Origin: Bacteroidota bacterium
GTDB taxonomy: Bacteria > Bacteroidota > Bacteroidia > UKL13-3
Reading direction: 5' to 3'
Length of the DNA stretch: 64,000 bases
Assembly (NCBI GenBank): GCA_027487835.1
Contig: JAIYCU010000029.1
Span: 1-64,000, forward strand
Part shown: positions 1 to 64,000 of the stretch, piece by piece
How positions within the stretch are numbered: position 1 is the first letter of the stretch
How the letters are laid out: the number at the start of each line of letters is the position of its first letter
Notes under the pieces: model-generated
What the model saw: only the letters and a program-made list of their open reading frames with translations
The model's database searches: none
Told to the model about the DNA's origin: nothing
Made by a program: the position numbers and the translations under genes

Positions 1-106
1 CAAACCAATTCTTAATATTGCCATTCCCGTCAAAATCGTCATAAATGCTTTGTGCGTTTCCAATTGTTGAACCAATTAAAACTAAAAGGCTTAGTATATA
101 TTTCAT
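1..106 (-). CDS. Secreted protein, 5' end only (truncated by window edge)
   Basis: The reverse strand opens with ATG at 106-104 and reads 35 codons to the window edge without a stop. The product begins with a lysine and about 16 hydrophobic residues ending in a plausible signal-peptidase site (NAQS), so it is exported. The next residues, IYDDFDGNGNI, are an Asp/Gly-rich start of the kind seen on Bacteroidota secreted carbohydrate-binding or hydrolase modules, but too little is present to name the family. An AT-rich leader precedes it. The function is unknown. Confidence 0.7.
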   Translation of the reverse strand, partial: MKYILSLLVLIGSTIGNAQSIYDDFDGNGNIKNWF

Positions 107-350
107 TTTTTATTTTTTCTATAAGTCAGTTTACAAATATCAGAAGTTTAACAAAGACGGAAGACTATTGAATTGAAAGACGATTAAAATTGAATAGTCA
201 GGTTAAAAAATTAATTTGCTAAGATAAGGGATATAAAAGAAAAACAAATGTTTGCTAATGTTTCGGTTTGAACCGAAGGCGCGCATGACAAGTGAATAGG
301 AGGGAAGCAGCTGGGTGCATTAGAAACTTTGAAAAATATTTTAAAAAATA

Positions 351-381
351 TTTTGCAATGTTTAAAAAATCCCTACTTTTG
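351..381 (+). promoter_or_regulatory. Bacteroidota-type promoter of tRNA-Glu
   Basis: The -7 element TACTTTTG (374-381) matches the Bacteroidota consensus TAnnTTTG exactly. A TTTTG -33 element lies at 351-355, about 18 bases upstream. The tRNA begins 16 bases after the -7 box. An identical -7 octamer precedes the SRP RNA at 22195. Confidence 0.75.
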
Positions 382-396
382 CCAACCCAAAATCAT

Positions 397-468
397 GGCC
401 CGTTCGTCTATCGGTTAGGACACCAGATTTTCATTCTGGGAAGAGGGGTTCGATTCCCCTACGGGCTA
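397..468 (+). tRNA. tRNA-Glu (anticodon TTC)
   Basis: Cloverleaf read by eye: acceptor arms GGCCCGT (397-403) and ACGGGCT (461-467) pair with a terminal G-U. The anticodon stem CCAGA/TCTGG encloses the loop TTTTCAT with anticodon TTC at 430-432. The T arm AGGGGTTCGATTCCCCT carries the canonical GTTCGAT. The discriminator is A468. The CCA tail is not fully encoded (ACA follows). It inserts glutamate at GAA/GAG and supplies glutamyl-tRNA for tetrapyrrole synthesis if that route is used. Confidence 0.96.
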
Positions 469-521
469 CAGAGGCAGTTTGGAGTGTGAGGTTTGAGTGT
501 GGTGAAAAACTGTAAAATTTT

Positions 522-553
522 AAAACCTGTCAAGATGTTGGCAGGTTTTTTTT
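522..553 (+). terminator. Rho-independent terminator after tRNA-Glu
   Basis: AAAACCTGTC (522-531) pairs with GGCAGGTTTT (540-549), including one T-G wobble, around an 8-base loop. An uninterrupted T run follows to 553. It lies 54 bases past the tRNA end. Confidence 0.8.
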
Positions 554-650
554 GTGCTCTTTGCTTTAGGATTGACATGGATTCACAGATATTTGTTTTG
601 CTTTAGTTGTGAAGTATCATTTTATATTTAAAGAAGTACACAGATGACTT

Positions 651-667
651 AGCGCGCGAAGCGCGCT
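651..667. repeat. Short GC-rich perfect hairpin in gene-free region
   Basis: AGCGCGC (651-657), loop GAA, GCGCGCT (661-667) is a perfect 7-bp stem in strongly AT-rich surroundings. No T run follows, so it is not an obvious terminator. Its role is unknown. Confidence 0.5.
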
Positions 668-699
668 TTGAAGATTGAAATTGAATTTGATGAAAAATT

Positions 700-1015
700 G
701 TCATCTTTTGCTTGTTGTTAGCACTTAAATGTATCAATGGAAAAACAATTTGCTTCAACATAAAAACAATTTGCTTGGCCGTTCTCTTCTTTTGCTTCAA
801 GCTAGAAATAAATTAAATCTAATTACTCTTAATTTAAGTCAACTATAGATTGAAATTAAATCTAAATAAACTGCTTTTGCTTCTCACTTGAACCGAATTG
901 CTTTTATGTTAAACCAAAACATATCTTGTTGCCTGACAACTTGGCTTTGTGCAGAAGCAAAACGCTTTTTCATCCAACCAATTTGCTTCTCGCTAGAAGC
1001 AAAATGCTTCAATGG
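700..1015. repeat. Degenerate TTTGCTT repeats phased at 21 bp (gene-free stretch 554-1100)
   Basis: No convincing gene is present between the tRNA terminator and the hipB promoter. The stretch carries repeated TTTGCTTC-like cores whose G residues fall at 710, 752, 773 and 794, at 879 and 900, and at 964, 985 and 1006, that is, spaced 21 or 42 bases. Adjacent copies share CAATTTGCTT. Twenty-one bases is two helical turns, so the cores lie on one face of the duplex. A similar family with average 21-bp spacing is found at 55423-55654. The function is unknown. Confidence 0.6.
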
Positions 1016-1104
1016 GTTCGTCTTTAATGAGCCACAATATTATTACAATTAAATTCCAGAATATTTTTTACTCAAGTTTGAGTGTAGTTTCCGAAATTTT
1101 TATA

Positions 1105-1155
1105 ATGTTTCTTATTTTAAACATATATAGTACATTTGTGTATTATAAGAAACGT
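1105..1155 (+). promoter_or_regulatory. hipBA promoter with flanking inverted-repeat operator
   Basis: ATGTTTCTTAT (1105-1115) and ATAAGAAACGT (1145-1155) are inverted repeats matching at 10 of 11 positions. Centred between them is TACATTTG (1131-1138), an exact TAnnTTTG -7 box. The arms are 40 bases apart centre to centre, close to four helical turns. This is the arrangement expected for HipB dimers bridging and repressing their own promoter, as in E. coli hipBA. The ATG of hipB follows at 1160. Confidence 0.75.
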
Positions 1156-1159
1156 TATT

Positions 1160-1498
1160 ATGAAGGAGTCTATTGTGATTTTGCCTAAAGGGAAAAAGAT
1201 TTTAGCTACTTTAGGCGAGAATATTAAGTTAGCCCGACTCAGAAGAAAACTATCTGCAGAACAAGTGGCTGAGCGCGCTGGAATGAGTCGAAAAACCCTC
1301 TGGCAAATTGAAAAGGGAATACCAACTGTGACCATGGGAGCTTATTTTCAGGTGCTTTTTGTCCTAGGATTGGAAAAGGATTTTCTCATGCTTGCTGGCG
1401 ATGATGAATTAGGCAGAAAGCTTCAGGATGCTGGATTAATTGCAAAAGAACGAGCACCCAAAAAGATGAGAGGTGTAAAGCACGATGACAATAAATAG
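1160..1498 (+). CDS. hipB: HipB-like antitoxin, HTH-XRE regulator
   Basis: A 112-residue DNA-binding protein. Residues about 15-70 form an HTH_3/XRE domain (LGENIKLARLRRKLSAEQVA, then the recognition-helix region AGMSRKTLWQIEKG). A lysine-rich C-terminal tail follows. The reading frame is open further upstream to a TTG at 1136, but the ATG at 1160 is preferred because TTG1136 lies inside the -7 promoter box. It overlaps hipA by 14 bases, so the pair is translationally coupled. Known for the family: HipB neutralises HipA and represses the operon; the inverted repeat just upstream fits that. The call is certain as an XRE protein and strong as HipB from context. Confidence 0.88.
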   Translation: MKESIVILPKGKKILATLGENIKLARLRRKLSAEQVAERAGMSRKTLWQIEKGIPTVTMGAYFQVLFVLGLEKDFLMLAGDDELGRKLQDAGLIAKERAPKKMRGVKHDDNK

Positions 1499-2744
1499 GA
1501 AAATTCTAGTATATGCCGATTGGGAAGATTTAAAGGCAACTACCCAGATGGGAGTTTTGTCTACCACAGTTGTTAGAGGAAAAGAAGTCTTTTCATTTGA
1601 GTACAACCCAGATTGGATAAAATCTGGGCATACCAAAAATTTAGATCCCACTTTACAGTTTTTTACTGGAAAGCAGTACAATAAAGATGATAAACCAAAT
1701 TTCGGACTCTTTTTAGATTCATCCCCTAATAGATGGGGACGCGTGTTGATGAAGCGCAGAGAATCAATATTGGCAAGGCATGAGGAAAGGAAACCTAAGA
1801 CACTTTTAGAATCTGATTTTCTTCTTGGTGTTTATGATGAGTATCGAATGGGAGGATTGCGATTTAAGACAGATTTAGAAGGAGACTTCTTAAGCGCTGA
1901 GAAAGAATTAGCTGCCCCTCCTTTTACCTCACTTAGGGATTTAGAGTATGCCAGTTTACAACTCGAGAAAGAAAAGGAAGTGAGAGATGACGAAGCCTTG
2001 AAATGGTTAAACATGCTTATGGCTCCTGGTGCATCATTAGGTGGAGCAAGGCCAAAGGCTAGTGTAAAAGATCCAAAGGGACACCTATGGATTGCAAAAT
2101 TTCCTAGTGGAAATGATGAAAGAAATATTGGTGTTTGGGAACAGGTAGCTATGCAAATCGCGCGAAAATCGGGTATACAGGTTGCAGAATCTGATGCGCG
2201 TAAATTTTCTAACAAGCACCATACATTCCTAAGTAAGCGGTTTGACCGAACCGATAATGGAGAGCGTCTGCATTTTGCCTCTGCCATGACACTGCTTGGG
2301 TACAATGATGGTGCCGATTATCATACAGGTGTTAGCTATCTAGAAATGGCAGAATTTATAATGCAACATGGCGCAAGCGTTGTTAATGACTTGCAAGAAC
2401 TTTGGACGCGTATTGTCTTAAATATTTGTATTAAAAATACGGATGATCATTTGCGCAATCATGGTTTCCTATTAACAGAATCGGGTTGGGTACTTTCACC
2501 AATTTACGATGTGAATCCTTTTCCTGAAGGAACAGGTCTTACACTCAATATTTCAGAGGATGATAACTCTCTGAACCTTGAATTGGCCATGTCAGTAATA
2601 GAATACTTCCGTTTGAAAAAAGATGAGGCCAAGGCAATCATTGACCGTGTTCATGCCTCTGTGAGTAATTGGAAAAAGCTTGCAGATAGTTTGAAAATTT
2701 CTAGAGCGGAGCAAGAAAGAATGGAAACAGCTTTTGTTTTATAG
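1485..2744 (+). CDS. hipA: HipA-like serine/threonine kinase toxin
   Basis: A 419-residue kinase of the HipA family with the N-terminal couple domain and the C-terminal kinase domain in one chain, the classical HipA layout. Visible motifs are the glycine-rich ATP loop GASLGGARPKA (about residue 181), NTDDHLRNHG (about 316, containing the catalytic Asp and metal-binding Asn) and YDVNPFP (about 340, the second metal-binding Asp). E. coli HipA phosphorylates glutamyl-tRNA synthetase and halts translation; a tRNA-Glu gene lying 1 kb upstream is probably coincidence. All catalytic motifs look intact, so the toxin is probably active. Neutralised by the adjacent HipB. The substrate here is not known. 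Confidence 0.92.
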   Translation: MTINRKILVYADWEDLKATTQMGVLSTTVVRGKEVFSFEYNPDWIKSGHTKNLDPTLQFFTGKQYNKDDKPNFGLFLDSSPNRWGRVLMKRRESILARHEERKPKTLLESDFLLGVYDEYRMGGLRFKTDLEGDFLSAEKELAAPPFTSLRDLEYASLQLEKEKEVRDDEALKWLNMLMAPGASLGGARPKASVKDPKGHLWIAKFPSGNDERNIGVWEQVAMQIARKSGIQVAESDARKFSNKHHTFLSKRFDRTDNGERLHFASAMTLLGYNDGADYHTGVSYLEMAEFIMQHGASVVNDLQELWTRIVLNICIKNTDDHLRNHGFLLTESGWVLSPIYDVNPFPEGTGLTLNISEDDNSLNLELAMSVIEYFRLKKDEAKAIIDRVHASVSNWKKLADSLKISRAEQERMETAFVL

Positions 2745-2834
2745 CTTTATTAAATTTAAATCGATTGATTTAGGTTATAGAAAAAAATCATATCCTTGCT
2801 CTTTTGTTCTATAGGAAACTTTTAAGTTAAATTC

Positions 2835-3884
2835 ATGCGTCGTTTGAAGTTATTTCATGATGGTTTTAGGTTTGTGGTAAATACCTCTTTGCTAAAAAAC
2901 ACAAAGGCTGGAGAGGCAAAAGAATTGAGCTTACCAAGTGGTAAAACTCCTATCCTCTTGCATGTTCCTACCCAAAAAGAAAAGGGACTTATATTAACCT
3001 TTACTGGTTTTGCCATGAGCGGTTACCAAGATGTGCGAATGACGGTGGTAAATAATGCTTTTGCCAAACTGGGTTATCGGGTTATTACCCCAAAAATCAA
3101 TACCATTGATGCCTTATTAATACATCCTTCAGGCATAGATGAGGTTAAAGAAGTAATTCAAAGTATTCGGTTTGACCCAATTTTGAATCCGAATAATTTT
3201 ACGCCAGCCGTTTTTGCGCCTTCGTTTACCGCAGGGATTGTGGCTTTGGCAACAGCAGAATTGCCCAAGGATAGTGTTTCTGCGCTATGTTTATTAGGAG
3301 GTTTTAGCGATTTTGAAACAACCATTCAATTTGCTTTGACGAACGAAGAAAATATGGACGATTATGGGATGCATATCCTCATGAAGAATTTCCTTAAATA
3401 CGAAATAGGTCCTCATCCTAAACTCGAGGAGTTGGTTCAAACCGCCTTAGAAGATAATGGTTTAAAAAGGCAAACACCTTTGTTACCTGGATTATTAGCC
3501 AGTTCGGATAAAGCTACCCTTGAGTTGTATCAAAAACTTAGGTTCAACACAGCTTATAGAAAAGAGGTGATTATGCGGGCTTGGACCAAAATTCCAGACT
3601 TTCCCAGCTGGGAAAACAGACTGGATGTATCAAAGCATGCCCATAAAATTTCTTGTCCTGTTACGCTCATTCATGGCAAAGAAGATAATGTCATTCCTGC
3701 TTCGGAGTCGATTAAATTGCATGCATTGCTGCTGAAAAACAAGCAGCAAGTTTATTTAGAGATTTCAAAATTATTAGACCATGGCGACCCTAAAATTGGG
3801 ATTCATATTTTTAGTGAAATTGCCAGTTTGGCCAAAGCCTTCCGAATTTTTATGGACCAAATGCATAGAAATTTAATATTTTAG
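2835..3884 (+). CDS. Alpha/beta-hydrolase fold protein of unknown substrate
   Basis: A 349-residue cytoplasmic protein without signal peptide. It has the pattern of an alpha/beta hydrolase: a first strand LILTFTGFAMSG (about 53), a nucleophile elbow APSFTAG (about 130) in place of the usual GxSxG, the acid region CPVTLIHGKEDNVIP (about 275-290) and a late histidine in LLDHGD (about 315). The Ser, Asp and His of a triad are therefore present, but the elbow glycines are changed. It sits 90 bases after hipA and 41 before rpsO, with no operon partner evident. The substrate cannot be read from sequence. Confidence 0.7.
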   Translation: MRRLKLFHDGFRFVVNTSLLKNTKAGEAKELSLPSGKTPILLHVPTQKEKGLILTFTGFAMSGYQDVRMTVVNNAFAKLGYRVITPKINTIDALLIHPSGIDEVKEVIQSIRFDPILNPNNFTPAVFAPSFTAGIVALATAELPKDSVSALCLLGGFSDFETTIQFALTNEENMDDYGMHILMKNFLKYEIGPHPKLEELVQTALEDNGLKRQTPLLPGLLASSDKATLELYQKLRFNTAYRKEVIMRAWTKIPDFPSWENRLDVSKHAHKISCPVTLIHGKEDNVIPASESIKLHALLLKNKQQVYLEISKLLDHGDPKIGIHIFSEIASLAKAFRIFMDQMHRNLIF

Positions 3885-3925
3885 TATATTTTCGCCCCAC
3901 TTTAAACAATTAATTAGTAGAAATC

Positions 3926-4201
3926 ATGCATTTGACAACCGAGAAGAAACAAGAAATCTTCGAATCGCACGGTAGAGCCAAGTCGAAAACCGACACGGGT
4001 TCTGCTGAGAGTCAGATCGCTCTATTTACAGAGAGGATCAACCACATTACTGAACATTTAAAGATTAACAAGCAAGATCATTCTGCAGAGTTAAGTCTAG
4101 TTAAATTAGTAGGAAAAAGACGTTCATTATTGAATTACTTGGAGCGCAAAGATGTATTTCGCTACAGGGACATCATTAAGGAATTAGGATTACGTAAATA
4201 A
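3926..4201 (+). CDS. rpsO: 30S ribosomal protein S15
   Basis: 91 residues, the usual length. It begins MHLTTEKKQEIFESHG and carries the S15 signatures TGSAESQIALFTERI (about 25-40), HLKINKQDHSAELSL (about 45-60) and the C-terminal RRSLLNYLERKD. S15 binds 16S rRNA helices 20-22 early in 30S assembly. A TATATTTTCG promoter-like box lies about 40 bases upstream. pnp follows after a strong hairpin, the conserved rpsO-pnp order in which S15 and PNPase are often autoregulated. Confidence 0.98.
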   Translation: MHLTTEKKQEIFESHGRAKSKTDTGSAESQIALFTERINHITEHLKINKQDHSAELSLVKLVGKRRSLLNYLERKDVFRYRDIIKELGLRK

Positions 4202-4235
4202 TTTAGGCCTTCGGGCAAAATTATAATTTATTGGA

Positions 4236-4272
4236 AAAGGGGCAGGCCAAACGGTTCTGTCCCTTTGTTTTT
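4236..4272 (+). terminator. rpsO-pnp intergenic hairpin (terminator or processing site)
   Basis: AAAGGGGCAG (4236-4245) pairs with CTGTCCCTTT (4257-4266), ten pairs with one G-U wobble, followed by GTTTTT. It separates rpsO from pnp. In E. coli the equivalent leader hairpin is cut by RNase III and lets PNPase repress its own mRNA. Here it could terminate rpsO transcripts, act as an attenuator, or serve that processing role. Confidence 0.7.
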
Positions 4273-4300
4273 ATATCTCAACGAAAATCACGACAAGAAT

Positions 4301-6589
4301 ATGTCACAAGCAACAATTAAAACTTTTGAAACCGGTGGAAAAGAGATTTCCATCGAAACCGGGCGTTTGGCCCGTCAGGCAGATGGTGCCGTAGTAGTAA
4401 AGCAAGGCGATACCATGATTTTGGCAACTGTAGTTTCTGCCAAAGAAGCCAAAGATGATGTGGATTTTATGCCACTAACCGTTGACTACCAAGAAAAATT
4501 TGCATCGGTAGGAAGAATTCCGGGCAGCTTTCACAAGCGTGAAGCAAAATTAAGTGATTACGAGGTTTTGGTTAGCCGTATAGTTGACCGTGCTTTGCGT
4601 CCTTTGTTTCCAGAGAACTATCATGCCGATACGCAGGTAGCTTTAACCTTAATCTCTTCTGATAAGAACATTATGCCAGATGCCTTAGTGGGCTTAGCTG
4701 CTTCGGCGGCTTTAATGGTAAGTGATGTTCCTTTTAATGGACCAATCTCTGAAGTTCGTGTTGCACGTATAGATGGTAAATATGTTATCAATCCTTATAA
4801 AGATGAACTAGAGCGTGCGGACATAGATTTAATCGTTGCAGGTACAGAAAAGGACCTTAACATGGTGGAAGGCGAATGTGCTGAGGTAAGTGAGGTTGAT
4901 ATGTTAGAGGCCTTGAAACATGCACATGAAGCTATCAAACAACAAATTAAAGCGCAATGGGAATTAGCAGAAATGTTAGGTGGACGTAAGCCTGCGCGTG
5001 AATATAATCATGAACGTAGCAATCCAGAATTGCAAGCCGCTATTCATGCATTTTCGTATGATAAAGTATATGCGGTTGCCAAAGCACAATTAGGAAAAGC
5101 GGAGCGTTCAGCAGGCTTTAAAGCCATTAGGGCAGAGTTTGTTGCAAGCTTACCTGAAGGTACTGTAACAGATAAGTTTTTAATGAACAAGTATTTTCAT
5201 GATGTAGAATACGATGCTGTTCGTGCGATGATTATCAATGATAGAACTCGTTTGGATGGAAGAACTTTGGACCAAGTTAGACCAATTTGGAGCGAAGTAG
5301 CTTATTTACCTGGCGCGCATGGTTCAGCTGTTTTTACTAGAGGTGAAACTCAATCTTTGACGACTGTAACTTTAGGAACAAAACTAGATGAGCAAATGCT
5401 TGATAGCCCTATGAATGAAGGCTATGCTAAGTTTTTATTACACTATAATTTCCCTTCTTTCTCAACAGGTGAAGTAAAACCAAATAGAGGTCCGGGCCGC
5501 AGAGAAATTGGTCATGGAAATTTAGCATTAAGAGGTTTAAGGAGAGTATTACCAGGAGCGCCAGTAAATCCATATACAGTGAGAATTGTATCAGATATAT
5601 TAGAGTCTAATGGTTCATCTTCTATGGCAACAGTTTGTGCAGGTTCATTGGCATTAATGGATGCAGGTATCAAAATTACAGGAGCCGTAAGTGGCATCGC
5701 CATGGGTTTAATAAGTGATGAGACTACAGGTAAGTATGCTATTTTATCTGATATCTTAGGCGATGAAGATCACTTGGGAGATATGGATTTTAAAGTAATT
5801 GGAACAAGTAAAGGTATTGTTGCTTGCCAAATGGATATTAAGATTAATGGCTTAAGATGGGAAATGGTAGAAGAAGCCTTGAACCAAGCTAAGGCAGGTC
5901 GTTTACACATCATGAATGAGATGAATAAAACGATTGCTGAACCTAATTCAGATTACAAACCAAATGCACCTAGAATTGAAACCATCATCATCGATAAAGA
6001 ATTTATTGGTGCAGTAATTGGGCCTGGCGGTAAGATTATTCAAGGCATTCAGAAAGAATCTGGTGCTGTGATTTCGATTACAGAAGTAGGCAATACAGGG
6101 GTAGTAGAAATTGCTTCAAACAATGGAGACAGTATGCGCAAAGCTGTGGGCATGGTTAAGGCAATTGTTGCCGTTCCAGAAGTGGGTGCAGAATATGATG
6201 GCAAGGTGAAATCGATTGTAGATTTTGGTGCCTTTGTAGAAATTATGCCAGGTAAAGATGGTTTATTGCACATTAGTGAAATCGGGTGGAGCAGGTTAGC
6301 CACCATGGAAGGTGTAATGAACGTAGGTGATCAAATACGTGTGAAATTAATTGAGGTTGACCCAAAAACTGGAAAGCTAAAATTGAGTCGCAAAGTATTA
6401 TTACCTAAGCCAGAAGGCTATGTAGAACCAGCACCAAGAGAAAATAGACCACCACGCGATGGTGACCGTGGCGGTGATCGTGGTGGTTTCCGCGATAGAG
6501 GTCCGAGAGATGGCAACCGTGACGGAGGAAATAGGGATAGAGGTCCAAGACCACCCCGCAATCCTGAAGGTGGTTCAAACGAAGGCTAA
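4301..6589 (+). CDS. pnp: Polyribonucleotide nucleotidyltransferase (PNPase)
   Basis: A 762-residue phosphorolytic 3'-5' exoribonuclease. Two RNase PH domains frame an alpha-helical linker: the first is from about 10 to 220, the second from about 310 to 540 with [26 protein letters not shown] domain follows with the GPGGKIIQ loop (about 575), then an S1 domain (about 620-690). The tail of about 50 residues is RGG/RDRG-rich, extending the RNA-binding surface. The ATG at 4301 ([14 protein letters not shown]) is chosen over an in-frame TTG at 4265 that lies within the upstream hairpin. Terminated at 6599-6629. Confidence 0.97.
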
Positions 6590-6598
6590 AACTTATAG

Positions 6599-6629
6599 AA
6601 AAGCGACTCCAATTGGGGTCGCTTTTTTT
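6599..6629 (+). terminator. Rho-independent terminator of pnp
   Basis: AAAAGCGACTCC (6599-6610) and GGGGTCGCTTTT (6615-6626) form a 12-bp stem with one T-G wobble around the loop AATT. A seven-T run ends at 6629, about 10 bases after the pnp stop codon. Confidence 0.9.
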
Positions 6630-6661
6630 ATTATAGCGCGCAAGTAGGGTTTAAATAATTC

Positions 6662-7042
6662 TCATTTTAAATTATTTACTTTTCTATGAATTGATTGAGT
6701 GATTTCATCTGTATTGAAGTTTACAAGCAAGCCTAGTTTTAGATTAGTTAGTTTTAGATAAGTTATAAGTTGTTTATGATGTACCTCTGCCATATTCGCG
6801 ACTGATTTAATTTCTACAATGACTTTGTTTTCTACTAAAATGTCAATTCTAAAGCAAAGGTCCATGTATATATTTTCGTAATAAAGTGGTACAGCTTTTT
6901 GTTGGCTCACCTCAAGTCCTTCTTTTCTGAGTTCATGTATAAGAATAGTTTCATAAACTGATTCAAAAAGGCCTGGGCCAAGTGTATTATATACTTTGAA
7001 AATACATTTTCTGATGAGGTATGAGATTTCGTTTTCTGTCAT
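6662..7042 (-). CDS. GxxExxY family protein
   Basis: A 126-residue protein with the defining GxxExxY motif exactly (GLFESVY, about residue 24) and the downstream FRIDILVENKVIVEIKS segment (about 65-82). That segment resembles a PDDEXK nuclease core: D, then E-x-K on a beta strand. Members are small, frequent in Bacteroidota and of unproved function; a nuclease-like role is inference. The gene stands alone, convergent to pnp. The approximately 400-base region upstream is filled with CGCAGAT-type repeats, an association worth testing. Confidence 0.85.
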   Translation of the reverse strand: MTENEISYLIRKCIFKVYNTLGPGLFESVYETILIHELRKEGLEVSQQKAVPLYYENIYMDLCFRIDILVENKVIVEIKSVANMAEVHHKQLITYLKLTNLKLGLLVNFNTDEITQSIHRKVNNLK

Positions 7043-7179
7043 GGTTCAAATTTATTTATCTTAATTATTATTAGATAAAGACATTGAATTCAATTCTTAT
7101 ATATAGGATTTAGATTGTGGTTTATGAAGTTTAAGCTTTCAATTTTGATTTGTTTTTGTATTCCGTGGATTTGGTCAAA

Positions 7180-7370
7180 TATTTTTCCCGCAGATTAGCG
7201 CAGATATGTAAACCGCAGATTTATATGGATTTTTTCAGCGGTATCTGCGGTGTATTTCATCAGCGGTATCTGCGAAAAAGAGTATTACATGGAAAGGAGG
7301 TATTTCTTATGGAATGGCGTTAATGTTTTTACCGCCGATTTATTTGGATTTTCCTCCCGGATTTTTTAAA
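7180..7370. repeat. CGCAGAT-type intergenic repeat cluster (gene-free stretch 7043-7447)
   Basis: No gene is visible between the GxxExxY gene and gpsA. The stretch holds CCGCAGATT, GCGCAGAT and CCGCAGAT on the plus strand, and an exact 15-base direct repeat TCAGCGGTATCTGCG at 7235-7249 and 7260-7274. The plus copies and the ATCTGCGG copies are inverted relative to each other, so the RNA or single strand could fold (for example CCGCAGAT with ATCTGCGG, 8 bp). A degenerate further copy with CCGCCGATT lies near 7330. It looks like a decayed intergenic repeat element. Confidence 0.65.
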
Positions 7371-7447
7371 GGTTTATAACAAACAATGGTTTAATTGACC
7401 TATTAAGAATATATTTTTAGTTAATATGCTTTTAATTATTTTGCAGC

Positions 7448-8467
7448 ATGAACAGATTAGAAAGGATTGCTGTAATTGGGGGTGGAAGTTGGGCAACCGC
7501 TTTGGTTAAAATTTTATGTGAACATAGGGCTTTGCCAAATTCTGAAATTAAGCAATTGGATTGGTGGGTTAGAACAGAAGAGAAGGCAAATTATATCAAA
7601 TCCAATCGGCACAACCCTGATTATATTAGTTCGATTGAAATACACCCAGACCTTATAAATATTACCCATGATTTAAAAGCAGTTATTGAGCATGCAGATG
7701 TCTTATTAATTGCAATTCCGGCTGCATTCCTGGAGAAGTCAATTGGTATCATTCCAAAGAAATTGTTTCAAGGGAAGATTATCATTTCTGCTATTAAGGG
7801 CTTGGTGCCAAGCACAAAGCAAATTGTAGGTGAATATTTTACCAAGGAGTATGCTATTGCAGATAAAGATATCTTGGTAATATCTGGCCCCTGCCATGCA
7901 GAGGAAGTTGCCAATGAAAAATTATCTTATCTAACCATTGCAGGTTTGAACCAAGATTTAGCGAGACAGTTTGCGCAATTATTGGCCTGTAGGTATATCA
8001 AGACCGTGGTTTCTATGGATGTTAAGGGAACAGAGTATGGCGCAGTGCTAAAGAATATTTATGCGGTTGCAGCAGGTATTTGTCATGGACTAGGATATGG
8101 TGATAATTTCCAAGCAGTATTAATGAGCAATAGCATTCGCGAGATGAAACGTTTCTTAAGGAATCTTACAGATGCCGATAGAAAAATCAATCATAGTGCG
8201 TATTTGGGAGACTTACTTGTAACCGGTTATTCAGTTCACAGTAGAAATAGAACCTTTGGCAATATGATTGGTAAAGGATATACAGTTTTAGGGGCGCAAA
8301 TGGAGATGAAGATGGTTGCAGAAGGATATTATGCCACAGCAACCATCCATAATTTAAATGAGAAGTTGCAAATTAAAATGCCCATTATGGATACGGTGCA
8401 TCAAATATTGTATGAAGATAAATCTCCCGCTAGTGCCATTGCAAAGCTAACGGAGAAGTTGGTATAA
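7448..8467 (+). CDS. gpsA: Glycerol-3-phosphate dehydrogenase [NAD(P)+]
   Basis: A 339-residue cytosolic enzyme that reduces dihydroxyacetone phosphate to sn-glycerol 3-phosphate for phospholipid synthesis. It shows the N-terminal Rossmann loop GGGSWATAL (about 11-19), the SAIKGL strand, the catalytic-lysine segment AVLKNIYAVAAG (about 200) and the GDLLVTG block followed by SRNRTFG (about 255-275). Length and motif order are normal. ATG at 7448 directly precedes the Rossmann strand. It converges on pbpC with only 5 bases between stops. No partner gene is transcribed with it. Confidence 0.96.
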   Translation: MNRLERIAVIGGGSWATALVKILCEHRALPNSEIKQLDWWVRTEEKANYIKSNRHNPDYISSIEIHPDLINITHDLKAVIEHADVLLIAIPAAFLEKSIGIIPKKLFQGKIIISAIKGLVPSTKQIVGEYFTKEYAIADKDILVISGPCHAEEVANEKLSYLTIAGLNQDLARQFAQLLACRYIKTVVSMDVKGTEYGAVLKNIYAVAAGICHGLGYGDNFQAVLMSNSIREMKRFLRNLTDADRKINHSAYLGDLLVTGYSVHSRNRTFGNMIGKGYTVLGAQMEMKMVAEGYYATATIHNLNEKLQIKMPIMDTVHQILYEDKSPASAIAKLTEKLV

Positions 8468-8472
8468 GCTTA

Positions 8473-10845
8473 TTATTTAGGTAAGTTCCTAACTACCTCA
8501 AAGGGTAATTCAATTCGTTCTCCGTTTTCATCTTCCACTAATAAGAGGTGCTTGCCTGCTGGGGGTGATATGCCCAATTGATGAAACTCTTTGGTGGTGC
8601 CTAAATAGGTGCCATTCAAATACCAAAACACTTTTACGTTTCTATTTCTATGGGCAAGTTCTATAATGGCTTTTCCTTCTTGTCCGTCTATTTCTTTTGG
8701 GATATAGAGTGAGCTCAATCTTTTGGGATAGATAATTTCCATCATGTTGGTTGGTTCTTCCTCGCTTTTGCAACCTGGTTTCCATGGAGGCAATGGTTTA
8801 TAGTCTGAAGTTTTATTTTTAAAATACCATTCCATGGCGGGTGGCAAAACAAACCAAGAAACATGTTGCATATAACTAGGCGATTCGCAGTTACTGCTTA
8901 CCCTATATCTTCCCGACTTATCTAAATGAATGCGTTGGTGGTAATTACAATTGGGTTGTGGGGCTTTTGATTTAGGCACCCATACGGTATCGGCATAGGT
9001 GCAGAATTCTGTTGATTTATTGCCACTTTGCCTGCAAATTATTTGTTTATTTAGGTTGTCGAAGGGTTTTTCAAACCAAGGTGTACGGGGTAATAATTTA
9101 ATGAGGTCAAAAAGTACTGGCGCAGCAACTTGCACGCCTGTGAGGCCGGGTCTGCCTTCTCCATCTGCATTGCCAGCCCAAACGCATACTAAGTATCCGG
9201 GTGTAAGGCCAATGGCCCATGCATCTCTAAAGCCAAAGCTAGTGCCTGTTTTCCATGCTACCCTTCGTGAAGAAATAAATTGACTCCAATTTTCTTCTTC
9301 ACCGGGTCGAACCAAATCTTGCATGGCTTCAAACATTTGCCAAATGGCACCTGCATTGAGGGAAGCAATTGAAGATTTGGTTTCAATGGCTTTGGCAGCA
9401 TTCCCTTTTAATACTTTTGGGTAGGCAAAGTCTTTTGGTTCAAACCGACCACTATTGCTACCAAAATGATTTAATTGACGCGCTAGGCTGGCGTAAACAC
9501 TGCTTATTTCCCACATGCTGTTTTCGCCGCCTCCTAAGATTAAAGAAAGACCATAATGCGAAGGTCCTTTGTTTAGCGATTGTATGCCTAAGCGATTTAA
9601 TAAATCATAAAAGCGTTCGGTTCGGTAGTGTTGCAACATTCTAACTGCTGGCACATTTAAAGATCTAGCCAAAGCAATATCTGCTGGCACTGCCCCATCA
9701 TAACTAAGGTTGAAATTTTGGGGCATATATCCTGCAACTTGGGTTGGAATATCGGCCAATAATGATTTGGGAAGCAAGAGTCCATCATGCAACATTGCAG
9801 CATATAACAAAGGTTTCAAGGTACTGCCTGGACTCCGTTTTGCGGGAATCATATCTACATAACTTTCAATGGCAGCGTCCTCTGGATGGAACACATTTCC
9901 CACATAGGCCAATACTTCGTTTTTCTCTATATCGAGGATAAGCGCTGCAAAATTATTAACCCCATTTCCTTTGAGTTTTTGATGATGTAGTTCTAAAATT
10001 TCATTGGTTTGTATTTGTAATTCTTTAGAAAGGGTGGTTTGAACCAAGGCTTGTGTAAGTGAAATTTGGAGGGAAGATTCGCTAAGGGAGCTAAGTAAGT
10101 TTGGGGCAAGGTTAGGAAGTGGGATTGGCTTTTGTGGGATTGGTTCGAGCAAAGAAAGTAAATGGGTTTCAGCAGAGATTTGTGAAGTTTGGAGCAGTTT
10201 GTTTAATAGCTTGTTTCTTTTGTCTAAAAGGGCCTTTCGGTTTTTATCAGGCCGCACCAAGGAGGGGCTATTGGGTAGCACAGCCAAGCTACAAATTTCT
10301 CCCCAACTCAATTGTTCCGCTTCTCTGCCAAAGTATCGCCAAGCGGCGGCTTGCAAGCCAACCACATTGCCTCCAAAGGGCGCATGTGAAGCATATAGTT
10401 GTAATATTTCTTTTTTAGAATAGCTAAGTTCTAAACGAAATGCCAACAGGATTTCAATAATTTTCTCAAAAAAAGTGCGTGGTTTTTGCCTACTCATCCT
10501 TATCACTTGCATGCTAAGCGTGCTGCCACCACTCACCACGGCGCCGCTTTTAAGGTTAAGGTAAATGGCCCTTGCAAATGCCAATGGATCGAAGCCTAAG
10601 TGTTTAAAAAATCTTTTGTCTTCAAAGCATACAATAGCCTTTTCAAACTTCTCGGGGATGGCATAACTTGGTTCAAACCGCCACTGGCCATCTGATGCAA
10701 TTCTAGCTTGCAGGAGTTGCCCTTTTTTATCCAGCAGAACCGTTGCGTAGGGTGTTTTAAACAGTTTTTTTGGCAGGCTGAACCAAAAGCATAGCAATAA
10801 GAAAATGAAAAGAAGCCCCGCAGCAAGTTTCTTGTTTATCTTCAC
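8473..10845 (-). CDS. pbpC: Penicillin-binding protein 1C (bifunctional peptidoglycan synthase)
   Basis: 790 residues. An N-terminal membrane anchor (about 7-24) is followed by a GT51 glycosyltransferase domain with the catalytic-glutamate motif CFEDKRFFKHLGFDP (about 73-88). The transpeptidase domain has SxxK in SPGSTLKPL (about 338), SLN in ARSLNVPAVRML and KTGT (about 532). A C-terminal BiPBP_C beta domain follows. This is the PBP1C architecture. It is periplasmic and polymerises and perhaps cross-links glycan. Its start overlaps the end of the alpha-2-macroglobulin gene by 4 bases; the same pairing (yfhM-pbpC) occurs in E. coli and suggests repair after envelope attack. Confidence 0.96.
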   Translation of the reverse strand: MKINKKLAAGLLFIFLLLCFWFSLPKKLFKTPYATVLLDKKGQLLQARIASDGQWRFEPSYAIPEKFEKAIVCFEDKRFFKHLGFDPLAFARAIYLNLKSGAVVSGGSTLSMQVIRMSRQKPRTFFEKIIEILLAFRLELSYSKKEILQLYASHAPFGGNVVGLQAAAWRYFGREAEQLSWGEICSLAVLPNSPSLVRPDKNRKALLDKRNKLLNKLLQTSQISAETHLLSLLEPIPQKPIPLPNLAPNLLSSLSESSLQISLTQALVQTTLSKELQIQTNEILELHHQKLKGNGVNNFAALILDIEKNEVLAYVGNVFHPEDAAIESYVDMIPAKRSPGSTLKPLLYAAMLHDGLLLPKSLLADIPTQVAGYMPQNFNLSYDGAVPADIALARSLNVPAVRMLQHYRTERFYDLLNRLGIQSLNKGPSHYGLSLILGGGENSMWEISSVYASLARQLNHFGSNSGRFEPKDFAYPKVLKGNAAKAIETKSSIASLNAGAIWQMFEAMQDLVRPGEEENWSQFISSRRVAWKTGTSFGFRDAWAIGLTPGYLVCVWAGNADGEGRPGLTGVQVAAPVLFDLIKLLPRTPWFEKPFDNLNKQIICRQSGNKSTEFCTYADTVWVPKSKAPQPNCNYHQRIHLDKSGRYRVSSNCESPSYMQHVSWFVLPPAMEWYFKNKTSDYKPLPPWKPGCKSEEEPTNMMEIIYPKRLSSLYIPKEIDGQEGKAIIELAHRNRNVKVFWYLNGTYLGTTKEFHQLGISPPAGKHLLLVEDENGERIELPFEVVRNLPK

Positions 10846-13800
10846 TTGAGGCTAAGCGCATTATTTTTTCTTTGAACCACATTAATCCATTGGCCTTGCA
10901 TTCTAGCTTGAATTTGCCCTTTATACATGCTTTCGCAAGAGAAGCCTGGTAAATAGAAGCTACCTAGATAGCTTGCATTTAAAAGCACTACAAATATTTG
11001 TTTCTGCTTAGCTTGAAGTTCAAAGTAATTATAAACACGGTCGTCTCGCAAATCTTGGAACCTTGGTGTTGCATAATTTCCTGTTTGATTATTATCTAAA
11101 CGGTTGTTATGAATTTCCCAGCCACTAGGCATAATCATGCTCAATGCAAGGTCTGCATAGTTGCCCATTAATCCAGGGTTGCTAATTGTAATTTCTGCTT
11201 TAAAATCTTTGCCTTGTTCTATGTTATCTGGACTAATGAAGTTTCCATCCATATCTTTAAAGACCACTTCCATTCCTAGGTTAGAGGCAAGGGCAGTTTG
11301 CTTACCAATGGCAGGTTGGCCGCGGGTTATAAGTCTAGCGAAAAGCAATTGGCCACTGTTATTATTAACCTTTAAAGTGCCATTAGCAGAAGTATTTAAG
11401 GGTAAGTTTACTAATTGGCCTTTGCTTCTTACTTGAGTAGTTTTTCCATTGAGGGTGTATTCAAATTCTAGCACCTTGTTTTCATTGTATTTTCCGGTGA
11501 GGGAAGCAACTGCAAGCAGCGAATAGGCAGCAGATTGGGTACTTAAATAATGAGTTCCATTTAGGTTTTTACATACTTTTTGAAGCAAGGTAAAGGCTTT
11601 TGATTTTTCACCCAATAACACAAGGGTTTCTAGCATCAGGGCTTCATCACGTTCTGCAGAACCATAGGTAAATTCAGCTTCTTCATTTTGGGTTTGTGGG
11701 GTTAAACTTTCCTTTTTGATAAGACTAAGTCCAATGTCTTTGTTGCCAGTTAGTGCATAAGCAGCTGCCAATCGCCAGCGTGCATTAGGAGAAAGGTCAG
11801 GTAATTCTTTTAAACGATTCATAGCACCTAATTCAGGCGCTTTTGCCAAAGCTAAGGTGTATAAACGATAAGCCTGTTCTAGGTCGTGGTCGTTATTACC
11901 ATTTCTCATCCAAAGTAAGGCTTTAGATTTTTGGTATTTTTTCCAATTATTAAGAAGATTAAGCGGCAGGGCATATCCAGCATTTTGGGCCTCCACTAAG
12001 AAGTGGCCCACATAGCTGCTGGCCCAATCTTGCGCTTGCATTTCGCCTTGCCAATAAGCAAATCCGCCTTCGTTGTTTTGAAAGGCTTTTAATTTATTGA
12101 TGCCTGCTTTTACATTATAGTCGATTTCTTTTTTCCAGCCTTCATGCAATTCGGTGATTCTATTTAACATCAATTGTGGGAAGACAGTTGAGGTAGTTTG
12201 TTCAACACATCCATGCGGGTAATGAATAAGTTCTCTAAGGCGTTTTTCTAAATTAATTGGAGGAATGCTACTTACTTCTAAATTAGCAGAGTTTGTGCCT
12301 TGAATGCCGGGCATTTGGAAGGCTGTATTCCAAGTTTTAGCATTTTCTATTGTGCCTTCATAAATATTGTTTTCATAAGGATTTGGATTGCTTACTTCCA
12401 ATTCAATTTCTGTACTTGCTTTTTCATTTCCGCTAGTGGCTTCAATTTTAACTTTTGCAATGCCTAATTGATTTTTAACTTCTAGGTAATCAAAAGAAAG
12501 AACTTCATCGCCAGGTTTAGCGAATTTAATGTTTTTGGTATTGGCACCTTTAATGGCTATTGGGCCGGTGGTGCTAACTTTAACACTTACGTTTTTAATT
12601 GCATTTTCTAGGGCAAAAATACTAATAGGCAATTGCATTTTTTCGCCGGGCCTAAGTACCCTTGGTAAGGTAGCTAGAAGCATTAAAGGTTTTTTAACAG
12701 GAACAGATTTTTCTGTATACCCGTAAGCGCCTTCATAACCGGCCACTACCATCACCCTAACAGCACCCACATAATCTTTAATATTAATAGTATGTTGTCC
12801 TTGTTTGCCCGCTTCAATGTGGAAGGGTCCAATAAATTTAATGGCGGGTTTAAATCGTTTTGCTTTATTGTCTTTTGCTTTTTTATTGAGGCCTTCATCT
12901 CCACCAATGCTAAGGGTGCGATTAAATTGAGAACCAAAAGCGCCCATCACAAAATCATACATATCCCAAGTTTTAACGCCAAGGGCTTCTTTGGCGTAGA
13001 AATGTGCATGCGGATCAGGTGTTTTGAACCGAGTAAGGTCGAGCAGACCTTCATCTACAACAGCAAGGGTATACGTCATGGCCCTGCCATTTGCTTCAGA
13101 AACAGTAACCAAATTATTTTCATCCGGTCTAATTTGGTTTTTCATCGCAATCATAGGCTTAAGAATACTAGCTGGGTCTTCCACTTTAATTGGCAACATG
13201 CCATATAGACGAATTGGCAAATCGTTATTTACCTGTCCATGTGGTTGCACTAGGGTAACATGAGCAAACACATTAGGAAGCATGTCTTTTGTAATGGTAA
13301 AAGAATAATTGGTTTGGCCTTTGGTGGCTTCTATCCAAAAAGTGGAAACAATACCAGAGCCATTTTCTATACTTAGGAGTGCTCTTCCAGCTTGAGGCGT
13401 TGGCAAGTTTATGGTTGCTTTTTCGCCTACATTAAAAGTTGATTTGTTGAGAGAGAAGTTAAGCATGGTTGCATCTTGGGCGCCTTCTCTTTGGGGTCTG
13501 CCGGCCCATCCTGGCCAATCCATGTAGAATGCTTTTCCGCTGGTATGACCTTCCTCATCTGCTACCACAATCAGATAGCGGCCCCATTCGGGATAATCCA
13601 CCCTAAAGGAGAAATCGGCTTTGCCATTTACAAGTTCGATTTCTTCTTCTAGAAGGCTGTTAAATTCTTCAGAGTTTGCATAATTGCTAAGGTCGTCTTC
13701 GCTGCGGTCCCACCACCAACGCCAGTTAATTTTAAAGATATTTACAGTGGCTTTGCGTCTTCCTGGTTTTAGACTACCATCGGGGTTAACACACACAATT

Positions 13801-16487
13801 TTTATAAGGTGGTTGGTATCGGTGAGGAGCATGCCGCGGGCTACATCTCCCTTAGGCATTTTAAATCCGATGAAAGAATTATAAGGATAGTAAGGGATTT
13901 GAAATCTATCGACACTAAAATTACCGCCTGGTTCAAAAACTTTGGTCACAATATTTGCATTGAGCATGCCTGCAGGTTCATCCTCGAGTTTTAATTCTAG
14001 GTTTAAATTTGCTTCGCCATTTTGGTCGAGTTTACCTTCAAATATGGTGTTTGCTTCTGTACTAAATTTGCGGGTTGGGTTGTCAAATGTATAATCTGGG
14101 AATCTTTTAAAACTTGTAGTGGTGGCAGATAAGGTGGCTTCCACTTTTGCTTCTAAGCCATCGGCAATGGCGCCATGCAACCAACGCGATTTAAGTTTAG
14201 TAGTGAGTACTTCACCTTTTTCAATGAATTGCTTTGCAAAGTTAAGTTCAATTTTTAGGCGATTGGGCATTACCGTTTCAATCCTTAGATTTTTGCTAAA
14301 GGAGCTTCCACCTGCTTTAACTTTTACCAACCAATTACCTGTTGGTGCTTCTAGGTCTGTTGATGTTCTAAAGTCGTAAAAACCATTTAAACCAAAGTTG
14401 TTTACAAGTCTTTTTGAGAGGGTTCCAAGTGGGTTGTAAAGTTCTAAGGTAACAGGGTGTCCTTTGGGCAAGGATTTAAGTTTATCCTCTAAAATAAAGG
14501 TAAGAAATAATGAGTCGCCAGGACGCCAAACGCCGCGTTCTCCATAGATAAAGCCTTTTATACCTTTTTGCACTTGTTCTCCTCCTACATCAAACTGGCT
14601 TAAGTTTAAAGAAGAACCATCATCTAGTTTTAGGTAAGCTCGTTGGTCTTTATATTTAGCAATGGCTAAAAAGGGTTTGCGGGTATAGGTAATCTTTGCA
14701 ATTCCTTCTCCATTTGTATTGGCTGTGGTAATTAATTGCTGTTGGTAATCTAACAAATCAATGCTCACGCCGCTCATTGGTTTTGTAGTTAGGAGATGGG
14801 TAGCAAAAAACATCAATTCATTGTTACTTCCTTTCTTGGCGATGAGGCCAATATCAGAAGCCATTAAATTTTTGCTTGCTACCTTATCAAAGGTGTAATA
14901 ACTGTTATTGCAAGGGTTATTGCGTTCATTCCAATTGTAATTGTTCCAATCATAATCTTCTTCGGCATAATCCCAAAAGCTAGCATCCGCTTGTTGCGGG
15001 GCATCTCCATCCCAAGTTGCAGTTTCTAGAGTTTCCATTTCCGCTTCTTGGGTATCTTGTGAGGTATCAATGCCATTGCAACGATAAAGAGAGTAAGCTC
15101 TTTTAAAGGATAATTTTACTTGATAAAGGGCGCCAGGTTCTGTGCGAATTAATTCATCTAAATCTAGGCTAAACGTATTGGTTTTTCTTAGGTCTAGCAG
15201 TTTATCTCCATCCAATCGAATCATTTTTTTGAGCATAGGTCTGCCCACCCTAATTAGTTCATTTGAGCCATTTAAATCATTAACCTGTAGAAATTGAGTG
15301 ATGTTGTTTTCATAAATTTTAATGACGGTTACATCCACCGCAGAGAGTGAGGTAGCTTCAAAAGGGAGTCTTAGTTTGTTGCTGGAAGGGAGGATAACCC
15401 CTTTGCCAATAAACTTTACGGCTGGTAAATTATCTGCAAAGTCTAAGTCGAAAACTGCATTTTGCTTTAATTTAAAGCCAAGTACATTTTGAATGCCAGT
15501 ATGAATATAGAGTCGGTTGTTGCCCGAGAGTGTTACATTAGGATAGCATTTGATGGTATGTCCATCCACAATAAACTTTAGGTCTGAACCTACACTGCCA
15601 TTGGCTTGAGGTAATGGATTATTAATCGTTATGAGTCCGTTTAAATCTTGTGAAGCCAAGATTGGGTCAGAAAAATAAATTGAGATATAGGTAGAACCAT
15701 CATTGATAACTTTGGCATTGAGGGCACTAAAATCTCCAAGTGCAGGAATTTTTAAAAGGTGTTCCCCGGTATTTTCTATGTTAAGCGGGTTGCCATTCCA
15801 AGTTACTTTTACCTCGCTGGCATTTGATTTTCTGAGGATGCTATCGGCATAATATCTATGGCTTCTCTTATCAGCGGCATGTTCCCATTTCACCTTAAAG
15901 TTTTTGCCTTCTTGGGTAATGCTTAGGAGTTGTTCTATTTTTTTCTCATCTTCTGTATCGGCAGTAAGTAAGGTTCCACTTACACGTTGATAAATTAATT
16001 TAGTTCGGTCTATGGCTTCAAATTGCGGAATTCCAACTTCAAAAGATTGTTTAATAACCGTAAAGTGAAAGGGGAATTCTTCTAATTCAGCGCCTACATC
16101 AATAATTTTTTCTAGCAAGAAAGTAGCTTCATAAGCTTGGCCAGAGGGCAGGGGTTCTGCTGGTTTAAACTCGATGGTATTGGCATCAATCCATCGCGCT
16201 TCACCTTTAATGCTTGGGTCAAATGAAAATACCTTAGCGATATCACCTATTTTGGAGCTATCTGCAAAATTGCCTGCCAATTGAATTTTAATACTTGATT
16301 CTCTAGAGATTTGTCCACTTGTATAAGCGCTAATATAGCTAGCAAAAGCGGGGTTTATGCGGGTTCTTTTCTTAGTTGATGCTTTGGCTGTAAAGAAATA
16401 GAAAGCGGCAATAATTGTGGCAGCACCAATGATTAGGTAGGCCGGCTTTTTAAGTAAGTTCTTAAAAAAACTTGTAGAGGGGTTCAT
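10842..16487 (-). CDS. Bacterial alpha-2-macroglobulin (YfhM/ECAM type)
   Basis: An 1881-residue periplasmic protease trap. The N-terminus is a membrane anchor (about 13-35) without a lipobox cysteine, unlike the lipoprotein of E. coli. Several MG beta domains follow, and the thioester motif CVEQ is intact (HYPHGCVEQTTST, about residue 1427), followed by the alpha/alpha thioester domain (about 1400-1640) and a C-terminal receptor-like domain. Known for the family: cleavage of the bait region springs the trap and the thioester bonds the protease. Co-transcribed with pbpC (4-base overlap). A terminator separates it from rny upstream. Confidence 0.94.
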   Translation of the reverse strand: MNPSTSFFKNLLKKPAYLIIGAATIIAAFYFFTAKASTKKRTRINPAFASYISAYTSGQISRESSIKIQLAGNFADSSKIGDIAKVFSFDPSIKGEARWIDANTIEFKPAEPLPSGQAYEATFLLEKIIDVGAELEEFPFHFTVIKQSFEVGIPQFEAIDRTKLIYQRVSGTLLTADTEDEKKIEQLLSITQEGKNFKVKWEHAADKRSHRYYADSILRKSNASEVKVTWNGNPLNIENTGEHLLKIPALGDFSALNAKVINDGSTYISIYFSDPILASQDLNGLITINNPLPQANGSVGSDLKFIVDGHTIKCYPNVTLSGNNRLYIHTGIQNVLGFKLKQNAVFDLDFADNLPAVKFIGKGVILPSSNKLRLPFEATSLSAVDVTVIKIYENNITQFLQVNDLNGSNELIRVGRPMLKKMIRLDGDKLLDLRKTNTFSLDLDELIRTEPGALYQVKLSFKRAYSLYRCNGIDTSQDTQEAEMETLETATWDGDAPQQADASFWDYAEEDYDWNNYNWNERNNPCNNSYYTFDKVASKNLMASDIGLIAKKGSNNELMFFATHLLTTKPMSGVSIDLLDYQQQLITTANTNGEGIAKITYTRKPFLAIAKYKDQRAYLKLDDGSSLNLSQFDVGGEQVQKGIKGFIYGERGVWRPGDSLFLTFILEDKLKSLPKGHPVTLELYNPLGTLSKRLVNNFGLNGFYDFRTSTDLEAPTGNWLVKVKAGGSSFSKNLRIETVMPNRLKIELNFAKQFIEKGEVLTTKLKSRWLHGAIADGLEAKVEATLSATTTSFKRFPDYTFDNPTRKFSTEANTIFEGKLDQNGEANLNLELKLEDEPAGMLNANIVTKVFEPGGNFSVDRFQIPYYPYNSFIGFKMPKGDVARGMLLTDTNHLIKIVCVNPDGSLKPGRRKATVNIFKINWRWWWDRSEDDLSNYANSEEFNSLLEEEIELVNGKADFSFRVDYPEWGRYLIVVADEEGHTSGKAFYMDWPGWAGRPQREGAQDATMLNFSLNKSTFNVGEKATINLPTPQAGRALLSIENGSGIVSTFWIEATKGQTNYSFTITKDMLPNVFAHVTLVQPHGQVNNDLPIRLYGMLPIKVEDPASILKPMIAMKNQIRPDENNLVTVSEANGRAMTYTLAVVDEGLLDLTRFKTPDPHAHFYAKEALGVKTWDMYDFVMGAFGSQFNRTLSIGGDEGLNKKAKDNKAKRFKPAIKFIGPFHIEAGKQGQHTINIKDYVGAVRVMVVAGYEGAYGYTEKSVPVKKPLMLLATLPRVLRPGEKMQLPISIFALENAIKNVSVKVSTTGPIAIKGANTKNIKFAKPGDEVLSFDYLEVKNQLGIAKVKIEATSGNEKASTEIELEVSNPNPYENNIYEGTIENAKTWNTAFQMPGIQGTNSANLEVSSIPPINLEKRLRELIHYPHGCVEQTTSTVFPQLMLNRITELHEGWKKEIDYNVKAGINKLKAFQNNEGGFAYWQGEMQAQDWASSYVGHFLVEAQNAGYALPLNLLNNWKKYQKSKALLWMRNGNNDHDLEQAYRLYTLALAKAPELGAMNRLKELPDLSPNARWRLAAAYALTGNKDIGLSLIKKESLTPQTQNEEAEFTYGSAERDEALMLETLVLLGEKSKAFTLLQKVCKNLNGTHYLSTQSAAYSLLAVASLTGKYNENKVLEFEYTLNGKTTQVRSKGQLVNLPLNTSANGTLKVNNNSGQLLFARLITRGQPAIGKQTALASNLGMEVVFKDMDGNFISPDNIEQGKDFKAEITISNPGLMGNYADLALSMIMPSGWEIHNNRLDNNQTGNYATPRFQDLRDDRVYNYFELQAKQKQIFVVLLNASYLGSFYLPGFSCESMYKGQIQARMQGQWINVVQRKNNALSLK

Positions 16488-16532
16488 GAATTTTGCTTCG
16501 GTTTTTGTGAGGGAAATTTAATTGAAATAAAC

Positions 16533-16569
16533 AAAAAAACCACCTCAATTACTTGAGGTGGTTTTTATT
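16533..16569 (-). terminator. Strong terminator downstream of rny
   Basis: AAAACCACCTCAA (16536-16548) and TTGAGGTGGTTTT (16553-16565) form a perfect 13-bp stem with loop TTAC. An A run on the left and T run on the right make it functional in either direction. It ends the pheT-to-rny transcript before the alpha-2-macroglobulin gene. Confidence 0.9.
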
Positions 16570-16586
16570 TGGGTCAAACCGAAAAA

Positions 16587-18131
16587 TTATTTAGCGAAAT
16601 TAACGGAGCGTTTCTCTCTGATAACGGTAATTTTAATTTGACCTGGGTAAGTCATTTCTTTTTGAATGCGTTGAGACAAGTCAATTGACATTAAATCAGC
16701 TTGTTCGTCGCTTACTTTTTCGCTTTCAACCATCACACGCAGTTCGCGGCCAGCTTGAATGGCGAAGGCTTTTTCAACGCCATTATAACTTAGAGCGATG
16801 TTTTCTAGGTTCTTTAAGCGCTTCATATAGTTTTCAGAATCTTCGCGGCGTGCGCCAGGTCGAGAGCCAGAAATAGCGTCACAGGCTTGAATAATTGGAG
16901 CAAGCATGGTTTTCATTTCAACTTCATCGTGATGGGCACCAATGGCATTTACTACTTCCCAATTTTCTTTGTATTTCTCGGCAAGCTTCATTCCTAATAA
17001 AGCATGTGGGGTTTCCGCATCATCATCTGGCACTTTGCCAATATCATGAAGGAGTCCGGCTCGTTTTGCTAATTTCACATTTAAGCCGAGTTCTGCCGCC
17101 ATAGTGGCACAAAGGTTGGCTACTTCTCTACTGTGTTGAAGCAGATTTTGACCGTATGAACTGCGGTAACGCATGCGTCCTACCATTCTGATAAGCTCTG
17201 GATGCAAGCCGTGGATTTGCAAATCTATACAGGTACGTTCGCCAATCTCAACAATTTCTTCATCAATTTGCTTTTTGGTTTTGGCTACAATTTCTTCAAT
17301 CCTAGCGGGGTGAATGCGACCGTCTGTAACAAGGCGATGCAAAGCTAATCGGGCGATTTCACGTCTAATTGGGTCAAAGCAAGAAAGGATTATGGCTTCT
17401 GGGGTATCATCTACAATAAACTCTACGCCTGTGGCAGCTTCTAATGCGCGAATATTTCTACCTTCTCTACCAATGATTCTTCCTTTAAGTTCATCACTTT
17501 CGATATTAAATACACTTACAGAATTCTCAATGGCTTGTTCTGCTGCGGTGCGTTGAATGGTGCCAAGAACAATTTTCTTAGCTTCTTTAACGGCGGTGAG
17601 ACGGGCCTCATCAGTGATGTCTTTGATGCGAGAAAGGGCTTCGCTGCGGGCTTCTTCGGTTAGGGTTTCTACAAGTTGTTTTTTTGCGTCCTCAGCTGTA
17701 AGACCCGCAATTTTTTCAAGTTGTTTCACTTGATTGCTAAGCATTTTTTCTGCTTCTTCTTTTTTCTGTGCAACCACAGTCATTTGTTTTTCGAGACTTT
17801 GTTTAACTGAATCAAGCTCAGAATCTTTGCGCTGGCTGGTTTCAATTTTTTGTTTCAAAGTGTTTTCCATTTGCTTCAACTTATTCTCTTCTTTGAGAAT
17901 TTGTTGATTGCGTTGACTCACTTCTTTGTCGTGCTCTGATTTAAGTTGTAAGAATTTTTCTCTGGCTTCTAGGAGGCGATCTTTTTTCATCACCTCAGCT
18001 TTTTCTTCAGCTTCTTTGATGATAGTTTGCGCTTTTGATTTTTGAAGGTTGTTTATTACAACCCACATAACCGCAGCGCCGGCTCCGAGCGCGAGCATGG
18101 CGGTGATAATTAATGCTAAGTAATTTTCCAT
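16587..18131 (-). CDS. rny: Ribonuclease Y
   Basis: A 514-residue membrane-anchored endoribonuclease that starts decay of many mRNAs. An N-terminal transmembrane helix (about 4-25) is followed by a long charged coiled coil (to about 190), a KH domain with [15 protein letters not shown] (about 220) and an HD domain with LLHDIGK (about 350) plus further metal ligands (GAHHDEVE). ATG at 18131 ([13 protein letters not shown]) is preferred to an upstream in-frame TTG at 18173 because it places the membrane helix at the terminus. Last gene of the pheT-zapA transcript. Confidence 0.96.
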
Positions 18132-18176
18132 TTCGGTTTGGTACGTTAATTGGTTTAAAACGTTGCCAAACAATTG

Positions 18177-18464
18177 TTACAACTGAACGTTTGCAAGTAA
18201 TTCTTGCATTGCTTTTAGCTCTTTATCTAGCAACTCATCTCCGCGATTTGACCTTGCTTTTAGTTTCAGGTTTTCTGTGGCGAGTTCTAAGGTAAGCATT
18301 GCTAGTGCATCCCTTTGGTCCTTCAGGTCGAACTGTTTGGCATATTGCAACAGTTTCTCCTGGATGAGTCTACCTGCGGTTCTTACGGTTTCCTCTTCTG
18401 TTTCTGAAACAGTAAGTGGGTAAGCCCGTCCGGCTATATTGATATTTATCGAAAGCTCGTTCAA
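18177..18464 (-). CDS. zapA: Cell division protein ZapA
   Basis: 95 residues: an N-terminal beta-rich globular part beginning NELSININIAGRAYPLTV, then a helix (about 40-90) that forms the coiled-coil dimer. ZapA bundles FtsZ filaments at the division ring. The start codon is TTG (18464-18462) and overlaps the TGA of the upstream gene, so translation is coupled. No ATG exists before the conserved N-terminal strand. Its position between a small coiled-coil gene and rny is the usual Bacteroidota order. Confidence 0.92.
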   Translation of the reverse strand: MNELSININIAGRAYPLTVSETEEETVRTAGRLIQEKLLQYAKQFDLKDQRDALAMLTLELATENLKLKARSNRGDELLDKELKAMQELLANVQL

Positions 18465-18763
18465 GCGTTGTCAGACAATTGGTTTAACAACTTTTGGCAT
18501 TCATCTATTTGGCGTATGTAGCTATTGAGGTATTGTTTTAACTCAGTTCGGTTCATGCCATTTAATTGAATTCCATCAGCAAGTTTACTAATTTTATTTC
18601 TTTCTTGTGCAATTTCCTCTCTTTTTCTGCTTTCGCTTAGTTGTAAAAGCAGATTTTTATTTTCGGCACTTATCTTTTCAAGCGATAACTTTAGCTGCTT
18701 ATGCTGGTCGAGCAGGCGCATCAGTTTTAGCTTTATGAGAGAGGCTTGTTCTGCACTGTTCAT
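18461..18763 (-). CDS. Small coiled-coil protein preceding zapA
   Basis: 100 residues, predicted almost entirely helical and charged, with heptad-like leucines from about 10 to 55 (LIKLKLMRLLDQ, LKLSLEKISAE, LLLQLSESRK). No enzyme motif is visible. It lies between pheT (2-base gap) and zapA (overlapping start and stop), so it is co-translated with ZapA. A ZapB-like division role is a reasonable inference from position and coiled-coil character, not from recognised homology. Confidence 0.8.
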   Translation of the reverse strand: MNSAEQASLIKLKLMRLLDQHKQLKLSLEKISAENKNLLLQLSESRKREEIAQERNKISKLADGIQLNGMNRTELKQYLNSYIRQIDECQKLLNQLSDNA

Positions 18764-18765
18764 TT

Positions 18766-21180
18766 TTATCCGCGTAAGTTAGCGCCAGTTTCTTTTGCTA
18801 AGTTCTGAATCAGGTTTTGCATTACACCTTCAATTTCTTGGTCGGTTAAAGTTTTCTCCTCGTCTTGCAATATGAAACTTAAGGCGTATGATTTTTTGCC
18901 AGCTGCAATTTTATCCCCTTGGTAAACATCAAAAACATTGATTGCTTTTAAGAGATTAGGAGCTGTTTTAAGAGCAATTTTTTCTAATTGTAAGTAGGTT
19001 ACGGTTTGATCCAACTCCAAAGATAAATCTCGCCTTACGGCTGGAAATACGCTTACTGGCTTAAGTTTAAACTTTCGTTCAGCGGCAATTTTGGTAATAA
19101 TTTCAAGGTTTAAATCGGCATACCAAAGTGGTTTGTCTATATCAAATGATTTACAATCTTTTTGGTTTAAAGGTCCGAAGCTACCAATGAGCTGTTTTTT
19201 AACCAAAATTTGTACAGCACTGTCAAAGCGCTCATCTGTTTCGTAAGCAAATTGAAGTCCAGTAATTCCAATATGCTGAAGCAACTGTTCAATTATACCT
19301 TTGAGGCTAAAAAAGGTAAATTCAGTTTTGGGCTGGTTCCAAGCTTCTGGATATTTTCTGCCATACATCGCCAATACCATATGCTTCTGTTCATGGTAGC
19401 TATCTAGCTTTTCGGCTGCTCCATTTTTATGATAAGTTTTACCCACCTCAAAAATCTTAAGGTCTTGGTTTTTGCGGTTATTATTATATTGTATTGCCTC
19501 TAAAATTGAAAATCTAAAATCGAGGCGCATTACTTCTAAGTCTTGGCTTAACGGATTTAGCAATTTTACAGCATGTTCTAATTGGGCTTCGGAGTAGTAG
19601 CTTACTTTGCTCAAAGAATTAGTTGCAATTTCTAGAAATCCATTGTGGCTTAACCAATTGCACATTCTTTCTTTGATGGCTCTGCTATTTTCAGAGTTGC
19701 TAAAGGTCATGGCAGATTTAATTTCATGCCCCATTTCAATTTGGTTCAAACCATAAATTCTTAAAATTTCTTCAGTTATATCAATCGACCTTGTAACATC
19801 AACCCGATAGGGAGGAACTAGCAAATGCCATTCTTCGTTGGTTTTTTGTGATACTGTAATTTCTAGGCCTTCTAATATTTGCAAAAGGGTTTCTTCTGGA
19901 ATTTCTTTTCCAATGAGGGCATTATTTTTTTTCGGGTTGAACCAAATCTCGCGATGCGGTTCTGCGTGCGGATAGATGTCTATGATAGAGGAAGCAGTTT
20001 CTCCGCCAGCAATTTCAACTATTAAAGCTGCCGCGCGAATCAGCACTGGAAGGGTGCTATTGGGGTCGGTACCACGTTCAAATCTAAAACCAGCATCAGT
20101 ATGCAGGCCGTGGGCTTTTGCGGCTTTTCTGATGGTGCCAGCATCAAACCAGGCACTTTCCAAAAATACATCCTTTGTGTTTGCTTGAATTCCAGAATTT
20201 AGTCCGCCAAACAAACCCGCCAAAGCAAGCGGTTTTTCACTGTCGGCAATTACACATTCAAAGCCTTTTAGGGTGCGTTCTACGGCATCAAGGGTTATAA
20301 ACTTTTCACCTGCTATAGCTTTTCTTACAATAATATTTCCATTGGCAATGGCACTGGCATCAAAGGCGTGCAAGGGTTGACCCCAAGTATGCAGCATGTA
20401 ATTGGTAATATCTACCACATTGTTGATTGGATGAATACCAATGGCTTTCAATTTATGCTGCAACCAATTTGGCGAGGGTGCAATTTGTAAATTTTTAATC
20501 AGGAGTCCGCTGTACCTTAAGCCACCACTTTCTGGCATAATGCTTATGGATACAGGCGTGGCGTTAGGGAGGGAAAGGCTAGGCAAAGCAGGCAAGGTTA
20601 GGTTCAAACCAAGTGCTTTAAGGTCTCTTGCTACCCCATAATGACTTGCAGCATCGCCACGGTTGGCAGTTAGGCCAATTTCCAGAATATGGTCGGTATA
20701 AATATCAAAATATTGGGCAGCAGGTTTTCCAACCTCATAATGTGCAGGTAATATCAAAATGCCTTCATGGCTTTGTCCTAAGCTTAGTTCGTCTTCGGCA
20801 CAAATCATTCCTTCGCTGAGTTCGCCTCTAATTTTTGCTTTTTTAATTTCGAATGGTTCACCTGCAGTTGGGTGTACTTTAGCGCCAACTGTTGCCACAA
20901 GTACCTTTTGGCCAGCGGCTACATTTGAGGCTCCACAAACAATATGCTTGGGTTCGGCAAGGCCAATATTTACTTTACAAACTTTTAATTTATCTGCATT
21001 TGCGTGCGGTTCCGCAGATAATACTTCACCAATTACAATTCCTTCTAAGCCACCTGGAATAGAATGATAATGGGCTATATCTTCTACCTCAAGGCCACAA
21101 CCAGTAAGGAGTTTGCTAATTTCTTCAACCGTTTTTTCAGTTCCAATAAATTCTTGAAGCCAGTTATAACTTATTTTCAT
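18766..21180 (-). CDS. pheT: Phenylalanyl-tRNA synthetase beta subunit
   Basis: 804 residues, full length. Domains in order: the N-terminal start MKISYNWLQEFI, an EMAP/OB tRNA-binding domain with ADKLKVCKV (about 60-150), B3/B4 editing domain with GLRYSGLLIKN and HPINNVVDITNYM (about 215-400), B5 domain (about 405-475), the catalytic-like core, and an FDX-ACB anticodon-binding domain with PAVRRDLSLELD (about 710-804). It acts with PheS in an alpha2beta2 complex to charge tRNA-Phe; pheS is not in this window. First gene of the pheT-zapA-rny transcript. Confidence 0.97.
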   Translation of the reverse strand: MKISYNWLQEFIGTEKTVEEISKLLTGCGLEVEDIAHYHSIPGGLEGIVIGEVLSAEPHANADKLKVCKVNIGLAEPKHIVCGASNVAAGQKVLVATVGAKVHPTAGEPFEIKKAKIRGELSEGMICAEDELSLGQSHEGILILPAHYEVGKPAAQYFDIYTDHILEIGLTANRGDAASHYGVARDLKALGLNLTLPALPSLSLPNATPVSISIMPESGGLRYSGLLIKNLQIAPSPNWLQHKLKAIGIHPINNVVDITNYMLHTWGQPLHAFDASAIANGNIIVRKAIAGEKFITLDAVERTLKGFECVIADSEKPLALAGLFGGLNSGIQANTKDVFLESAWFDAGTIRKAAKAHGLHTDAGFRFERGTDPNSTLPVLIRAAALIVEIAGGETASSIIDIYPHAEPHREIWFNPKKNNALIGKEIPEETLLQILEGLEITVSQKTNEEWHLLVPPYRVDVTRSIDITEEILRIYGLNQIEMGHEIKSAMTFSNSENSRAIKERMCNWLSHNGFLEIATNSLSKVSYYSEAQLEHAVKLLNPLSQDLEVMRLDFRFSILEAIQYNNNRKNQDLKIFEVGKTYHKNGAAEKLDSYHEQKHMVLAMYGRKYPEAWNQPKTEFTFFSLKGIIEQLLQHIGITGLQFAYETDERFDSAVQILVKKQLIGSFGPLNQKDCKSFDIDKPLWYADLNLEIITKIAAERKFKLKPVSVFPAVRRDLSLELDQTVTYLQLEKIALKTAPNLLKAINVFDVYQGDKIAAGKKSYALSFILQDEEKTLTDQEIEGVMQNLIQNLAKETGANLRG

Positions 21181-21275
21181 GTATAATTTTTGCTACTAAA
21201 CTTTAAGCAGGCGAAAATAAGATTTTATGCAAGTCTTTTCTAATCTCTTCCTTAAGTGTTTAATTTGTTGCTAGT

Positions 21276-21635
21276 ATGAAAAGAACCTTAGTAGTTGGTG
21301 CAACGCCTAATCCCGATAGATATTCTTATATGGCTACCGAAATGTTATCGTCTTATGGGCATGAGGTAGTGGCATTTGGCATTAGAAAAGGCAGTATTGG
21401 TTTGAACCCAATTGTAAATGAGTGGCCAAGTAATGAAGATTTTGATACCATTACACTTTATATAAATCCAGGCATGCAAGTTAATTATGAGACGATGATA
21501 TTGGCTTTAAAACCTAAGCGTGTGATATTTAATCCAGGGACAGAGAATGATGTGTTTGCTAACTTATTAAAGCAAGAAGGTATAATGCCTGTAGAGGCTT
21601 GTACTTTGGTTATGCTTAGAACCCAACAATATTAA
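21276..21635 (+). CDS. CoA-binding domain protein (YccU-like)
   Basis: A 119-residue single-domain Rossmann-like protein of the CoA_binding_2 family. It shows the opening strand KRTLVVGATPNPDRYSYMA (1-20), the GHEVVAFG second strand (about 29-36) and the late segment VIFNPGTEND (about 83-92). Related proteins bind coenzyme A; their physiological role is not settled. It begins a short plus-strand run with the TPR lipoprotein, 17 bases apart. Confidence 0.88.
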   Translation: MKRTLVVGATPNPDRYSYMATEMLSSYGHEVVAFGIRKGSIGLNPIVNEWPSNEDFDTITLYINPGMQVNYETMILALKPKRVIFNPGTENDVFANLLKQEGIMPVEACTLVMLRTQQY

Positions 21636-21652
21636 AACGAAACCGAAGAAAC

Positions 21653-22153
21653 ATGAAAAAAATAGGATTTGGGCTTGCAATGCTTGTATTGTTTGCAGCC
21701 TGTAGTTCTCCAAAGGAGAAGGCATTAAAAGAAATCAAATCATTAGAGCAAAACGATTCTGCTTTTAGTGAAACATTAATGAGTGACATTAAAGCAAAGT
21801 ATATAGCCTTTGCATCGGAGTATCCAGACGATGAGGCGAGTCCAATGTTTTTGTTAAAGGCTTCGCAGCAGGCGATTGTTTTGAACCAGCCGCAAGAAGC
21901 AATTGAATTATTGGGGCAAGTAATTGAGAAGTATTCAAAGTCAACCTTTGCCGAAGAAGCCTTATTTTTAAAGGGGCTAACTTATGAGAATAACTTAAAT
22001 GATTTAGCAAAAGCCAAGGAGAGTTATGAGATGTTTTTGAAAAATTATCCTAAGGCAGAATTGGCAGACGAGGCCAAAATTGCAATCGCAAACTTAGGTA
22101 AGAGTCCAGAGCAAATTATAGAAGAGGCCAATGGCAAAGGCGAAGAAGAGTAA
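21653..22153 (+). CDS. TPR-containing lipoprotein
   Basis: 166 residues. A short basic start and hydrophobic stretch end in the lipobox LFAAC (Cys about 16), so it is lipidated and probably at the outer or inner membrane face. The body has tetratricopeptide-like helices with SKSTFAEEALFLKGLTYE and AKAESYEMFLKNYPKAELAD-type spacing, resembling BamD or YbgF repeats. It is a scaffold rather than an enzyme. The partner is unknown. SRP RNA follows with its own promoter. Confidence 0.82.
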   Translation: MKKIGFGLAMLVLFAACSSPKEKALKEIKSLEQNDSAFSETLMSDIKAKYIAFASEYPDDEASPMFLLKASQQAIVLNQPQEAIELLGQVIEKYSKSTFAEEALFLKGLTYENNLNDLAKAKESYEMFLKNYPKAELADEAKIAIANLGKSPEQIIEEANGKGEEE

Positions 22154-22170
22154 AATTAATTAAATGAAGG

Positions 22171-22202
22171 CTTGCATAGGAATCATTATTCCTATACTTT
22201 TG
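22171..22202 (+). promoter_or_regulatory. Promoter of SRP RNA
   Basis: The -7 box TACTTTTG (22195-22202) is an exact TAnnTTTG match and is identical to that of tRNA-Glu. A CTTG -33 element lies at 22171-22174, with 20 bases between. The RNA begins just downstream. Confidence 0.75.
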
Positions 22203-22207
22203 CGCTT

Positions 22208-22302
22208 GGGTGAGCCCTGTACGACTAGCTCCCTCTAATCCCCCAGGGCAGGAATGCAGCAAGGGCGTGAGGTTGTAGCGGTGCGATGCAGTAAGCTTGC
22301 CC
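22208..22302 (+). ncRNA. ffs: Signal recognition particle RNA (4.5S type)
   Basis: About 95 nt. The ends pair (GGGTGAGC at 22208-22215 with GCTTGCCC at 22295-22302, including wobbles). The apical region has the conserved symmetric and asymmetric loop sequences seen as CCAGGGCAGGAATGCAGCAAGGG, read in two parts: CCCAGGGCAGGAATG and CAGCAAGGG. A T run at 22303-22309 terminates it. It scaffolds Ffh and FtsY in co-translational membrane targeting. The ends are set by the stem and could shift by a few bases. Confidence 0.93.
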
Positions 22303-22316
22303 TTTTTTTATGCCTT

Positions 22317-22649
22317 TTATTTCAACTTCTCATTATTTTGATGCCTTTCTGCATCTCTAAGGGTTTTCTTTTCTATGTTTTTATGAAATGCCTCTGTAAG
22401 GTTTACGCCTGTTTGGTTAGCTAAGCAAATGAGCACCCAAAGCACATCCGCCATTTCATCGGCAAGTTCCTTATCTTTTTCGGAAGCTTTGAAACTTTGA
22501 TCGCCATACTTTCTGGCCATTAGTCTTGCCAATTCACCTACCTCTTCCATCAGAATTGCAGTATTGGTGAGTTCGCTGAAATATTTAACCCCAATGGTTT
22601 TTATCCATTGGTCAACTTCTTCTTGTGCTTGTTCTATGGTTAGGTTCAT
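22317..22649 (-). CDS. MazG-like nucleotide pyrophosphohydrolase
   Basis: 110 residues. It has the all-alpha NTP pyrophosphatase signature: EEVGELARLMARK (about 37-49), then ELADEMADVLWVLICLANQ (about 63-82), whose acidic residues bind magnesium. It probably hydrolyses non-canonical or excess NTPs. The ATG at 22649 is chosen because the frame upstream overlaps dtd and the domain starts immediately (MNLTIEQAQEEV). It follows dtd by one base, within the rsgA-dtd-mazG transcript. Confidence 0.88.
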   Translation of the reverse strand: MNLTIEQAQEEVDQWIKTIGVKYFSELTNTAILMEEVGELARLMARKYGDQSFKASEKDKELADEMADVLWVLICLANQTGVNLTEAFHKNIEKKTLRDAERHQNNEKLK

Positions 22650-22650
22650 C

Positions 22651-23106
22651 TTAATATCCTTTATTTTTTGTATCGAGCCAAATGGTAACAGGTCCATCAT
22701 TGGTTAACAACACTTGCATATCAGCTCCAAACTGGCCAGTGGCAATGGGTTTTTGAATTTCTTTGGCAAGGCAAGATACAAAATGCTCATACAAAGGAAT
22801 ACTTACCGCAGGCTTTGCGGCTCTTATATAGGAAGGTCGGTTTCCTTTTTTAGTGTCTGCATGTAAGGTAAATTGGCTCACCACGAGTATTTCTCCATCA
22901 ATGTCCTTTATGCTTAAATTCATTACCCCATTCACATCGTTAAAAATACGCAAGTTAATTACTTTTTGAACCAACCAGTCTATGTCTTCTTGGGTGTCGG
23001 TATCTTCAATGCCAACAAGAATCAGCAAGCCATGGCCAATGCTGCTAAATAGATTTTGTTGGATACTCACACTTGCTGAGGTTACTCTTTGGATGAGGGC
23101 GCGCAT
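22651..23106 (-). CDS. dtd: D-aminoacyl-tRNA deacylase
   Basis: 151 residues, normal length. Catalytic and fold motifs are the MRALIQRVTSASV start, the SQFTLHADTKKGNRPSY segment (about 80-96) and the C-terminal MQVLLTNDGPVTIWLD with the Gly-Pro that screens chirality (NDGPVT, about 137). It releases D-amino acids, and glycine mischarged on tRNA-Ala, from tRNA. Located between rsgA and the mazG-like gene on the same strand. Confidence 0.97.
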   Translation of the reverse strand: MRALIQRVTSASVSIQQNLFSSIGHGLLILVGIEDTDTQEDIDWLVQKVINLRIFNDVNGVMNLSIKDIDGEILVVSQFTLHADTKKGNRPSYIRAAKPAVSIPLYEHFVSCLAKEIQKPIATGQFGADMQVLLTNDGPVTIWLDTKNKGY

Positions 23107-23128
23107 CGTTGGAAATTAGTTAGGGTTA

Positions 23129-24052
23129 TTACTCATAAATATCCTCTTTACTCATAATGCTAAGGTAGCTACTAAAGCGCTCAACACTAATGATACCTGC
23201 TTCTACTGCGGCTTGCACCGCGCAGTTGGGCTCGTTTATGTGCTTGCAATTATTAAACCTACAGTGTGTGAGTATCTTTTGCATTTCTTTGAAATAATGA
23301 CTCACCTCAGCATCTGCAAAGTCTACCAAGCCAAATTCTCTTATTCCAGGCGTATCAATAATGTTTCCACCAAAACTCAAGGCATGCATTTCTGCAAATG
23401 TGGTGGTATGTTGTCCTTTTTCACTGTAATTAGAAATGGCTTGGGTTTTAAGGTTTAGTCCTGCTTCTATAGCATTTAGTAAAGAAGATTTTCCTACGCC
23501 AGAATGCCCACTTAATAAAGAGGTTTTATCTTTTAGGGTAGCTTTTAAATCGGCGAGACCTTCACCTGTTTTGATGCTCGTTTTTAGACAGGTATAACCA
23601 ATTTTTCGATAAAGGTCCATCGTCTGATTTAGAATATCATCGGAATCGTCTGAATACAAATCTGCTTTGTTAAATACAAGAACGGCAGGCACGTGATAGG
23701 CCTCTGAGGTTACCAAAAATCGGTCTATGAACCCCATAGAGGTTTTAGGAAAGGCCAGGGTAATAATCAGCATACTTTGATCGAGGTTACTCGCTATGAT
23801 ATGCGTTTGTTTGCTCATGTTATTGGCTTTGCGAATGATGTAATTCTTTCTTTCATCAATCGCAAAAATTACCCCATTGGCAGAATCGGGTTCCATTTCT
23901 AAATTTACCCAATCGCCTACTGTTAAGGGATTGGTATGTTTGATGCCCTTGAGTCTAAACTTGCCTTTTAATCGACAGGGTAAGAAACCTCCCTCGTCTT
24001 TTCGCACAATGTACCAACTGCCTGTAGATTTTACTACCTGTCCATGAATCAT
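23129..24052 (-). CDS. rsgA: Ribosome small subunit GTPase RsgA
   Basis: 307 residues: OB-fold N-domain, then a circularly permuted GTPase in which NKADL (G4, about 126) precedes the P loop GHSGVGKSSL (about 180) and DTPG (G3, about 230). A C-terminal zinc knuckle follows with C-x4-C-x-H-x5-C spacing (HCRFNNCKHINEPNC, about 268-282). It checks the 30S decoding centre during late assembly. First gene of the rsgA-dtd-mazG run. Divergent from the cytidylyltransferase operon. Confidence 0.97.
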   Translation of the reverse strand: MIHGQVVKSTGSWYIVRKDEGGFLPCRLKGKFRLKGIKHTNPLTVGDWVNLEMEPDSANGVIFAIDERKNYIIRKANNMSKQTHIIASNLDQSMLIITLAFPKTSMGFIDRFLVTSEAYHVPAVLVFNKADLYSDDSDDILNQTMDLYRKIGYTCLKTSIKTGEGLADLKATLKDKTSLLSGHSGVGKSSLLNAIEAGLNLKTQAISNYSEKGQHTTTFAEMHALSFGGNIIDTPGIREFGLVDFADAEVSHYFKEMQKILTHCRFNNCKHINEPNCAVQAAVEAGIISVERFSSYLSIMSKEDIYE

Positions 24053-24151
24053 GTTGCAATATATATAAAAGTAGATTTGTATAATTTACTTATTTTAGTA
24101 GCCATAAATAACCACTAACATTATGAATACAACTACTAATCCGTTGATGTC

Positions 24152-24159
24152 TATATTTG
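24152..24159 (+). promoter_or_regulatory. -7 box ahead of the cytidylyltransferase operon
   Basis: TATATTTG matches TAnnTTTG exactly, 37 bases before the ATG at 24197. No clear -33 partner is visible at the right distance, so this is a partial promoter call. Confidence 0.5.
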
Positions 24160-24196
24160 TGGCCGCAAATTGTTTGCAAGTTTTAAGTTCATAAGC

Positions 24197-24619
24197 ATGA
24201 AGAAGGCCTATACTAAAATGGTGGGTGATCTATTTCATTTTGGGCATGTGAATTTGTTTAAAGGCATCAAATCTGTTGCAGATTATTTGGTGGTTCAAGT
24301 AGTAGAAGATGCGCGTGTACAAGCCTATAAACGAAAACCAGTTTTAACGCAACAAGAACGTATTTGGGTAATTGAGGCTTGTCGATTTGTGGATGAAGTA
24401 AGTGCAATTGGTCCAAAAGAAATTACCTTAGATTTTATGCGCAAACATGGGTATGATTATTATGCTTATTCTTTTCAATCAGAAAAGGAGTGGGAAGATA
24501 AACGGAAGGATTGCATGAGTTTGCCAAATGAAATGATTATTGAGTTACCTTATACCCAAGGGATTTCAAGCACTGAAATTATTCAAAGAATTTTGAATGC
24601 CCATGATATTAGAAGCTAA
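24197..24619 (+). CDS. Cytidylyltransferase-family nucleotidyltransferase (TagD-like)
   Basis: 140 residues. It has the nucleotidyltransferase motif HxGH as HFGH (DLFHFGHVNLF, about 15-25) and the C-terminal GISSTEIIQRI (about 124-134), corresponding to the ISSTxI signature of glycerol-3-phosphate and related cytidylyltransferases. It should activate a phosphorylated alcohol with CTP. The KPVLTQQERIWVIEAC segment matches the helix after the first half-site. ATG at 24197 is used; the frame upstream to a TTG at 24170 adds nothing conserved. First gene of a four-gene operon with LicD and an ABC exporter, which suggests CDP-alcohol chemistry. The substrate is unproved. Confidence 0.85.
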   Translation: MKKAYTKMVGDLFHFGHVNLFKGIKSVADYLVVQVVEDARVQAYKRKPVLTQQERIWVIEACRFVDEVSAIGPKEITLDFMRKHGYDYYAYSFQSEKEWEDKRKDCMSLPNEMIIELPYTQGISSTEIIQRILNAHDIRS

Positions 24620-24644
24620 GATTGTGGTATGTTAATATTCTTTT

Positions 24645-25307
24645 ATGACAGAAGTTAAATTTGAAACCGTCTTAAACAATTACAAGCATCTCATTAAAAA
24701 GCCGCTGTTACGTAATTTTATGCTGGGCAATGGAGAATTGTGCTTAGCTACGGAAAGAATTTCTACTGAAATCATAGATTTTTTATACCAAGAAGGACAT
24801 TTTATTTTTGCAGAAAAATATGCTAAGGAGTTGCAAGATAAGAGGCAGAGTTTAGCCCATTTACCATCTTTGCGTTTCAATTATTTTGGTTCAATCCAAA
24901 CCAATAAAATAAAAAAAGTATTGCAACATTGCGAGGTTTTGGAAGGTATTTCTACTGCCCGTCATGCCCAAAAAGTTGCGCAATTATTGCCTGGACTGAA
25001 CCAAAAAATGCGCTGTTATGTGCAAATAAACACAGGCAAAGAACCCCAAAAGAAAGGTGTTTTACCTGAAGAAGCCGCAGCGTTAATTGCCTTTTGCAAA
25101 GATTTACAATTGCCACTTCAAGGCTTGATGTGCATTCCACCCAAGGCAAAAAATGCAGAAGAAGATTATCGCTTTGTTAGAAAACTTGCCGACAAATTTC
25201 AATTAGAATATTGCCAAATGGGCTTTTCCCATGATTACCAAGTAGCCATCAATTGCGGCGCAACCGCTATTAGAATTGGGTCCTTGGTATTTGGAAACCA
25301 CGCATGA
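24645..25307 (+). CDS. YggS/PLPBP-like barrel lacking the PLP lysine
   Basis: 220 residues aligning along the YggS (PLP homeostasis protein) family: FAEKYAKE for FGENYVQE (about 55), FGSIQTNKIKK for FIGPLQSNK (about 86), LQGLMCIP (about 165), and GFSHDYQVAINCGATAIRIGSLVFG (about 192-216), the phosphate-binding and terminal motif. The family's AVSKTK strand, whose first lysine forms the Schiff base with PLP, reads LATERI here: Glu37 replaces the lysine. The FGENY asparagine is also changed. It may therefore bind no PLP or have a new ligand. It overlaps the LicD gene by 4 bases. Confidence 0.85.
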   Translation: MTEVKFETVLNNYKHLIKKPLLRNFMLGNGELCLATERISTEIIDFLYQEGHFIFAEKYAKELQDKRQSLAHLPSLRFNYFGSIQTNKIKKVLQHCEVLEGISTARHAQKVAQLLPGLNQKMRCYVQINTGKEPQKKGVLPEEAAALIAFCKDLQLPLQGLMCIPPKAKNAEEDYRFVRKLADKFQLEYCQMGFSHDYQVAINCGATAIRIGSLVFGNHA

Positions 25308-26257
25308 ACATGCTCCGAAATGTATATGGCTTTTTCTTAAGAACTGTGGCATTTTTTTGTGCTATTATGCTCCTTTTTTTTAAATCTATTCATTGGTTTG
25401 TATCTCTCTTGCCTTCACCAAATGCCTACTCGATTTTGGCACGTTTTCGGTTTGCCCTATTTGTTAAAACTCTCGAGGTATTATCTAAATTGCAACAAGA
25501 CAAACTGTTAATTGAAATTCTATTAAAGGCCATTAAACAGTATCCTCGTTGGCAAACTTCTAAGCCATTTGGGTCAACCCAAACCAAAAAGCCAAGGTTT
25601 CTGCTTGACCCAAGTCTTAAACAAAAAGTATTTGATGAAGCCTATACCTTACTTACACACACTGGGACATCGCCGTTTATTTGCTTTGGTTTATTGCTAG
25701 GGCATGTAAGAGAAAATGGTTTTATGGAGCACGACCTAGATTTTGATTTTGGCTTTTTTTATGAAGCAGGTTTGGTTGAGAAAATATACGATTTGCTAAA
25801 TACTTCAGCCTATCAAATAAAAATTTATGAGCCTTCGCCTTGGCCTTGCAGAATTGTGGCCTTGCACAAGTCAAGCGGCTTAAGCTTGGAGGTGGTTTTT
25901 TTTAAAAAGTCTCAAAACGATTTTTTAACTTATACCCGTTATCGTACCCATTTATTAATTAGAAAACGTAAGCCATTTGAGTTGGTAGAAGCTCATTTTG
26001 CCAACAGAACCGTGTTAATGCCAGCTTTTCCAGAAATATTTTTGTCAGAAAATTATGGTAATTGGAAAGAAAAATCCGAGTACCATCATTGGATTGTAAC
26101 TTCTCCTTTAACAGATTTTAGGGAAGCCATATTACAGCCTTTGTTGTTGAGTGCAATTTTTCACAACCTTTACCAAAGTAAATTAATAAGTGCCAAACAG
26201 CTTATTAATAAATGGAATGAGGTACGTTCTGAGGAGAAGATATTTTTAAACAGTTAA
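25304..26257 (+). CDS. LicD-family membrane-anchored phosphotransferase/nucleotidyltransferase
   Basis: 317 residues. The N-terminal hydrophobic helices (about 8-36) anchor it to the membrane. A LicD core follows with CFGLLLGHVRENGFMEHDLD and FDFG (about 125-146), equivalent to the G-x-L-L-G-x-x-R-x-G-x-I-P-x-D-D-D-I-D block; the acidic residues would hold metal. LicD enzymes transfer phosphocholine, phosphoribitol or similar from CDP donors to glycans. The ATG overlaps the YggS-like stop (ATGA). With the cytidylyltransferase upstream and ABC exporter downstream, surface glycan or lipid decoration is the inferred role. Confidence 0.75.
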   Translation: MNMLRNVYGFFLRTVAFFCAIMLLFFKSIHWFVSLLPSPNAYSILARFRFALFVKTLEVLSKLQQDKLLIEILLKAIKQYPRWQTSKPFGSTQTKKPRFLLDPSLKQKVFDEAYTLLTHTGTSPFICFGLLLGHVRENGFMEHDLDFDFGFFYEAGLVEKIYDLLNTSAYQIKIYEPSPWPCRIVALHKSSGLSLEVVFFKKSQNDFLTYTRYRTHLLIRKRKPFELVEAHFANRTVLMPAFPEIFLSENYGNWKEKSEYHHWIVTSPLTDFREAILQPLLLSAIFHNLYQSKLISAKQLINKWNEVRSEEKIFLNS

Positions 26258-26264
26258 TTTGAAC

Positions 26265-27959
26265 ATGAAATTACCCCCAAGACTAAAAGAGGTTACCAAT
26301 GATTTTTCTTTTTTCTTTAGCCGTTTAGGCTGGAGTTATATATTGCTTTTTATGTTTGTACTATTGGGCGGTTTAGCAGACGGCTTGGGCATTGCAGTGT
26401 TAATTCCACTCTTTAAATTTATCCTAGAAGGCAATGCATTTTTGCAAATTTATCCAAGTACTTGGCCCTGGTTTCCAGCTGCAATTGCAAATATGTTTGA
26501 TGTTAAGGGGATCTCATTAAGAATGGAAGCTTTACTTGCAATGGTTTTTATATTGTTTGCTATTAAAGGGCTGTTTTCTTTTAAGGGTACTAAATACTTA
26601 CTAAACATTCGACATCGCTTTATGAGTGGATTACGTGGTGAGTTAATTAATAGAGTGTGTATGTTACCTTATGCAAGTTTTGTAGGGATGCAAGCAGGTA
26701 AAATTGAAAGCCTAATGAATATGGAAGCATCCAGAGCCACCATGGCTTTTAGGACGTTTAATGAAGCCTTAAATTATTTAGTATTATCTATTTTATATAT
26801 CGTATTGGCCACTTTTTCAGATTATAGAATTTCAATTTTCTTGGTTGTTTCAGGTCTGTTGACGGTATTGGTATATCGGCATTTGTTTAGGTTAACAAAG
26901 CGGTTTTCTTTAGACATTTCAACGGCAAACCATGGTTTGGCATTTAAGTTAAATGCATTGCTGCAACACTTTAAATATCTAAAAGCCAGTGGCCGTTTAT
27001 TTCAGTTCGAGAGGGAAGTGCTAAAGGCAGGTTCGCTCATTGAGAAAAAAGAACAGTTGCTGGGTAAGTATGCAGCTATTTCTGGATCGATAAAAGAACC
27101 GCTTATTATCTTAATTGTATCGGCTTTACTGCTCACAAACTTCCATTATTTCAAAGGAAATGGGAGTTTTGCTTTTTTTAGCTTACTGATGTTTCATCGG
27201 GCTTTTACGCATTTGTTACAGTTTCAATCGCAATGGAATATATACCTAAATTTTGCGGGTTCAATTCAACAAATTCGACTGTTTAATGCGTCAGCAAGGG
27301 AAGAAAAGTTTCCTGTGGGAACAGAGAAATTTCATTTTAAAGACCAACTTAAAATTGACAACCTTGGTTTAAAGTTAAAAGATCAAGAAATATTTAATGC
27401 CTTCCATTTAAAGATTGACAAAGGTAGTTTTGTGCTAATCAAAGGTGCCAGTGGCAAAGGGAAAACTACCTTGTTAAATTTGTTGGCGCGTTTATATTCT
27501 CCCGATAAGGGAAATATCACGATTGATGAGGTGGAAATTACTTCATTTGACATTGATTTATACCGACAAAAAGTTGCCTATATCACGCAAGAAAATGTGG
27601 TATTTGAAGATACTTTATTTAATAATATTAGCTTTTGGGATGTGGCAAATCCAGAAAATGAATTGCGTTACATTGAAGCAATTTCAAAAGCAGGTTTAAC
27701 AGAACTTTTAACATTGGGCGAGGCTAAAATTAAAAAGGAATCTGTAAGTGTTGGGCAGGCGCAACGCATTGCCATTGCTAGGGAATTGTATAAAGATGCA
27801 GAAATTCTTTTGATGGATGAAATCACCTCTTCTTTAGATGATGCCAATGAGCAAATTATCTTAGAAACTCTTGCCCAATTAAAAGGCAATAAAACCATTA
27901 TAATGGTATCGCATAAAGACAGTGTTTTGCCTTTGGTTGATGTTGTTATTGAAATTTAG
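26265..27959 (+). CDS. ABC exporter (type IV/MsbA-like fused TMD-NBD) with atypical signature motif
   Basis: 564 residues: six transmembrane helices (about 20-320) followed by an ATPase domain. Walker A is GASGKGKTT (about 399), the Q loop is YITQENVVFEDTLF, the signature is VSVGQAQRIAIAREL instead of LSGGQ (about 488), Walker B is ILLMDEITSSLD (glutamate present) and the switch histidine is MVSHKDS. It is fold-like to lipid or glycolipid flippases such as MsbA and PglK. It starts 8 bases after the LicD gene; ATG 26265 is used rather than TTG 26259. Probably exports the operon's lipid-linked product. Confidence 0.88.
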   Translation: MKLPPRLKEVTNDFSFFFSRLGWSYILLFMFVLLGGLADGLGIAVLIPLFKFILEGNAFLQIYPSTWPWFPAAIANMFDVKGISLRMEALLAMVFILFAIKGLFSFKGTKYLLNIRHRFMSGLRGELINRVCMLPYASFVGMQAGKIESLMNMEASRATMAFRTFNEALNYLVLSILYIVLATFSDYRISIFLVVSGLLTVLVYRHLFRLTKRFSLDISTANHGLAFKLNALLQHFKYLKASGRLFQFEREVLKAGSLIEKKEQLLGKYAAISGSIKEPLIILIVSALLLTNFHYFKGNGSFAFFSLLMFHRAFTHLLQFQSQWNIYLNFAGSIQQIRLFNASAREEKFPVGTEKFHFKDQLKIDNLGLKLKDQEIFNAFHLKIDKGSFVLIKGASGKGKTTLLNLLARLYSPDKGNITIDEVEITSFDIDLYRQKVAYITQENVVFEDTLFNNISFWDVANPENELRYIEAISKAGLTELLTLGEAKIKKESVSVGQAQRIAIARELYKDAEILLMDEITSSLDDANEQIILETLAQLKGNKTIIMVSHKDSVLPLVDVVIEI

Positions 27960-27990
27960 GTTTGAATTAAATCGATTAAATTACGATTGT

Positions 27991-28371
27991 TTATTTTAGC
28001 ATCGCTATCCATTTAGGTAAAAATATAATTAGGCCTATAGAGGCGGAAATTATAGCGCTAAGTAATACAGCAGCAGCCGATAAATCTTTTACTTTTTTAA
28101 TTTTATCATGCCAATGCGGCGAAACAAAATCGCAGAGATTTTCTATGGCAGAATTAAATATTTCTGCTGAAAATACCATGCCAATGGATAAGAGTATTCC
28201 TACCCATTCTAGACTGTTCAATTCAAAATAAAATGAGAATAGTATAGCCAAGATGCTTGCTATTAGATGTATTCGTGCATTGTGCTCTTCTTTAAAAAGT
28301 ATCCTAAAGCCATTATATGCAAAAGAAAAGCTATGTAATCTTTTGAGAATAGAAAAAGGTTGAGATTTCAT
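27991..28371 (-). CDS. dgkA: Diacylglycerol/undecaprenol kinase
   Basis: 126 residues, a small trimeric integral membrane kinase. It shows the family motif AEIFNSAIENLCDFV (about 70-84) with the catalytic glutamate, the N-terminal EEHNARIHL (about 27-35), and KVKDLSAAAVLL (about 94-105). Three hydrophobic helices are visible. The sequence is closer to the Gram-positive/Bacteroidota type, which in characterised cases phosphorylates undecaprenol, than to proteobacterial DgkA, though I cannot decide specificity. It converges on the ABC exporter; a lipid-carrier link is tempting but unproved. Confidence 0.92.
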   Translation of the reverse strand: MKSQPFSILKRLHSFSFAYNGFRILFKEEHNARIHLIASILAILFSFYFELNSLEWVGILLSIGMVFSAEIFNSAIENLCDFVSPHWHDKIKKVKDLSAAAVLLSAIISASIGLIIFLPKWIAMLK

Positions 28372-28438
28372 TTTTTATTTCGGTTTGAACCTAAATTTAT
28401 AGTAAGCGATTCTTTAACAAAGATACTATCTTGCATAT

Positions 28439-28804
28439 ATGAAAGTTCGTATCAAAGGAAATTCAGTAAGGTATCGCTTGAGCAAATCAGAGGTTGATAA
28501 ATTTGGCGAATTAGGTGTGTTAAATGAAACTACAGAAACTTTGGGTGAAACCTTTTGCTATCAATTGCTACGCGCACCTGTAGATTTCTTGTCGGTTCAC
28601 TTTCACCAAAATACATTAACCTTTAGTGTTCCTCAACATATCGCGCAAGAGTGGGTTCAAACCGAAGAAATTGGATACCAACACAAATTGCAATTGCCCA
28701 ATGGAAAAGAAGTATTCTTGTTGTTGGAAAAGGACTTTGTTTGCATAGACAATACCTTCGAAGACCAAAGTGATAATTACCCCAATCCCAATGCTGCCTG
28801 CTAA
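28439..28804 (+). CDS. Small conserved protein preceding FdhF/YdeP oxidoreductase (DUF7009-like)
   Basis: 121 residues, soluble, starting MKVRIKGNSVRYRLSKSEV, with beta-rich character and no catalytic motif. It is followed after 10 bases by the molybdoenzyme gene, so the two are co-expressed. The sequence resembles small proteins I recall as DUF7009 that neighbour formate-dehydrogenase-like genes in Bacteroidota; the name is from memory and should be checked. It could be a chaperone or assembly factor for the enzyme. One GGTTCAAACC copy lies within it (encoding WVQTE). Confidence 0.72.
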   Translation: MKVRIKGNSVRYRLSKSEVDKFGELGVLNETTETLGETFCYQLLRAPVDFLSVHFHQNTLTFSVPQHIAQEWVQTEEIGYQHKLQLPNGKEVFLLLEKDFVCIDNTFEDQSDNYPNPNAAC

Positions 28805-28814
28805 TTAACAAGCT

Positions 28815-31121
28815 ATGGAAGAAAAAGACCCAGCCATTGTGCACGCTGAAAACCCAGAGGCCTTATTAAATCTTAAGTTAATTAAACCAAAAAACGCTGC
28901 AGCAGGCTTGCCAGCAGTAGCCATTGCCATGAAGCATGTGCTAAGTGAAATGGGTCCAATTCGTGGTACCAAAGCCTTATTAAAGCTCAATCAAAAGGAT
29001 GGATTTGATTGCCCAGGTTGTGCGTGGCCCGACCCAGATGATGAGCGCTCCTCCGTTGCGGAATACTGCGAGAATGGTGCCAAAGCAATTGCCGAAGAAG
29101 CTACGAGCAAACGATTGAATGAACAGTTTTTTGCACAAAATTCTGTATTTGAACTTTCCTTACTCAACGATTATGAAATTGGTAAAAAGGGTAGGGTAGC
29201 ACAACCCATGTATTTGGCCGAAAATGCTACCCATTATCAAGCAGTTTCTTGGGATTTTGCCTATCAAAAAATGGCAGAGCATTTAGGTTCTTTGAAAAGT
29301 CCGGATGAAGCCGTGTTTTATACCTCTGGCCGCACCAGCAACGAAGCCGCCTTTTTATATCAATTATTTGTAAGGGCTTATGGCACCAACAACTTACCCG
29401 ATTGCTCAAATATGTGTCATGAAAGCAGCGGCGTTGCCCTTTCAGAAAGCGTGGGAATTGGCAAAGGCTCTGTTACTTTAGAAGATTTTTATGAAGCAGA
29501 AGTTATTCTAATACTGGGTCAGAATCCAGGAACCAATCATCCGCGTATGCTCACGGCATTGCAAAAGGCAAGTGAAAATGGCTGTAAAATAATTTCTGTA
29601 AATCCTTTGCCCGAAACAGGATTGATTGCCTTCTCTAATCCGCAAACGATAAAAGGTGCATTGGGTATCAAGGCAAAGCTTACCAATATCTTTTTGCAGG
29701 TAAAAATTAACAGTGATTTGGCCTTGGTTCAAGCCATAGAGAAAAGACTATTGATGGAAGAAGCCTTAGCGCCAGGAACAGTTTTAGATGCCAACTTTAT
29801 TGCAGAACATACACATGGCTTTTCTGATTTTGAAAAGCACATTGCTGTTCAGTCTGTTGATGCACTATTAGCACAGTGTGGCATTAGCGAATTGCAATTA
29901 GAAGAAGTTGTTGCAGCACTTAAGCATAAAAAAAAGATAATTGCTTGTTGGGCAATGGGCTTAACGCAACACAAAAATGCAGTGGATACCATTAAAGAAG
30001 TGGTAAACTTATTGCTTATGAAAGGCAGCATTGGCAAGCCAGGCGCAGGTACTTGCCCCGTGCGGGGCCATAGCAATGTGCAAGGTGATAGAACCATGGG
30101 TATTTATGAAAAACCTTCTGAGGCATTTTTAACTAGGATAGAAAGTCATTATCATTTTGAGTTGCCAAAGCATCATGGGTATGATGTGGTTGATGCCATA
30201 CATGCCATGTATCAAAAGAAAGCGAAAGTCTTTATAGCCATGGGTGGTAATTTTTTAAGTGCCACCCCCGATACCACATATACCGCCGAAGCCTTACAAA
30301 ATTGTAAGCTAACGGTGCAAGTTTCTACTAAACTTAACAGAAGCCATCTCATTACGGGTAAAGAAGCTTTAATACTTCCTACTTATGGTAGAAGTGATAA
30401 AGATATTGTGGAAGGAGTTGAGCAATTTATAAGTTGTGAGAATTCTATGGGTGTGGTGCAAATGAGTAAAGGAAATCTAACACCAATTAGCAATAATTTG
30501 CGCAGTGAATCGGTTATTGTATGCGAGCTTGCTCAAGCTGTTTTAGGAGATAAATTTAGCATCCCATGGGATAAGTACCGCAAGAATTATGATGAAATTA
30601 GGGCCGCTATTGAGGCCTGCATCCCAGGATTTAGTAATTACAATGAGCGTGTAAGGAAGCCGGGTGGATTTTACTTACCTAATAGTGCCAGAGAAAATAA
30701 ATATCCAACCTTAACTGGCAAAGCAAATTTTAATATGGGTCGGGTTGAACCAAATATATTAGCGCCCTATGAATTAATGATGATGACCATAAGGAGTCAT
30801 GATCAATTTAACACTACTATTTATGGATTAGACGATAGATATAGAGGTGTATTGAATGAACGAAGGGTGATTTTTATGAATGAAGAAGATGTTAAAGTAA
30901 GGGGTTTATCCAAAGGGGATAAAGTTGACTTATTCAACTTTTTTGGCGGCGTTGAGCGTGTGGCAAAGAACTTTATTGTAGTGCCTTTTTCTATTCCAAG
31001 GCAATGCACAGCCACCTATTTACCCGAAGCAAATGTTTTGGTACCTATTGGAAGTGTTGCTGAAAAAAGCAATACACCTACTAGTAAATATGTAGTTATA
31101 GAAGTTAGGCCTGCCGTTTAA
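28815..31121 (+). CDS. FdhF/YdeP family molybdopterin oxidoreductase
   Basis: 768 residues, cytoplasmic (no Tat signal). An N-terminal Cys motif DCPGCAWPD (about 66) is typical of the YdeP branch. The molybdenum-site segment CSNMCHESSGVALSESVGIG (about 196-215) carries Cys where FdhF has selenocysteine. Further molybdopterin-binding blocks are GQNPGTNHPRM, GKPGAGTCPVRGHSNVQGDRTMG in two parts (about 398-420), and the C-terminal D(N)-domain from about 640. Known homologues are formate-dehydrogenase-like; YdeP is linked to acid resistance in E. coli. No cofactor genes are nearby. It overlaps fmt convergently by 17 bases. Confidence 0.9.
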   Translation: MEEKDPAIVHAENPEALLNLKLIKPKNAAAGLPAVAIAMKHVLSEMGPIRGTKALLKLNQKDGFDCPGCAWPDPDDERSSVAEYCENGAKAIAEEATSKRLNEQFFAQNSVFELSLLNDYEIGKKGRVAQPMYLAENATHYQAVSWDFAYQKMAEHLGSLKSPDEAVFYTSGRTSNEAAFLYQLFVRAYGTNNLPDCSNMCHESSGVALSESVGIGKGSVTLEDFYEAEVILILGQNPGTNHPRMLTALQKASENGCKIISVNPLPETGLIAFSNPQTIKGALGIKAKLTNIFLQVKINSDLALVQAIEKRLLMEEALAPGTVLDANFIAEHTHGFSDFEKHIAVQSVDALLAQCGISELQLEEVVAALKHKKKIIACWAMGLTQHKNAVDTIKEVVNLLLMKGSIGKPGAGTCPVRGHSNVQGDRTMGIYEKPSEAFLTRIESHYHFELPKHHGYDVVDAIHAMYQKKAKVFIAMGGNFLSATPDTTYTAEALQNCKLTVQVSTKLNRSHLITGKEALILPTYGRSDKDIVEGVEQFISCENSMGVVQMSKGNLTPISNNLRSESVIVCELAQAVLGDKFSIPWDKYRKNYDEIRAAIEACIPGFSNYNERVRKPGGFYLPNSARENKYPTLTGKANFNMGRVEPNILAPYELMMMTIRSHDQFNTTIYGLDDRYRGVLNERRVIFMNEEDVKVRGLSKGDKVDLFNFFGGVERVAKNFIVVPFSIPRQCTATYLPEANVLVPIGSVAEKSNTPTSKYVVIEVRPAV

Positions 31122-32016
31122 ATCCTCTTAAAAATTCTTCAATAGACATTCGCTTTTTAGATTCTTGTTGCACCTCCAATAAGCTAATCCAACCATTGCT
31201 GCTGGCAATATGCAGGTAAGTTTTTCCGTCGGTATCGATGGTTCCAATTTGTTGTTGATGAGCTTGTGCCAAGAAGTTTGCCTTAAACACCTTTACCATT
31301 TTTTCTTGAATATGCGTGTAGGCTGCTGGATAAGGGCTCATGCCTCTTATAAGATTATAAATATTTTCACCCGTTTGATCCCACTTAATTTCGCAATGTG
31401 ATTTGAAAATTTTAGGGGCAATTTTAATAGATTCATTCCCTTGAGGACTGCCATTTGTTTTCCCATCTTCAATTAGTTTTAGAGAGGTAACAATGGTTTT
31501 GGCGCCAAGCTCCATTAAAGTGTCATGCAGTTCTCCAGCATTGGTATTGGGTAGGATAGTCGTTTTAGCTTTAAGCAAAATATCACCTGTATCAATTTCA
31601 TGTTTTAAGAAAAAAGTGCAAACTCCGCTTTCTTTTTCTCCATTGATGATAGCCCAATTAATGGGGGCAGCCCCTCGGTAATCTGGCAATAAAGAGGCAT
31701 GTAAATTAATGGTACCTAGTTTAGGCATTTGCCAAACTACTTCAGGCAACATCCTAAAGGCAATCACCACTTGTAAATCTGCATTTAGGTTGCGCAATTC
31801 TTCTATAAACACTGGGTCTTTTAAACGAATAGGTTGCAATACTTGAATACCCTTAGAAACGGCATATTGCTTTACGGGAGATTGTTGCAATTGCATACCT
31901 CTACCAGCAGGTTTGTCTGGAGCCGTTACTACTCCAACTACTTCAAAACCTTCTTCTATAATGGCGGCTAAACTTGCGACAGCAAAATCTGGTGTTCCTA
32001 GAAAAACAATACGCAT
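31105..32016 (-). CDS. fmt: Methionyl-tRNA formyltransferase
   Basis: 303 residues. The N-terminal Rossmann domain opens MRIVFLGTPDFAVASL. The catalytic block is SLLPDYRGAAPINWAIINGE (about 111-130), with the Asn-His-Asp chemistry supplied by NLHASLLPDYRG, and ETGVTxF-like ESGVCTFF follows with EIDTGDILL. The C-terminal OB-like domain covers about 205-303. It formylates initiator Met-tRNA using 10-formyl-tetrahydrofolate. Downstream, on the same strand, of the S46 peptidase gene (2-base gap). Confidence 0.97.
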   Translation of the reverse strand: MRIVFLGTPDFAVASLAAIIEEGFEVVGVVTAPDKPAGRGMQLQQSPVKQYAVSKGIQVLQPIRLKDPVFIEELRNLNADLQVVIAFRMLPEVVWQMPKLGTINLHASLLPDYRGAAPINWAIINGEKESGVCTFFLKHEIDTGDILLKAKTTILPNTNAGELHDTLMELGAKTIVTSLKLIEDGKTNGSPQGNESIKIAPKIFKSHCEIKWDQTGENIYNLIRGMSPYPAAYTHIQEKMVKVFKANFLAQAHQQQIGTIDTDGKTYLHIASSNGWISLLEVQQESKKRMSIEEFLRGFKRQA

Positions 32017-32018
32017 GC

Positions 32019-34166
32019 TTAAATTCCCATTTCGTTTAAAAGGTAATCTGCTTTTGCAATTTTCTTAATAACCCATAAAACATATCTAATATCCACGGCA
32101 ACCGAACGGCTATAGGCTTCGTTCCAAGCATAATCATTGATGGTTGCGGTATAAGCACGGTCAAAGTTTACGCCTACCAAATTTCCATCGGCATCCATAA
32201 CAGGCGAGCCACTATTGCCACCAGTTGTATCTAGGTTGTAAAGGAAATTGATAGGCAGGTCATTTAATTCTGGATGCATATAAGGTCCTAAATCTTTGGC
32301 TGCATATAGGTCTTTTATGGCTTCTAGTAATTCATAATCTTTTCCATCTTCTTTTTCAATAACACCTCTTAAAGTGGTGAAAGGCGCATTGTATTCGCCA
32401 TCATTCGGATAATAGCCTCTTATATAGCCATAGGTAAAACGTAAGGTGGCATTGGCATCTGGAATAAACTGCTTTTGTTTAAATGCATTTTTGGCATCGG
32501 CATATCTGCCCAACAAGGCATTTAATGCTCCTTCTCTGGCCTTATCTACAGCATCTGCCACATTAATTTCTTGGTTAAGCGGGTTAGCAAAAGCCTTCAG
32601 TGGATCTTTTAAAGCAAAAATTTCTGCACTGCTATCGGCCAACGCTTTTAGCATATACTCTTTTTGGTTAAGTTTTGTTTTGCTAAACCAGCTTTCAATT
32701 TCTTTTTGGCGTGCAACATCTGTTGGGAATTTCTTTACAAATTGTTGAATAGACTTTACTTCATTTTTGCCATCCAAAGTCGCTGCATCATTTATGAGTT
32801 TAAGCAAAGCATCCTTTTCAAAGGCAGGATCCATGCTGCTTGCAATTCTAATGTATAAGGCTTTAAGGTTTGGAATTTGTTTCTTTAAAAAGACAGCCTT
32901 TTCTGTTTTATTAAGGGTTTTAAACTGCGCTTCATAATTGTCAATGGCAGCAGCCATTTGTAAAGTAGGCGAAACGTTATAAATGAAGTCGAAAAATAAA
33001 TTTTTAGGCGCTTCATTGATAATGGGTTCATACAATTTATTGATACTTGAAATTACATCACCATATTGTGCTTTGAGTGCTTTGTTTGATTGAATAAATG
33101 CGTTCATTTCTGCTTCTTCTTCCTTCTTCTTTTGGGTCAAACCAACTCTTCTAAAGCCTTGCAATTTGCCTTTATAGTTTTTAGTGGTATTTGCCAATTG
33201 TTTAATTTTACCAGCATATCTAATTTGAAGGGCTTCATTTCCTTTACTTAAAGATTCCATTTTTTCAATTTGCCAATCATACAAATCACTAATGTATTTA
33301 AGCATGCGGGTTTCATGGTATTCATAGAAGGCTGCAGGCTGGTTGCGGAAGGTTCTTCCAGGGTAACCAAGTACAAAAACAAAGTCGTTTTCTTTTATGC
33401 CACCCACATTAATTTTTAGAATTTTCTTTGGTTTATATGGAACATTATTAAGACTATATTCTGCAGGTTTTCCATCAGGTGCAACATAGGCTCTTAGGAA
33501 TGCAAAGTCGCCACTATGACGTGGCCATACCCAATTATCTTTTTCACCACCATATTCTCCAATACTGCGTGCTGGTACATACACTAAGCGAACATCTTTA
33601 AGCAGTTGATACCTAAATAAAACATAGGTTTTACCGGTAAACATTTCAGAAACTTCACATTGCAAATCTGGATTGGCTTTGTTTTCGCGTTCTGTTATTA
33701 ATTTAATATTGCTGGAAATTATTCGCAAACGCTCCAATGGTTCTGAGGTGCTTTGAGTTCCCATTAAGACATCGCTGCTAACATCTTGATAGCTCGCAGT
33801 AATTTTGCAAACCAATCCTTTTGCTTGGGCTTCGCCATTTTTATTCTTAGCAAGGAAGCCTTTCCCAATATAGTTATTATTTGTGTCAGAAATGGCAGCC
33901 ACAAAACTAAATGCACAATGGTGGTTGGTAACAATAAGTCCATCATTTGAAACAAAGGAGCCTGTACAGCCTCCTACGCGCACAATAGCATCTATCTGAC
34001 TAATGCCATTTGGGTTGTAAAGTGCAATGGGATCCATGCGTAAACCCGCTTTTTTAAGGTCTAGATTTCTTAATTCAGACAAGGGAAACATGCCTTCATC
34101 TGCTTTGTGATTGGTAAAAAATAACCATGCCACGCAGGCGGTGAAAGTTAGTAAAATTCGCTTCAT
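32019..34166 (-). CDS. S46 family dipeptidyl-peptidase (DPP11-like)
   Basis: A 715-residue secreted or periplasmic serine exopeptidase with an N-terminal signal peptide (about 1-20). The triad region shows TNHHC (His about 82), GGEKDNWVWPRHSGDF (about 205-220) and TGGNSGSPV (Ser about 651). Eighteen residues after the Ser is Arg in VNFDRAY (about 669), the spacing and residue that in P. gingivalis DPP11 (Ser655/Arg673) gives Asp/Glu preference at P1; DPP7 has Gly. Acidic-dipeptide release is therefore inferred. It supports peptide catabolism. Upstream gene of fmt. Confidence 0.93.
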   Translation of the reverse strand: MKRILLTFTACVAWLFFTNHKADEGMFPLSELRNLDLKKAGLRMDPIALYNPNGISQIDAIVRVGGCTGSFVSNDGLIVTNHHCAFSFVAAISDTNNNYIGKGFLAKNKNGEAQAKGLVCKITASYQDVSSDVLMGTQSTSEPLERLRIISSNIKLITERENKANPDLQCEVSEMFTGKTYVLFRYQLLKDVRLVYVPARSIGEYGGEKDNWVWPRHSGDFAFLRAYVAPDGKPAEYSLNNVPYKPKKILKINVGGIKENDFVFVLGYPGRTFRNQPAAFYEYHETRMLKYISDLYDWQIEKMESLSKGNEALQIRYAGKIKQLANTTKNYKGKLQGFRRVGLTQKKKEEEAEMNAFIQSNKALKAQYGDVISSINKLYEPIINEAPKNLFFDFIYNVSPTLQMAAAIDNYEAQFKTLNKTEKAVFLKKQIPNLKALYIRIASSMDPAFEKDALLKLINDAATLDGKNEVKSIQQFVKKFPTDVARQKEIESWFSKTKLNQKEYMLKALADSSAEIFALKDPLKAFANPLNQEINVADAVDKAREGALNALLGRYADAKNAFKQKQFIPDANATLRFTYGYIRGYYPNDGEYNAPFTTLRGVIEKEDGKDYELLEAIKDLYAAKDLGPYMHPELNDLPINFLYNLDTTGGNSGSPVMDADGNLVGVNFDRAYTATINDYAWNEAYSRSVAVDIRYVLWVIKKIAKADYLLNEMGI

Positions 34167-34239
34167 GCTGGCGAAGATAACAAGAATTAAGAATTTTGAA
34201 ATTGTAAGCGGATGCAGGAACAGAAATTATGGCGAGATT

Positions 34240-34974
34240 TTAAAACTTTTGGTAGGTTTTAAACCAAGATTTTACCTTCATGGTAAACACGCCAAAAATG
34301 GCTTCTTTAATAATGCCTTTGCTAATCTTAGATTCACCTTTGGTTCTGTCTGTGAAAATAATAGGCACTTCTTCTATTTTAAAACCATGCTTCCACGCAG
34401 TAAACTTCATCTCAATTTGAAAAGCATAGCCTCTAAATTTAATGTCGTCTAATTTTATATGACTAAGTACCCGACTCCTATACCCTACAAAACCGGCTGT
34501 AGTATCTCTAATGTTTAAACCAGTTATATTTCTAACATAAGCCGAGGCGTAATAACTCATCATTACCCTTTCCATTGGCCAATTAACCACGTTCACACCT
34601 GTTTTATACCTCGAGCCAATTGCTACATCTGCGCCTTCATACAAACATTCAAACAACTTGGGTAAGTCGTTTGGATTATGCGAAAAGTCCGCGTCCATCT
34701 CAAAAATATATTCATATTGGTTTTGAAGGCACCATTTAAAACCATCAATATAGGCAGTTCCTAAGCCGTTTTTCTCTTTTCTTTGAAGTATGTGTAGGTT
34801 ATGCCTAAATTCATGAGCTTGAAGTCCTAAAACAATGCCCGCAGTGCCATCAGGTGAATTGTCGTCTACAATAAGAATATCAAAGGATTGGTGCAAAGAG
34901 AACACGGCACGAACGATGTCTTCTATGTTTTCACTTTCGTTATAAGTGGGTATTATGACAATCTTCTTTGACAA
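34240..34974 (-). CDS. Polyprenol-phosphate sugar synthase (DPM1-like GT2)
   Basis: 244 residues. A GT-A glycosyltransferase family 2 domain: IIPTYNESENI (about 6-16), ILIVDDNSPDGT (about 33-44), LGTAYIDGFKWC, and the DxD equivalent EMDADFSHNP (about 92-101), with a C-terminal helix region TDRTKGESKIS. It has no C-terminal transmembrane helices. It matches bacterial dolichol-phosphate mannosyltransferase-like enzymes that load a sugar from a nucleotide donor onto polyprenyl phosphate. A TATTTTTG -7 box lies upstream on the same strand. Sugar identity is not visible. Confidence 0.92.
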   Translation of the reverse strand: MSKKIVIIPTYNESENIEDIVRAVFSLHQSFDILIVDDNSPDGTAGIVLGLQAHEFRHNLHILQRKEKNGLGTAYIDGFKWCLQNQYEYIFEMDADFSHNPNDLPKLFECLYEGADVAIGSRYKTGVNVVNWPMERVMMSYYASAYVRNITGLNIRDTTAGFVGYRSRVLSHIKLDDIKFRGYAFQIEMKFTAWKHGFKIEEVPIIFTDRTKGESKISKGIIKEAIFGVFTMKVKSWFKTYQKF

Positions 34975-35006
34975 GGGAAAGTTATTAAAAGGTTAAAGGT
35001 TTTGGG

Positions 35007-35014
35007 CAAAAATA
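35007..35014 (-). promoter_or_regulatory. -7 box of the polyprenol-phosphate sugar synthase gene
   Basis: On the minus strand this reads TATTTTTG, an exact TAnnTTTG match followed by CC. The ATG is about 33 bases downstream at 34974. Confidence 0.6.
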
Positions 35015-35090
35015 GGAGAATATGTGTTTATTTCGGGTCTTAATTTAATAATAAAACTATTTTTGGAAAAACTCTTGTCAACTCAATCCT

Positions 35091-35600
35091 ATGAATAAGC
35101 AAACTAAAGCTGTTTTTCTCGACCGTGATGGTGTTATTAACCACGAAGTAGGTGATTATATTATGCGTTTGGAAGATTTTAAGATTTTACCACATGTTTT
35201 TTCGGGACTTAAAAAACTTCAAGATGCTGGTTATTTATTAATTGTGATAACCAATCAAGGCGGCATTGCAAAAGGATTTTACTCTCACCAAACTTTTCAA
35301 ACCATGCACCAATACTTGGATGCCGAATTGGCAAAACATGAAGTTGTGTTAACGGAAGTTTTTTATTGCCCTCACCATCCTTTCTCAGGCGAATGTCTTT
35401 GTCGCAAGCCCGGTTCACTGTTAGTAGAAAAGGCCATTAGTAAGTATCATATTAACCCTGCCAATAGTTGGTTTATTGGCGACAAACAGCGCGATATTGA
35501 TGCGGGAAATGCGGTAGGTGTTAATGGAATTTTAATTGAACCCAATGAAGATTGGACGCCGCATATTCAACAATTTTTATCAGCTGCTAATCTTAATTAA
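35091..35600 (+). CDS. HAD-family D,D-heptose-1,7-bisphosphate phosphatase-like protein
   Basis: 169 residues. HAD motif I is FLDRDGVIN (about 9-17), motif II ITNQGG (about 53-58), motif III with KPG (about 106) and motif IV GDKQRDIDAG (about 127-136). A zinc-binding loop CPHHPFSGECLCRKP (about 92-106) marks the GmhB / histidinol-phosphatase branch. It probably removes the 7-phosphate of a heptose bisphosphate during LPS-core or S-layer sugar synthesis. It is followed by the permease after 2 bases, which seems unrelated in function. Confidence 0.9.
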   Translation: MNKQTKAVFLDRDGVINHEVGDYIMRLEDFKILPHVFSGLKKLQDAGYLLIVITNQGGIAKGFYSHQTFQTMHQYLDAELAKHEVVLTEVFYCPHHPFSGECLCRKPGSLLVEKAISKYHINPANSWFIGDKQRDIDAGNAVGVNGILIEPNEDWTPHIQQFLSAANLN

Positions 35601-35602
35601 TT

Positions 35603-36979
35603 ATGGGTCAGAAAAAGTTAAATTTATTAGATAGCACCATGTTGGTAATGGGCTCTATGATTGGTTCAGGTATTTTTATTGTTTCTGCGGGTATGGGGCG
35701 CGACCTTGGCAACCCAGAGAACTTGATGTTAGCATGGATTGTCACAGGCATTCTTACCTTGTTTGCTGCACTTAGCTATGCAGAACTTGGCGCCATGATG
35801 CCCAAGGCAGGTGGACAATATGTATATTTAAAAGAAGCCTATGGTAAATTGTATGGATTTTTATATGGTTGGACGCTCTTTACGGTAATTCAAACAGGAA
35901 CAATTGCAGCTGTGGCTGTTGCTTTTGCTAGGTTTACTGGTGTTTTATTACCATGGTTCTCTGAAGATAATTTATTGCTTGGCAACAAAGGTTTTGGCAT
36001 TAGTACGGTGCAGCTATTAGGCATTGTTGTGGTTTGGCTGCTTACCTTTAGTAATTTTAGGGCGGTTAAACAAGGTGCCTTGGTTCAAAACGTATTTACA
36101 CTTAGCAAAATTGGTGCTTTACTTTTTGTAATCATCGCAGGAATCGTTTTTATCATTAACAACCCAAGTGGCATTTACTCTTTTGAGCTAACTAGAATTT
36201 GGAAGGTAACTGATGCCAATAATTTGGTTCAAACCTTAAGCTTTGGCGTTTTTGCAGCCGCCTTAGTGGGTTCTATTTTTAGCAGTGATGCCTGGAATAA
36301 TATAACGTTCACAAGCGGCGAAATTGATAACCCTCAAAAAAATCTACCTAAAGCATTGCTTTTAGGAACGGGTGGCGTTACACTTTTATACCTATTTTGT
36401 AATTGGGTTTTTATCAATGCCATTCCTTTTGAAAGCATACAAAATGCACCTTCAGACCGTGTAGGTACCTTGCTCATGAAAACTGTTTTTGGTAATGTGG
36501 GTCAAATGCTCATGGCTTTGTTAATCATGGTTTCAACTTTTGGTTGTATCAATGGTTTAACCTTAAGTGGTTCACGTGTGTATTATGCCATGTCTAAAGA
36601 TGGATTATTTTTTAAAGCCGCACAGCAGCTCAATAAAAATGAAGCGCCACAAAAGGCCTTAATTTTTCAAGCCATTTGGACCAGCATTCTCACTTTAAGT
36701 GGTTCCTATGGTGATTTGTTAGACTATGTAGTGTTTGCCGTTTTATTGTTTTATATCTTAACCGTATTTGCTTTGTTTTTATTTAGGTTCAAAAAACCAA
36801 CTGAAGAAAGGCCTTATAAGGTTTGGGGTTACCCTTTTGTACCAGCTATTTATATTTTATTGGCAAGTGCCATTTGTATTAGCTTGTTGGTTTATAAACC
36901 AAATTATACTTACCCAGGTTTGGGAATCGTATTGTTGGGCGTGCCAGTTTATTATTGGTTTGCACGTCAAAGTATATGA
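35603..36979 (+). CDS. APC-superfamily amino-acid permease
   Basis: 458 residues with about 12 hydrophobic helices. The first helix holds the unwound substrate-binding motif GSMIGSGIF (about 17-25), then AELGAMMPKAGGQYVYLKEAYG (about 61-82) in two recognised blocks, as in LAT-like or PotE-like transporters. It probably exchanges or imports amino acids. The stop overlaps the next gene's start (ATGA), linking it to the PagL-like gene by translational coupling. The substrate is unknown. Confidence 0.92.
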   Translation: MGQKKLNLLDSTMLVMGSMIGSGIFIVSAGMGRDLGNPENLMLAWIVTGILTLFAALSYAELGAMMPKAGGQYVYLKEAYGKLYGFLYGWTLFTVIQTGTIAAVAVAFARFTGVLLPWFSEDNLLLGNKGFGISTVQLLGIVVVWLLTFSNFRAVKQGALVQNVFTLSKIGALLFVIIAGIVFIINNPSGIYSFELTRIWKVTDANNLVQTLSFGVFAAALVGSIFSSDAWNNITFTSGEIDNPQKNLPKALLLGTGGVTLLYLFCNWVFINAIPFESIQNAPSDRVGTLLMKTVFGNVGQMLMALLIMVSTFGCINGLTLSGSRVYYAMSKDGLFFKAAQQLNKNEAPQKALIFQAIWTSILTLSGSYGDLLDYVVFAVLLFYILTVFALFLFRFKKPTEERPYKVWGYPFVPAIYILLASAICISLLVYKPNYTYPGLGIVLLGVPVYYWFARQSI

Positions 36980-38064
36980 GAATAGCGCTGTTTGCCATTT
37001 TATTTTTTTTCGGTTTGAACCAAACGCCTGCGCAAACAAAACAAATTGCTTGGAGCTTTGGCCTTCAACCTCAGCGTGCTTGGGTTTTTGCACATAGTCC
37101 GAAGTTGGCGCAATTTAAAGGCTCTGGGGGAAATGGGTTTCAATTCGACTTAAACAGATTAAGGTTAGACAGCACAGCGAAAATTTATATGGGCATTCGT
37201 TTTAATAGCGGCTTTGGGTTTCAATTTATGCGCTTTGATAGCACAAGCTTAGGTTCAGCCTTTAACCTTTCTTATTTTTTAGAACCACTTTTATGGGAGA
37301 ATGCGGTTTTTCAATTGCGCTTGCGCGCCTCTGGAGGATTAAATATCGCAAGCAAACCATATGATGAAAAAACCAATGCGAGTAATCCTGCCTTTAGTTC
37401 CCCAATTAATGGTTATTTAGGTTTAGGGATAAGCACCTATTTTAAAGTAACAAATACCACCTATGTGTTTGCCAATGCCACGTATAGCCATTTTTCAAAT
37501 GGAAATACCCGCAATCCTAATTATGGATTAAATTATCCGCACCTTGGCATTGGTGTAGATTATAATTTTAATACCACATCTAAACCTATCGGAAATACAC
37601 TATTTCAAAAAGAAAAATGGCGTTTTGATTTGGGCGTTTTTGCAAGTAACAAATCGATTCCAATTTTACCTCAACTAAGGTTTTGGGCCTATGGAGCTTT
37701 GGTTCAAGCCAGCTACAGAACAGGCCCAATTAATGCATGGACAATAGCCCTAGAAGGCTTTAGAGACCATAGCATGCGCATGTCTGTAGATAGTAATATT
37801 TTCTACCTAAATAAAGAGGTGAGCATCAATTTAGGAGGCCTCCTTATTGGACATGAGTTTGTGTTTAATCGCTGTATATTTTCGCAACAATTAGGGATGT
37901 ATTACTTTAATCAGTTACCCCAAGATTTGGTAGGTAGGTTTTATCATCGATGGGGCTTCAATTATAAACTCAATAAGCAGTTTATGGCCGGCTTGAACCT
38001 AAATGCAAATTTAGAAAAAGCCTTTTTATTTGACCTTCGTTTGGTGTATAGTTTGTATTATTGA
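36976..38064 (+). CDS. Acyloxyacyl hydrolase / PagL-like lipid A deacylase
   Basis: 362 residues, with a signal peptide ending TPAQ (about 20) and an outer-membrane beta-barrel character (alternating aromatic strands, terminal tyrosines). The segment ATYSHFSNGNTRNPNYGLNY, around residue 175, matches the PagL motif containing catalytic His and Ser (H-x-S-N-G). PagL removes the 3-O acyl chain of lipid A. It is twice the size of classical PagL, as Bacteroidota versions commonly are. ATG 36976 overlaps the permease stop. Confidence 0.82.
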   Translation: MRIALFAILFFFGLNQTPAQTKQIAWSFGLQPQRAWVFAHSPKLAQFKGSGGNGFQFDLNRLRLDSTAKIYMGIRFNSGFGFQFMRFDSTSLGSAFNLSYFLEPLLWENAVFQLRLRASGGLNIASKPYDEKTNASNPAFSSPINGYLGLGISTYFKVTNTTYVFANATYSHFSNGNTRNPNYGLNYPHLGIGVDYNFNTTSKPIGNTLFQKEKWRFDLGVFASNKSIPILPQLRFWAYGALVQASYRTGPINAWTIALEGFRDHSMRMSVDSNIFYLNKEVSINLGGLLIGHEFVFNRCIFSQQLGMYYFNQLPQDLVGRFYHRWGFNYKLNKQFMAGLNLNANLEKAFLFDLRLVYSLYY

Positions 38065-38101
38065 ACCCATGTTCAATTAGACTTGTCAAGCACAATAGTA
38101 G

Positions 38102-38659
38102 ATGGAAACCAAACAGATTAAAATTAGTAAGTGGGTAGATTTATACACTGCAAAGTTGTATAAATGGTCCTTGCAGAAGTTGCATGACGAAGATTTAGCT
38201 AAAGATTTGGTTCAAGATACATTTTTGGCCGCTTTTGAAAATTTGGAAAAGTTTAAAGGGCAAAGCAGTGAGCTTACTTGGCTATTTGGAATTTTAAATA
38301 ATAAAATTAAAGCTCATTATACCCAAACAAAAAAAATGAGTTTGCAACCTCTAAAGGCAGAGGCTATCCTTGAAGATATATTTGAAGATAATGGACATTG
38401 GAAGGCCACTTCCGCAGAGCCTGCTTGGCATGAGAGTATCGAGTTATTGGATAATCCGTCCTTCTTAAAAGTATTTAAGTTATGCCTTTCTAATTTGCCT
38501 TTACAATGGCAAGATACCCTATTGCAAAAATTTATTTTAGGTACAGATCCAAAAGAAATTTGTCAGGCTTTGGATATTTCTGTTACCAATTATTGGCAAA
38601 TTATACACAGGGCAAAGCTTATGATGCGCATGTGTTTAGATAAAAATTGGAGAGAATAA
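38102..38659 (+). CDS. ECF-type RNA polymerase sigma factor
   Basis: 185 residues. The region 2 signature DEDLAKDLVQDTFLAAFENLEKF (about 28-50, in the form D-x-x-Q-D-x-F) and TWLFGILNNKIKAHY (about 60-75) are clear. Region 4 has LPLQWQDTLLQKFILGTDPKEICQALDIS, ending VTNYWQIIHRAKLMMR (about 130-178). A zinc-finger partner follows after 2 bases. It likely directs transcription of an envelope response, and the adjacent YHS-to-YceI operon is the natural candidate target. Confidence 0.92.
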   Translation: METKQIKISKWVDLYTAKLYKWSLQKLHDEDLAKDLVQDTFLAAFENLEKFKGQSSELTWLFGILNNKIKAHYTQTKKMSLQPLKAEAILEDIFEDNGHWKATSAEPAWHESIELLDNPSFLKVFKLCLSNLPLQWQDTLLQKFILGTDPKEICQALDISVTNYWQIIHRAKLMMRMCLDKNWRE

Positions 38660-38661
38660 TT

Positions 38662-38907
38662 ATGGGAATACATATCAATTGCAAAGAGGCTACTTTATTG
38701 GTTGAAAAACGTCAACAAGAAAATATTGGGTTGATTAATGCCCTTAAATTGAACTTCCATTTGTTCATTTGCAAGGCTTGTCATTCCTATAAGAAGCAAA
38801 GCCTTATTATATCCAAAATGCTGCAAAAAGGAATCGACTCCAATCCTATTACTACGCAAGAGGAAGAAGCACTTAAGGTAAAGATAAAATCTAAAATAGT
38901 CGTATAG
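38662..38907 (+). CDS. Small putative zinc-binding anti-sigma factor
   Basis: 81 residues. The HxxxCxxC motif is present as HLFICKAC (about 33-40), the zinc-binding anti-sigma (ZAS/zf-HC2) hallmark, preceded by helices that would grip sigma. There is no transmembrane segment, so it is a soluble ZAS-type protein that could sense redox or metal directly. ATG at 38662 is chosen over an in-frame upstream codon at 38647 that lies inside the sigma gene. Paired with the ECF gene by a 2-base gap. Confidence 0.82.
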   Translation: MGIHINCKEATLLVEKRQQENIGLINALKLNFHLFICKACHSYKKQSLIISKMLQKGIDSNPITTQEEEALKVKIKSKIVV

Positions 38908-39019
38908 GCTTATAAAGTAAGGCGCTATAAATCAGTATTTTTAGAAATAATTTATAGGATTTTAATAAGCGTTTGTCAGGAATGCTTCTTATCAACTACT
39001 CATGTTAAATATCAATAAC

Positions 39020-39490
39020 ATGAAATATGTAGTTTTTCTTTTTTCGCTATTTTGTTTGCAAGTAAACTTAAATGCTCAGGTTTCATTAACCGAGCGAAAA
39101 TCTTCTTTTAATTTAGATAAATATGGTGTTGCCATTCAAGGGTATGATCCAGTAAGTTATTTTGAAGGTAAGGCACAAAAAGGTTCTTCAAGCATCTATC
39201 ATTTTTATAAAGGTGTGCGCTATGAATTTATTTCTGAGGCACACAAAGCTAAATTTTTGGCAAGTCCAGACAAATTTGAACCGCAATATGGTGGTTGGTG
39301 TGCTTATGCTATGGGTGCCAATGGCGAAAAAGTAGAAATTGATCCAAGCAAGTTTAAGGTAGTAGATGGAAAATTATACCTGTTTTATTATAGCATTATT
39401 AACAATACGCTCAACAAATGGAACCTGGATGAGGCATCCTTAAAAGCCAAAGCGGATATCAATTGGAAAAAATTAATTAACACAAAATGA
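39020..39490 (+). CDS. Secreted YHS-domain protein
   Basis: 156 residues. A signal peptide (MKYVVFLFSLFCLQVNLNAQ) precedes a YHS domain (about 35-85): GVAIQGYDPVSYFEGKAQ, then SIYHFYKGVRYEFISEAHKAKFLASPDKFEPQYGGWCAYAM in which the central YxF and C-terminal GGWCAYAM are typical. YHS domains occur in metal-related proteins. An in-frame ATG at 39002 would prepend six residues to the signal peptide; I prefer 39020. The stop overlaps the next start (ATGA). Opens an envelope operon downstream of the ECF pair. Confidence 0.88.
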   Translation: MKYVVFLFSLFCLQVNLNAQVSLTERKSSFNLDKYGVAIQGYDPVSYFEGKAQKGSSSIYHFYKGVRYEFISEAHKAKFLASPDKFEPQYGGWCAYAMGANGEKVEIDPSKFKVVDGKLYLFYYSIINNTLNKWNLDEASLKAKADINWKKLINTK

Positions 39491-40473
39491 GAAGAATATT
39501 TTTGATTTTAATAGTCCTAGGGACTATCCAAATCGCAAAGGCGCAAGTGCCACGCAAGATTGTTGTAGAACATTTTACAAATACGTTTTGCAGTGTTTGT
39601 GCAAGCAGAAATCCTGGATTTTTTACCAACCTTGACGCACAGCAAGATATTTTACAAATCTCTATTCATCCAAGTTCACCGTATAGTCAGTGTTATTTTA
39701 ATAAACAAAACAAGGCCGAAAATGATGCAAGAACCCAATACAATGGCGTTTATGGTTCTACTCCCAGACTAGTAATTAATGGGGTTGCATTAAGTGCCTC
39801 AACTAATTACAATAGTGCTACAATTTTTGAGGCCTATAAAGCACAAACTTCAGAGATTAGTATTCGCATTAGTGGCAAGTTTGTGGGAGATTCTGTGGTG
39901 GTTCAAACCATATTAAAAGCTGAGGCCAACAATACACTTGGCATGGCCAATCTTTTTGTAGCCTTGGCCAATGAAAAGATAAATTATGCTGCTGGAAATG
40001 GAGAGCAAGTGCACCATAATGTTTTTAGGAAAAGTCTGTTTGCAAACAATAGCTTGTCGCTTGCACTGCCAGCGATGAAAGGAGATTCTTTAGTTATCAC
40101 GAGCAGTGTAAAGAAAGAAGCTACCTGGAATGCATCTGATTTATTTGCCATGGCCATTTTAAATAATGCTTCTTCTAAAGCGGTAATACAAGCAGAGAAA
40201 TCAATTGCTTTTTCTTTGGCTAACGGATTAGAAGTAATAAGTGTTTCTAGTTTTAAAATTTTCCCTAATCCTGTGCAAGACTTTTTGCAATTTGAGAATG
40301 AACATTATCAATGGCAACAATTTAAAGTTTATACCTTACAAGGAAGTTTAGTGAATTCTGGCAAATTAAATTCGCAAACAGGCATCTCTGTTGGCGGGTT
40401 GAACCAAGGGATTTATATACTGGAATTAGCTAATGAACAATATCTCTACAGAGGTAAATTTATCAAACAATAA
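39487..40473 (+). CDS. Omp28-type thioredoxin-fold secreted protein with T9SS type A sorting domain
   Basis: 328 residues. After a signal peptide (ending AKAQ) comes an Omp28-like start VEHFTNTFCSVCASRNPG with a CxxC (CSVC, about 36-39). Beta-rich body follows. The C-terminus (about 250-328) is a type IX secretion sorting domain: FKIFPNPVQDFLQF, then GGLNQGIYILEL and a basic KFIKQ end. It is therefore exported through the outer membrane and perhaps anchored. A thiol role is inferred from CxxC. Four-base overlap with YHS gene; DoxX follows 11 bases on. Confidence 0.9.
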   Translation: MRRIFLILIVLGTIQIAKAQVPRKIVVEHFTNTFCSVCASRNPGFFTNLDAQQDILQISIHPSSPYSQCYFNKQNKAENDARTQYNGVYGSTPRLVINGVALSASTNYNSATIFEAYKAQTSEISIRISGKFVGDSVVVQTILKAEANNTLGMANLFVALANEKINYAAGNGEQVHHNVFRKSLFANNSLSLALPAMKGDSLVITSSVKKEATWNASDLFAMAILNNASSKAVIQAEKSIAFSLANGLEVISVSSFKIFPNPVQDFLQFENEHYQWQQFKVYTLQGSLVNSGKLNSQTGISVGGLNQGIYILELANEQYLYRGKFIKQ

Positions 40474-40484
40474 AATATAAACCT

Positions 40485-40868
40485 ATGAAAAACAAATTAG
40501 ATTTAGCAATCAGAATTATGGTTGCCTTAATTTTATTACAGACTCTATACTTTAAATTTAGTGCAGCGCCAGAATCTGTTTATATTTTTAGCACATTAGG
40601 GATTGAACCAATAGGAAGAATTGGATCTGGCATTGCCGAATTGATTGCAGCAGTGCTGCTCTTTGTGCCTAGTTTAGTTTGGCTAGGCGCTGGACTTGCC
40701 TTGGGCGTTATCTCTGGCGCTATCCTTAGTCATTTAACTATTTTAGGAATTGTAATTATGGATGATGGCGGTACTTTGTTTATTTTGGCTCTTTTGGTTT
40801 TCTTAGGCGCAGCTTTTTTACTTTGGCAGAGGAAAAATCAAATTCCAGTTATTAATAAATTTATATAA
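40485..40868 (+). CDS. DoxX-family membrane protein
   Basis: 127 residues with four hydrophobic helices: RIMVALILLQTLYFKF (about 10-25), GIAELIAAVLLFVPSLVWLG, ALGVISGAILSHLTILGI and LFILALLVFLGAAFLLW. The pattern of the first helix and the RIGSGIAELIAAVLLF segment match DoxX/MauE-like proteins, which are often linked to quinone or thiol oxidation. The function is inferred only from this. The stop and next start overlap (TAATG). Confidence 0.8.
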   Translation: MKNKLDLAIRIMVALILLQTLYFKFSAAPESVYIFSTLGIEPIGRIGSGIAELIAAVLLFVPSLVWLGAGLALGVISGAILSHLTILGIVIMDDGGTLFILALLVFLGAAFLLWQRKNQIPVINKFI

Positions 40869-41596
40869 TGAAATACTTAAACCTAGTTTTGATTGCACTT
40901 TTAGCTTATGTGCCGTTTAAAGGCAGTGCACAGTATTTTTCTAAAAAAAATCATGCTGATATAAGTTTCTCCACCAATTTTTCTCAAAGTGCTATTGCAC
41001 TTTCTACCTTTCATCTTCATAAGTTGGGTAAAAGTAAAAAGTTTGGGTTGGGTTATGGAATTAGGTATACAGGTAATTTTGGCTCAAACAGTGATTTTAT
41101 AACTGCTCCTGCAAAACTCACCTCTGGAAAAACTGGACTTGGCGTTTTGGCCTCAGAAACAATACTTGCCAATTTAGACACCATAAGCTTTGCCAAGCAT
41201 CAAGTTAATAGCCTTAATCTGGCCGTTTATCTTCAGTATTTTTTAACAAAAAACTTGGCTGTAGAATTTAATATAGATGCGGTAGGTTTTTCTTTTGGTT
41301 CAAACCAAACTGCAGATTACAATAGCAGTAAAAGAGCGCAATCTCCCAACCAAGCAACTTCACAAGGGGCAAAAGTTACTGGTTTTAATGCCTTGCTTAC
41401 AAGCGATAACGATTTGGGCACTTTAAATTCAGAAATATTGTTGCGTTACCAAATTACAAATAACTTAAAGTTTAAATTAGGTGCTACTTTTGTATTTACT
41501 GAATTCACAACAGAGAATAGCTTGTTCCTAGACAATAATCGGTTTAGAAATAAGTCTTTTCAACCAATGTTGGGATTATCTTACCAAATTAATTAG
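40868..41596 (+). CDS. Outer-membrane beta-barrel protein, unrecognised
   Basis: 242 residues with a signal peptide (ending GSAQ, about 22). The body alternates polar and hydrophobic residues in strand-length blocks, with glycine and aromatic girdle residues, ending FQPMLGLSYQIN; this is an outer-membrane barrel pattern. No family is recognised. It sits between DoxX (1-base overlap) and YceI (10-base gap), in the ECF-linked operon. Carries GGTTCAAACC at 41297. Confidence 0.72.
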   Translation: MKYLNLVLIALLAYVPFKGSAQYFSKKNHADISFSTNFSQSAIALSTFHLHKLGKSKKFGLGYGIRYTGNFGSNSDFITAPAKLTSGKTGLGVLASETILANLDTISFAKHQVNSLNLAVYLQYFLTKNLAVEFNIDAVGFSFGSNQTADYNSSKRAQSPNQATSQGAKVTGFNALLTSDNDLGTLNSEILLRYQITNNLKFKLGATFVFTEFTTENSLFLDNNRFRNKSFQPMLGLSYQIN

Positions 41597-41606
41597 CCTT
41601 TAAATT

Positions 41607-42170
41607 ATGCGCCTATTTCGCTATACCAATCAAGCTAACAGAACAAAATGTTTTGGCATGGGCTTCATGTTACTTGTTATGACACTCATGGCAACAAAGG
41701 CCCAAAGTCAAGTTGTATCTTCTTCTATTGCATTTGCTATTCAAAATACTGGTTTAACAGTTAATGGAACTTTATCCGGTTTGAAAGGAGAGATTAATTT
41801 CAACCCAGAGAAGTATGCAAGCTCTGTTATTGAAGTTAGTGTGCCCGTTTCTAGTCTCAAAACTGGGATTGAAATGCGCGATACACATTTAAAAAAGGAA
41901 GAATATTTTGATGCCAATAAGTACCAAGAGATTAGTTTGAAATCAAGTTTTTTTGGGAAGCGCAACGACCAATATTTAGGTTATTTTGTATTAACGATAA
42001 AGGGTGTTTCAAGAAATGTAACCATTCCCTTTTCGGCCTTATCTCAAAATGGGTTACTGATTTTAGAGGGTGAGTTTACAATGGATAGATTGGATTATAA
42101 AATTGGGGGAAAGAGTTTAGTTTTAAGCAATCAAGTAAAGGTAAAAATTAAAGTAATTGTTAAACAATGA
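41607..42170 (+). CDS. YceI-family periplasmic lipid-binding protein
   Basis: 187 residues. A signal segment to about residue 35 (KAQSQ) precedes a lipocalin-like YceI fold: SIAFAIQNTGLTVNGTLSGLKGEINF (about 38-63), then SVIEVSVPVSSLKTGIEMRDTHLKKEEYFDANKYQEISLKS, read in blocks: the RDTHLKKEEYFDANKYQ segment is the family's hallmark. It ends with a VKIKVIV strand. Family members bind isoprenoid chains. It overlaps the DinB gene by 4 bases. Confidence 0.9.
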   Translation: MRLFRYTNQANRTKCFGMGFMLLVMTLMATKAQSQVVSSSIAFAIQNTGLTVNGTLSGLKGEINFNPEKYASSVIEVSVPVSSLKTGIEMRDTHLKKEEYFDANKYQEISLKSSFFGKRNDQYLGYFVLTIKGVSRNVTIPFSALSQNGLLILEGEFTMDRLDYKIGGKSLVLSNQVKVKIKVIVKQ

Positions 42171-42700
42171 ATATAGTGGGTTTAAAGAATTCGAGTGTTT
42201 TTAATCTTAAGCAATTGGTTGGTTTATTAAATCAACTTTCAAATGAGCAATACACTGATGAGTTTCCATTGCTTTCAGGAAATTCTATGGGTAAACATAT
42301 TAGACATGTAATTGAATTGTATCAGGAGTTTTTTGCAGGTCTTTTGCATGGAGAGGTCAATTACGACAATCGCCAACGTAATCTGCAGCTTGAAACAAAC
42401 AAAAGTTTGGCCATAATTACTTTCGATCAAGTAATTTTAGACATTGAAAATTTAAGTAAAGATGATGTGTTGGTGGTTAAGGCAAATTTTGGGGGAGAAT
42501 CTCCTATTGAATTGAAATCTAGCATTTGCAGGGAGCTTGCCTATAACCTAGAACATGCCATACATCACATGGCTATTTTGCAAATTTGTGTAAAACATTA
42601 TTTTCCTTTTGTGGTGCTATCTCCCGATTTTGGGTTGGCTTATTCTACAATTAAATTCAACCAAACGCATGTGCACCCTAACGTATCTTCCTCAAAGTGA
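42167..42700 (+). CDS. DinB-like four-helix metal-binding protein
   Basis: 177 residues, helical, cytoplasmic. Candidate metal ligands are in GKHIRHVIELYQEF (about 43-56) and LEHAIHHMAIL (about 128-138), the spacing typical of the DinB/YfiT fold, which includes thiol-dependent transferases. The reaction is unknown. It overlaps YceI by 4 bases and the NRDE gene by 32 bases, so it is co-transcribed with the envelope operon although not itself exported. Confidence 0.8.
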   Translation: MNIVGLKNSSVFNLKQLVGLLNQLSNEQYTDEFPLLSGNSMGKHIRHVIELYQEFFAGLLHGEVNYDNRQRNLQLETNKSLAIITFDQVILDIENLSKDDVLVVKANFGGESPIELKSSICRELAYNLEHAIHHMAILQICVKHYFPFVVLSPDFGLAYSTIKFNQTHVHPNVSSSK

Positions 42701-43391
42701 CAATGGGTTTATTCTCACCTCTAACCGAGATGAAAAACTGCACCGCAGCCTTGCTTTACCGCCAAAGACGTATGAGCAAAATGGCCGCTTACTTTTATAT
42801 CCTAAAGACCCACAAGGAAATGGAACTTGGTTGGCAGTAGCTCCCAATGGCTGGATTGCTTGTTTGCTTAATGGTGGTTTAGTGCCACATGTTCCAAAGC
42901 CACCTTACCGTATGAGTAGAGGTTTGGTATTGTTAAGTGTATTTGATTTTCCAAGTATTAAAGATTTCCTCTTTGATTTTAACGGAGAAGGTATTGAACC
43001 TTTTACCTTGGTGGTTTATATCGATTATGTTTTGCACGAAATACGCTGGACAGGTACTCAGGTGTTGCATCAAGTAAAAGATAAATATAAGCCTCATATT
43101 TGGTCGTCGGCAACCCTCTACTCCTCAGAAATTATTGAAGGAAGGGAGCAGTTTTTTACAGCGTTTTTAGAGCAACTTAATAACAGCGAACCTGCTCCTG
43201 CTATGCTTAATTTCCATCAATTTAAGGGCGATGAACGCTTTCCACATAGCATTACCATTGAGAAAGAAAATGGCACCAAAACAGTAAGTATTAGTCAGGT
43301 AATTGTGGAAAATGATTCCCTCACCTTTGATTATTTTGACCTTTTGCAAACGCAACATTTTAAGCAACCCATGCCCATTGGCTTGCTTTAA
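42669..43391 (+). CDS. NRDE/TANGO2-family protein
   Basis: 240 residues opening MCTLTYLPQ and carrying SNRDE (about 18-22), the family's name motif, followed by GTWLAVAPNGWIACLLNGG (about 57-75). The Cys2-led Ntn-hydrolase-like start is typical. Eukaryotic TANGO2 has been connected with haem handling and acyl-CoA metabolism; the bacterial role is unsettled. ATG 42669 is selected because the N-terminal MCT is conserved; the frame remains open upstream within dinB. Confidence 0.9.
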   Translation: MCTLTYLPQSDNGFILTSNRDEKLHRSLALPPKTYEQNGRLLLYPKDPQGNGTWLAVAPNGWIACLLNGGLVPHVPKPPYRMSRGLVLLSVFDFPSIKDFLFDFNGEGIEPFTLVVYIDYVLHEIRWTGTQVLHQVKDKYKPHIWSSATLYSSEIIEGREQFFTAFLEQLNNSEPAPAMLNFHQFKGDERFPHSITIEKENGTKTVSISQVIVENDSLTFDYFDLLQTQHFKQPMPIGLL

Positions 43392-43402
43392 TTAATAAAT
43401 CT

Positions 43403-44434
43403 ATGCCAGTTAAAAAGTTGAGTTATTTGAGCCGTTTTTCTTTTGAGTTTTGGCCTACTGGTTTATTGTATTTGCCTGTTTTTCTTTCATTGCCTTATTG
43501 GTTGTTAAGGTATCGTTCTTTGAGTGTTGCCAGCCTTGCCAATCCTGGTTTGTATTTGGGTGGAGTGGTAAATGAGAATAAATACAAAATTCTAAACAGC
43601 ATCCCTGATCGGTTCAAACCGAAAACCCTTGCATTTGAAGCCACGGCTTTAGCAGAAGAGGTTTTAGATGCAATAACAAAGCAGCAGTTTAGCTTCCCCT
43701 TAATCATAAAGCCTCAAATGGGAGAGCGTGGCAATGGGGTTGAAAAATTGGAGCAAGCGCAAGCGTTAAGATCTTATTTGCAATGCCATCATTTGCCATT
43801 TATAATACAAGAATTTATAAATTGGCCTGAGGAGTTTGGGGTACTTTGGTTTCATATTCCTGGAGGTAAATTTGGCATTAGCTCCTTGGTTCAAAAATCT
43901 TTTCTTAGTGTTATAGGCAATGGAAGCGATACTTTGCAAACCTTAATTGAGCAAGAACCTAGGGCGCAAAATAGAATGCCATACTTGTTAGAAAAGCATC
44001 ACTCGCAACTTCAATTGGTGCCTGCTCTTGGTGAAAAAGTATTGTTAGAACCTATTGGAAACCATTGCAGAGGAACTCAGTTTTTAAATGTCAACGCCTT
44101 TATTACCCCAGCATTAACGGCTGCTATTGCCGAAATAGCTTCAGTTGTTCCTGGATTTTATATTGGTCGATTTGATATAAAAACTACGGGGCTCGACGAT
44201 CTATTGATGGGTAAAAATATTCAAGTGATGGAGTTAAATGGCATTACTTCTGAACCTGCCCATATTTATCATCCAAGAAGAGGCGCATTAAAGGGTTGGA
44301 GAGATTTATGGCATCATTGGAACTTGGTGTTTACCATTGGTGCTATCAATCGTACTAAGGGATTAAAACCGATTGGAACAATTAATTTATTGAAGAAAAT
44401 TAGAGAAGCAGAGGAGATGCCTAATGATTTATAA
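43403..44434 (+). CDS. ATP-grasp domain protein of unknown substrate
   Basis: 343 residues. One or two hydrophobic segments near the N-terminus (about 18-40) precede an ATP-grasp fold: FPLIIKPQMGERGNGVEKL (about 98-116), FIIQEFINWPEEFGVLW (about 133-150), and the metal-binding end GRFDIKTTGLD with IQVMELNGITSEP (about 255-290). It resembles proteins loosely annotated as D-Ala-D-Ala-ligase-like, but the full ligase motifs are not present. Starts 11 bases after the NRDE gene. Substrates cannot be read from sequence. Confidence 0.78.
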   Translation: MPVKKLSYLSRFSFEFWPTGLLYLPVFLSLPYWLLRYRSLSVASLANPGLYLGGVVNENKYKILNSIPDRFKPKTLAFEATALAEEVLDAITKQQFSFPLIIKPQMGERGNGVEKLEQAQALRSYLQCHHLPFIIQEFINWPEEFGVLWFHIPGGKFGISSLVQKSFLSVIGNGSDTLQTLIEQEPRAQNRMPYLLEKHHSQLQLVPALGEKVLLEPIGNHCRGTQFLNVNAFITPALTAAIAEIASVVPGFYIGRFDIKTTGLDDLLMGKNIQVMELNGITSEPAHIYHPRRGALKGWRDLWHHWNLVFTIGAINRTKGLKPIGTINLLKKIREAEEMPNDL

Positions 44435-44470
44435 ATTTAATTATATCGCAAATTCTTATGATTTTAGAAT

Positions 44471-45097
44471 ATGCTTGCCATAGTTTTTTTGCTTTTTGTT
44501 GTGCTTAGTTTTGTAGGGTCATTGCAACCGGGTCCCGTAAATATTGGCGTAGTTTATTATGCCTTATTGGGTCAAAAAAAACCTGCGATATTATTGGCAT
44601 TAGGTGGCTCCCTTCCAGAAGTATTATATACCGCAATTGCTATAAAATCCTTGGTATTTTCAAAGCAAATGGACCAGTACCTATCTGTATTTAGTGCCAC
44701 TGCTTCAGTTGTCTTTGTTGTGTTAGGTGTGTATATAATTTTCGCTAAAAGCGCTCAGCAAAAAGTCGAAAATTTTGGCGGTAAAGGGGCCTTTTGGCTA
44801 GGTCTAAGTTTAGGGTCATTAAATCCACAACTCATTTTGTTTTGGGCTGGAATTGCATGGTATATTCACCTAAATTTTGAAAGCCTTAAGCTTTTGGAAA
44901 ATATTAATCTAATTCTAGCTTCTTTGGGTGCAGGATTTGGCGCCTTTTTATTGCACATTTTTTATTTCGGTTTGATCCAAAAGTATGAGCAAGCCAAGGT
45001 GCTTAAATGGATAAAGGAATATCCCCAAAAAGTGATAGGTACTATATATTTCTTAATGGGTGTTTTGGGTATATTTCATACCTGCTTCAACTTTTAG
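44471..45097 (+). CDS. LysE-family transporter
   Basis: 208 residues with about six hydrophobic helices. The N-terminal GSLQPGPVNIGVVYYALLGQKKPAILLALGGSLPE, in recognisable blocks, matches the LysE/RhtB motif PGP-(x)n-G near residue 20; GLSLGSLNPQLILFWAG (about 115-131) is the second conserved block. It exports amino acids or related compounds. Its last 45 bases overlap convergently with the DUF1684 gene. It may close the long plus-strand operon that began at the ECF sigma gene. Confidence 0.85.
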   Translation: MLAIVFLLFVVLSFVGSLQPGPVNIGVVYYALLGQKKPAILLALGGSLPEVLYTAIAIKSLVFSKQMDQYLSVFSATASVVFVVLGVYIIFAKSAQQKVENFGGKGAFWLGLSLGSLNPQLILFWAGIAWYIHLNFESLKLLENINLILASLGAGFGAFLLHIFYFGLIQKYEQAKVLKWIKEYPQKVIGTIYFLMGVLGIFHTCFNF

Positions 45098-45670
45098 CTG
45101 CAAATAGTTTTCTTTAGGTGGAATTGGACAAGTATAGGCTTGGTTGTAGGCGCAATAAGGATTGTATGCCAAATTGAAATCTAGCCAAACTTCCTTAGCC
45201 TCGCTTTTCTCTAAATCTAAATAACGTCCAGCACCGTAGGTTTCATTACCTGTGGTTTCGTCGGTAAATGGGATGATTAGGTAATTCTCATACCCCGGTT
45301 TTTTAAGTTCTTGCTCCAAAACCATTAACTCATAGTTCTGCCCATTTAGTTCAAAGCGCACCTTGCCATATTGTTTATATGGCTTTGTTTTTTGATGCGA
45401 GTGCAGCAACTCAAATACAGGTGAATTGTTAATTGGGGTAAGTATGGCTTTTACTTTATACTTTTCTTGAATAGGAAAGAATTTTAAGCCTTGCCAGGTA
45501 TAAAAGCTTGCACTATCCAGAGGCGTTCTTTCTGGGTCAAAAAACTGCTCATTTAATGCTGCACGATGGTTGGCAATTTCTGCGCGGTATTTTGGGTCTT
45601 CTGTTGGGCCACAAGCTGCCAAGAGCAAGTTTAGTAGAAAGCCTGATAGAATAATTCTTTTAGAAAGCAT
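45053..45670 (-). CDS. DUF1684 lipoprotein
   Basis: 205 residues. The lipobox LLLAAC (Cys about 20) shows lipidation. The DUF1684 signature is clear: TGNETYGAGRYLDLE (about 138-152) followed by LDFNLAYNPYCAYNQAYTCP with IPPKENYLQLKVEAG. The family is a widespread small fold in Bacteroidota and actinobacteria of unknown function. Its 3' end overlaps the LysE gene on the other strand by 45 bases. Downstream of the Omp28-type lipoprotein gene (4-base gap), so probably co-transcribed. Confidence 0.92.
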   Translation of the reverse strand: MLSKRIILSGFLLNLLLAACGPTEDPKYRAEIANHRAALNEQFFDPERTPLDSASFYTWQGLKFFPIQEKYKVKAILTPINNSPVFELLHSHQKTKPYKQYGKVRFELNGQNYELMVLEQELKKPGYENYLIIPFTDETTGNETYGAGRYLDLEKSEAKEVWLDFNLAYNPYCAYNQAYTCPIPPKENYLQLKVEAGMKYTQNTH

Positions 45671-45674
45671 GGGC

Positions 45675-46577
45675 TTATTGCACTTTGACTTCTGCAGAAT
45701 GAATGATTTCTTTTTTGCTAACGTCTTTATTCACAAAAACCAATACTTCTAAATTGTTTTTATTCCATTTTGCATCGTCTCTTTTAAAGCGATAGGTTTT
45801 AATAAACACACGTCCTGATACATAATCGGCTTTCAACAAATCACCAAAGAAACTGCTAGCCATGGCTCTTAATACATGGTTATGAATATAGTCTTCAACA
45901 TAAATAGAAGCACCACCTGCATCTCTGCTTTCTTGAACATCCTCCAAATCACTTTCCAATATAGCTACTGATAAATAGTTAGAGTCGCTTACCGCTTGGG
46001 TGTAAGTTACCTTAACTCTAATTTCTACCTCTTCTCCGATATTTTTTGCGGTAACTTCTAAATTCAGTGGGGTAGGTTTGGCAAGTTCTGCTTCTGAGAA
46101 AGCACTCCATTTTTGGTAATCTGTATTTGCAGAAATTTCACCTGGAAATTTGATGCGATTAACATTACCAACAGGCAATGAATTACTAATGCCTACCATT
46201 TCAAAAATAAGCGCACCTGCTTGTGTTCTAAAATCATATTTACTTAGGTGTTTATCCCCTCTGGCAGGGTCAAAAGGAGTAGTTAACGCATTAACTTTGT
46301 TTAAAGGATGAAGCGTTAAAATATTTACCCTGTTAGGAAATCTTGCAGAAATGGCTTTTGCCTCTGCTTGGGCAGTGGGGCAATTAGGGCATCTTACTCC
46401 AGTAATTTCTTCAATTACAATTTGCCTTTGTTGCGCAGTAGGAATTTCGCTAGAAACATAGGTGGTATCTTCTACTACAGATTCAGGTTCAAAATTAATA
46501 TAAGGCGGAATTTCCTCGCAACTGCTTAATAAAGCAACACCAACTAACAAACTTAAAGCGAAAAGTATTTTTTTCAT
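45675..46577 (-). CDS. Omp28-related lipoprotein
   Basis: 300 residues. Lipobox LLSSC (Cys about 20) follows the signal segment. The Omp28 start QIVIEEITGVRCPNCPTAQAEAKAISAR, seen as EITGVRCPNCPTAQAEA (about 56-72), carries CPNC in a thioredoxin-like fold. The remainder is beta-rich. Omp28 of P. gingivalis is an outer-membrane adhesin-like protein. Four bases downstream of the beta-barrel gene, forming an OMP-lipoprotein pair. Confidence 0.9.
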   Translation of the reverse strand: MKKILFALSLLVGVALLSSCEEIPPYINFEPESVVEDTTYVSSEIPTAQQRQIVIEEITGVRCPNCPTAQAEAKAISARFPNRVNILTLHPLNKVNALTTPFDPARGDKHLSKYDFRTQAGALIFEMVGISNSLPVGNVNRIKFPGEISANTDYQKWSAFSEAELAKPTPLNLEVTAKNIGEEVEIRVKVTYTQAVSDSNYLSVAILESDLEDVQESRDAGGASIYVEDYIHNHVLRAMASSFFGDLLKADYVSGRVFIKTYRFKRDDAKWNKNNLEVLVFVNKDVSKKEIIHSAEVKVQ

Positions 46578-46581
46578 GGTA

Positions 46582-48261
46582 TTAAAAATTAGTGGTCATG
46601 GTTAATCTTACGCCAGAGAAAGCAGGTTCAACCCTACAAACACCGCCTGCACAATTTACCCCTTCAACTTGTTTAATATAGCCTCCAGTGAGGCGGGTAT
46701 TCTTTTTGGTATAAGCACCAAATACATTCCAATAATGTATCAATTCAAACTCCTTGCCTGCCGCAGGTTTGTTTCTTGCCCCAGGTTTTACATTTACCAT
46801 ATCTCCAGCACTAAACGAATAATGAGGGGCAATGTTCAACTCCAATAAGCCATTAACAAAGCTGCCTAAATCGGCCTCTGTTTTTAAATATTGCGCCTCT
46901 ATTCTCAAGGATCTTTTGCTGCTGAGTTTATAGGTTGCCTCTCCAAAAACAGTGTTGGCAATCACATAAGGTACGCCTGGTTTTGCTTCAAACAATTGTT
47001 GGTTATAGTTAATTAATTGATAGCCCAATTGTGCCTTAAATTTCTTGGTAAATTTATGTTGCACTTCAAAATAGTATTCACGGAAGTAGCGATTGGAGTC
47101 GGCCTCAAAGTTTACCGGACTCACCGTTGCTCCCTTAAAACTGCCAATGGGTGTAGCCAAAGATGTATTAAAGTTAAATTGGGTTTGATGCTTCTTTAAA
47201 AACTTGGGTTTCCAAGTGAGGTCTAGTTGCAAACCTTCCTCTGCAAATTCTTGGGTAAAGGCATTATAACGCGCCAATAATCGGTAAACATTTTGCCTAG
47301 TAATACTTGGTAAATAGGCAATCATTCCTAAGTTTTGATTTTCTAAGGGCGAAGTGCGTAAAGAAAATTTATCAATATATCTATATTGTGCTGTAACGCC
47401 AAAACCTTTGGTAGAGTAGGATACATTGGTAAGAATAACCTTGCCTTCGTGCAATTCCATTTGATTATTTACTGGGTTTATAATGGCTTCTTGCGTTTTG
47501 CCTGCATACTCTGCGTACCAACTAAAATTTTTAAACCTTAAGGTATTGTAAACATTATACACAAACACATTATACTTAGGATAAAATCTTTGTTCTAAAT
47601 TGTAATTATTAATTGTACTTGCAATTACATTCATGGTGCCTTGGTCAATGGTTCTGTTCACCAAACTTACACCTGGTTCTGTGCTAAAACCTTCCCTAAT
47701 ATCAAAGTGGTGGTCGGCATTAATGCCCTTTATCACCACAGGTCTTAGGTCGAACCTAAACTTTTGCAAACCCGTAAATGCCTTTATAGTGGTGTTTTCA
47801 GTGGGCGTATATTTTACATGTGCGCCTTGTATGGCAAAATCTAAACCTAGGTTTCTGTCTTCATACGACCTAAACACCATCCCACTTGCAAATTGGTCAT
47901 AAAAATAACCTACAGTAATTATGGCTTTATCTACTTTTTTGCTCACACTCCAGAATCCCAATCCACTTTTGGTATAAGCTTCTTGCGGGTTTAAAAGCGG
48001 AGAGTTATTAAATAAGTCGAAACGGGCTGTAAAAGTGTACCCGTTTTTTTTATAGTTGAGCCAAAGCCAAGCATCGGTAGAAGATAATTCCTTTTCGTAT
48101 TGAGTGGTAGTTGCACCAATGGCGCTGTCTCTCACATAAAACTGATTGGTGGTTTGAAAGTTTCCAGAGAATTCTCCTTTATCTTCTTTTTTTTCTTCTT
48201 GTGCCTGGGCAAATCCTGCGGTCAATGCAATGAGTAAGGCAAATGAGTATAGTTTTTTCAT
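46582..48261 (-). CDS. Large outer-membrane beta-barrel (DUF6029-like)
   Basis: 559 residues, with a signal peptide (ending GFAQAQ) and a barrel-like pattern throughout, ending FSGVRLTMTTNF with the terminal Phe favoured by the BAM machinery. Paired with the Omp28-type lipoprotein. I recall such barrels as DUF6029; the name should be verified by profile search. No transport motif or plug domain is seen, so it is not a TonB receptor. It follows rsfS by 16 bases on the same strand. Confidence 0.8.
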   Translation of the reverse strand: MKKLYSFALLIALTAGFAQAQEEKKEDKGEFSGNFQTTNQFYVRDSAIGATTTQYEKELSSTDAWLWLNYKKNGYTFTARFDLFNNSPLLNPQEAYTKSGLGFWSVSKKVDKAIITVGYFYDQFASGMVFRSYEDRNLGLDFAIQGAHVKYTPTENTTIKAFTGLQKFRFDLRPVVIKGINADHHFDIREGFSTEPGVSLVNRTIDQGTMNVIASTINNYNLEQRFYPKYNVFVYNVYNTLRFKNFSWYAEYAGKTQEAIINPVNNQMELHEGKVILTNVSYSTKGFGVTAQYRYIDKFSLRTSPLENQNLGMIAYLPSITRQNVYRLLARYNAFTQEFAEEGLQLDLTWKPKFLKKHQTQFNFNTSLATPIGSFKGATVSPVNFEADSNRYFREYYFEVQHKFTKKFKAQLGYQLINYNQQLFEAKPGVPYVIANTVFGEATYKLSSKRSLRIEAQYLKTEADLGSFVNGLLELNIAPHYSFSAGDMVNVKPGARNKPAAGKEFELIHYWNVFGAYTKKNTRLTGGYIKQVEGVNCAGGVCRVEPAFSGVRLTMTTNF

Positions 48262-48277
48262 ACAAGGTTCAATCCAA

Positions 48278-48784
48278 TTATTTTCCTTTAAACAGTACTT
48301 CTACGGCATCCCCCCAAAGTTGTTCAATGCCATAAAAGTCTCTTTTTTCTTCTTGAAATACGTGTGCAACCACATTAAAGTAGTCAACTAAAATCCATTC
48401 AAGGTTCTCGTAACCTTCGCGGTGTAATGGATTTTCATTTAAGCGTTTTTTCACTTCGTCTTCTACACTTTTGGCAATGGCTTCAACTTTTTTATCGTTG
48501 TCGGCAGAAGAAATAACAAAGAAATCGGCTGGGGCACTGGCAATTTTGCGCATGTCCCAAATTCTAATGTTTTCTGCTTTTTTCTCATACATCCCTTGGG
48601 CCACTGTTACGGCTAACAAAGAGGCCGGGTCCATGATTTCAATATTGATAGCACTTTTTTTAGGTGCTGCTTTTTTAGCACTTACTTTTTTAGCAACTGC
48701 TTTCTTTGCACTTGTCTTTTTTGCTGCGGCCTTCTTTGGGGCAGCCTTTTTTGCGGATACTTTTTTCGCTGGTGTTATTGCCAT
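48278..48784 (-). CDS. rsfS: Ribosomal silencing factor RsfS with lysine/alanine-rich N-terminal tail
   Basis: 168 residues. The C-terminal domain (about 50-168) is RsfS: IRIWDMRKIASAPADFFVISSADND, with DxxDFFVIxxA-like spacing, and EGYENLEWILVDYFNVVAHVF (about 128-148). It binds L14 and blocks subunit joining in starvation. Unlike the usual 105-120 residues, an extra N-terminal tail of about 45 residues is made of AKK repeats (KKVSAKKAAPKK, AAAKKTSAKKAVAKK and so on), like histone H1 tails. ATG 48784 is chosen; an open frame upstream is unconserved. Divergent from birA, 45 bases apart. Confidence 0.93.
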   Translation of the reverse strand: MAITPAKKVSAKKAAPKKAAAKKTSAKKAVAKKVSAKKAAPKKSAINIEIMDPASLLAVTVAQGMYEKKAENIRIWDMRKIASAPADFFVISSADNDKKVEAIAKSVEDEVKKRLNENPLHREGYENLEWILVDYFNVVAHVFQEEKRDFYGIEQLWGDAVEVLFKGK

Positions 48785-48798
48785 TTCGAATCTACTGG

Positions 48799-48806
48799 TA
48801 AATTTG
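48799..48806 (+). promoter_or_regulatory. -7 box of birA operon
   Basis: TAAATTTG, an exact TAnnTTTG match, lies 24 bases before the TTG start of birA in the 45-base birA/rsfS divergent gap. Its -33 region would fall inside the rsfS start, so the two genes share control sequence. Confidence 0.6.
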
Positions 48807-48829
48807 ACGCAAAATAAGACTTTTTTTAA

Positions 48830-49585
48830 TTGGCACAGCAAATACCTCAAATCGGGCAGTATTCTCTTTACTTGGAAGAAACAGATTCAACCAATACTGC
48901 CCTTCGTTTATGGCTAGAACGTGAGTCGCTGCCAGAAGGAGCTCTTGTTTACACCCATTTTCAATCAGCAGGCCGCGGGCAAGAAAATGCAGCTTGGGAA
49001 TCTGAAGCAGGGCAGAATGTTTTGCTTAGTGTGCTATTATACCCTAATTTCATTAATCTTCAGGAACAAGTTTGGCTAAATTTATGTGTTTGTTTGGCCT
49101 TGCAAAAAACCGTGAAAGAATTGTCGGGTCAAACCGCTTTTATAAAATGGCCCAATGATATTTATGTTGAACACCAAAAAATTGCTGGAATCCTCATTGA
49201 AAATGTAATCCAAGGCACCAAAATTAAGTATAGCATAGTTGGGGTCGGTTTGAACCTAAACCAAATGCAGTTTAGTTTTCCACAGGCGAGTTCTATTAGA
49301 AAGGTTTCAGGCATCAGACATGATTTAAGTGAGGCTCGGACCATTTTATGCAAGCATTTTACAGAAAGCTACCGTATGCTTAAAGGCAAACAATGGAATT
49401 ATTTTTGGGATGCATATCATGCAAATCTTTATGCAAAAGGGCAACTAGCCCTATTTGAAGCGGATGGTCAACAGTTTGAAGGCGAAATTATGGGCATTGA
49501 TAAAAAGGGGCGTTTGCATATTTATTCTCAAGATGAAGTGCGGAGTTTTGCCAATAAAGAAGTAAAATTGATTCAAATTATTTAG
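48830..49585 (+). CDS. birA: Biotin-[acetyl-CoA carboxylase] ligase
   Basis: 251 residues without the N-terminal HTH of E. coli BirA, so it is not a repressor. Catalytic motifs are ETDSTNTALR (about 17-26), the biotinyl-AMP loop GRGQENAAWESEAG (about 47-60), and KWPNDIYVEHQKIAGILIE (about 100-118) with the conserved lysine. A small C-terminal SH3-like domain follows. The start is TTG (48830): no ATG precedes the conserved N-terminus. First gene of birA-coaX-OMP-lptC. Confidence 0.95.
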   Translation: MAQQIPQIGQYSLYLEETDSTNTALRLWLERESLPEGALVYTHFQSAGRGQENAAWESEAGQNVLLSVLLYPNFINLQEQVWLNLCVCLALQKTVKELSGQTAFIKWPNDIYVEHQKIAGILIENVIQGTKIKYSIVGVGLNLNQMQFSFPQASSIRKVSGIRHDLSEARTILCKHFTESYRMLKGKQWNYFWDAYHANLYAKGQLALFEADGQQFEGEIMGIDKKGRLHIYSQDEVRSFANKEVKLIQII

Positions 49586-49592
49586 GTTCAAC

Positions 49593-50315
49593 ATGACCCA
49601 TCACTTGGTTATTGACGCTGGAAATACCCGCATTAAATTTGCCCATTTTATTGGAGATGCCTTGCATGATTCCTTTATTTGGGACCCATTTGTGGAAGAA
49701 GGTTTGAACCAATTTTTGACAGCTAAACACTTTGACAAAATCGTTTTAAGTGATGTTTCGGGCAATGCTTTAGCCAAATTGCAAACTTATTTTAAGCAAG
49801 AAATTTTATTGTTGGGCCCACAATTGCAATTGCCTTTTGCCAATTTATATGCCACACCAAACACTTTAGGCGCAGATAGATTGGCGCTAGTAGCGGGCGC
49901 AATGGCCAAATACCCTGAAGCTAATTGTTTAATTATTGATGCGGGCACTTGCGTAACCTACGATGTATTACGTGCCGATGCTACTTTTTTAGGCGGCAAC
50001 ATAACACCGGGCTTACAAATGCGTTTAAAGGCCATGAATAGCTTTACAGGCAAACTTCCTTTACCCGAATTTTCTTTTCCAGAAAAGGTACTTGGCACTC
50101 AAACAAGCGAGTGTTTGGTATCTGGCGCGTATTACGGTTTAATTGGTGAAATCGAATGGTTGGTTCAAACCTATGCCCAAGAATTTCCTGCGCTTAAAAC
50201 AATACTTACAGGCGGCGATGCTCAATTGTTGGCAAAGCGGCTTAAAACTAACATATTTGCAGAACCACAGCTTTTGCTGTACGGATTAAATAAAATAGCT
50301 AGCATCAATGATTAA
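49593..50315 (+). CDS. coaX: Type III pantothenate kinase
   Basis: 240 residues of the ASKHA fold. Motifs: phosphate loop DAGNTRIKFA (about 7-16), GADRLALVAGA (about 90-100), IDAGTCVTYD (about 113-122) with the catalytic Asp, and GGNITPGLQMR (about 132-142). It makes 4'-phosphopantothenate, the first committed step of CoA synthesis, with potassium or ammonium activation known for the family. It overlaps the next gene by 8 bases. Two GGTTYRAACC copies lie in it (49701, 50162). Confidence 0.96.
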   Translation: MTHHLVIDAGNTRIKFAHFIGDALHDSFIWDPFVEEGLNQFLTAKHFDKIVLSDVSGNALAKLQTYFKQEILLLGPQLQLPFANLYATPNTLGADRLALVAGAMAKYPEANCLIIDAGTCVTYDVLRADATFLGGNITPGLQMRLKAMNSFTGKLPLPEFSFPEKVLGTQTSECLVSGAYYGLIGEIEWLVQTYAQEFPALKTILTGGDAQLLAKRLKTNIFAEPQLLLYGLNKIASIND

Positions 50316-51609
50316 ATCTGCTTTTCAGGCCCTTTTCTGTGTTATACTTATCTCCCTATCCTTGGGATTGAAAGCTCAGAATATCACAAAATCACCCTAT
50401 TCAATTATCGGCTTAGGAGAGCTGGTTTATACAGGCAATGCCCAAACTTATTCTTTGGGTCAAACCAACCAAGGATTTCGTACACCTTTTGCTGTTAACT
50501 ATCTTAATCCTGCATCCTATTCAGCTTTTTTAACTACCAATATTGAAGCAGGTGCAACTTACAGTTTGGCCAATATTAGCGGAGCTAATAGCAGCTCACA
50601 AGTAAATAATAGCTGGATTTCTTATATCAATTTTGGGGTTCCTTTATCTGCAAAACGTGGCATTGGCTTTAGTTTTGGCGCAGCGCCGTATACCAGTGTT
50701 GGGTATAATATTGTTTCGGAAGTTCAGATACCGCAAGATACCTTTTCAATCCTAGCTCAAAATAATTATGTGGGTAGAGGCGGATTAACCAAGTTTTATT
50801 TGGGCTATGGCATGCGATTGCACCGTTTGGTATCAGTGGGCGCTAATGCTAATTATGTGTATGGAGAAGTGAGCAATACAACGCAATTACTTATTCCATC
50901 TAAGTATAATATGTTTAATACCAATGAGGATAATTCCTATTTTGTAAATGGTTGGTTAATAGATTTAGGTACACAATTGCATGATACTTTTTCAATCCTT
51001 AAACAGAATGAACGCATAGAATATAATTGGGTTGTAGGGGCAAACTATACGCCGCAAACCAACTTTGCAGGAGAGCAAAATTATTTGTTAAGGAGTTTAC
51101 CTATTGGTTCGAGCACGGGCATAAAAGACACCATTTTTAAAGAAGAGTCGGCAGCCGGAACGGTAGTATCTCCTGCTTCTTGGAAACTTGGTTTTAGCTT
51201 TGCGCGCAAAGACAAATGGGCGCTAATGGCAGATGTTAAAGGTACTAATTGGAGTGATTTTACGGCTTTGGGAAGGAAGGATTCATTAAGAAACAGTTTA
51301 TCCTATCACCTTGGGTTTTCTTATATTCCAGATAGTAAGAGTAAAAATATTTTAGGTAGAATTGAGTACCGTTTAGGTGGAAGATACGAGAAGAGTAATT
51401 TGGCTGTATTTGGCACAGGCGTAGATGTATTGGCCATAACAGCAGGGCTTGGAATACCCATGGGCAGAACCCGCTCTCGTTTAAACCTTGGAGCAGAGTG
51501 GATGCAAAGAGGAACCTTGGAAAATGGCTTGATAAAGGAGGAATATTTTAGGGTATTTATAGGAATAACTTTTGCGGATAAGTGGTTTTATAGGTATCGT
51601 TATGATTAA
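50308..51609 (+). CDS. Outer-membrane beta-barrel protein (porin-like), unnamed
   Basis: 433 residues. A signal peptide ends GLKAQ (about 24); the mature start NITKSPYSIIGLGELVYTGNA resembles OmpP1/FadL-like Bacteroidota barrels that begin with a Ser-Pro-Tyr-Ser segment. The rest shows amphipathic strands and ends DKWFYRYRYD. It lies between coaX and lptC, an order often seen in Bacteroidota, but its function is not established. Overlaps both neighbours by 8 bases. Confidence 0.82.
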   Translation: MIKSAFQALFCVILISLSLGLKAQNITKSPYSIIGLGELVYTGNAQTYSLGQTNQGFRTPFAVNYLNPASYSAFLTTNIEAGATYSLANISGANSSSQVNNSWISYINFGVPLSAKRGIGFSFGAAPYTSVGYNIVSEVQIPQDTFSILAQNNYVGRGGLTKFYLGYGMRLHRLVSVGANANYVYGEVSNTTQLLIPSKYNMFNTNEDNSYFVNGWLIDLGTQLHDTFSILKQNERIEYNWVVGANYTPQTNFAGEQNYLLRSLPIGSSTGIKDTIFKEESAAGTVVSPASWKLGFSFARKDKWALMADVKGTNWSDFTALGRKDSLRNSLSYHLGFSYIPDSKSKNILGRIEYRLGGRYEKSNLAVFGTGVDVLAITAGLGIPMGRTRSRLNLGAEWMQRGTLENGLIKEEYFRVFIGITFADKWFYRYRYD

Positions 51610-52147
51610 ACTTAAACAGTTAATTTTTATATCCTTTGCCTTGTTATTTATTGCTTGTGGCAGCAAGGAATTAGACAAAGTAAAAATATCGGCTGCTGCC
51701 AAAGATCTTCCAATAGAGGTTGGGAGTAATATCTACATAAACTATACAGACAGTGGTTATCTCAAGGCAAAAGTATTTGCACCTTTATTGGAGCGTTATA
51801 GTTCAGAAAACCGCATGGAAACAGAAATGCGTCAAGGTATAACCGCTTATTTTTATGATAATAATGGAAAAATAAGCTCTTACATCAAAAGTAAGTATGC
51901 CATTAGAAATGAGTCGCAACGCACCCTCACGGCCAGGAAAGATGTATTTGTAGTAAACAACAAAGGGGATACCTTAAGGACTGAAGAGTTGATTTGGGAT
52001 GAAAAAAACGACCGAATTTATTCAGAGCAATTTGTAAAGATAACCTCCCCAGATAGAATTATTTTAGGCAGTGGATTAGAGTCGAATACCGCCTTTACAA
52101 AGTTTAGGGTTTTAAATATTACAGGTGTTATAAGCTTGAAGCAATAA
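51602..52147 (+). CDS. lptC: LPS export periplasmic protein LptC
   Basis: 181 residues. Lipobox LLFIAC (Cys about 19) replaces the usual single anchor helix. The LptC beta-jellyroll is recognisable from MRQGITAYFYDNNGKISSYIKSKYAIRN (about 68-95, in blocks) and the terminal ELIWDEKNDRIYSEQFVKITS (about 128-148), both typical of Bacteroidota LptC. It passes lipopolysaccharide from LptBFG to LptA. ATG 51602 overlaps the previous stop. Confidence 0.9.
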   Translation: MIKLKQLIFISFALLFIACGSKELDKVKISAAAKDLPIEVGSNIYINYTDSGYLKAKVFAPLLERYSSENRMETEMRQGITAYFYDNNGKISSYIKSKYAIRNESQRTLTARKDVFVVNNKGDTLRTEELIWDEKNDRIYSEQFVKITSPDRIILGSGLESNTAFTKFRVLNITGVISLKQ

Positions 52148-52314
52148 TGGACAAGTGGATTTTGAGAAACTGGCTTATACTAGCAATTGCCTCTTTGATT
52201 GTTGGTTTTTGGGTAGCCTTTACCGAAGATTTTGTAAAGGATAAGGCCTATGTATTTTTCTTCTTATTTTTGGTATTTATGTTTACTTGGTTGAGGAAAA
52301 GTGGGAAGCTGTAG
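52147..52314 (+). CDS. 55-residue two-helix membrane protein downstream of lptC
   Basis: The ATG shares a base with the lptC stop (TAATG), so it is translationally coupled. The product has two hydrophobic segments (about 8-25 and 35-48) separated by the acidic turn TEDFVKDK and ends with a basic tail WLRKSGKL. No family is recognised. Its last 34 bases before the stop are the left copy of an exact direct repeat that recurs at 54804, so its 3' end borders the inserted MBOAT segment. A small helper for Lpt assembly is possible, but this is only inference. Confidence 0.75.
   Translation: MDKWILRNWLILAIASLIVGFWVAFTEDFVKDKAYVFFFLFLVFMFTWLRKSGKL
52280..52313. repeat. 34-bp direct repeat, left copy
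   Basis: Identical over 34 bases to 54804-54837, starting TGTTTACTTGG and ending GGGAAGCTGTA. The bases on either side differ. It encodes the last residues of the 55-residue membrane protein. Confidence 0.95.
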
Positions 52315-52326
52315 GTTGTTTATAAT

Positions 52327-53235
52327 TTATCTTGGTTGCCGATTGACAGCTGAGGAATTCACAATTATCCTTTTTAAATCTTCTGTAATTACCTTTTTAC
52401 CGCAGTAATTTGCATGGTACCATTGGTCGAAAAAATAACTTGAATCAAGAGTATAAGGAAGATTCATTAGGTGTTTAATTTTTTCTTTCTTTAAAGATTC
52501 AATTGCCTCGTTTACCTGATTTATATTGTAAGAAATATTTGGTATAGGAGGGAAAATAACATAAACCTCTTGTTGTTTATCGAATAAATTTACAATTAAA
52601 TCAGTTTCAATCTTTCCAATATTTATTTGATGAAACTCAGCGTTGAACTTATTCTTACAAGTAAAATAGTCTGGTTTGGATTTTCTTTTCTCTTCGTCAA
52701 GGATAGCAGAAGAGCTTATTGAAATAAAGTTTGGATTTTCAGATGGGTTAATTCTATACTTTAAAATTGAGTCAGATTCAGCTTTCCAGTTTCTAAAAAT
52801 TGAAATTGGATGATGAATTATAAAGCTTTTAATATATTCATAGGATAGAAAAGCTACATAAGTTGATTTGTCATTAATAGGTAATGCAAACTCATTATTT
52901 TTATAAAAGTGAAATGGGAGGTATAAGTATATTATTTTATATTTCTTTAAATATCCAGATTCTGCTAAATATTGTAGTAAAGTAAGGTTTTGGCTGCCAG
53001 CAAAACTTAAAAAATCTTCATTTTCAAAGGAGGCATTATCAATATTATATTCTATATTACTACACCCAATAACTAGATTATTGGCATTATTAGATTTTTT
53101 AAATAAACGTATATACCCTGCTGTTGGGTAATGGTATTTTTGCCTTATAATATATAGCCCAAAAAGAGGCTCAAATAAACACATTAGTATAACTAATAAT
53201 GACAGCAAAAGAGTTTTAGATATGAATCTTTTCAT
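52327..53235 (-). CDS. SGNH-like membrane-anchored O-acyltransferase partner
   Basis: 302 residues with an N-terminal transmembrane segment (about 8-28). Block I is replaced by NNLVIGCSNIEYN (about 51-63), with Ser in G-C-S-N, and the C-terminal FFDQWYHANYCGK (about 272-284) provides the Asp-x-x-His-x-N-x-x-G pattern of SGNH/GDSL hydrolases. Such proteins (compare DltD, AlgJ/AlgX) complete acyl transfer to an exported polymer. It lies 2 bases after the MBOAT gene and should act with it outside the membrane. The target polymer is unknown. Confidence 0.75.
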   Translation of the reverse strand: MKRFISKTLLLSLLVILMCLFEPLFGLYIIRQKYHYPTAGYIRLFKKSNNANNLVIGCSNIEYNIDNASFENEDFLSFAGSQNLTLLQYLAESGYLKKYKIIYLYLPFHFYKNNEFALPINDKSTYVAFLSYEYIKSFIIHHPISIFRNWKAESDSILKYRINPSENPNFISISSSAILDEEKRKSKPDYFTCKNKFNAEFHQINIGKIETDLIVNLFDKQQEVYVIFPPIPNISYNINQVNEAIESLKKEKIKHLMNLPYTLDSSYFFDQWYHANYCGKKVITEDLKRIIVNSSAVNRQPR

Positions 53236-53237
53236 GG

Positions 53238-54686
53238 CTAAAATTGAAAGTAAATAAAGGTTTGATTTTCATCCTTTTGTTTTGATTCAACAATTTTATT
53301 AAATATTAAATACGACAAGAAAACCCATAACACTATTTGGTATTTAAAATTTTTAAGATCCCTTTCATTTCTCCTAAACCACCAATCACCTATAATAAGG
53401 GGTAAAATAAGAAAGATGCATTTTTTGATATAAGGAAGTGTAAAAAACAGACTTTGTTCATACAAAATTCCATATCCAATTTTCGAAATATATCCTTTTG
53501 CAGTACTTATGTTTTCAGCTCTAAAAAATATCCAGGCAAAACTAACAAAGGTAAAAGTACTTAATATTTGCAACAGTTCTTTAAAACTAGGTAATATGGA
53601 ATCATGGGCAACCACCTCATTTGAAAATTTTCTGTTTACATTCATAATTAGCAGGGGTAAAAATCCAACTGCATGTATGGCTCCCCAAATGATAAAATTC
53701 CAACTTGCGCCATGCCAAAATCCACTGATTAGGAAGATAATAAAGGTGTTTCTAATTGCAGTTAGTTTTCCGTTTTTGGATCCACCCAATGGGATATAAA
53801 GATAATCTCTAAACCACGAGGATAAGGAGATATGCCATCGACGCCAAAATTCTGCAATGTCTCTAGAGAAATAAGGGAATTTAAAGTTGCTGAGTAGTTC
53901 AAATCCAAATAATTTAGCAGTGCCTAGGGCAATATCCGAGTACCCGCTAAAGTCGCCGTAAATTTGGAAGCTAAAGGCAATTGCACCAATAATTAAGGTA
54001 TTTGCATTTTGGTCTTGGTAGTTGTTAAAAATATAATCTACATACTCAGCTAAACCATCGGCAATGATTACTTTTTTAAATAAACCCCATATAATTAGCT
54101 TACAACCTTGAACAGCTTGTGTGTAATTAAAGGCTCTAATTCTTTGGATTTGTGGCAATAAATGATTGGCTCGTTCAATTGGGCCAGCTACCAATAAAGG
54201 AAAAAAGCTAACAAAAACGGCATAATCCACAAAGCTCTTAACCGGCTTTAAGTTCCCTCTGTAAATGTCAAAAACATACGACATCCCATGAAAGGTATAG
54301 AATGAGATTCCAACAGGCAGAGCATAATGCAATAGGATAGGAGAAATGTGCAACCCAAGTGTCTCAAACCCAATTTGAAATTGAAGGGCAAAAAAATTAT
54401 AATATTTGAAGATGCCTAAAATGCCTAAGTTATTTAGAATGCTCAACCATAGAAAGAGTTTTGCTCTTTTCTTATTAGGCGAGGCTACCCAAAAGCCATA
54501 TAAATAGTCTAGCGTGGTGCTTAAGAGTAGTAAAATCATGAACTTCCAGCTCCACCATCCGTAAAAGAAATAGCTGGAAACTAAAATTAATGTGTTTTGA
54601 ACCGTAAGGCGTTTGTTGAAAATAAACCAATATAAAACGAAAACTATGGGAAGAAAGAGTATGTATTCAATAGAATTAAAAAGCAT
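53238..54686 (-). CDS. MBOAT-family O-acyltransferase (AlgI/DltB-like)
   Basis: 482 residues, about 11 hydrophobic helices. Motifs: YFFYGWWSWKF (about 39-49), GISFYTFHGMSYVFDIYRG (about 127-145), WRRWHISLSSWFRDYLYIPLGG (about 278-299, in blocks), and the catalytic histidine in SGFWHGASWNFIIWG (about 320-334). It moves acyl groups, usually acetyl, across the inner membrane to a surface polysaccharide via the partner SGNH protein. Lies in the repeat-flanked island; codons are strongly AT-biased. Confidence 0.93.
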   Translation of the reverse strand: MLFNSIEYILFLPIVFVLYWFIFNKRLTVQNTLILVSSYFFYGWWSWKFMILLLLSTTLDYLYGFWVASPNKKRAKLFLWLSILNNLGILGIFKYYNFFALQFQIGFETLGLHISPILLHYALPVGISFYTFHGMSYVFDIYRGNLKPVKSFVDYAVFVSFFPLLVAGPIERANHLLPQIQRIRAFNYTQAVQGCKLIIWGLFKKVIIADGLAEYVDYIFNNYQDQNANTLIIGAIAFSFQIYGDFSGYSDIALGTAKLFGFELLSNFKFPYFSRDIAEFWRRWHISLSSWFRDYLYIPLGGSKNGKLTAIRNTFIIFLISGFWHGASWNFIIWGAIHAVGFLPLLIMNVNRKFSNEVVAHDSILPSFKELLQILSTFTFVSFAWIFFRAENISTAKGYISKIGYGILYEQSLFFTLPYIKKCIFLILPLIIGDWWFRRNERDLKNFKYQIVLWVFLSYLIFNKIVESKQKDENQTFIYFQF

Positions 54687-54720
54687 TGATTTTCATTTTA
54701 GTATAAGGTACAATCATAAT

Positions 54721-54748
54721 AAAAATTGAATTATCAAGGTCAATTTTT
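54721..54748 (-). terminator. Weak AT-rich hairpin, possible terminator
   Basis: AAAAATTGA (54721-54729) and TCAATTTTT (54740-54748) form a 9-bp stem. It lies about 60 bases downstream of the 162-residue gene on the minus strand. It is low in GC, so terminator function is uncertain. Confidence 0.35.
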
Positions 54749-54803
54749 ATTAATGAATATTCCCTTTTTGTTTGGTTTTCTTTACTATTTAAATCTTAGT
54801 TGG

Positions 54804-54837
54804 TGTTTACTTGGTTGAGGAAAAGTGGGAAGCTGTA
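54804..54837. repeat. 34-bp direct repeat, right copy
   Basis: Identical over 34 bases to 52280-52313. On the minus strand it encodes the last residues (TASHFSSTK and stop) of the 162-residue protein; on the plus strand a stop codon would follow in the frame of the 55-residue gene as well. Confidence 0.95.
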
Positions 54838-55295
54838 AGCAGTTTCTGATAATCATATTGCAAGTCTTCGTGTAGTTTGTCTATTTCTTTTTTTATCTTT
54901 TTAATTTGAGCATCATATAAGTTTGAAAGGGCCAAACTGCTTTCAATTGCAATTGGAATGCCTTGAAATTCTTGAATAAAGTGTAGCAATAACTCAATAC
55001 TGGTTTGGGGCTTGCCAGAATATTTTATGTACTTATTAATGCTGCGTAGAATTTTGCGAATACTTTTTTTAGCGTAGTAAGCATTTGAATAATTGATGGC
55101 TTTGAAATCTAGAGAAACTTCCTCTTTTATGTTTTTGATATAATTATCTTCATCTAATTGCTCAAACAATAAATAGTGCAACAATTCTTTGTTTTCTTTT
55201 TTGAACTTCCCCAAGCGCAATAGCGTATCTACCAGTAGTGCTGGAGGAAGGGTTTGCAATTCTTTTTTAAGCTGAGCTAGGCTATTAGATTTCAT
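54807..55295 (-). CDS. Helical protein of unknown function
   Basis: 162 residues, soluble, predicted helical and charged (LAQLKKELQTLPPALLVDTLLRLGKFKKENKELLHYLLFEQ in blocks), no signal peptide, no metal or nucleotide motif. It looks like a conserved Bacteroidota protein, but I do not recognise a family. Its final nine codons lie in the right copy of the 34-bp repeat, so its tail was once shared with the 3' end of the lptC-linked small gene. A gene-free stretch with tandem repeats lies upstream. Confidence 0.72.
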   Translation of the reverse strand: MKSNSLAQLKKELQTLPPALLVDTLLRLGKFKKENKELLHYLLFEQLDEDNYIKNIKEEVSLDFKAINYSNAYYAKKSIRKILRSINKYIKYSGKPQTSIELLLHFIQEFQGIPIAIESSLALSNLYDAQIKKIKKEIDKLHEDLQYDYQKLLTASHFSSTK

Positions 55296-55422
55296 TTGAT
55301 CATTCTTATTTGGTGCAGCATTCCAACTTGGGCAAGTTACACTTATTTGAATAGGCTAGCGTTTAACTAACCTTTTTTATATCTATCGGAAAATTTTTCA
55401 CAAGCTTCTTTATTCGCGCCGC

Positions 55423-55654
55423 AAATGCCAAGTAATAGATAGCAAAAGGCACTTAGGCAATAACAATTGCCAATTAGTAGCTGACAAAAGACAATTAGTA
55501 AACAACAAATGCCACCTAGAAACTTGCAAAAGGCACTTAGGCAACAACAAATGCCACTTAGTAGTTGATAAAAGGGGCTTAGTTAATAACAATTACTACT
55601 TAGTAGTTGATAAAAGACGCTTAGACAACAACAAATTGCATCCAGTAGGCTACA
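55423..55654. repeat. 42-bp tandem array (alternating 22 + 20 bp half-units), 5.5 copies
   Basis: In the gene-free stretch 55296-55717, a 22-bp half (type AAATGCCACTTAGTAG plus TTGATA) alternates with a 20-bp half (type AAAGGCACTTAGGCAACAAC). A halves start at 55423, 55465, 55507, 55549, 55591 and 55633; B halves at 55445, 55487, 55529, 55571 and 55613, with no length variation. Copies are diverged from each other but the period is exact. The mean half-period is 21 bp, two helical turns. The reverse frame lacks stops for 60 codons because 42 is a multiple of three, but it is not a credible gene. Confidence 0.9.
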
Positions 55655-55717
55655 ATTTTTACCAAGTAGAAAACGAAGCGCATTTTATTCCATTAAAGGG
55701 CGTGTTTGAATAGGGTA

Positions 55718-56260
55718 TTACTGAGGCAGCTCTTTTTTCTCAGCCGCTCTTTTAATTTGATACAAGCCTTCTTCAAATCCTGCTTCGGTAGATTTTATTT
55801 TAGAAGGAAGCATAAACCTAAAAATTGGGTTATAGCCTACATCACCAGAATCTACCCAAATTAAGTGTGTTTTATTGGCAATTGGTTCAAAATAAAAGGT
55901 AGCTTCAGAATGCATAGTACCTTCATTGATGCTTAAATCGTAATGAAGCAGTTCATTCTGAAGACTTTTTGTAATTCTAAATCGGCCTATTCCTACTAGG
56001 CCCCCTCTGAAATATTGTGCAGCACCTTCACCACTTTTTACCTTGCTATAGAAACTAACCATAGAACTATCTAAATCGGTGTTCCAAGGACTCCAATCAG
56101 CCCAATTGCGAATGCTACTCATATAAGCATAGGTTTCGTAAACAGGCTTGTTAATAACAGTGCTTCGCTCTATGCGGTAAGATTTAGGGAAAAGGAGAGA
56201 AACCAAAAAGATTAATCCTAGAAAGCCTATAATTCCCGCAAAAATTCCAAATAATTTCAT
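55718..56260 (-). CDS. SRPBCC-family protein with N-terminal membrane helix
   Basis: 180 residues. A hydrophobic N-terminus (about 4-26) anchors it; the rest is the START/Bet v1-like SRPBCC fold, recognised from RIERSTVINKPVYETYAYMSSIRNWADWSPW (about 29-59, in blocks), and the final helix STEAGFEEGLYQIKRAAEK. The fold binds hydrophobic ligands. The ligand is unknown. Preceded on its strand by a TAATTTCG box, a near match to the -7 consensus. Confidence 0.85.
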   Translation of the reverse strand: MKLFGIFAGIIGFLGLIFLVSLLFPKSYRIERSTVINKPVYETYAYMSSIRNWADWSPWNTDLDSSMVSFYSKVKSGEGAAQYFRGGLVGIGRFRITKSLQNELLHYDLSINEGTMHSEATFYFEPIANKTHLIWVDSGDVGYNPIFRFMLPSKIKSTEAGFEEGLYQIKRAAEKKELPQ

Positions 56261-56419
56261 GGTATGTTTAAATATTCGGAGACGAAATTACGCAATTCAA
56301 TTAGATTTGAGTTCATCGCTTTTTTTTGTTGATTCATCTACATTTGTTAGGTAAACAGCCTCAAGCCATTTAACCTTGTGTGGTGGTTTATACCTTTGTC
56401 TCATCAAATAGTTGAAAAT

Positions 56420-57160
56420 ATGAAAAACGCAGGTGATATGAATCCAGGTCCGCAGCGCTCTAGAGCGCTTGGAGGGGTTGTTTTAATTGTAATAGGTTTA
56501 TTGTTTTTTGCCAGAAAACTGGGCATTGAATTTCCAGATTGGTTATTTACTTGGCCAATGCTTTTAATTGCGCTTGGTATATACATCAGCGCTAAACATA
56601 ATTTTAAAAACCCAGGTGGTTTTATTTTAATGATCATTGGAGGCGTTTTTTTAACAGAGCGCTTTTATCCAGATTTTAGAATTCATGAATTCTTTTGGCC
56701 TACCTTTTTAATTGTTATGGGTGTGGTCTTATTATTTAAGCCTAGAAGAACTAGAAATATTGAGGATTATTCCAAATGGGATGAAAAGAACAATTGCTAT
56801 GGTTCTGCAGATTCTACCGATCAAACCATTGAGGTGAATAGTATTTTGGCAGGTGTAAAAAGAAATATCTTAAGCAAAGACTTTAAAGGTGGGGAGGTAA
56901 ATTGCGTGATGGGTGGAGCCGAATTAAATTTTATGCATGCCCAGATTGTAGGCACTGCAGTTTTAGAAATGAACCAAGTATTTGGTGGGGCAAAGCTAAT
57001 TGTGCCAGCCAATTGGGAGATAATCTCTGAAATAACTGTTGTATTAGGTGGTGTGGAAGATAAAAGACAATTAATTGGGAGTTTTAGCCAAGAACAAAAA
57101 CCTATATTAATACTTAAAGGAGCTTGTGTTTTTGGAGGGATAGACATTAGAAGTTACTAA
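56420..57160 (+). CDS. LiaF-like / DUF5668 membrane protein
   Basis: 246 residues. Four short hydrophobic segments (about 15-115: GGVVLIVIGLLFFARKLG, WPMLLIALGIYISAK, GGFILMIIGGVFL, WPTFLIVMGVVLLF) form the LiaI/LiaF-type membrane unit. A beta-helical C-terminal half follows with the repeating pattern GGxxxN/FMGGAELN, CVFGGIDI, typical of the cell-wall-active antibiotics response domain. ATG 56420 is favoured (MKNAGDMNPG); the frame runs further back. Upstream of a LytS/LytTR system, where LiaF-like proteins often serve as signal partners. Confidence 0.85.
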   Translation: MKNAGDMNPGPQRSRALGGVVLIVIGLLFFARKLGIEFPDWLFTWPMLLIALGIYISAKHNFKNPGGFILMIIGGVFLTERFYPDFRIHEFFWPTFLIVMGVVLLFKPRRTRNIEDYSKWDEKNNCYGSADSTDQTIEVNSILAGVKRNILSKDFKGGEVNCVMGGAELNFMHAQIVGTAVLEMNQVFGGAKLIVPANWEIISEITVVLGGVEDKRQLIGSFSQEQKPILILKGACVFGGIDIRSY

Positions 57161-57177
57161 AAATTAAGTTAGCCTAT

Positions 57178-57540
57178 ATGAAAATATTTTTAGCCAAGAT
57201 TATTTATAAAATTGTTAAACCTTTTGAGGAAGGCATTGAGCAGTACGATGAGCAACTTTGTTTTGTAAATGCCCGCGATTCTCATGAGGCTTTTTTTAAA
57301 GCTCGCATGTTGGGGGTTAAAAATGAAGATGAAATAAAACATGAAAACGGTACATCTATCCTTTGGAAGTTTATTGATGTACCCTATCTTAAAGAAATTA
57401 CCTCGTTTGAAGATGGTTTAGAATTACATTCCTCTGTGTTAGAAAAGGAGCCTTCAGAGGCTTACGAGAAGTTTATTAAAGCGAGGGCTTCTGAGCTTCA
57501 AACTACCATAGAAGTAAACTTACATTCGCTTTTATTGTGA
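57178..57540 (+). CDS. DUF4288-like small protein
   Basis: 120 residues, soluble. It begins MKIFLAKIIYKIV and has CFVNARDSHEAFFKARMLG (about 28-46) and ILWKFIDVPYLKEI (about 61-74), which match my recollection of DUF4288 proteins. No catalytic motif. It overlaps the histidine kinase gene by 4 bases (GTGA), so it is translated with the two-component system. Confidence 0.75.
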   Translation: MKIFLAKIIYKIVKPFEEGIEQYDEQLCFVNARDSHEAFFKARMLGVKNEDEIKHENGTSILWKFIDVPYLKEITSFEDGLELHSSVLEKEPSEAYEKFIKARASELQTTIEVNLHSLLL

Positions 57541-58571
57541 TCCAAGGATTAACCTTAAAAAGAGTAATTTTTGCCTATACCAACTTTTGGGTGGTATGGC
57601 TGCTTATACATTTTTATGTGTTAATAGACTTTAATATTCCTATTGAGATTGCCATAATAGATGCTCTTATTTCGCAGTTTTTTTTCTTATTGGTGTCTGG
57701 GATTTTATTTGTTACACTAAAGTATTATCAACCTACAGAAGGAAACTTTTTTTATCTCCGTATTTGGTCGTTTTTAATTGCCATTGGCGCCACTGCAGCT
57801 ATTTATGAAACTTTAAAAGTTTGGTTTGAACCAAATCTAGTTTATATTGAGTTTTTGAGTGATTCTTTAATCATTAGGTTTTTATTTCAAGTGGTTTTAG
57901 TTGGAATGGTCACTGTACTTTTATGGTTAATGTATTTTACTTCGCTTGATAAAAGCTTAAATGAAAGAAGAAAGAGATTAGAAGACGCAGCAAAAGAAGC
58001 CGAACTCTACAACCTCCGCCAACAATTGCAACCTCATTTTTTGTTCAATAGTTTAAACTCTATTAGCGCTTTGGCAGGCTCAAAGCCAGAATTAGCCCGC
58101 ACCATGGTACAACAGCTTTCTGAGTTTCTTAGACATACGTTAAAGAAAGATGAGAAGCAATTAGTAAGCCTTAAGGATGAATTGTATCAACTCAATTTAT
58201 ACCTTCAAATTGAAAAGGTACGTTTTGGTCATCGCTTGCTTACCTCGGTTCAAACCAACCCTAATTGCGAAACCTTATTATTGCCAGTATTGGTGCTTCA
58301 ACCCTTGGTAGAAAATGCAATTAAGTTTGGTTTATATGATACTTTATTCGAAGTGTTAATTTCTGTTAACGCATCTTGTAAGGAAGGAAAACTAATCGTA
58401 GAAATTACCAACCCTTTTGATCCTGCTACCTCTCAAGCTGCTGCTGGTACTGGGTTTGGATTAGATTCAATTAACCGAAGACTTTACTTACTTTATGCCA
58501 GAAATGATTTGGTAGAAACTTTTATTAAGGATAACCTATTTACCGCACGCATTACCATACCCCAACTATGA
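57537..58571 (+). CDS. LytS-family sensor histidine kinase
   Basis: 344 residues. Four transmembrane helices (about 12-135) precede a coiled linker and the His_kinase domain with the phosphoacceptor in QLQPHFLFNSLNSI (His167). The ATPase half has the N box LQPLVENAIKFG (about 260-271) and GTGFGLDSINRRL (about 299-311). GTG start overlaps the previous stop. Partner of the LytTR regulator that overlaps its 3' end by 4 bases. Signal unknown; the adjacent LiaF-like protein suggests envelope sensing. Confidence 0.95.
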   Translation: MIQGLTLKRVIFAYTNFWVVWLLIHFYVLIDFNIPIEIAIIDALISQFFFLLVSGILFVTLKYYQPTEGNFFYLRIWSFLIAIGATAAIYETLKVWFEPNLVYIEFLSDSLIIRFLFQVVLVGMVTVLLWLMYFTSLDKSLNERRKRLEDAAKEAELYNLRQQLQPHFLFNSLNSISALAGSKPELARTMVQQLSEFLRHTLKKDEKQLVSLKDELYQLNLYLQIEKVRFGHRLLTSVQTNPNCETLLLPVLVLQPLVENAIKFGLYDTLFEVLISVNASCKEGKLIVEITNPFDPATSQAAAGTGFGLDSINRRLYLLYARNDLVETFIKDNLFTARITIPQL

Positions 58572-59305
58572 AAAAATATACTTGCCTAGTAATTGATGAT
58601 GAGCCATTGGCTAGAATGATGGTGATGGAATACCTTCAAGATTTTGAACAAGTAGAGGTACTAGCAGAATGTAATGATGGATTTGAAGGAATGAAGGCAA
58701 TTGCAGCTTTACAACCTGATTTTATTTTCTTAGATATACAAATGCCTAAGATAAATGGATTTGAGCTATTAGAATTACTGGAGGAGCCACCTGCTGTAAT
58801 TTTTACAACAGCCTTTGATGCCTATGCAATGAAAGCTTTTGAAGCCAATGCCATTGATTATTTACTAAAACCATTTAGCAAGGATAGGTTTGATAAAGCA
58901 ATAGTTAAAGTTATCGCTCAGCTGGGCTCAAACATACAAACCACTAACATTTCTGCTGCCACAGATGCTTATTTGGATAAGCAGGAAATGTTGAGCAGAA
59001 TTGTTGTTAAACATAACCATGTGGTTAGAATCTTAGCCTTACAAGACTTAATTTATCTTGAGGCTTACGGAGATTATATAAAGTTACATACTGCAGATGG
59101 TGTTTTCTTAAAGAAAAAGACCATGAGTTATTTTGAAAGTCATTTGAACGAGCAAGAGTTTATCAGGGTTCATAGAAGTTATATAATCCCAACACAATCT
59201 ATCATTAAGATTGATCCCCCAGATTTTGTTATTTTAAAAGGAGGGAATAAAATTCCAATTAGTAAAACGGGTTACAGCAAACTCAAGCTGGCATTGGGGA
59301 TGTAA
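58568..59305 (+). CDS. LytTR-family response regulator
   Basis: 245 residues. Receiver domain (1-120) with IDDEP (acidic pocket), phosphoacceptor Asp56 in FLDIQMP, TTAFDAYAMKAFE and LLKPF (Lys about 103). The LytTR DNA-binding domain (about 140-245) has DLIYLEAYGDYIKLHT and FIRVHRSYIIPTQ. These domains bind paired 9-bp direct repeats spaced about two turns apart; TGATAATT pairs lie just downstream at 59334 and 59354, suggesting it controls the next three genes. Confidence 0.95.
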   Translation: MKKYTCLVIDDEPLARMMVMEYLQDFEQVEVLAECNDGFEGMKAIAALQPDFIFLDIQMPKINGFELLELLEEPPAVIFTTAFDAYAMKAFEANAIDYLLKPFSKDRFDKAIVKVIAQLGSNIQTTNISAATDAYLDKQEMLSRIVVKHNHVVRILALQDLIYLEAYGDYIKLHTADGVFLKKKTMSYFESHLNEQEFIRVHRSYIIPTQSIIKIDPPDFVILKGGNKIPISKTGYSKLKLALGM

Positions 59306-59308
59306 GAA

Positions 59309-59361
59309 AATTATCATAAATAAATTGCAAATATGATAATTATGCTATTATTTTGATAATT
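59309..59361 (+). promoter_or_regulatory. Three TGATAATT boxes, candidate LytTR binding region
   Basis: TGATAATT occurs at 59334-59341 and 59354-59361 as direct repeats with a 20-base period, and in inverse orientation (AATTATCA) at 59309-59316. They fill the 71 bases between the LytTR regulator and the first of three secreted-protein genes. The spacing fits LytTR dimers on one face of DNA. A TATTTTG near-match to the -7 box lies between them. Confidence 0.5.
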
Positions 59362-59376
59362 CATAATAATAGCAAC

Positions 59377-59820
59377 ATGAAAAAATTTAAACAACCAAAT
59401 CTTAACCCTTTTAAGCCAATCAGGGTATTAGCTTTTTTAAGTGCAATGGCATTTGCACCATTTTTAAGTAGTGCAGGCACACCTTCTAACACAAATGGAA
59501 AGGAAAAATTATCACCCAAACGAGAGATAATTGTATGGTGCGAAGTAAGAGGAATTTATTCACGTTACACGGGCTATGATGGCGTTTTAACCCATGTTTG
59601 TAGCTTTGTAAGCGTAAATGAAATTTGTTACTATGTGCCATGTGGTGTGATGGAGGCAGAAATTCTACCAAAAATGAAACCTGCTTTTCAGCCCCCTGTA
59701 TTTATTGAACAAACAGGCAATGATTTTTACCTTTTAGTGCCTAACAAAAATGGGTATGAGGTTATTCCAATGCGAAATCCAATTATTAAAGTGAATGATA
59801 AGTCAATTGTCATTATGTAA
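59377..59820 (+). CDS. Secreted protein of unknown function (first of three)
   Basis: 147 residues with a long basic leader and hydrophobic signal (KPIRVLAFLSAMAFAPFLSSAG, in part) cut after about residue 33. The mature part has four cysteines (WCEV, HVCSF, ICYYVPCGVM), likely disulfides, and a beta-rich C-terminus ending KVNDKSIVIM. No family is recognised. ATG 59377 follows the TGATAATT boxes. Upstream in-frame codons are unlikely to be used. Confidence 0.72.
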   Translation: MKKFKQPNLNPFKPIRVLAFLSAMAFAPFLSSAGTPSNTNGKEKLSPKREIIVWCEVRGIYSRYTGYDGVLTHVCSFVSVNEICYYVPCGVMEAEILPKMKPAFQPPVFIEQTGNDFYLLVPNKNGYEVIPMRNPIIKVNDKSIVIM

Positions 59821-59850
59821 ATTTTATTCACCTAATAATTTTAAGCAAAC

Positions 59851-60294
59851 ATGAAAAACCTACTTATTTTAATTTCTTTTCTAATGCCATTTGCTGCTTT
59901 TGCAGGAAATGAGCCCACTTCAAATTCTCAAATTACTGCTAAAACAAAGAAGTTGCCAGATTTAAAAGTGCTGCTTCGGGGCACTCCTTATGCTAAATCG
60001 GTAGGTCACGGCGGCTTTGCCTTGCAATGTCTTTATCCTTTTGATAGGGAGTGCATGTTAATTATATTGAAAGGTCCAGCAATAGATGGAGAGAAGGTTG
60101 CCGTTCTAAAAGCTGCTGGTGTAGAAGTTCCGCCAATTGCTGAATACATTGAGGAGAATACTACTTATGTAGGGTTCGTAAATCAAACCGGCTCACTCAA
60201 ATACTATCAAATACAGAATTATAAAGTTTCGATTGTTGATGGTATTTTTCAATTAGAGGTCTTTGATTTAAACACCCAATTTGAAATCAGATGA
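59851..60294 (+). CDS. Secreted protein of unknown function (second of three)
   Basis: 147 residues. Signal peptide MKNLLILISFLMPFAAFAG. The mature part has two cysteines (LQCLYPFDRECML) and a two-domain-like layout, ending QLEVFDLNTQFEIR. It matches the first gene's protein in length and general plan (secreted, short, paired cysteines) without obvious sequence identity. No family is recognised. It overlaps the next gene by 4 bases. Confidence 0.7.
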   Translation: MKNLLILISFLMPFAAFAGNEPTSNSQITAKTKKLPDLKVLLRGTPYAKSVGHGGFALQCLYPFDRECMLIILKGPAIDGEKVAVLKAAGVEVPPIAEYIEENTTYVGFVNQTGSLKYYQIQNYKVSIVDGIFQLEVFDLNTQFEIR

Positions 60295-61718
60295 AGCGTT
60301 CTTTGATAATATTTTTATTGCAAGTATGCTCATTTGCTGCTTTTTCAAAATACCAGCAATACATAGTGGTTTCCTTTGCAGGCTGCGCTAATTGTTCAAA
60401 TGCTTTAAGGATCTTTGCCAAAGATAGCCGAGTGTTTGAAAAAACAATTTTGTTGTCTGACCCTAGTGCTGTTACCAAAGCACAACTTGTAAATATTGCT
60501 ATAGAAAATTTTGGGGTGCATTTCAACGCTTATAAATTGGATCAAACCTTATATCAAAAGTTTACTAATGGAGAAATACCAAAACTTCCCTATTTTATCA
60601 TCACCGATGGCAACGAAATCGTGGTTAAAATTAGAATTGATAGTTTGATGGATAATATTGGCATCCTAAATTTTTTTGAGAAATTGCCAGGTAAAGCAAT
60701 TACCAAAGTGCATAATAATACTAGGTTAAAGCAAATTGGTGGATATGCAGATTTATCTATTAATGGCAATATGGCTTTGGTAAAGTATTATAACAAAAGT
60801 GATAGGGCTTATCTTTATAATTTGTCAAATGGGAACATCGATTCACTTTACTTTTCTAAAAATAAGGCACTCCTTCAACTGCTGTTAATTAAGGCCGGAG
60901 ATACAGCAACTAATCCAGCTTCAACGCTTGAGTTGTTTGAACAATATAACTTGCCATTTAACTTATATCAGTTGGGAAGAGGCAATGCTACAAAGGATGG
61001 ATTTATATTTTCTAATAACTTGTTATACGTAAATGTAGATGAAATTGATACCATGATTTCTCCTAAATGGCTTCAATATCTAGTGGATTTTAACATAGAG
61101 AACCAAAAAACCACTTTTCTAGCTTTAAAAAATTGGCATGATACCTTGTTAAGGCCACGTGCGTTTTTAAACTACTATTTAGACGATTATCTCTATCAAA
61201 AGTTAGATAGCGTCCATTGGATGGCTAGCGCAAGGTTAAAGGACAGCCAATCCAAGGGGCAGTCAGAAATTGCATTTATCACATTTGAGCTGCAAGCAAA
61301 TGGGCTAGTTCCAATTAAGGCAACCACTTTTCCTGCTATGTTTTTGAAGGATTTTAAAAATACGCCCCTGTTAAAAGAAAATTATATTATTCAGCTAAAT
61401 TTTGAGCAAGGATTTTTATTCTTTAATGAGTCGCCACACTACAACCTTAATGGGAAGTGGAGGTCATTTTCAGATTTCAATTTGCCCCTTACTTGGATAT
61501 TAGATGCTAAGCTTATTCCTGAAACCGAAATAATTAGATTGGTAGCTAGCAATGCCCAAAAGCAAACCTATTTGTATTATCTTGACGCTTCTACCCAAAA
61601 GGTTTTGCATCAAATAAAACTTAATATAGGAGATTACAAAAGCAATGCAGTGCTCACGCAAGACAAGTTTTATTATTTAAACAAGGAAGGGATTATAAAT
61701 CAAATTGTGTTTAAATAA
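60291..61718 (+). CDS. Secreted thioredoxin-like/beta-propeller-like protein (third of three)
   Basis: 475 residues. After a signal peptide (ending AAFS) an N-terminal segment YIVVSFAGCANCSNALRIF has CANC in thioredoxin-like context, followed by LPYFIITDGNEIV (about 99-111), resembling the cis-Pro region. The remainder (about 150-475) is rich in short beta strands with repeating NGNMALVKYY and KTTFLALKN-type blades, as in six-bladed propeller sensors of Bacteroidota. I do not recognise the family. Ends at a bidirectional terminator shared with sucA. Confidence 0.72.
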   Translation: MKRSLIIFLLQVCSFAAFSKYQQYIVVSFAGCANCSNALRIFAKDSRVFEKTILLSDPSAVTKAQLVNIAIENFGVHFNAYKLDQTLYQKFTNGEIPKLPYFIITDGNEIVVKIRIDSLMDNIGILNFFEKLPGKAITKVHNNTRLKQIGGYADLSINGNMALVKYYNKSDRAYLYNLSNGNIDSLYFSKNKALLQLLLIKAGDTATNPASTLELFEQYNLPFNLYQLGRGNATKDGFIFSNNLLYVNVDEIDTMISPKWLQYLVDFNIENQKTTFLALKNWHDTLLRPRAFLNYYLDDYLYQKLDSVHWMASARLKDSQSKGQSEIAFITFELQANGLVPIKATTFPAMFLKDFKNTPLLKENYIIQLNFEQGFLFFNESPHYNLNGKWRSFSDFNLPLTWILDAKLIPETEIIRLVASNAQKQTYLYYLDASTQKVLHQIKLNIGDYKSNAVLTQDKFYYLNKEGIINQIVFK

Positions 61719-61747
61719 AAAGAGGCTGACATTAGTCAGCCTCTTTT
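61718..61747. terminator. Bidirectional terminator between secreted-protein operon and sucA
   Basis: AAAAGAGGCTGAC (61718-61730) and GTCAGCCTCTTTT (61735-61747) form a perfect 13-bp stem with loop ATTA, flanked by A and T runs, in the gap between convergent genes. Confidence 0.93.
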
Positions 61748-61748
61748 G

Positions 61749-64000
61749 TTAAATATCAAATGCTTTGTCTATAATAGCTTGTTGCTCTTTGGCATGAACT
61801 TTACTATAGCCAGTTGCTGGCGAAGCGCTCGACTCTCTAGAAATACGCTTTAGTTTTAAATTTTGATCCCAACGCAATAAGTATAACCAAGCGCCCATAT
61901 TTTTTGGCTCTTCTTGAATCCAACATATTTCTGCATGTGCATACTTTTCATATAAGGCAGCTAGTTGGTTTTCTGGCATTGGATATAGTTGTTCTAACCT
62001 TACAATGGCAACATCTTTACGCGTGTCTTTTTGTTGACGCTCTAGTAATTCATAATAAATTTTACCAGTACACATTAACACACGATTTACCTTTTTAGTC
62101 TCGGTAAAATTATCGTCTATTAATTCTTGGAAATGTCCATTGGAAAAATCTTCTAATTTGCTCACACAGGCTGGATGGCGTAATAAGCTTTTAGGTGTCA
62201 TTACTACTAAAGGCAACCTAATTTCTTTGTGTTTTAATTGTCTTCTTAAGGCATGGAAATAATTGGCAGGTGAAGTAATATTACATACTTGCATATTCCA
62301 ATTAGCACATAACTGTAAAAATCTTTCTAACCTAGCTGATGAATGCTCAGGTCCTTGTCCTTCATACCCATGAGGCAACAAAAGGGTGAGGCCACTAAAG
62401 GTTTTCCATTTGGTAGCCGCACTGGCAAGGTATTGGTCGATGATGATTTGTGCACCATTGGCAAAATCCCCAAACTGTGCTTCCCAAATGGTAAGGTCGT
62501 TTGGCCTAACCATGCTAAAGCCATATTCAAAACCCAATACCGCATATTCACTCAATAAAGAGTTATAAAATTTTACGCTACCTTTATTTAAGGCACCAAG
62601 GTTTTCGAAGATATTATAGTTTTTTTCTGAATCTTCTTGCTTGATAATGGCATGTCTATGGCTAAAGGTACCTCGTTCGCAGTCTTGCCCAGTCATGCGC
62701 ACATTGTGCCCCTCTGCACTTAAACTAGCATAGGCTAAAAGCTCTCCCATGGCCCAATCGTAGTTATCATTATCAATCATGTTTTTACGGTCTTTAAACA
62801 ACTTTTCAATTTTGTTAAAGGCCTTAAACCCTTCAGGGATATTGGTAAGAAGATGTGCTAATTCTAGGAATTCTTTTTGGCCAATTTTTGTGCCATCCGA
62901 TTTTAGAAAATCATCTTGGTTGGCAGGTCTAAAACCATCCCATAAATTTTGAAGAAAATTCTTTGGTTTTGAAGGTTCAGCTCCCTTGGCACTTTCTAAT
63001 TTTTCTTGTAAGAGTTTTCTAAAAGAACTCTCCATTTCTTTTGCTAATTCCGCTTCAACACTTCCATTGGCCAATAATTTTTGGTAGTAGAGTTCTCTCG
63101 GATTGGCATGTGAGGCAATGGCTTTATATAATACAGGCTGTGTAAACCTAGGTTCATCCCCCTCGTTGTGTCCGTATTTTCTATACCCAAGTAAATCAAT
63201 AAATACATCACTCTTAAACTCCTGACGATATTCCATTGCCAATTTCACGGTAAATATTACCGCTTCCACATCATCGGCATTTACATGAAATACGGGGCAT
63301 AAAGTTGTTTTTGCAACATCTGTGCAATAGGTAGAAGTTCTTGCATCAATATAATTAGTTGTAAAACCAATTTGATTATTAGCCACAATATGAATGCAAC
63401 CACCCACATTATAGGCTTTTAAACCTGCCATTTGCAATACTTCATACACAATGCCTTGGCCCGCTACCGAGGCATCACCATGAATAAGGATGGGTGCAAT
63501 TTTATCCTGATTACTTTGGTGTTTAAATTCCATTTTTGCCCGTGTAATTCCTTTTACAACAGGGTTTACAGTTTCTAGGTGAGAAGGATTAGGACTTAAA
63601 TTTAAATGAACCTTTTTGCCATTACTAGTGGTAATATCTGAACTATACCCTAAATGATATTTAACATCACCCTCAAAAATACCTTCATCTTCGGCTGCTT
63701 TTCCTTCAAATTCTTTGAAAATATCTTCGTATGTTTTTCCTAAAATATTTGCTAAAACATTTAAACGCCCGCGGTGCGCCATCCCTAATACAAATTCTTC
63801 AACGCCTAAATCGGCACCATACTCTATTACCGAGTCTAAGGCTGGAATTAAAGTTTCTAATCCTTCTAAACTAAAACGTTTTTGGCCAACAAATTTTGTA
63901 TGCAAAAAATTCTCAAATACACTCGCTTGGTTCAGCTTAGAAAGTACATGTCTTTTTTGTTCAATAGAAAGTTGAGGTGTGTTTTTACTTCCTTCCATTT
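61749..64000 (-). CDS. sucA: 2-oxoglutarate dehydrogenase E1 component, 3' part
   Basis: The C-terminal 749 or more residues; the gene runs off the window at 64000, so the N-terminal region is missing. Visible landmarks are FVGQKRFSLEGLETLIPALD, GMAHRGRLNVLANILGK (the ThDP-pyrophosphate region), the NPSHLETVNPVVKG and IHGDASVAGQGIVYEVLQM blocks, NNQIGFTT, and the transketolase-like C-terminal half with LLLPHGYEGQGPEHSSARLERFLQ, in blocks. It decarboxylates 2-oxoglutarate and passes the succinyl group to E2 lipoyl. Convergent with the secreted-protein operon. Confidence 0.96.
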   Translation of the reverse strand, partial: MEGSKNTPQLSIEQKRHVLSKLNQASVFENFLHTKFVGQKRFSLEGLETLIPALDSVIEYGADLGVEEFVLGMAHRGRLNVLANILGKTYEDIFKEFEGKAAEDEGIFEGDVKYHLGYSSDITTSNGKKVHLNLSPNPSHLETVNPVVKGITRAKMEFKHQSNQDKIAPILIHGDASVAGQGIVYEVLQMAGLKAYNVGGCIHIVANNQIGFTTNYIDARTSTYCTDVAKTTLCPVFHVNADDVEAVIFTVKLAMEYRQEFKSDVFIDLLGYRKYGHNEGDEPRFTQPVLYKAIASHANPRELYYQKLLANGSVEAELAKEMESSFRKLLQEKLESAKGAEPSKPKNFLQNLWDGFRPANQDDFLKSDGTKIGQKEFLELAHLLTNIPEGFKAFNKIEKLFKDRKNMIDNDNYDWAMGELLAYASLSAEGHNVRMTGQDCERGTFSHRHAIIKQEDSEKNYNIFENLGALNKGSVKFYNSLLSEYAVLGFEYGFSMVRPNDLTIWEAQFGDFANGAQIIIDQYLASAATKWKTFSGLTLLLPHGYEGQGPEHSSARLERFLQLCANWNMQVCNITSPANYFHALRRQLKHKEIRLPLVVMTPKSLLRHPACVSKLEDFSNGHFQELIDDNFTETKKVNRVLMCTGKIYYELLERQQKDTRKDVAIVRLEQLYPMPENQLAALYEKYAHAEICWIQEEPKNMGAWLYLLRWDQNLKLKRISRESSASPATGYSKVHAKEQQAIIDKAFDI

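Follow-up and report, generated by a model that had tools for sequence, protein, structure and literature searches.

In MauD/MauE and Dsb-type systems, an exported thioredoxin-fold protein acts on exported cysteine-bearing clients. In Bacteroides, NVEALA peptides are encoded beside BF3164/TolB-like propeller lipoproteins, and the DUF6520 family (PF20130) of Bacteroidota likewise consists of small, cysteine-containing proteins with a signal-like start. NHLRC2 combines a thioredoxin-like domain with an NHL propeller; according to its published description, the solved structure has a CxxC-type motif close to the propeller, the protein showed no activity in an insulin assay, and the authors noted no conserved neighbor genes in 7 bacterial genomes (PMC6107167). 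In the literature that we searched, which included few subscription journals, there was no description of an operon of the kind reported here, and neither NVEALA nor DUF6520 was found; a search for Bacteroidetes operons with thioredoxin-like domains and NHL repeats yielded only the NHLRC2 paper (PMC6107167).

The locus analyzed here lies in a 64,000-nucleotide stretch of the genome of a Bacteroidota bacterium (contig JAIYCU010000029.1; hereinafter, the window). Three consecutive genes on the plus strand, S1 (59377..59820), S2 (59851..60294) and S3 (60291..61718), encode proteins of 147, 147 and 475 amino acids, respectively, with the start of S3 overlapping the stop of S2. Each protein has a signal-peptide-like N-terminal stretch, recognized by eye; past this stretch, S1 contains four cysteines, with the core WC[DE]VRG-x24-CYY[VI]PC, S2 contains a pair, and S3 has a CANC motif at residues 32-35 within a predicted thioredoxin-like domain (residues ~20-132) that is followed by a predicted beta-propeller (~133-475). 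All three proteins score below every Pfam and NCBIfam cut-off. The sequence-only reading of this DNA had described three genes for exported proteins with paired cysteines, none of a recognized family and the last with a CANC thioredoxin-like start and a propeller-like body, and this description stands, export being judged from the signal-like starts. Its account of the surroundings is likewise confirmed by the coordinates and the Pfam matches: the three genes follow, on the same strand, a LytS-like kinase (57537-58571, plus strand; His_kinase, 1e-25) and a LytTR regulator (58568-59305, plus strand; LytTR, 7.3e-19), which are themselves preceded by a LiaF-like gene (LiaF-TM, 1.5e-22) and a DUF4288 gene (6.8e-14). 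These four genes form a block (56378..59305, plus strand) that lies outside the cassette and is present in genomes of the family and the class. Downstream, a stem-loop (61718..61747, plus strand; -21.3 kcal, z -7.6), a likely terminator, separates S3 from a gene of the sucA type (2-oxoglutarate dehydrogenase E1, named by eye; 61749..63998, minus strand), which also lies outside the cassette and is the ancestral neighbor of lytTR.

Homologs of the three genes were sought with single sequences, sequence patterns and profiles. In another genus of the same family (genome G439), S1, S2 and S3 homologs are encoded in the same order, flanked by ABC transporter and ABC-F genes (both assigned by eye), with no LytTR gene. 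The S1 homolog (L068:792-1208; BLASTP E 1e-9) retains all four cysteines, and the S2 homolog (L068:1211-1570; E 6e-4, a modest homology) retains the cysteine pair. When S1 and S2 were searched as single sequences against 60 genomes, a set that does not include G439, nothing convincing was returned outside the window, and a search of genome contigs with the S1 core pattern led to one contig, CALPIR020000067.1 (labelled as a Chitinophaga pinensis metagenome-assembled genome), and to no genome beyond G439. The S3 sequence retrieved only G010, besides its own genome, from the 60 genomes and nothing when used alone to scan the genome-contig collection; profile searches gave matches in 5 of 64, 9 of 64, 10 of 395 and 3 of 395 genomes, counts that include the source genome and rows later rejected. 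Some matches were discarded: that in G119 is short and contains two stops, that in G614 is weak and partial, those in G300 and G306 lack such an arrangement, and G010:C18 and G012:C34 are other thioredoxin-like proteins. S3-type genes were accepted in 14 genomes (G000, G010, G421, G439, G436 with two, G034, G001, G023, G028, G393, G110, G319, G069 and G426). By eye, 11 of these genomes have, immediately before the S3-type gene, one or two small genes encoding a signal-like start and a cysteine pair, and no such partner is seen in the remaining three (G010, G421 and G436). An automatic rule, applied before the discovery of G426, identified a small cysteine-pair gene upstream of 8 of 14 S3-type genes, compared to 4 of 101 other long open reading frames in the same loci, and missed the partners in G023 and G393. 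On the evidence of these comparisons, S1-S2-S3 is a real cassette, conserved as a unit, and it belongs to a recurrent arrangement in Bacteroidota, in which one or two small, probably exported cysteine-pair proteins are followed by a probably exported CxxC protein with a thioredoxin-like domain and a beta-propeller.

The pairing was also tested blind. Thirteen small proteins were combined in a profile (A8), in which S1- and S2-type sequences are pooled as a convenience given that homology between the S1 and S2 profiles was not seen (probability 3.5), and this profile was searched against 62 genomes of the family. Ten matches were better than 1e-6, in seven genomes; nine of these are members of the profile, and the only new one was G426:C231 (3.4e-7). 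The product of the next gene is an S3-type CxxC protein of 476 residues; it is 36% identical to the G023 protein and had been missed by every earlier search. In this case, the small protein by itself had predicted the pair. A further A8 match, in G034:C4 (5.6e-5), sits inside a 1379-residue frame. Seven small-protein matches were checked, and six of them, all with E-values of 0.006 to 0.05, had no S3-type neighbor (G434, G432, G435, G020, G440 and G015); in G435, a frame of 473 residues that the contig end truncates and that has no strong Pfam match comes after the small cysteine-pair gene.

Several loci show additional features. In G023, the small cysteine-pair gene (L081:3550-3834) that precedes the S3-type gene is interrupted by an in-frame stop, and intact related genes are found in G001, G028 and G426. 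G436 carries two tandem S3-type genes without a small partner (L069:1687-4751). In G010, the end of an open frame without a clear start (L038:2006-2227) overlaps the start of the S3-type gene, in the manner of the S2/S3 overlap of the window, and the frame may be what is left of a small partner gene; the same contig also carries a Fic-domain gene (8.8e-12). In G028, the S3-type gene is followed by a gene for a 382-residue exported-looking protein without a Pfam match (L094:1049-2197), perhaps a second propeller. In G012 (L084:3556-5874) and G393 (L095:3771-6187), a small-protein locus adjoins the same block of four genes, which encode a protein of 104-108 amino acids, a membrane-like protein of ~205 amino acids, a kinase (HisKA_3 in L084) and a NarL-type regulator; this block is a candidate regulator of these cassettes. 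The 104-108 amino acid proteins of the two loci are 55% identical (E 1.6e-37), belong to no Pfam family and occur in no other fetched locus apart from overlapping G393 pieces.

Two further genomes, G012 (L084) and G259 (L098), encode what we treat as split versions of the cassette, which are outside the count of 14 genomes: small cysteine-pair gene(s) are followed, in one row, by genes for a propeller-like protein (assigned by eye) and, separately, a CxxC protein. Compared with the N-terminal domain of S3, these CxxC proteins yielded a probability of 95.4 (E 1.8e-8), versus 0.1 for a LytTR profile used as a control, a result that shows them to be homologous to this domain. Domains that are fused in one place and encoded as separate neighbors in another are a usual sign of a working pair.

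The CxxC motif is present in all 14 aligned S3-type proteins (from 13 genomes, before the addition of G426) and is the only cysteine pair kept in all of them. Six of the 14, including S3 of the window, have a proline at the usual cis-proline position; because the other eight do not, many S3-type proteins may not be classical thioredoxins. A structural model of S3 built from the 14 sequences reached a pLDDT of 82.0 and a pTM of 0.75 (an earlier model from two sequences had a pLDDT of 48). In a fold search with residues 133-475, the best match was the Brat NHL propeller (Z 14.7, rmsd 3.7, 247 aligned residues), with other kinds of propellers also at Z of at least 13, and Foldseek with the whole model retrieved propellers, Vps11 and BamB among them, at low TM-scores. 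The body of S3 is accordingly modeled as a beta-propeller, in line with the propeller-like body named by the sequence-only reading. The modeled N-terminal domain has a strand-helix order that fits the thioredoxin fold, with the CxxC at a helix start, and its profile matched TlpA-type thioredoxins with an hhalign probability of 68.5; both features are compatible with a thioredoxin-like domain. Searches of this domain against PDB and Pfam gave nothing significant, the best thioredoxin-like chain being 1gh2 (E 0.16), and non-thioredoxin chains in the PDB list, including metal-binding CxxC domains, score alike. PDB searches with the S1 and S3 profiles were equally without significant matches (S1 against potempin A, E 0.27). 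No S3-type protein of the set and no small protein scanned exceeded a Pfam cut-off, and the NCBIfam search of part of these proteins produced sub-threshold matches only, such as that of the leader alone of P0022 to cittilin (E 0.0014).

By analogy, the action proposed for S3 would resemble that of MauD/MauE and Dsb-type systems in being directed, in a client-specific manner, at co-encoded cysteines; unlike those systems, the cassette includes no membrane redox partner, and S3 carries a propeller. The NVEALA/BF3164 pairs show a resemblance in that they also place small exported cysteine-containing proteins beside propeller proteins; no NVEALA match was obtained among the small proteins scanned against Pfam. 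DUF6520 proteins are similar to the small proteins of the cassettes in their size, signal-like start and cysteine content, and DUF6520 is the top, albeit non-significant, Pfam match of two of the latter, P0018 and P0019 (E 0.19 and 0.16; 12.6 and 12.8 bits against a cut-off of 25.4); for S1 and S2, no DUF6520 match was listed. Above the cut-off, DUF6520 was detected in 11 of 375 genomes of the class, in 14 loci, all of which were fetched. A MauE gene is located directly upstream of the DUF6520 gene in three of these loci (L162, L163 and L165, in G307, G387 and G049, respectively; E 5e-29 or better); therefore, small exported cysteine proteins meet thiol-redox proteins elsewhere, too. In contrast to the cassette, no S3-type protein is present among the same-strand neighbors printed for the 14 loci; in L165, a 360-residue protein without a Pfam family is encoded downstream. 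NHLRC2 resembles S3, as the latter is predicted, in the order of a thioredoxin-like domain with a CxxC-type motif and a beta-propeller, and the best fold match to the body of S3 is an NHL propeller, with the other propeller kinds close behind, as noted above. S3 differs from NHLRC2 in its signal-like start and in that S3-type genes come with small cysteine-pair genes, whereas the NHLRC2 paper describes no conserved neighbors in 7 bacterial genomes (PMC6107167). NHLRC2 was not returned when two S3 profiles (A4 and A7, both weak) were searched against PDB.

The sequence-only reading had linked the cassette to LytTR and interpreted it as an envelope response module lying next to its sensor, that is, as the output of the LytS/LytTR pair, controlled through TGATAATT boxes. 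The short distance of 71 bp, the common strand and the three copies of one 8-mer, two of them direct and 20 bases apart, are in favor of this interpretation. However, comparison with the relatives' loci points elsewhere. Regulator matches with E of at most 1e-50 were found in 18 of 60 genomes, the source genome included, and stretches of 4 to 8.5 kb were fetched for the other 17; the kinase is present in all 17, the LiaF-like gene in 16 and the DUF4288 gene in 13, but S1, S2 or S3 in none, that is, the regulator block occurs in relatives without the cassette. In seven of the eight same-genus loci, sucA ends against lytTR, with the two stop codons nearly touching; the eighth locus (L028) reaches a contig end ~290 bases beyond lytTR and, like the nine regulator loci from outside the genus, yielded no sucA. 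Because seven of the eight same-genus loci join sucA to lytTR without a cassette, the 2443-bp segment between these genes in the window (59306..61748, plus strand) is an insertion. Codon use and GC content of the cassette are those of the host, so that composition gives no sign of recent foreign origin. Reciprocally, a tblastn search for the LytTR/kinase block beside 14 other cassette-type loci, the two split ones included, was negative, the sole match being the receiver part of the NarL-type regulator in L095, and the genes thus occur elsewhere without LytTR, all three of them in G439. Judged from the loci compared, the LiaF-like, DUF4288, kinase and LytTR genes comprise the older block, and the cassette, whose LytTR neighborhood looks accidental, is an insertion in the source species.

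The boxes do not change this picture. The 71-bp spacer between lytTR and S1 (59306..59376, plus strand; GC content of 17%) contains three copies of TGATAATT, at 59309 on the minus strand and at 59334 and 59354 on the plus strand, the latter two 20 bases apart, as had been reported; TTG at 59325 and TTATTTTG at 59348 presumably constitute a near-match to a Bacteroidota promoter. The positions stand, but the boxes fare poorly as a regulatory signature. The 64-kb window contains 8 copies, compared to 6.3 expected; three copies of exactly TGATAATT appeared in 2 of 20000 shuffles of the spacer, but some 8-mer was present three times in 257 of 3000 shuffles, and the same holds for 24 of 6393 overlapping 71-bp segments taken across the 64 kb. 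The spacer folds into two hairpins. One is weak (-6.2 kcal, z -1.7), and its arms are formed by two of the boxes; the other, immediately preceding S1, is stronger (-13.1 kcal, z -5.0) and carries the remaining box in its tip. Conservation of the boxes upstream of orthologs, which the sequence-only reading implied, is not seen: the arrangement is absent from all 12 other S3-type loci, none of which has more than one exact box within 300 bases upstream (L067 and L095 have a single copy each). When one mismatch is tolerated, the counts at these loci range from none to four (four in L080, three in L081), a range that AT-rich sequence allows. G426, found later, is outside both this 12-locus count and the 14-locus count of the LytTR/kinase block. 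At most one box occurs anywhere in each of the eight same-genus LytTR loci, and in the window no box is present between the LiaF-like gene and its upstream neighbor, the likely promoter region of the block itself. Both observations that the sequence-only reading had named as refuting its interpretation were thus made: the genes are found elsewhere without LytTR, and the other S3-type loci do not keep the arrangement of boxes. This LytTR may have come to control the genes once they were inserted; as an explanation of the cassette, an output of LytTR is very improbable.

The reading that we prefer, at a probability of about 0.5, is that S1, S2 and S3 constitute a self-contained operon in which S3 is the dedicated thiol-disulfide partner of its clients S1 and S2 outside the cytoplasm. 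Under this scenario, all three proteins would be exported, the propeller of S3 would hold the small partner, and the CxxC would form, shuffle or keep reduced the cysteine pair of S1 or S2, the action of S3 being oxidation, isomerization or reduction. Against this assignment stand the scarcity of the cis-proline, the three of 14 genomes without a small partner, the modest homology of S2 together with the lack of visible relatedness between S1 and S2, the non-significance of the 1gh2 match, which non-thioredoxin chains equal in score, and the published result that the similarly built NHLRC2 is inactive in an insulin assay (PMC6107167). Both the cis-proline missing in 8 of 14 proteins and the NHLRC2 precedent would fit S3 being a non-redox scaffold or adhesion protein, with the CxxC as a structural disulfide and the small proteins as surface components assembled with S3; given, however, that the CxxC is the one pair kept throughout, and is kept also in the separately encoded proteins, this seems to us distinctly improbable.

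A role of S1 and S2 as secreted effector, competition or signaling proteins, with S3 as a receptor, immunity or quenching protein whose propeller binds them and whose CxxC opens their disulfide, would agree with the patchy distribution, the strong divergence of the small proteins, their number of one or two per S3 and the insertion between conserved genes; nevertheless, no toxin, bacteriocin or pheromone family was found above the cut-off among the cassette proteins scanned, and no exporter gene recurs in the cassettes inspected, and we view such a role as unlikely. The cysteine pairs in the small proteins and in their partner could also serve to bind or hand on a soft metal (copper, for instance), the propeller acting as a scaffold, and metal-binding domains of copper- and cadmium-ATPases are indeed among the PDB matches of the N-terminal domain (E 0.3 to 1.7). 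These matches are not significant, though, and thioredoxin-like chains score alike; moreover, the predicted strand-helix order fits thioredoxin, and no metal gene was seen beside the loci inspected by eye, leaving metal handling with little to recommend it. Extending the thiol-disulfide partner reading, we tentatively put forward, as a possibility that we ourselves rate as rather doubtful, an undescribed class of Bacteroidota operons in which small exported cysteine-pair proteins are encoded with their own thioredoxin-propeller protein, whose task would be to set or edit their disulfide and to hand them over; such operons would form a compact maturation system for secreted peptides of signaling or competition that appears at new genome places with the redox and propeller parts fused or split.

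The cassette is a member of a recurrent gene arrangement, of which no description was found in the literature searched, and it likely has a thiol-redox function outside the cytoplasm. The comparison of loci sets a chance neighborhood, that of LytTR, apart from a real one and what were three unrecognized genes become a pairing that recurs and can be tested. Should the partner act on the small proteins, the cassette would be a client-specific redox system outside the cytoplasm whose operon has no gene for the usual membrane component, and unnamed small exported proteins of Bacteroidota would gain a first biochemical hypothesis.
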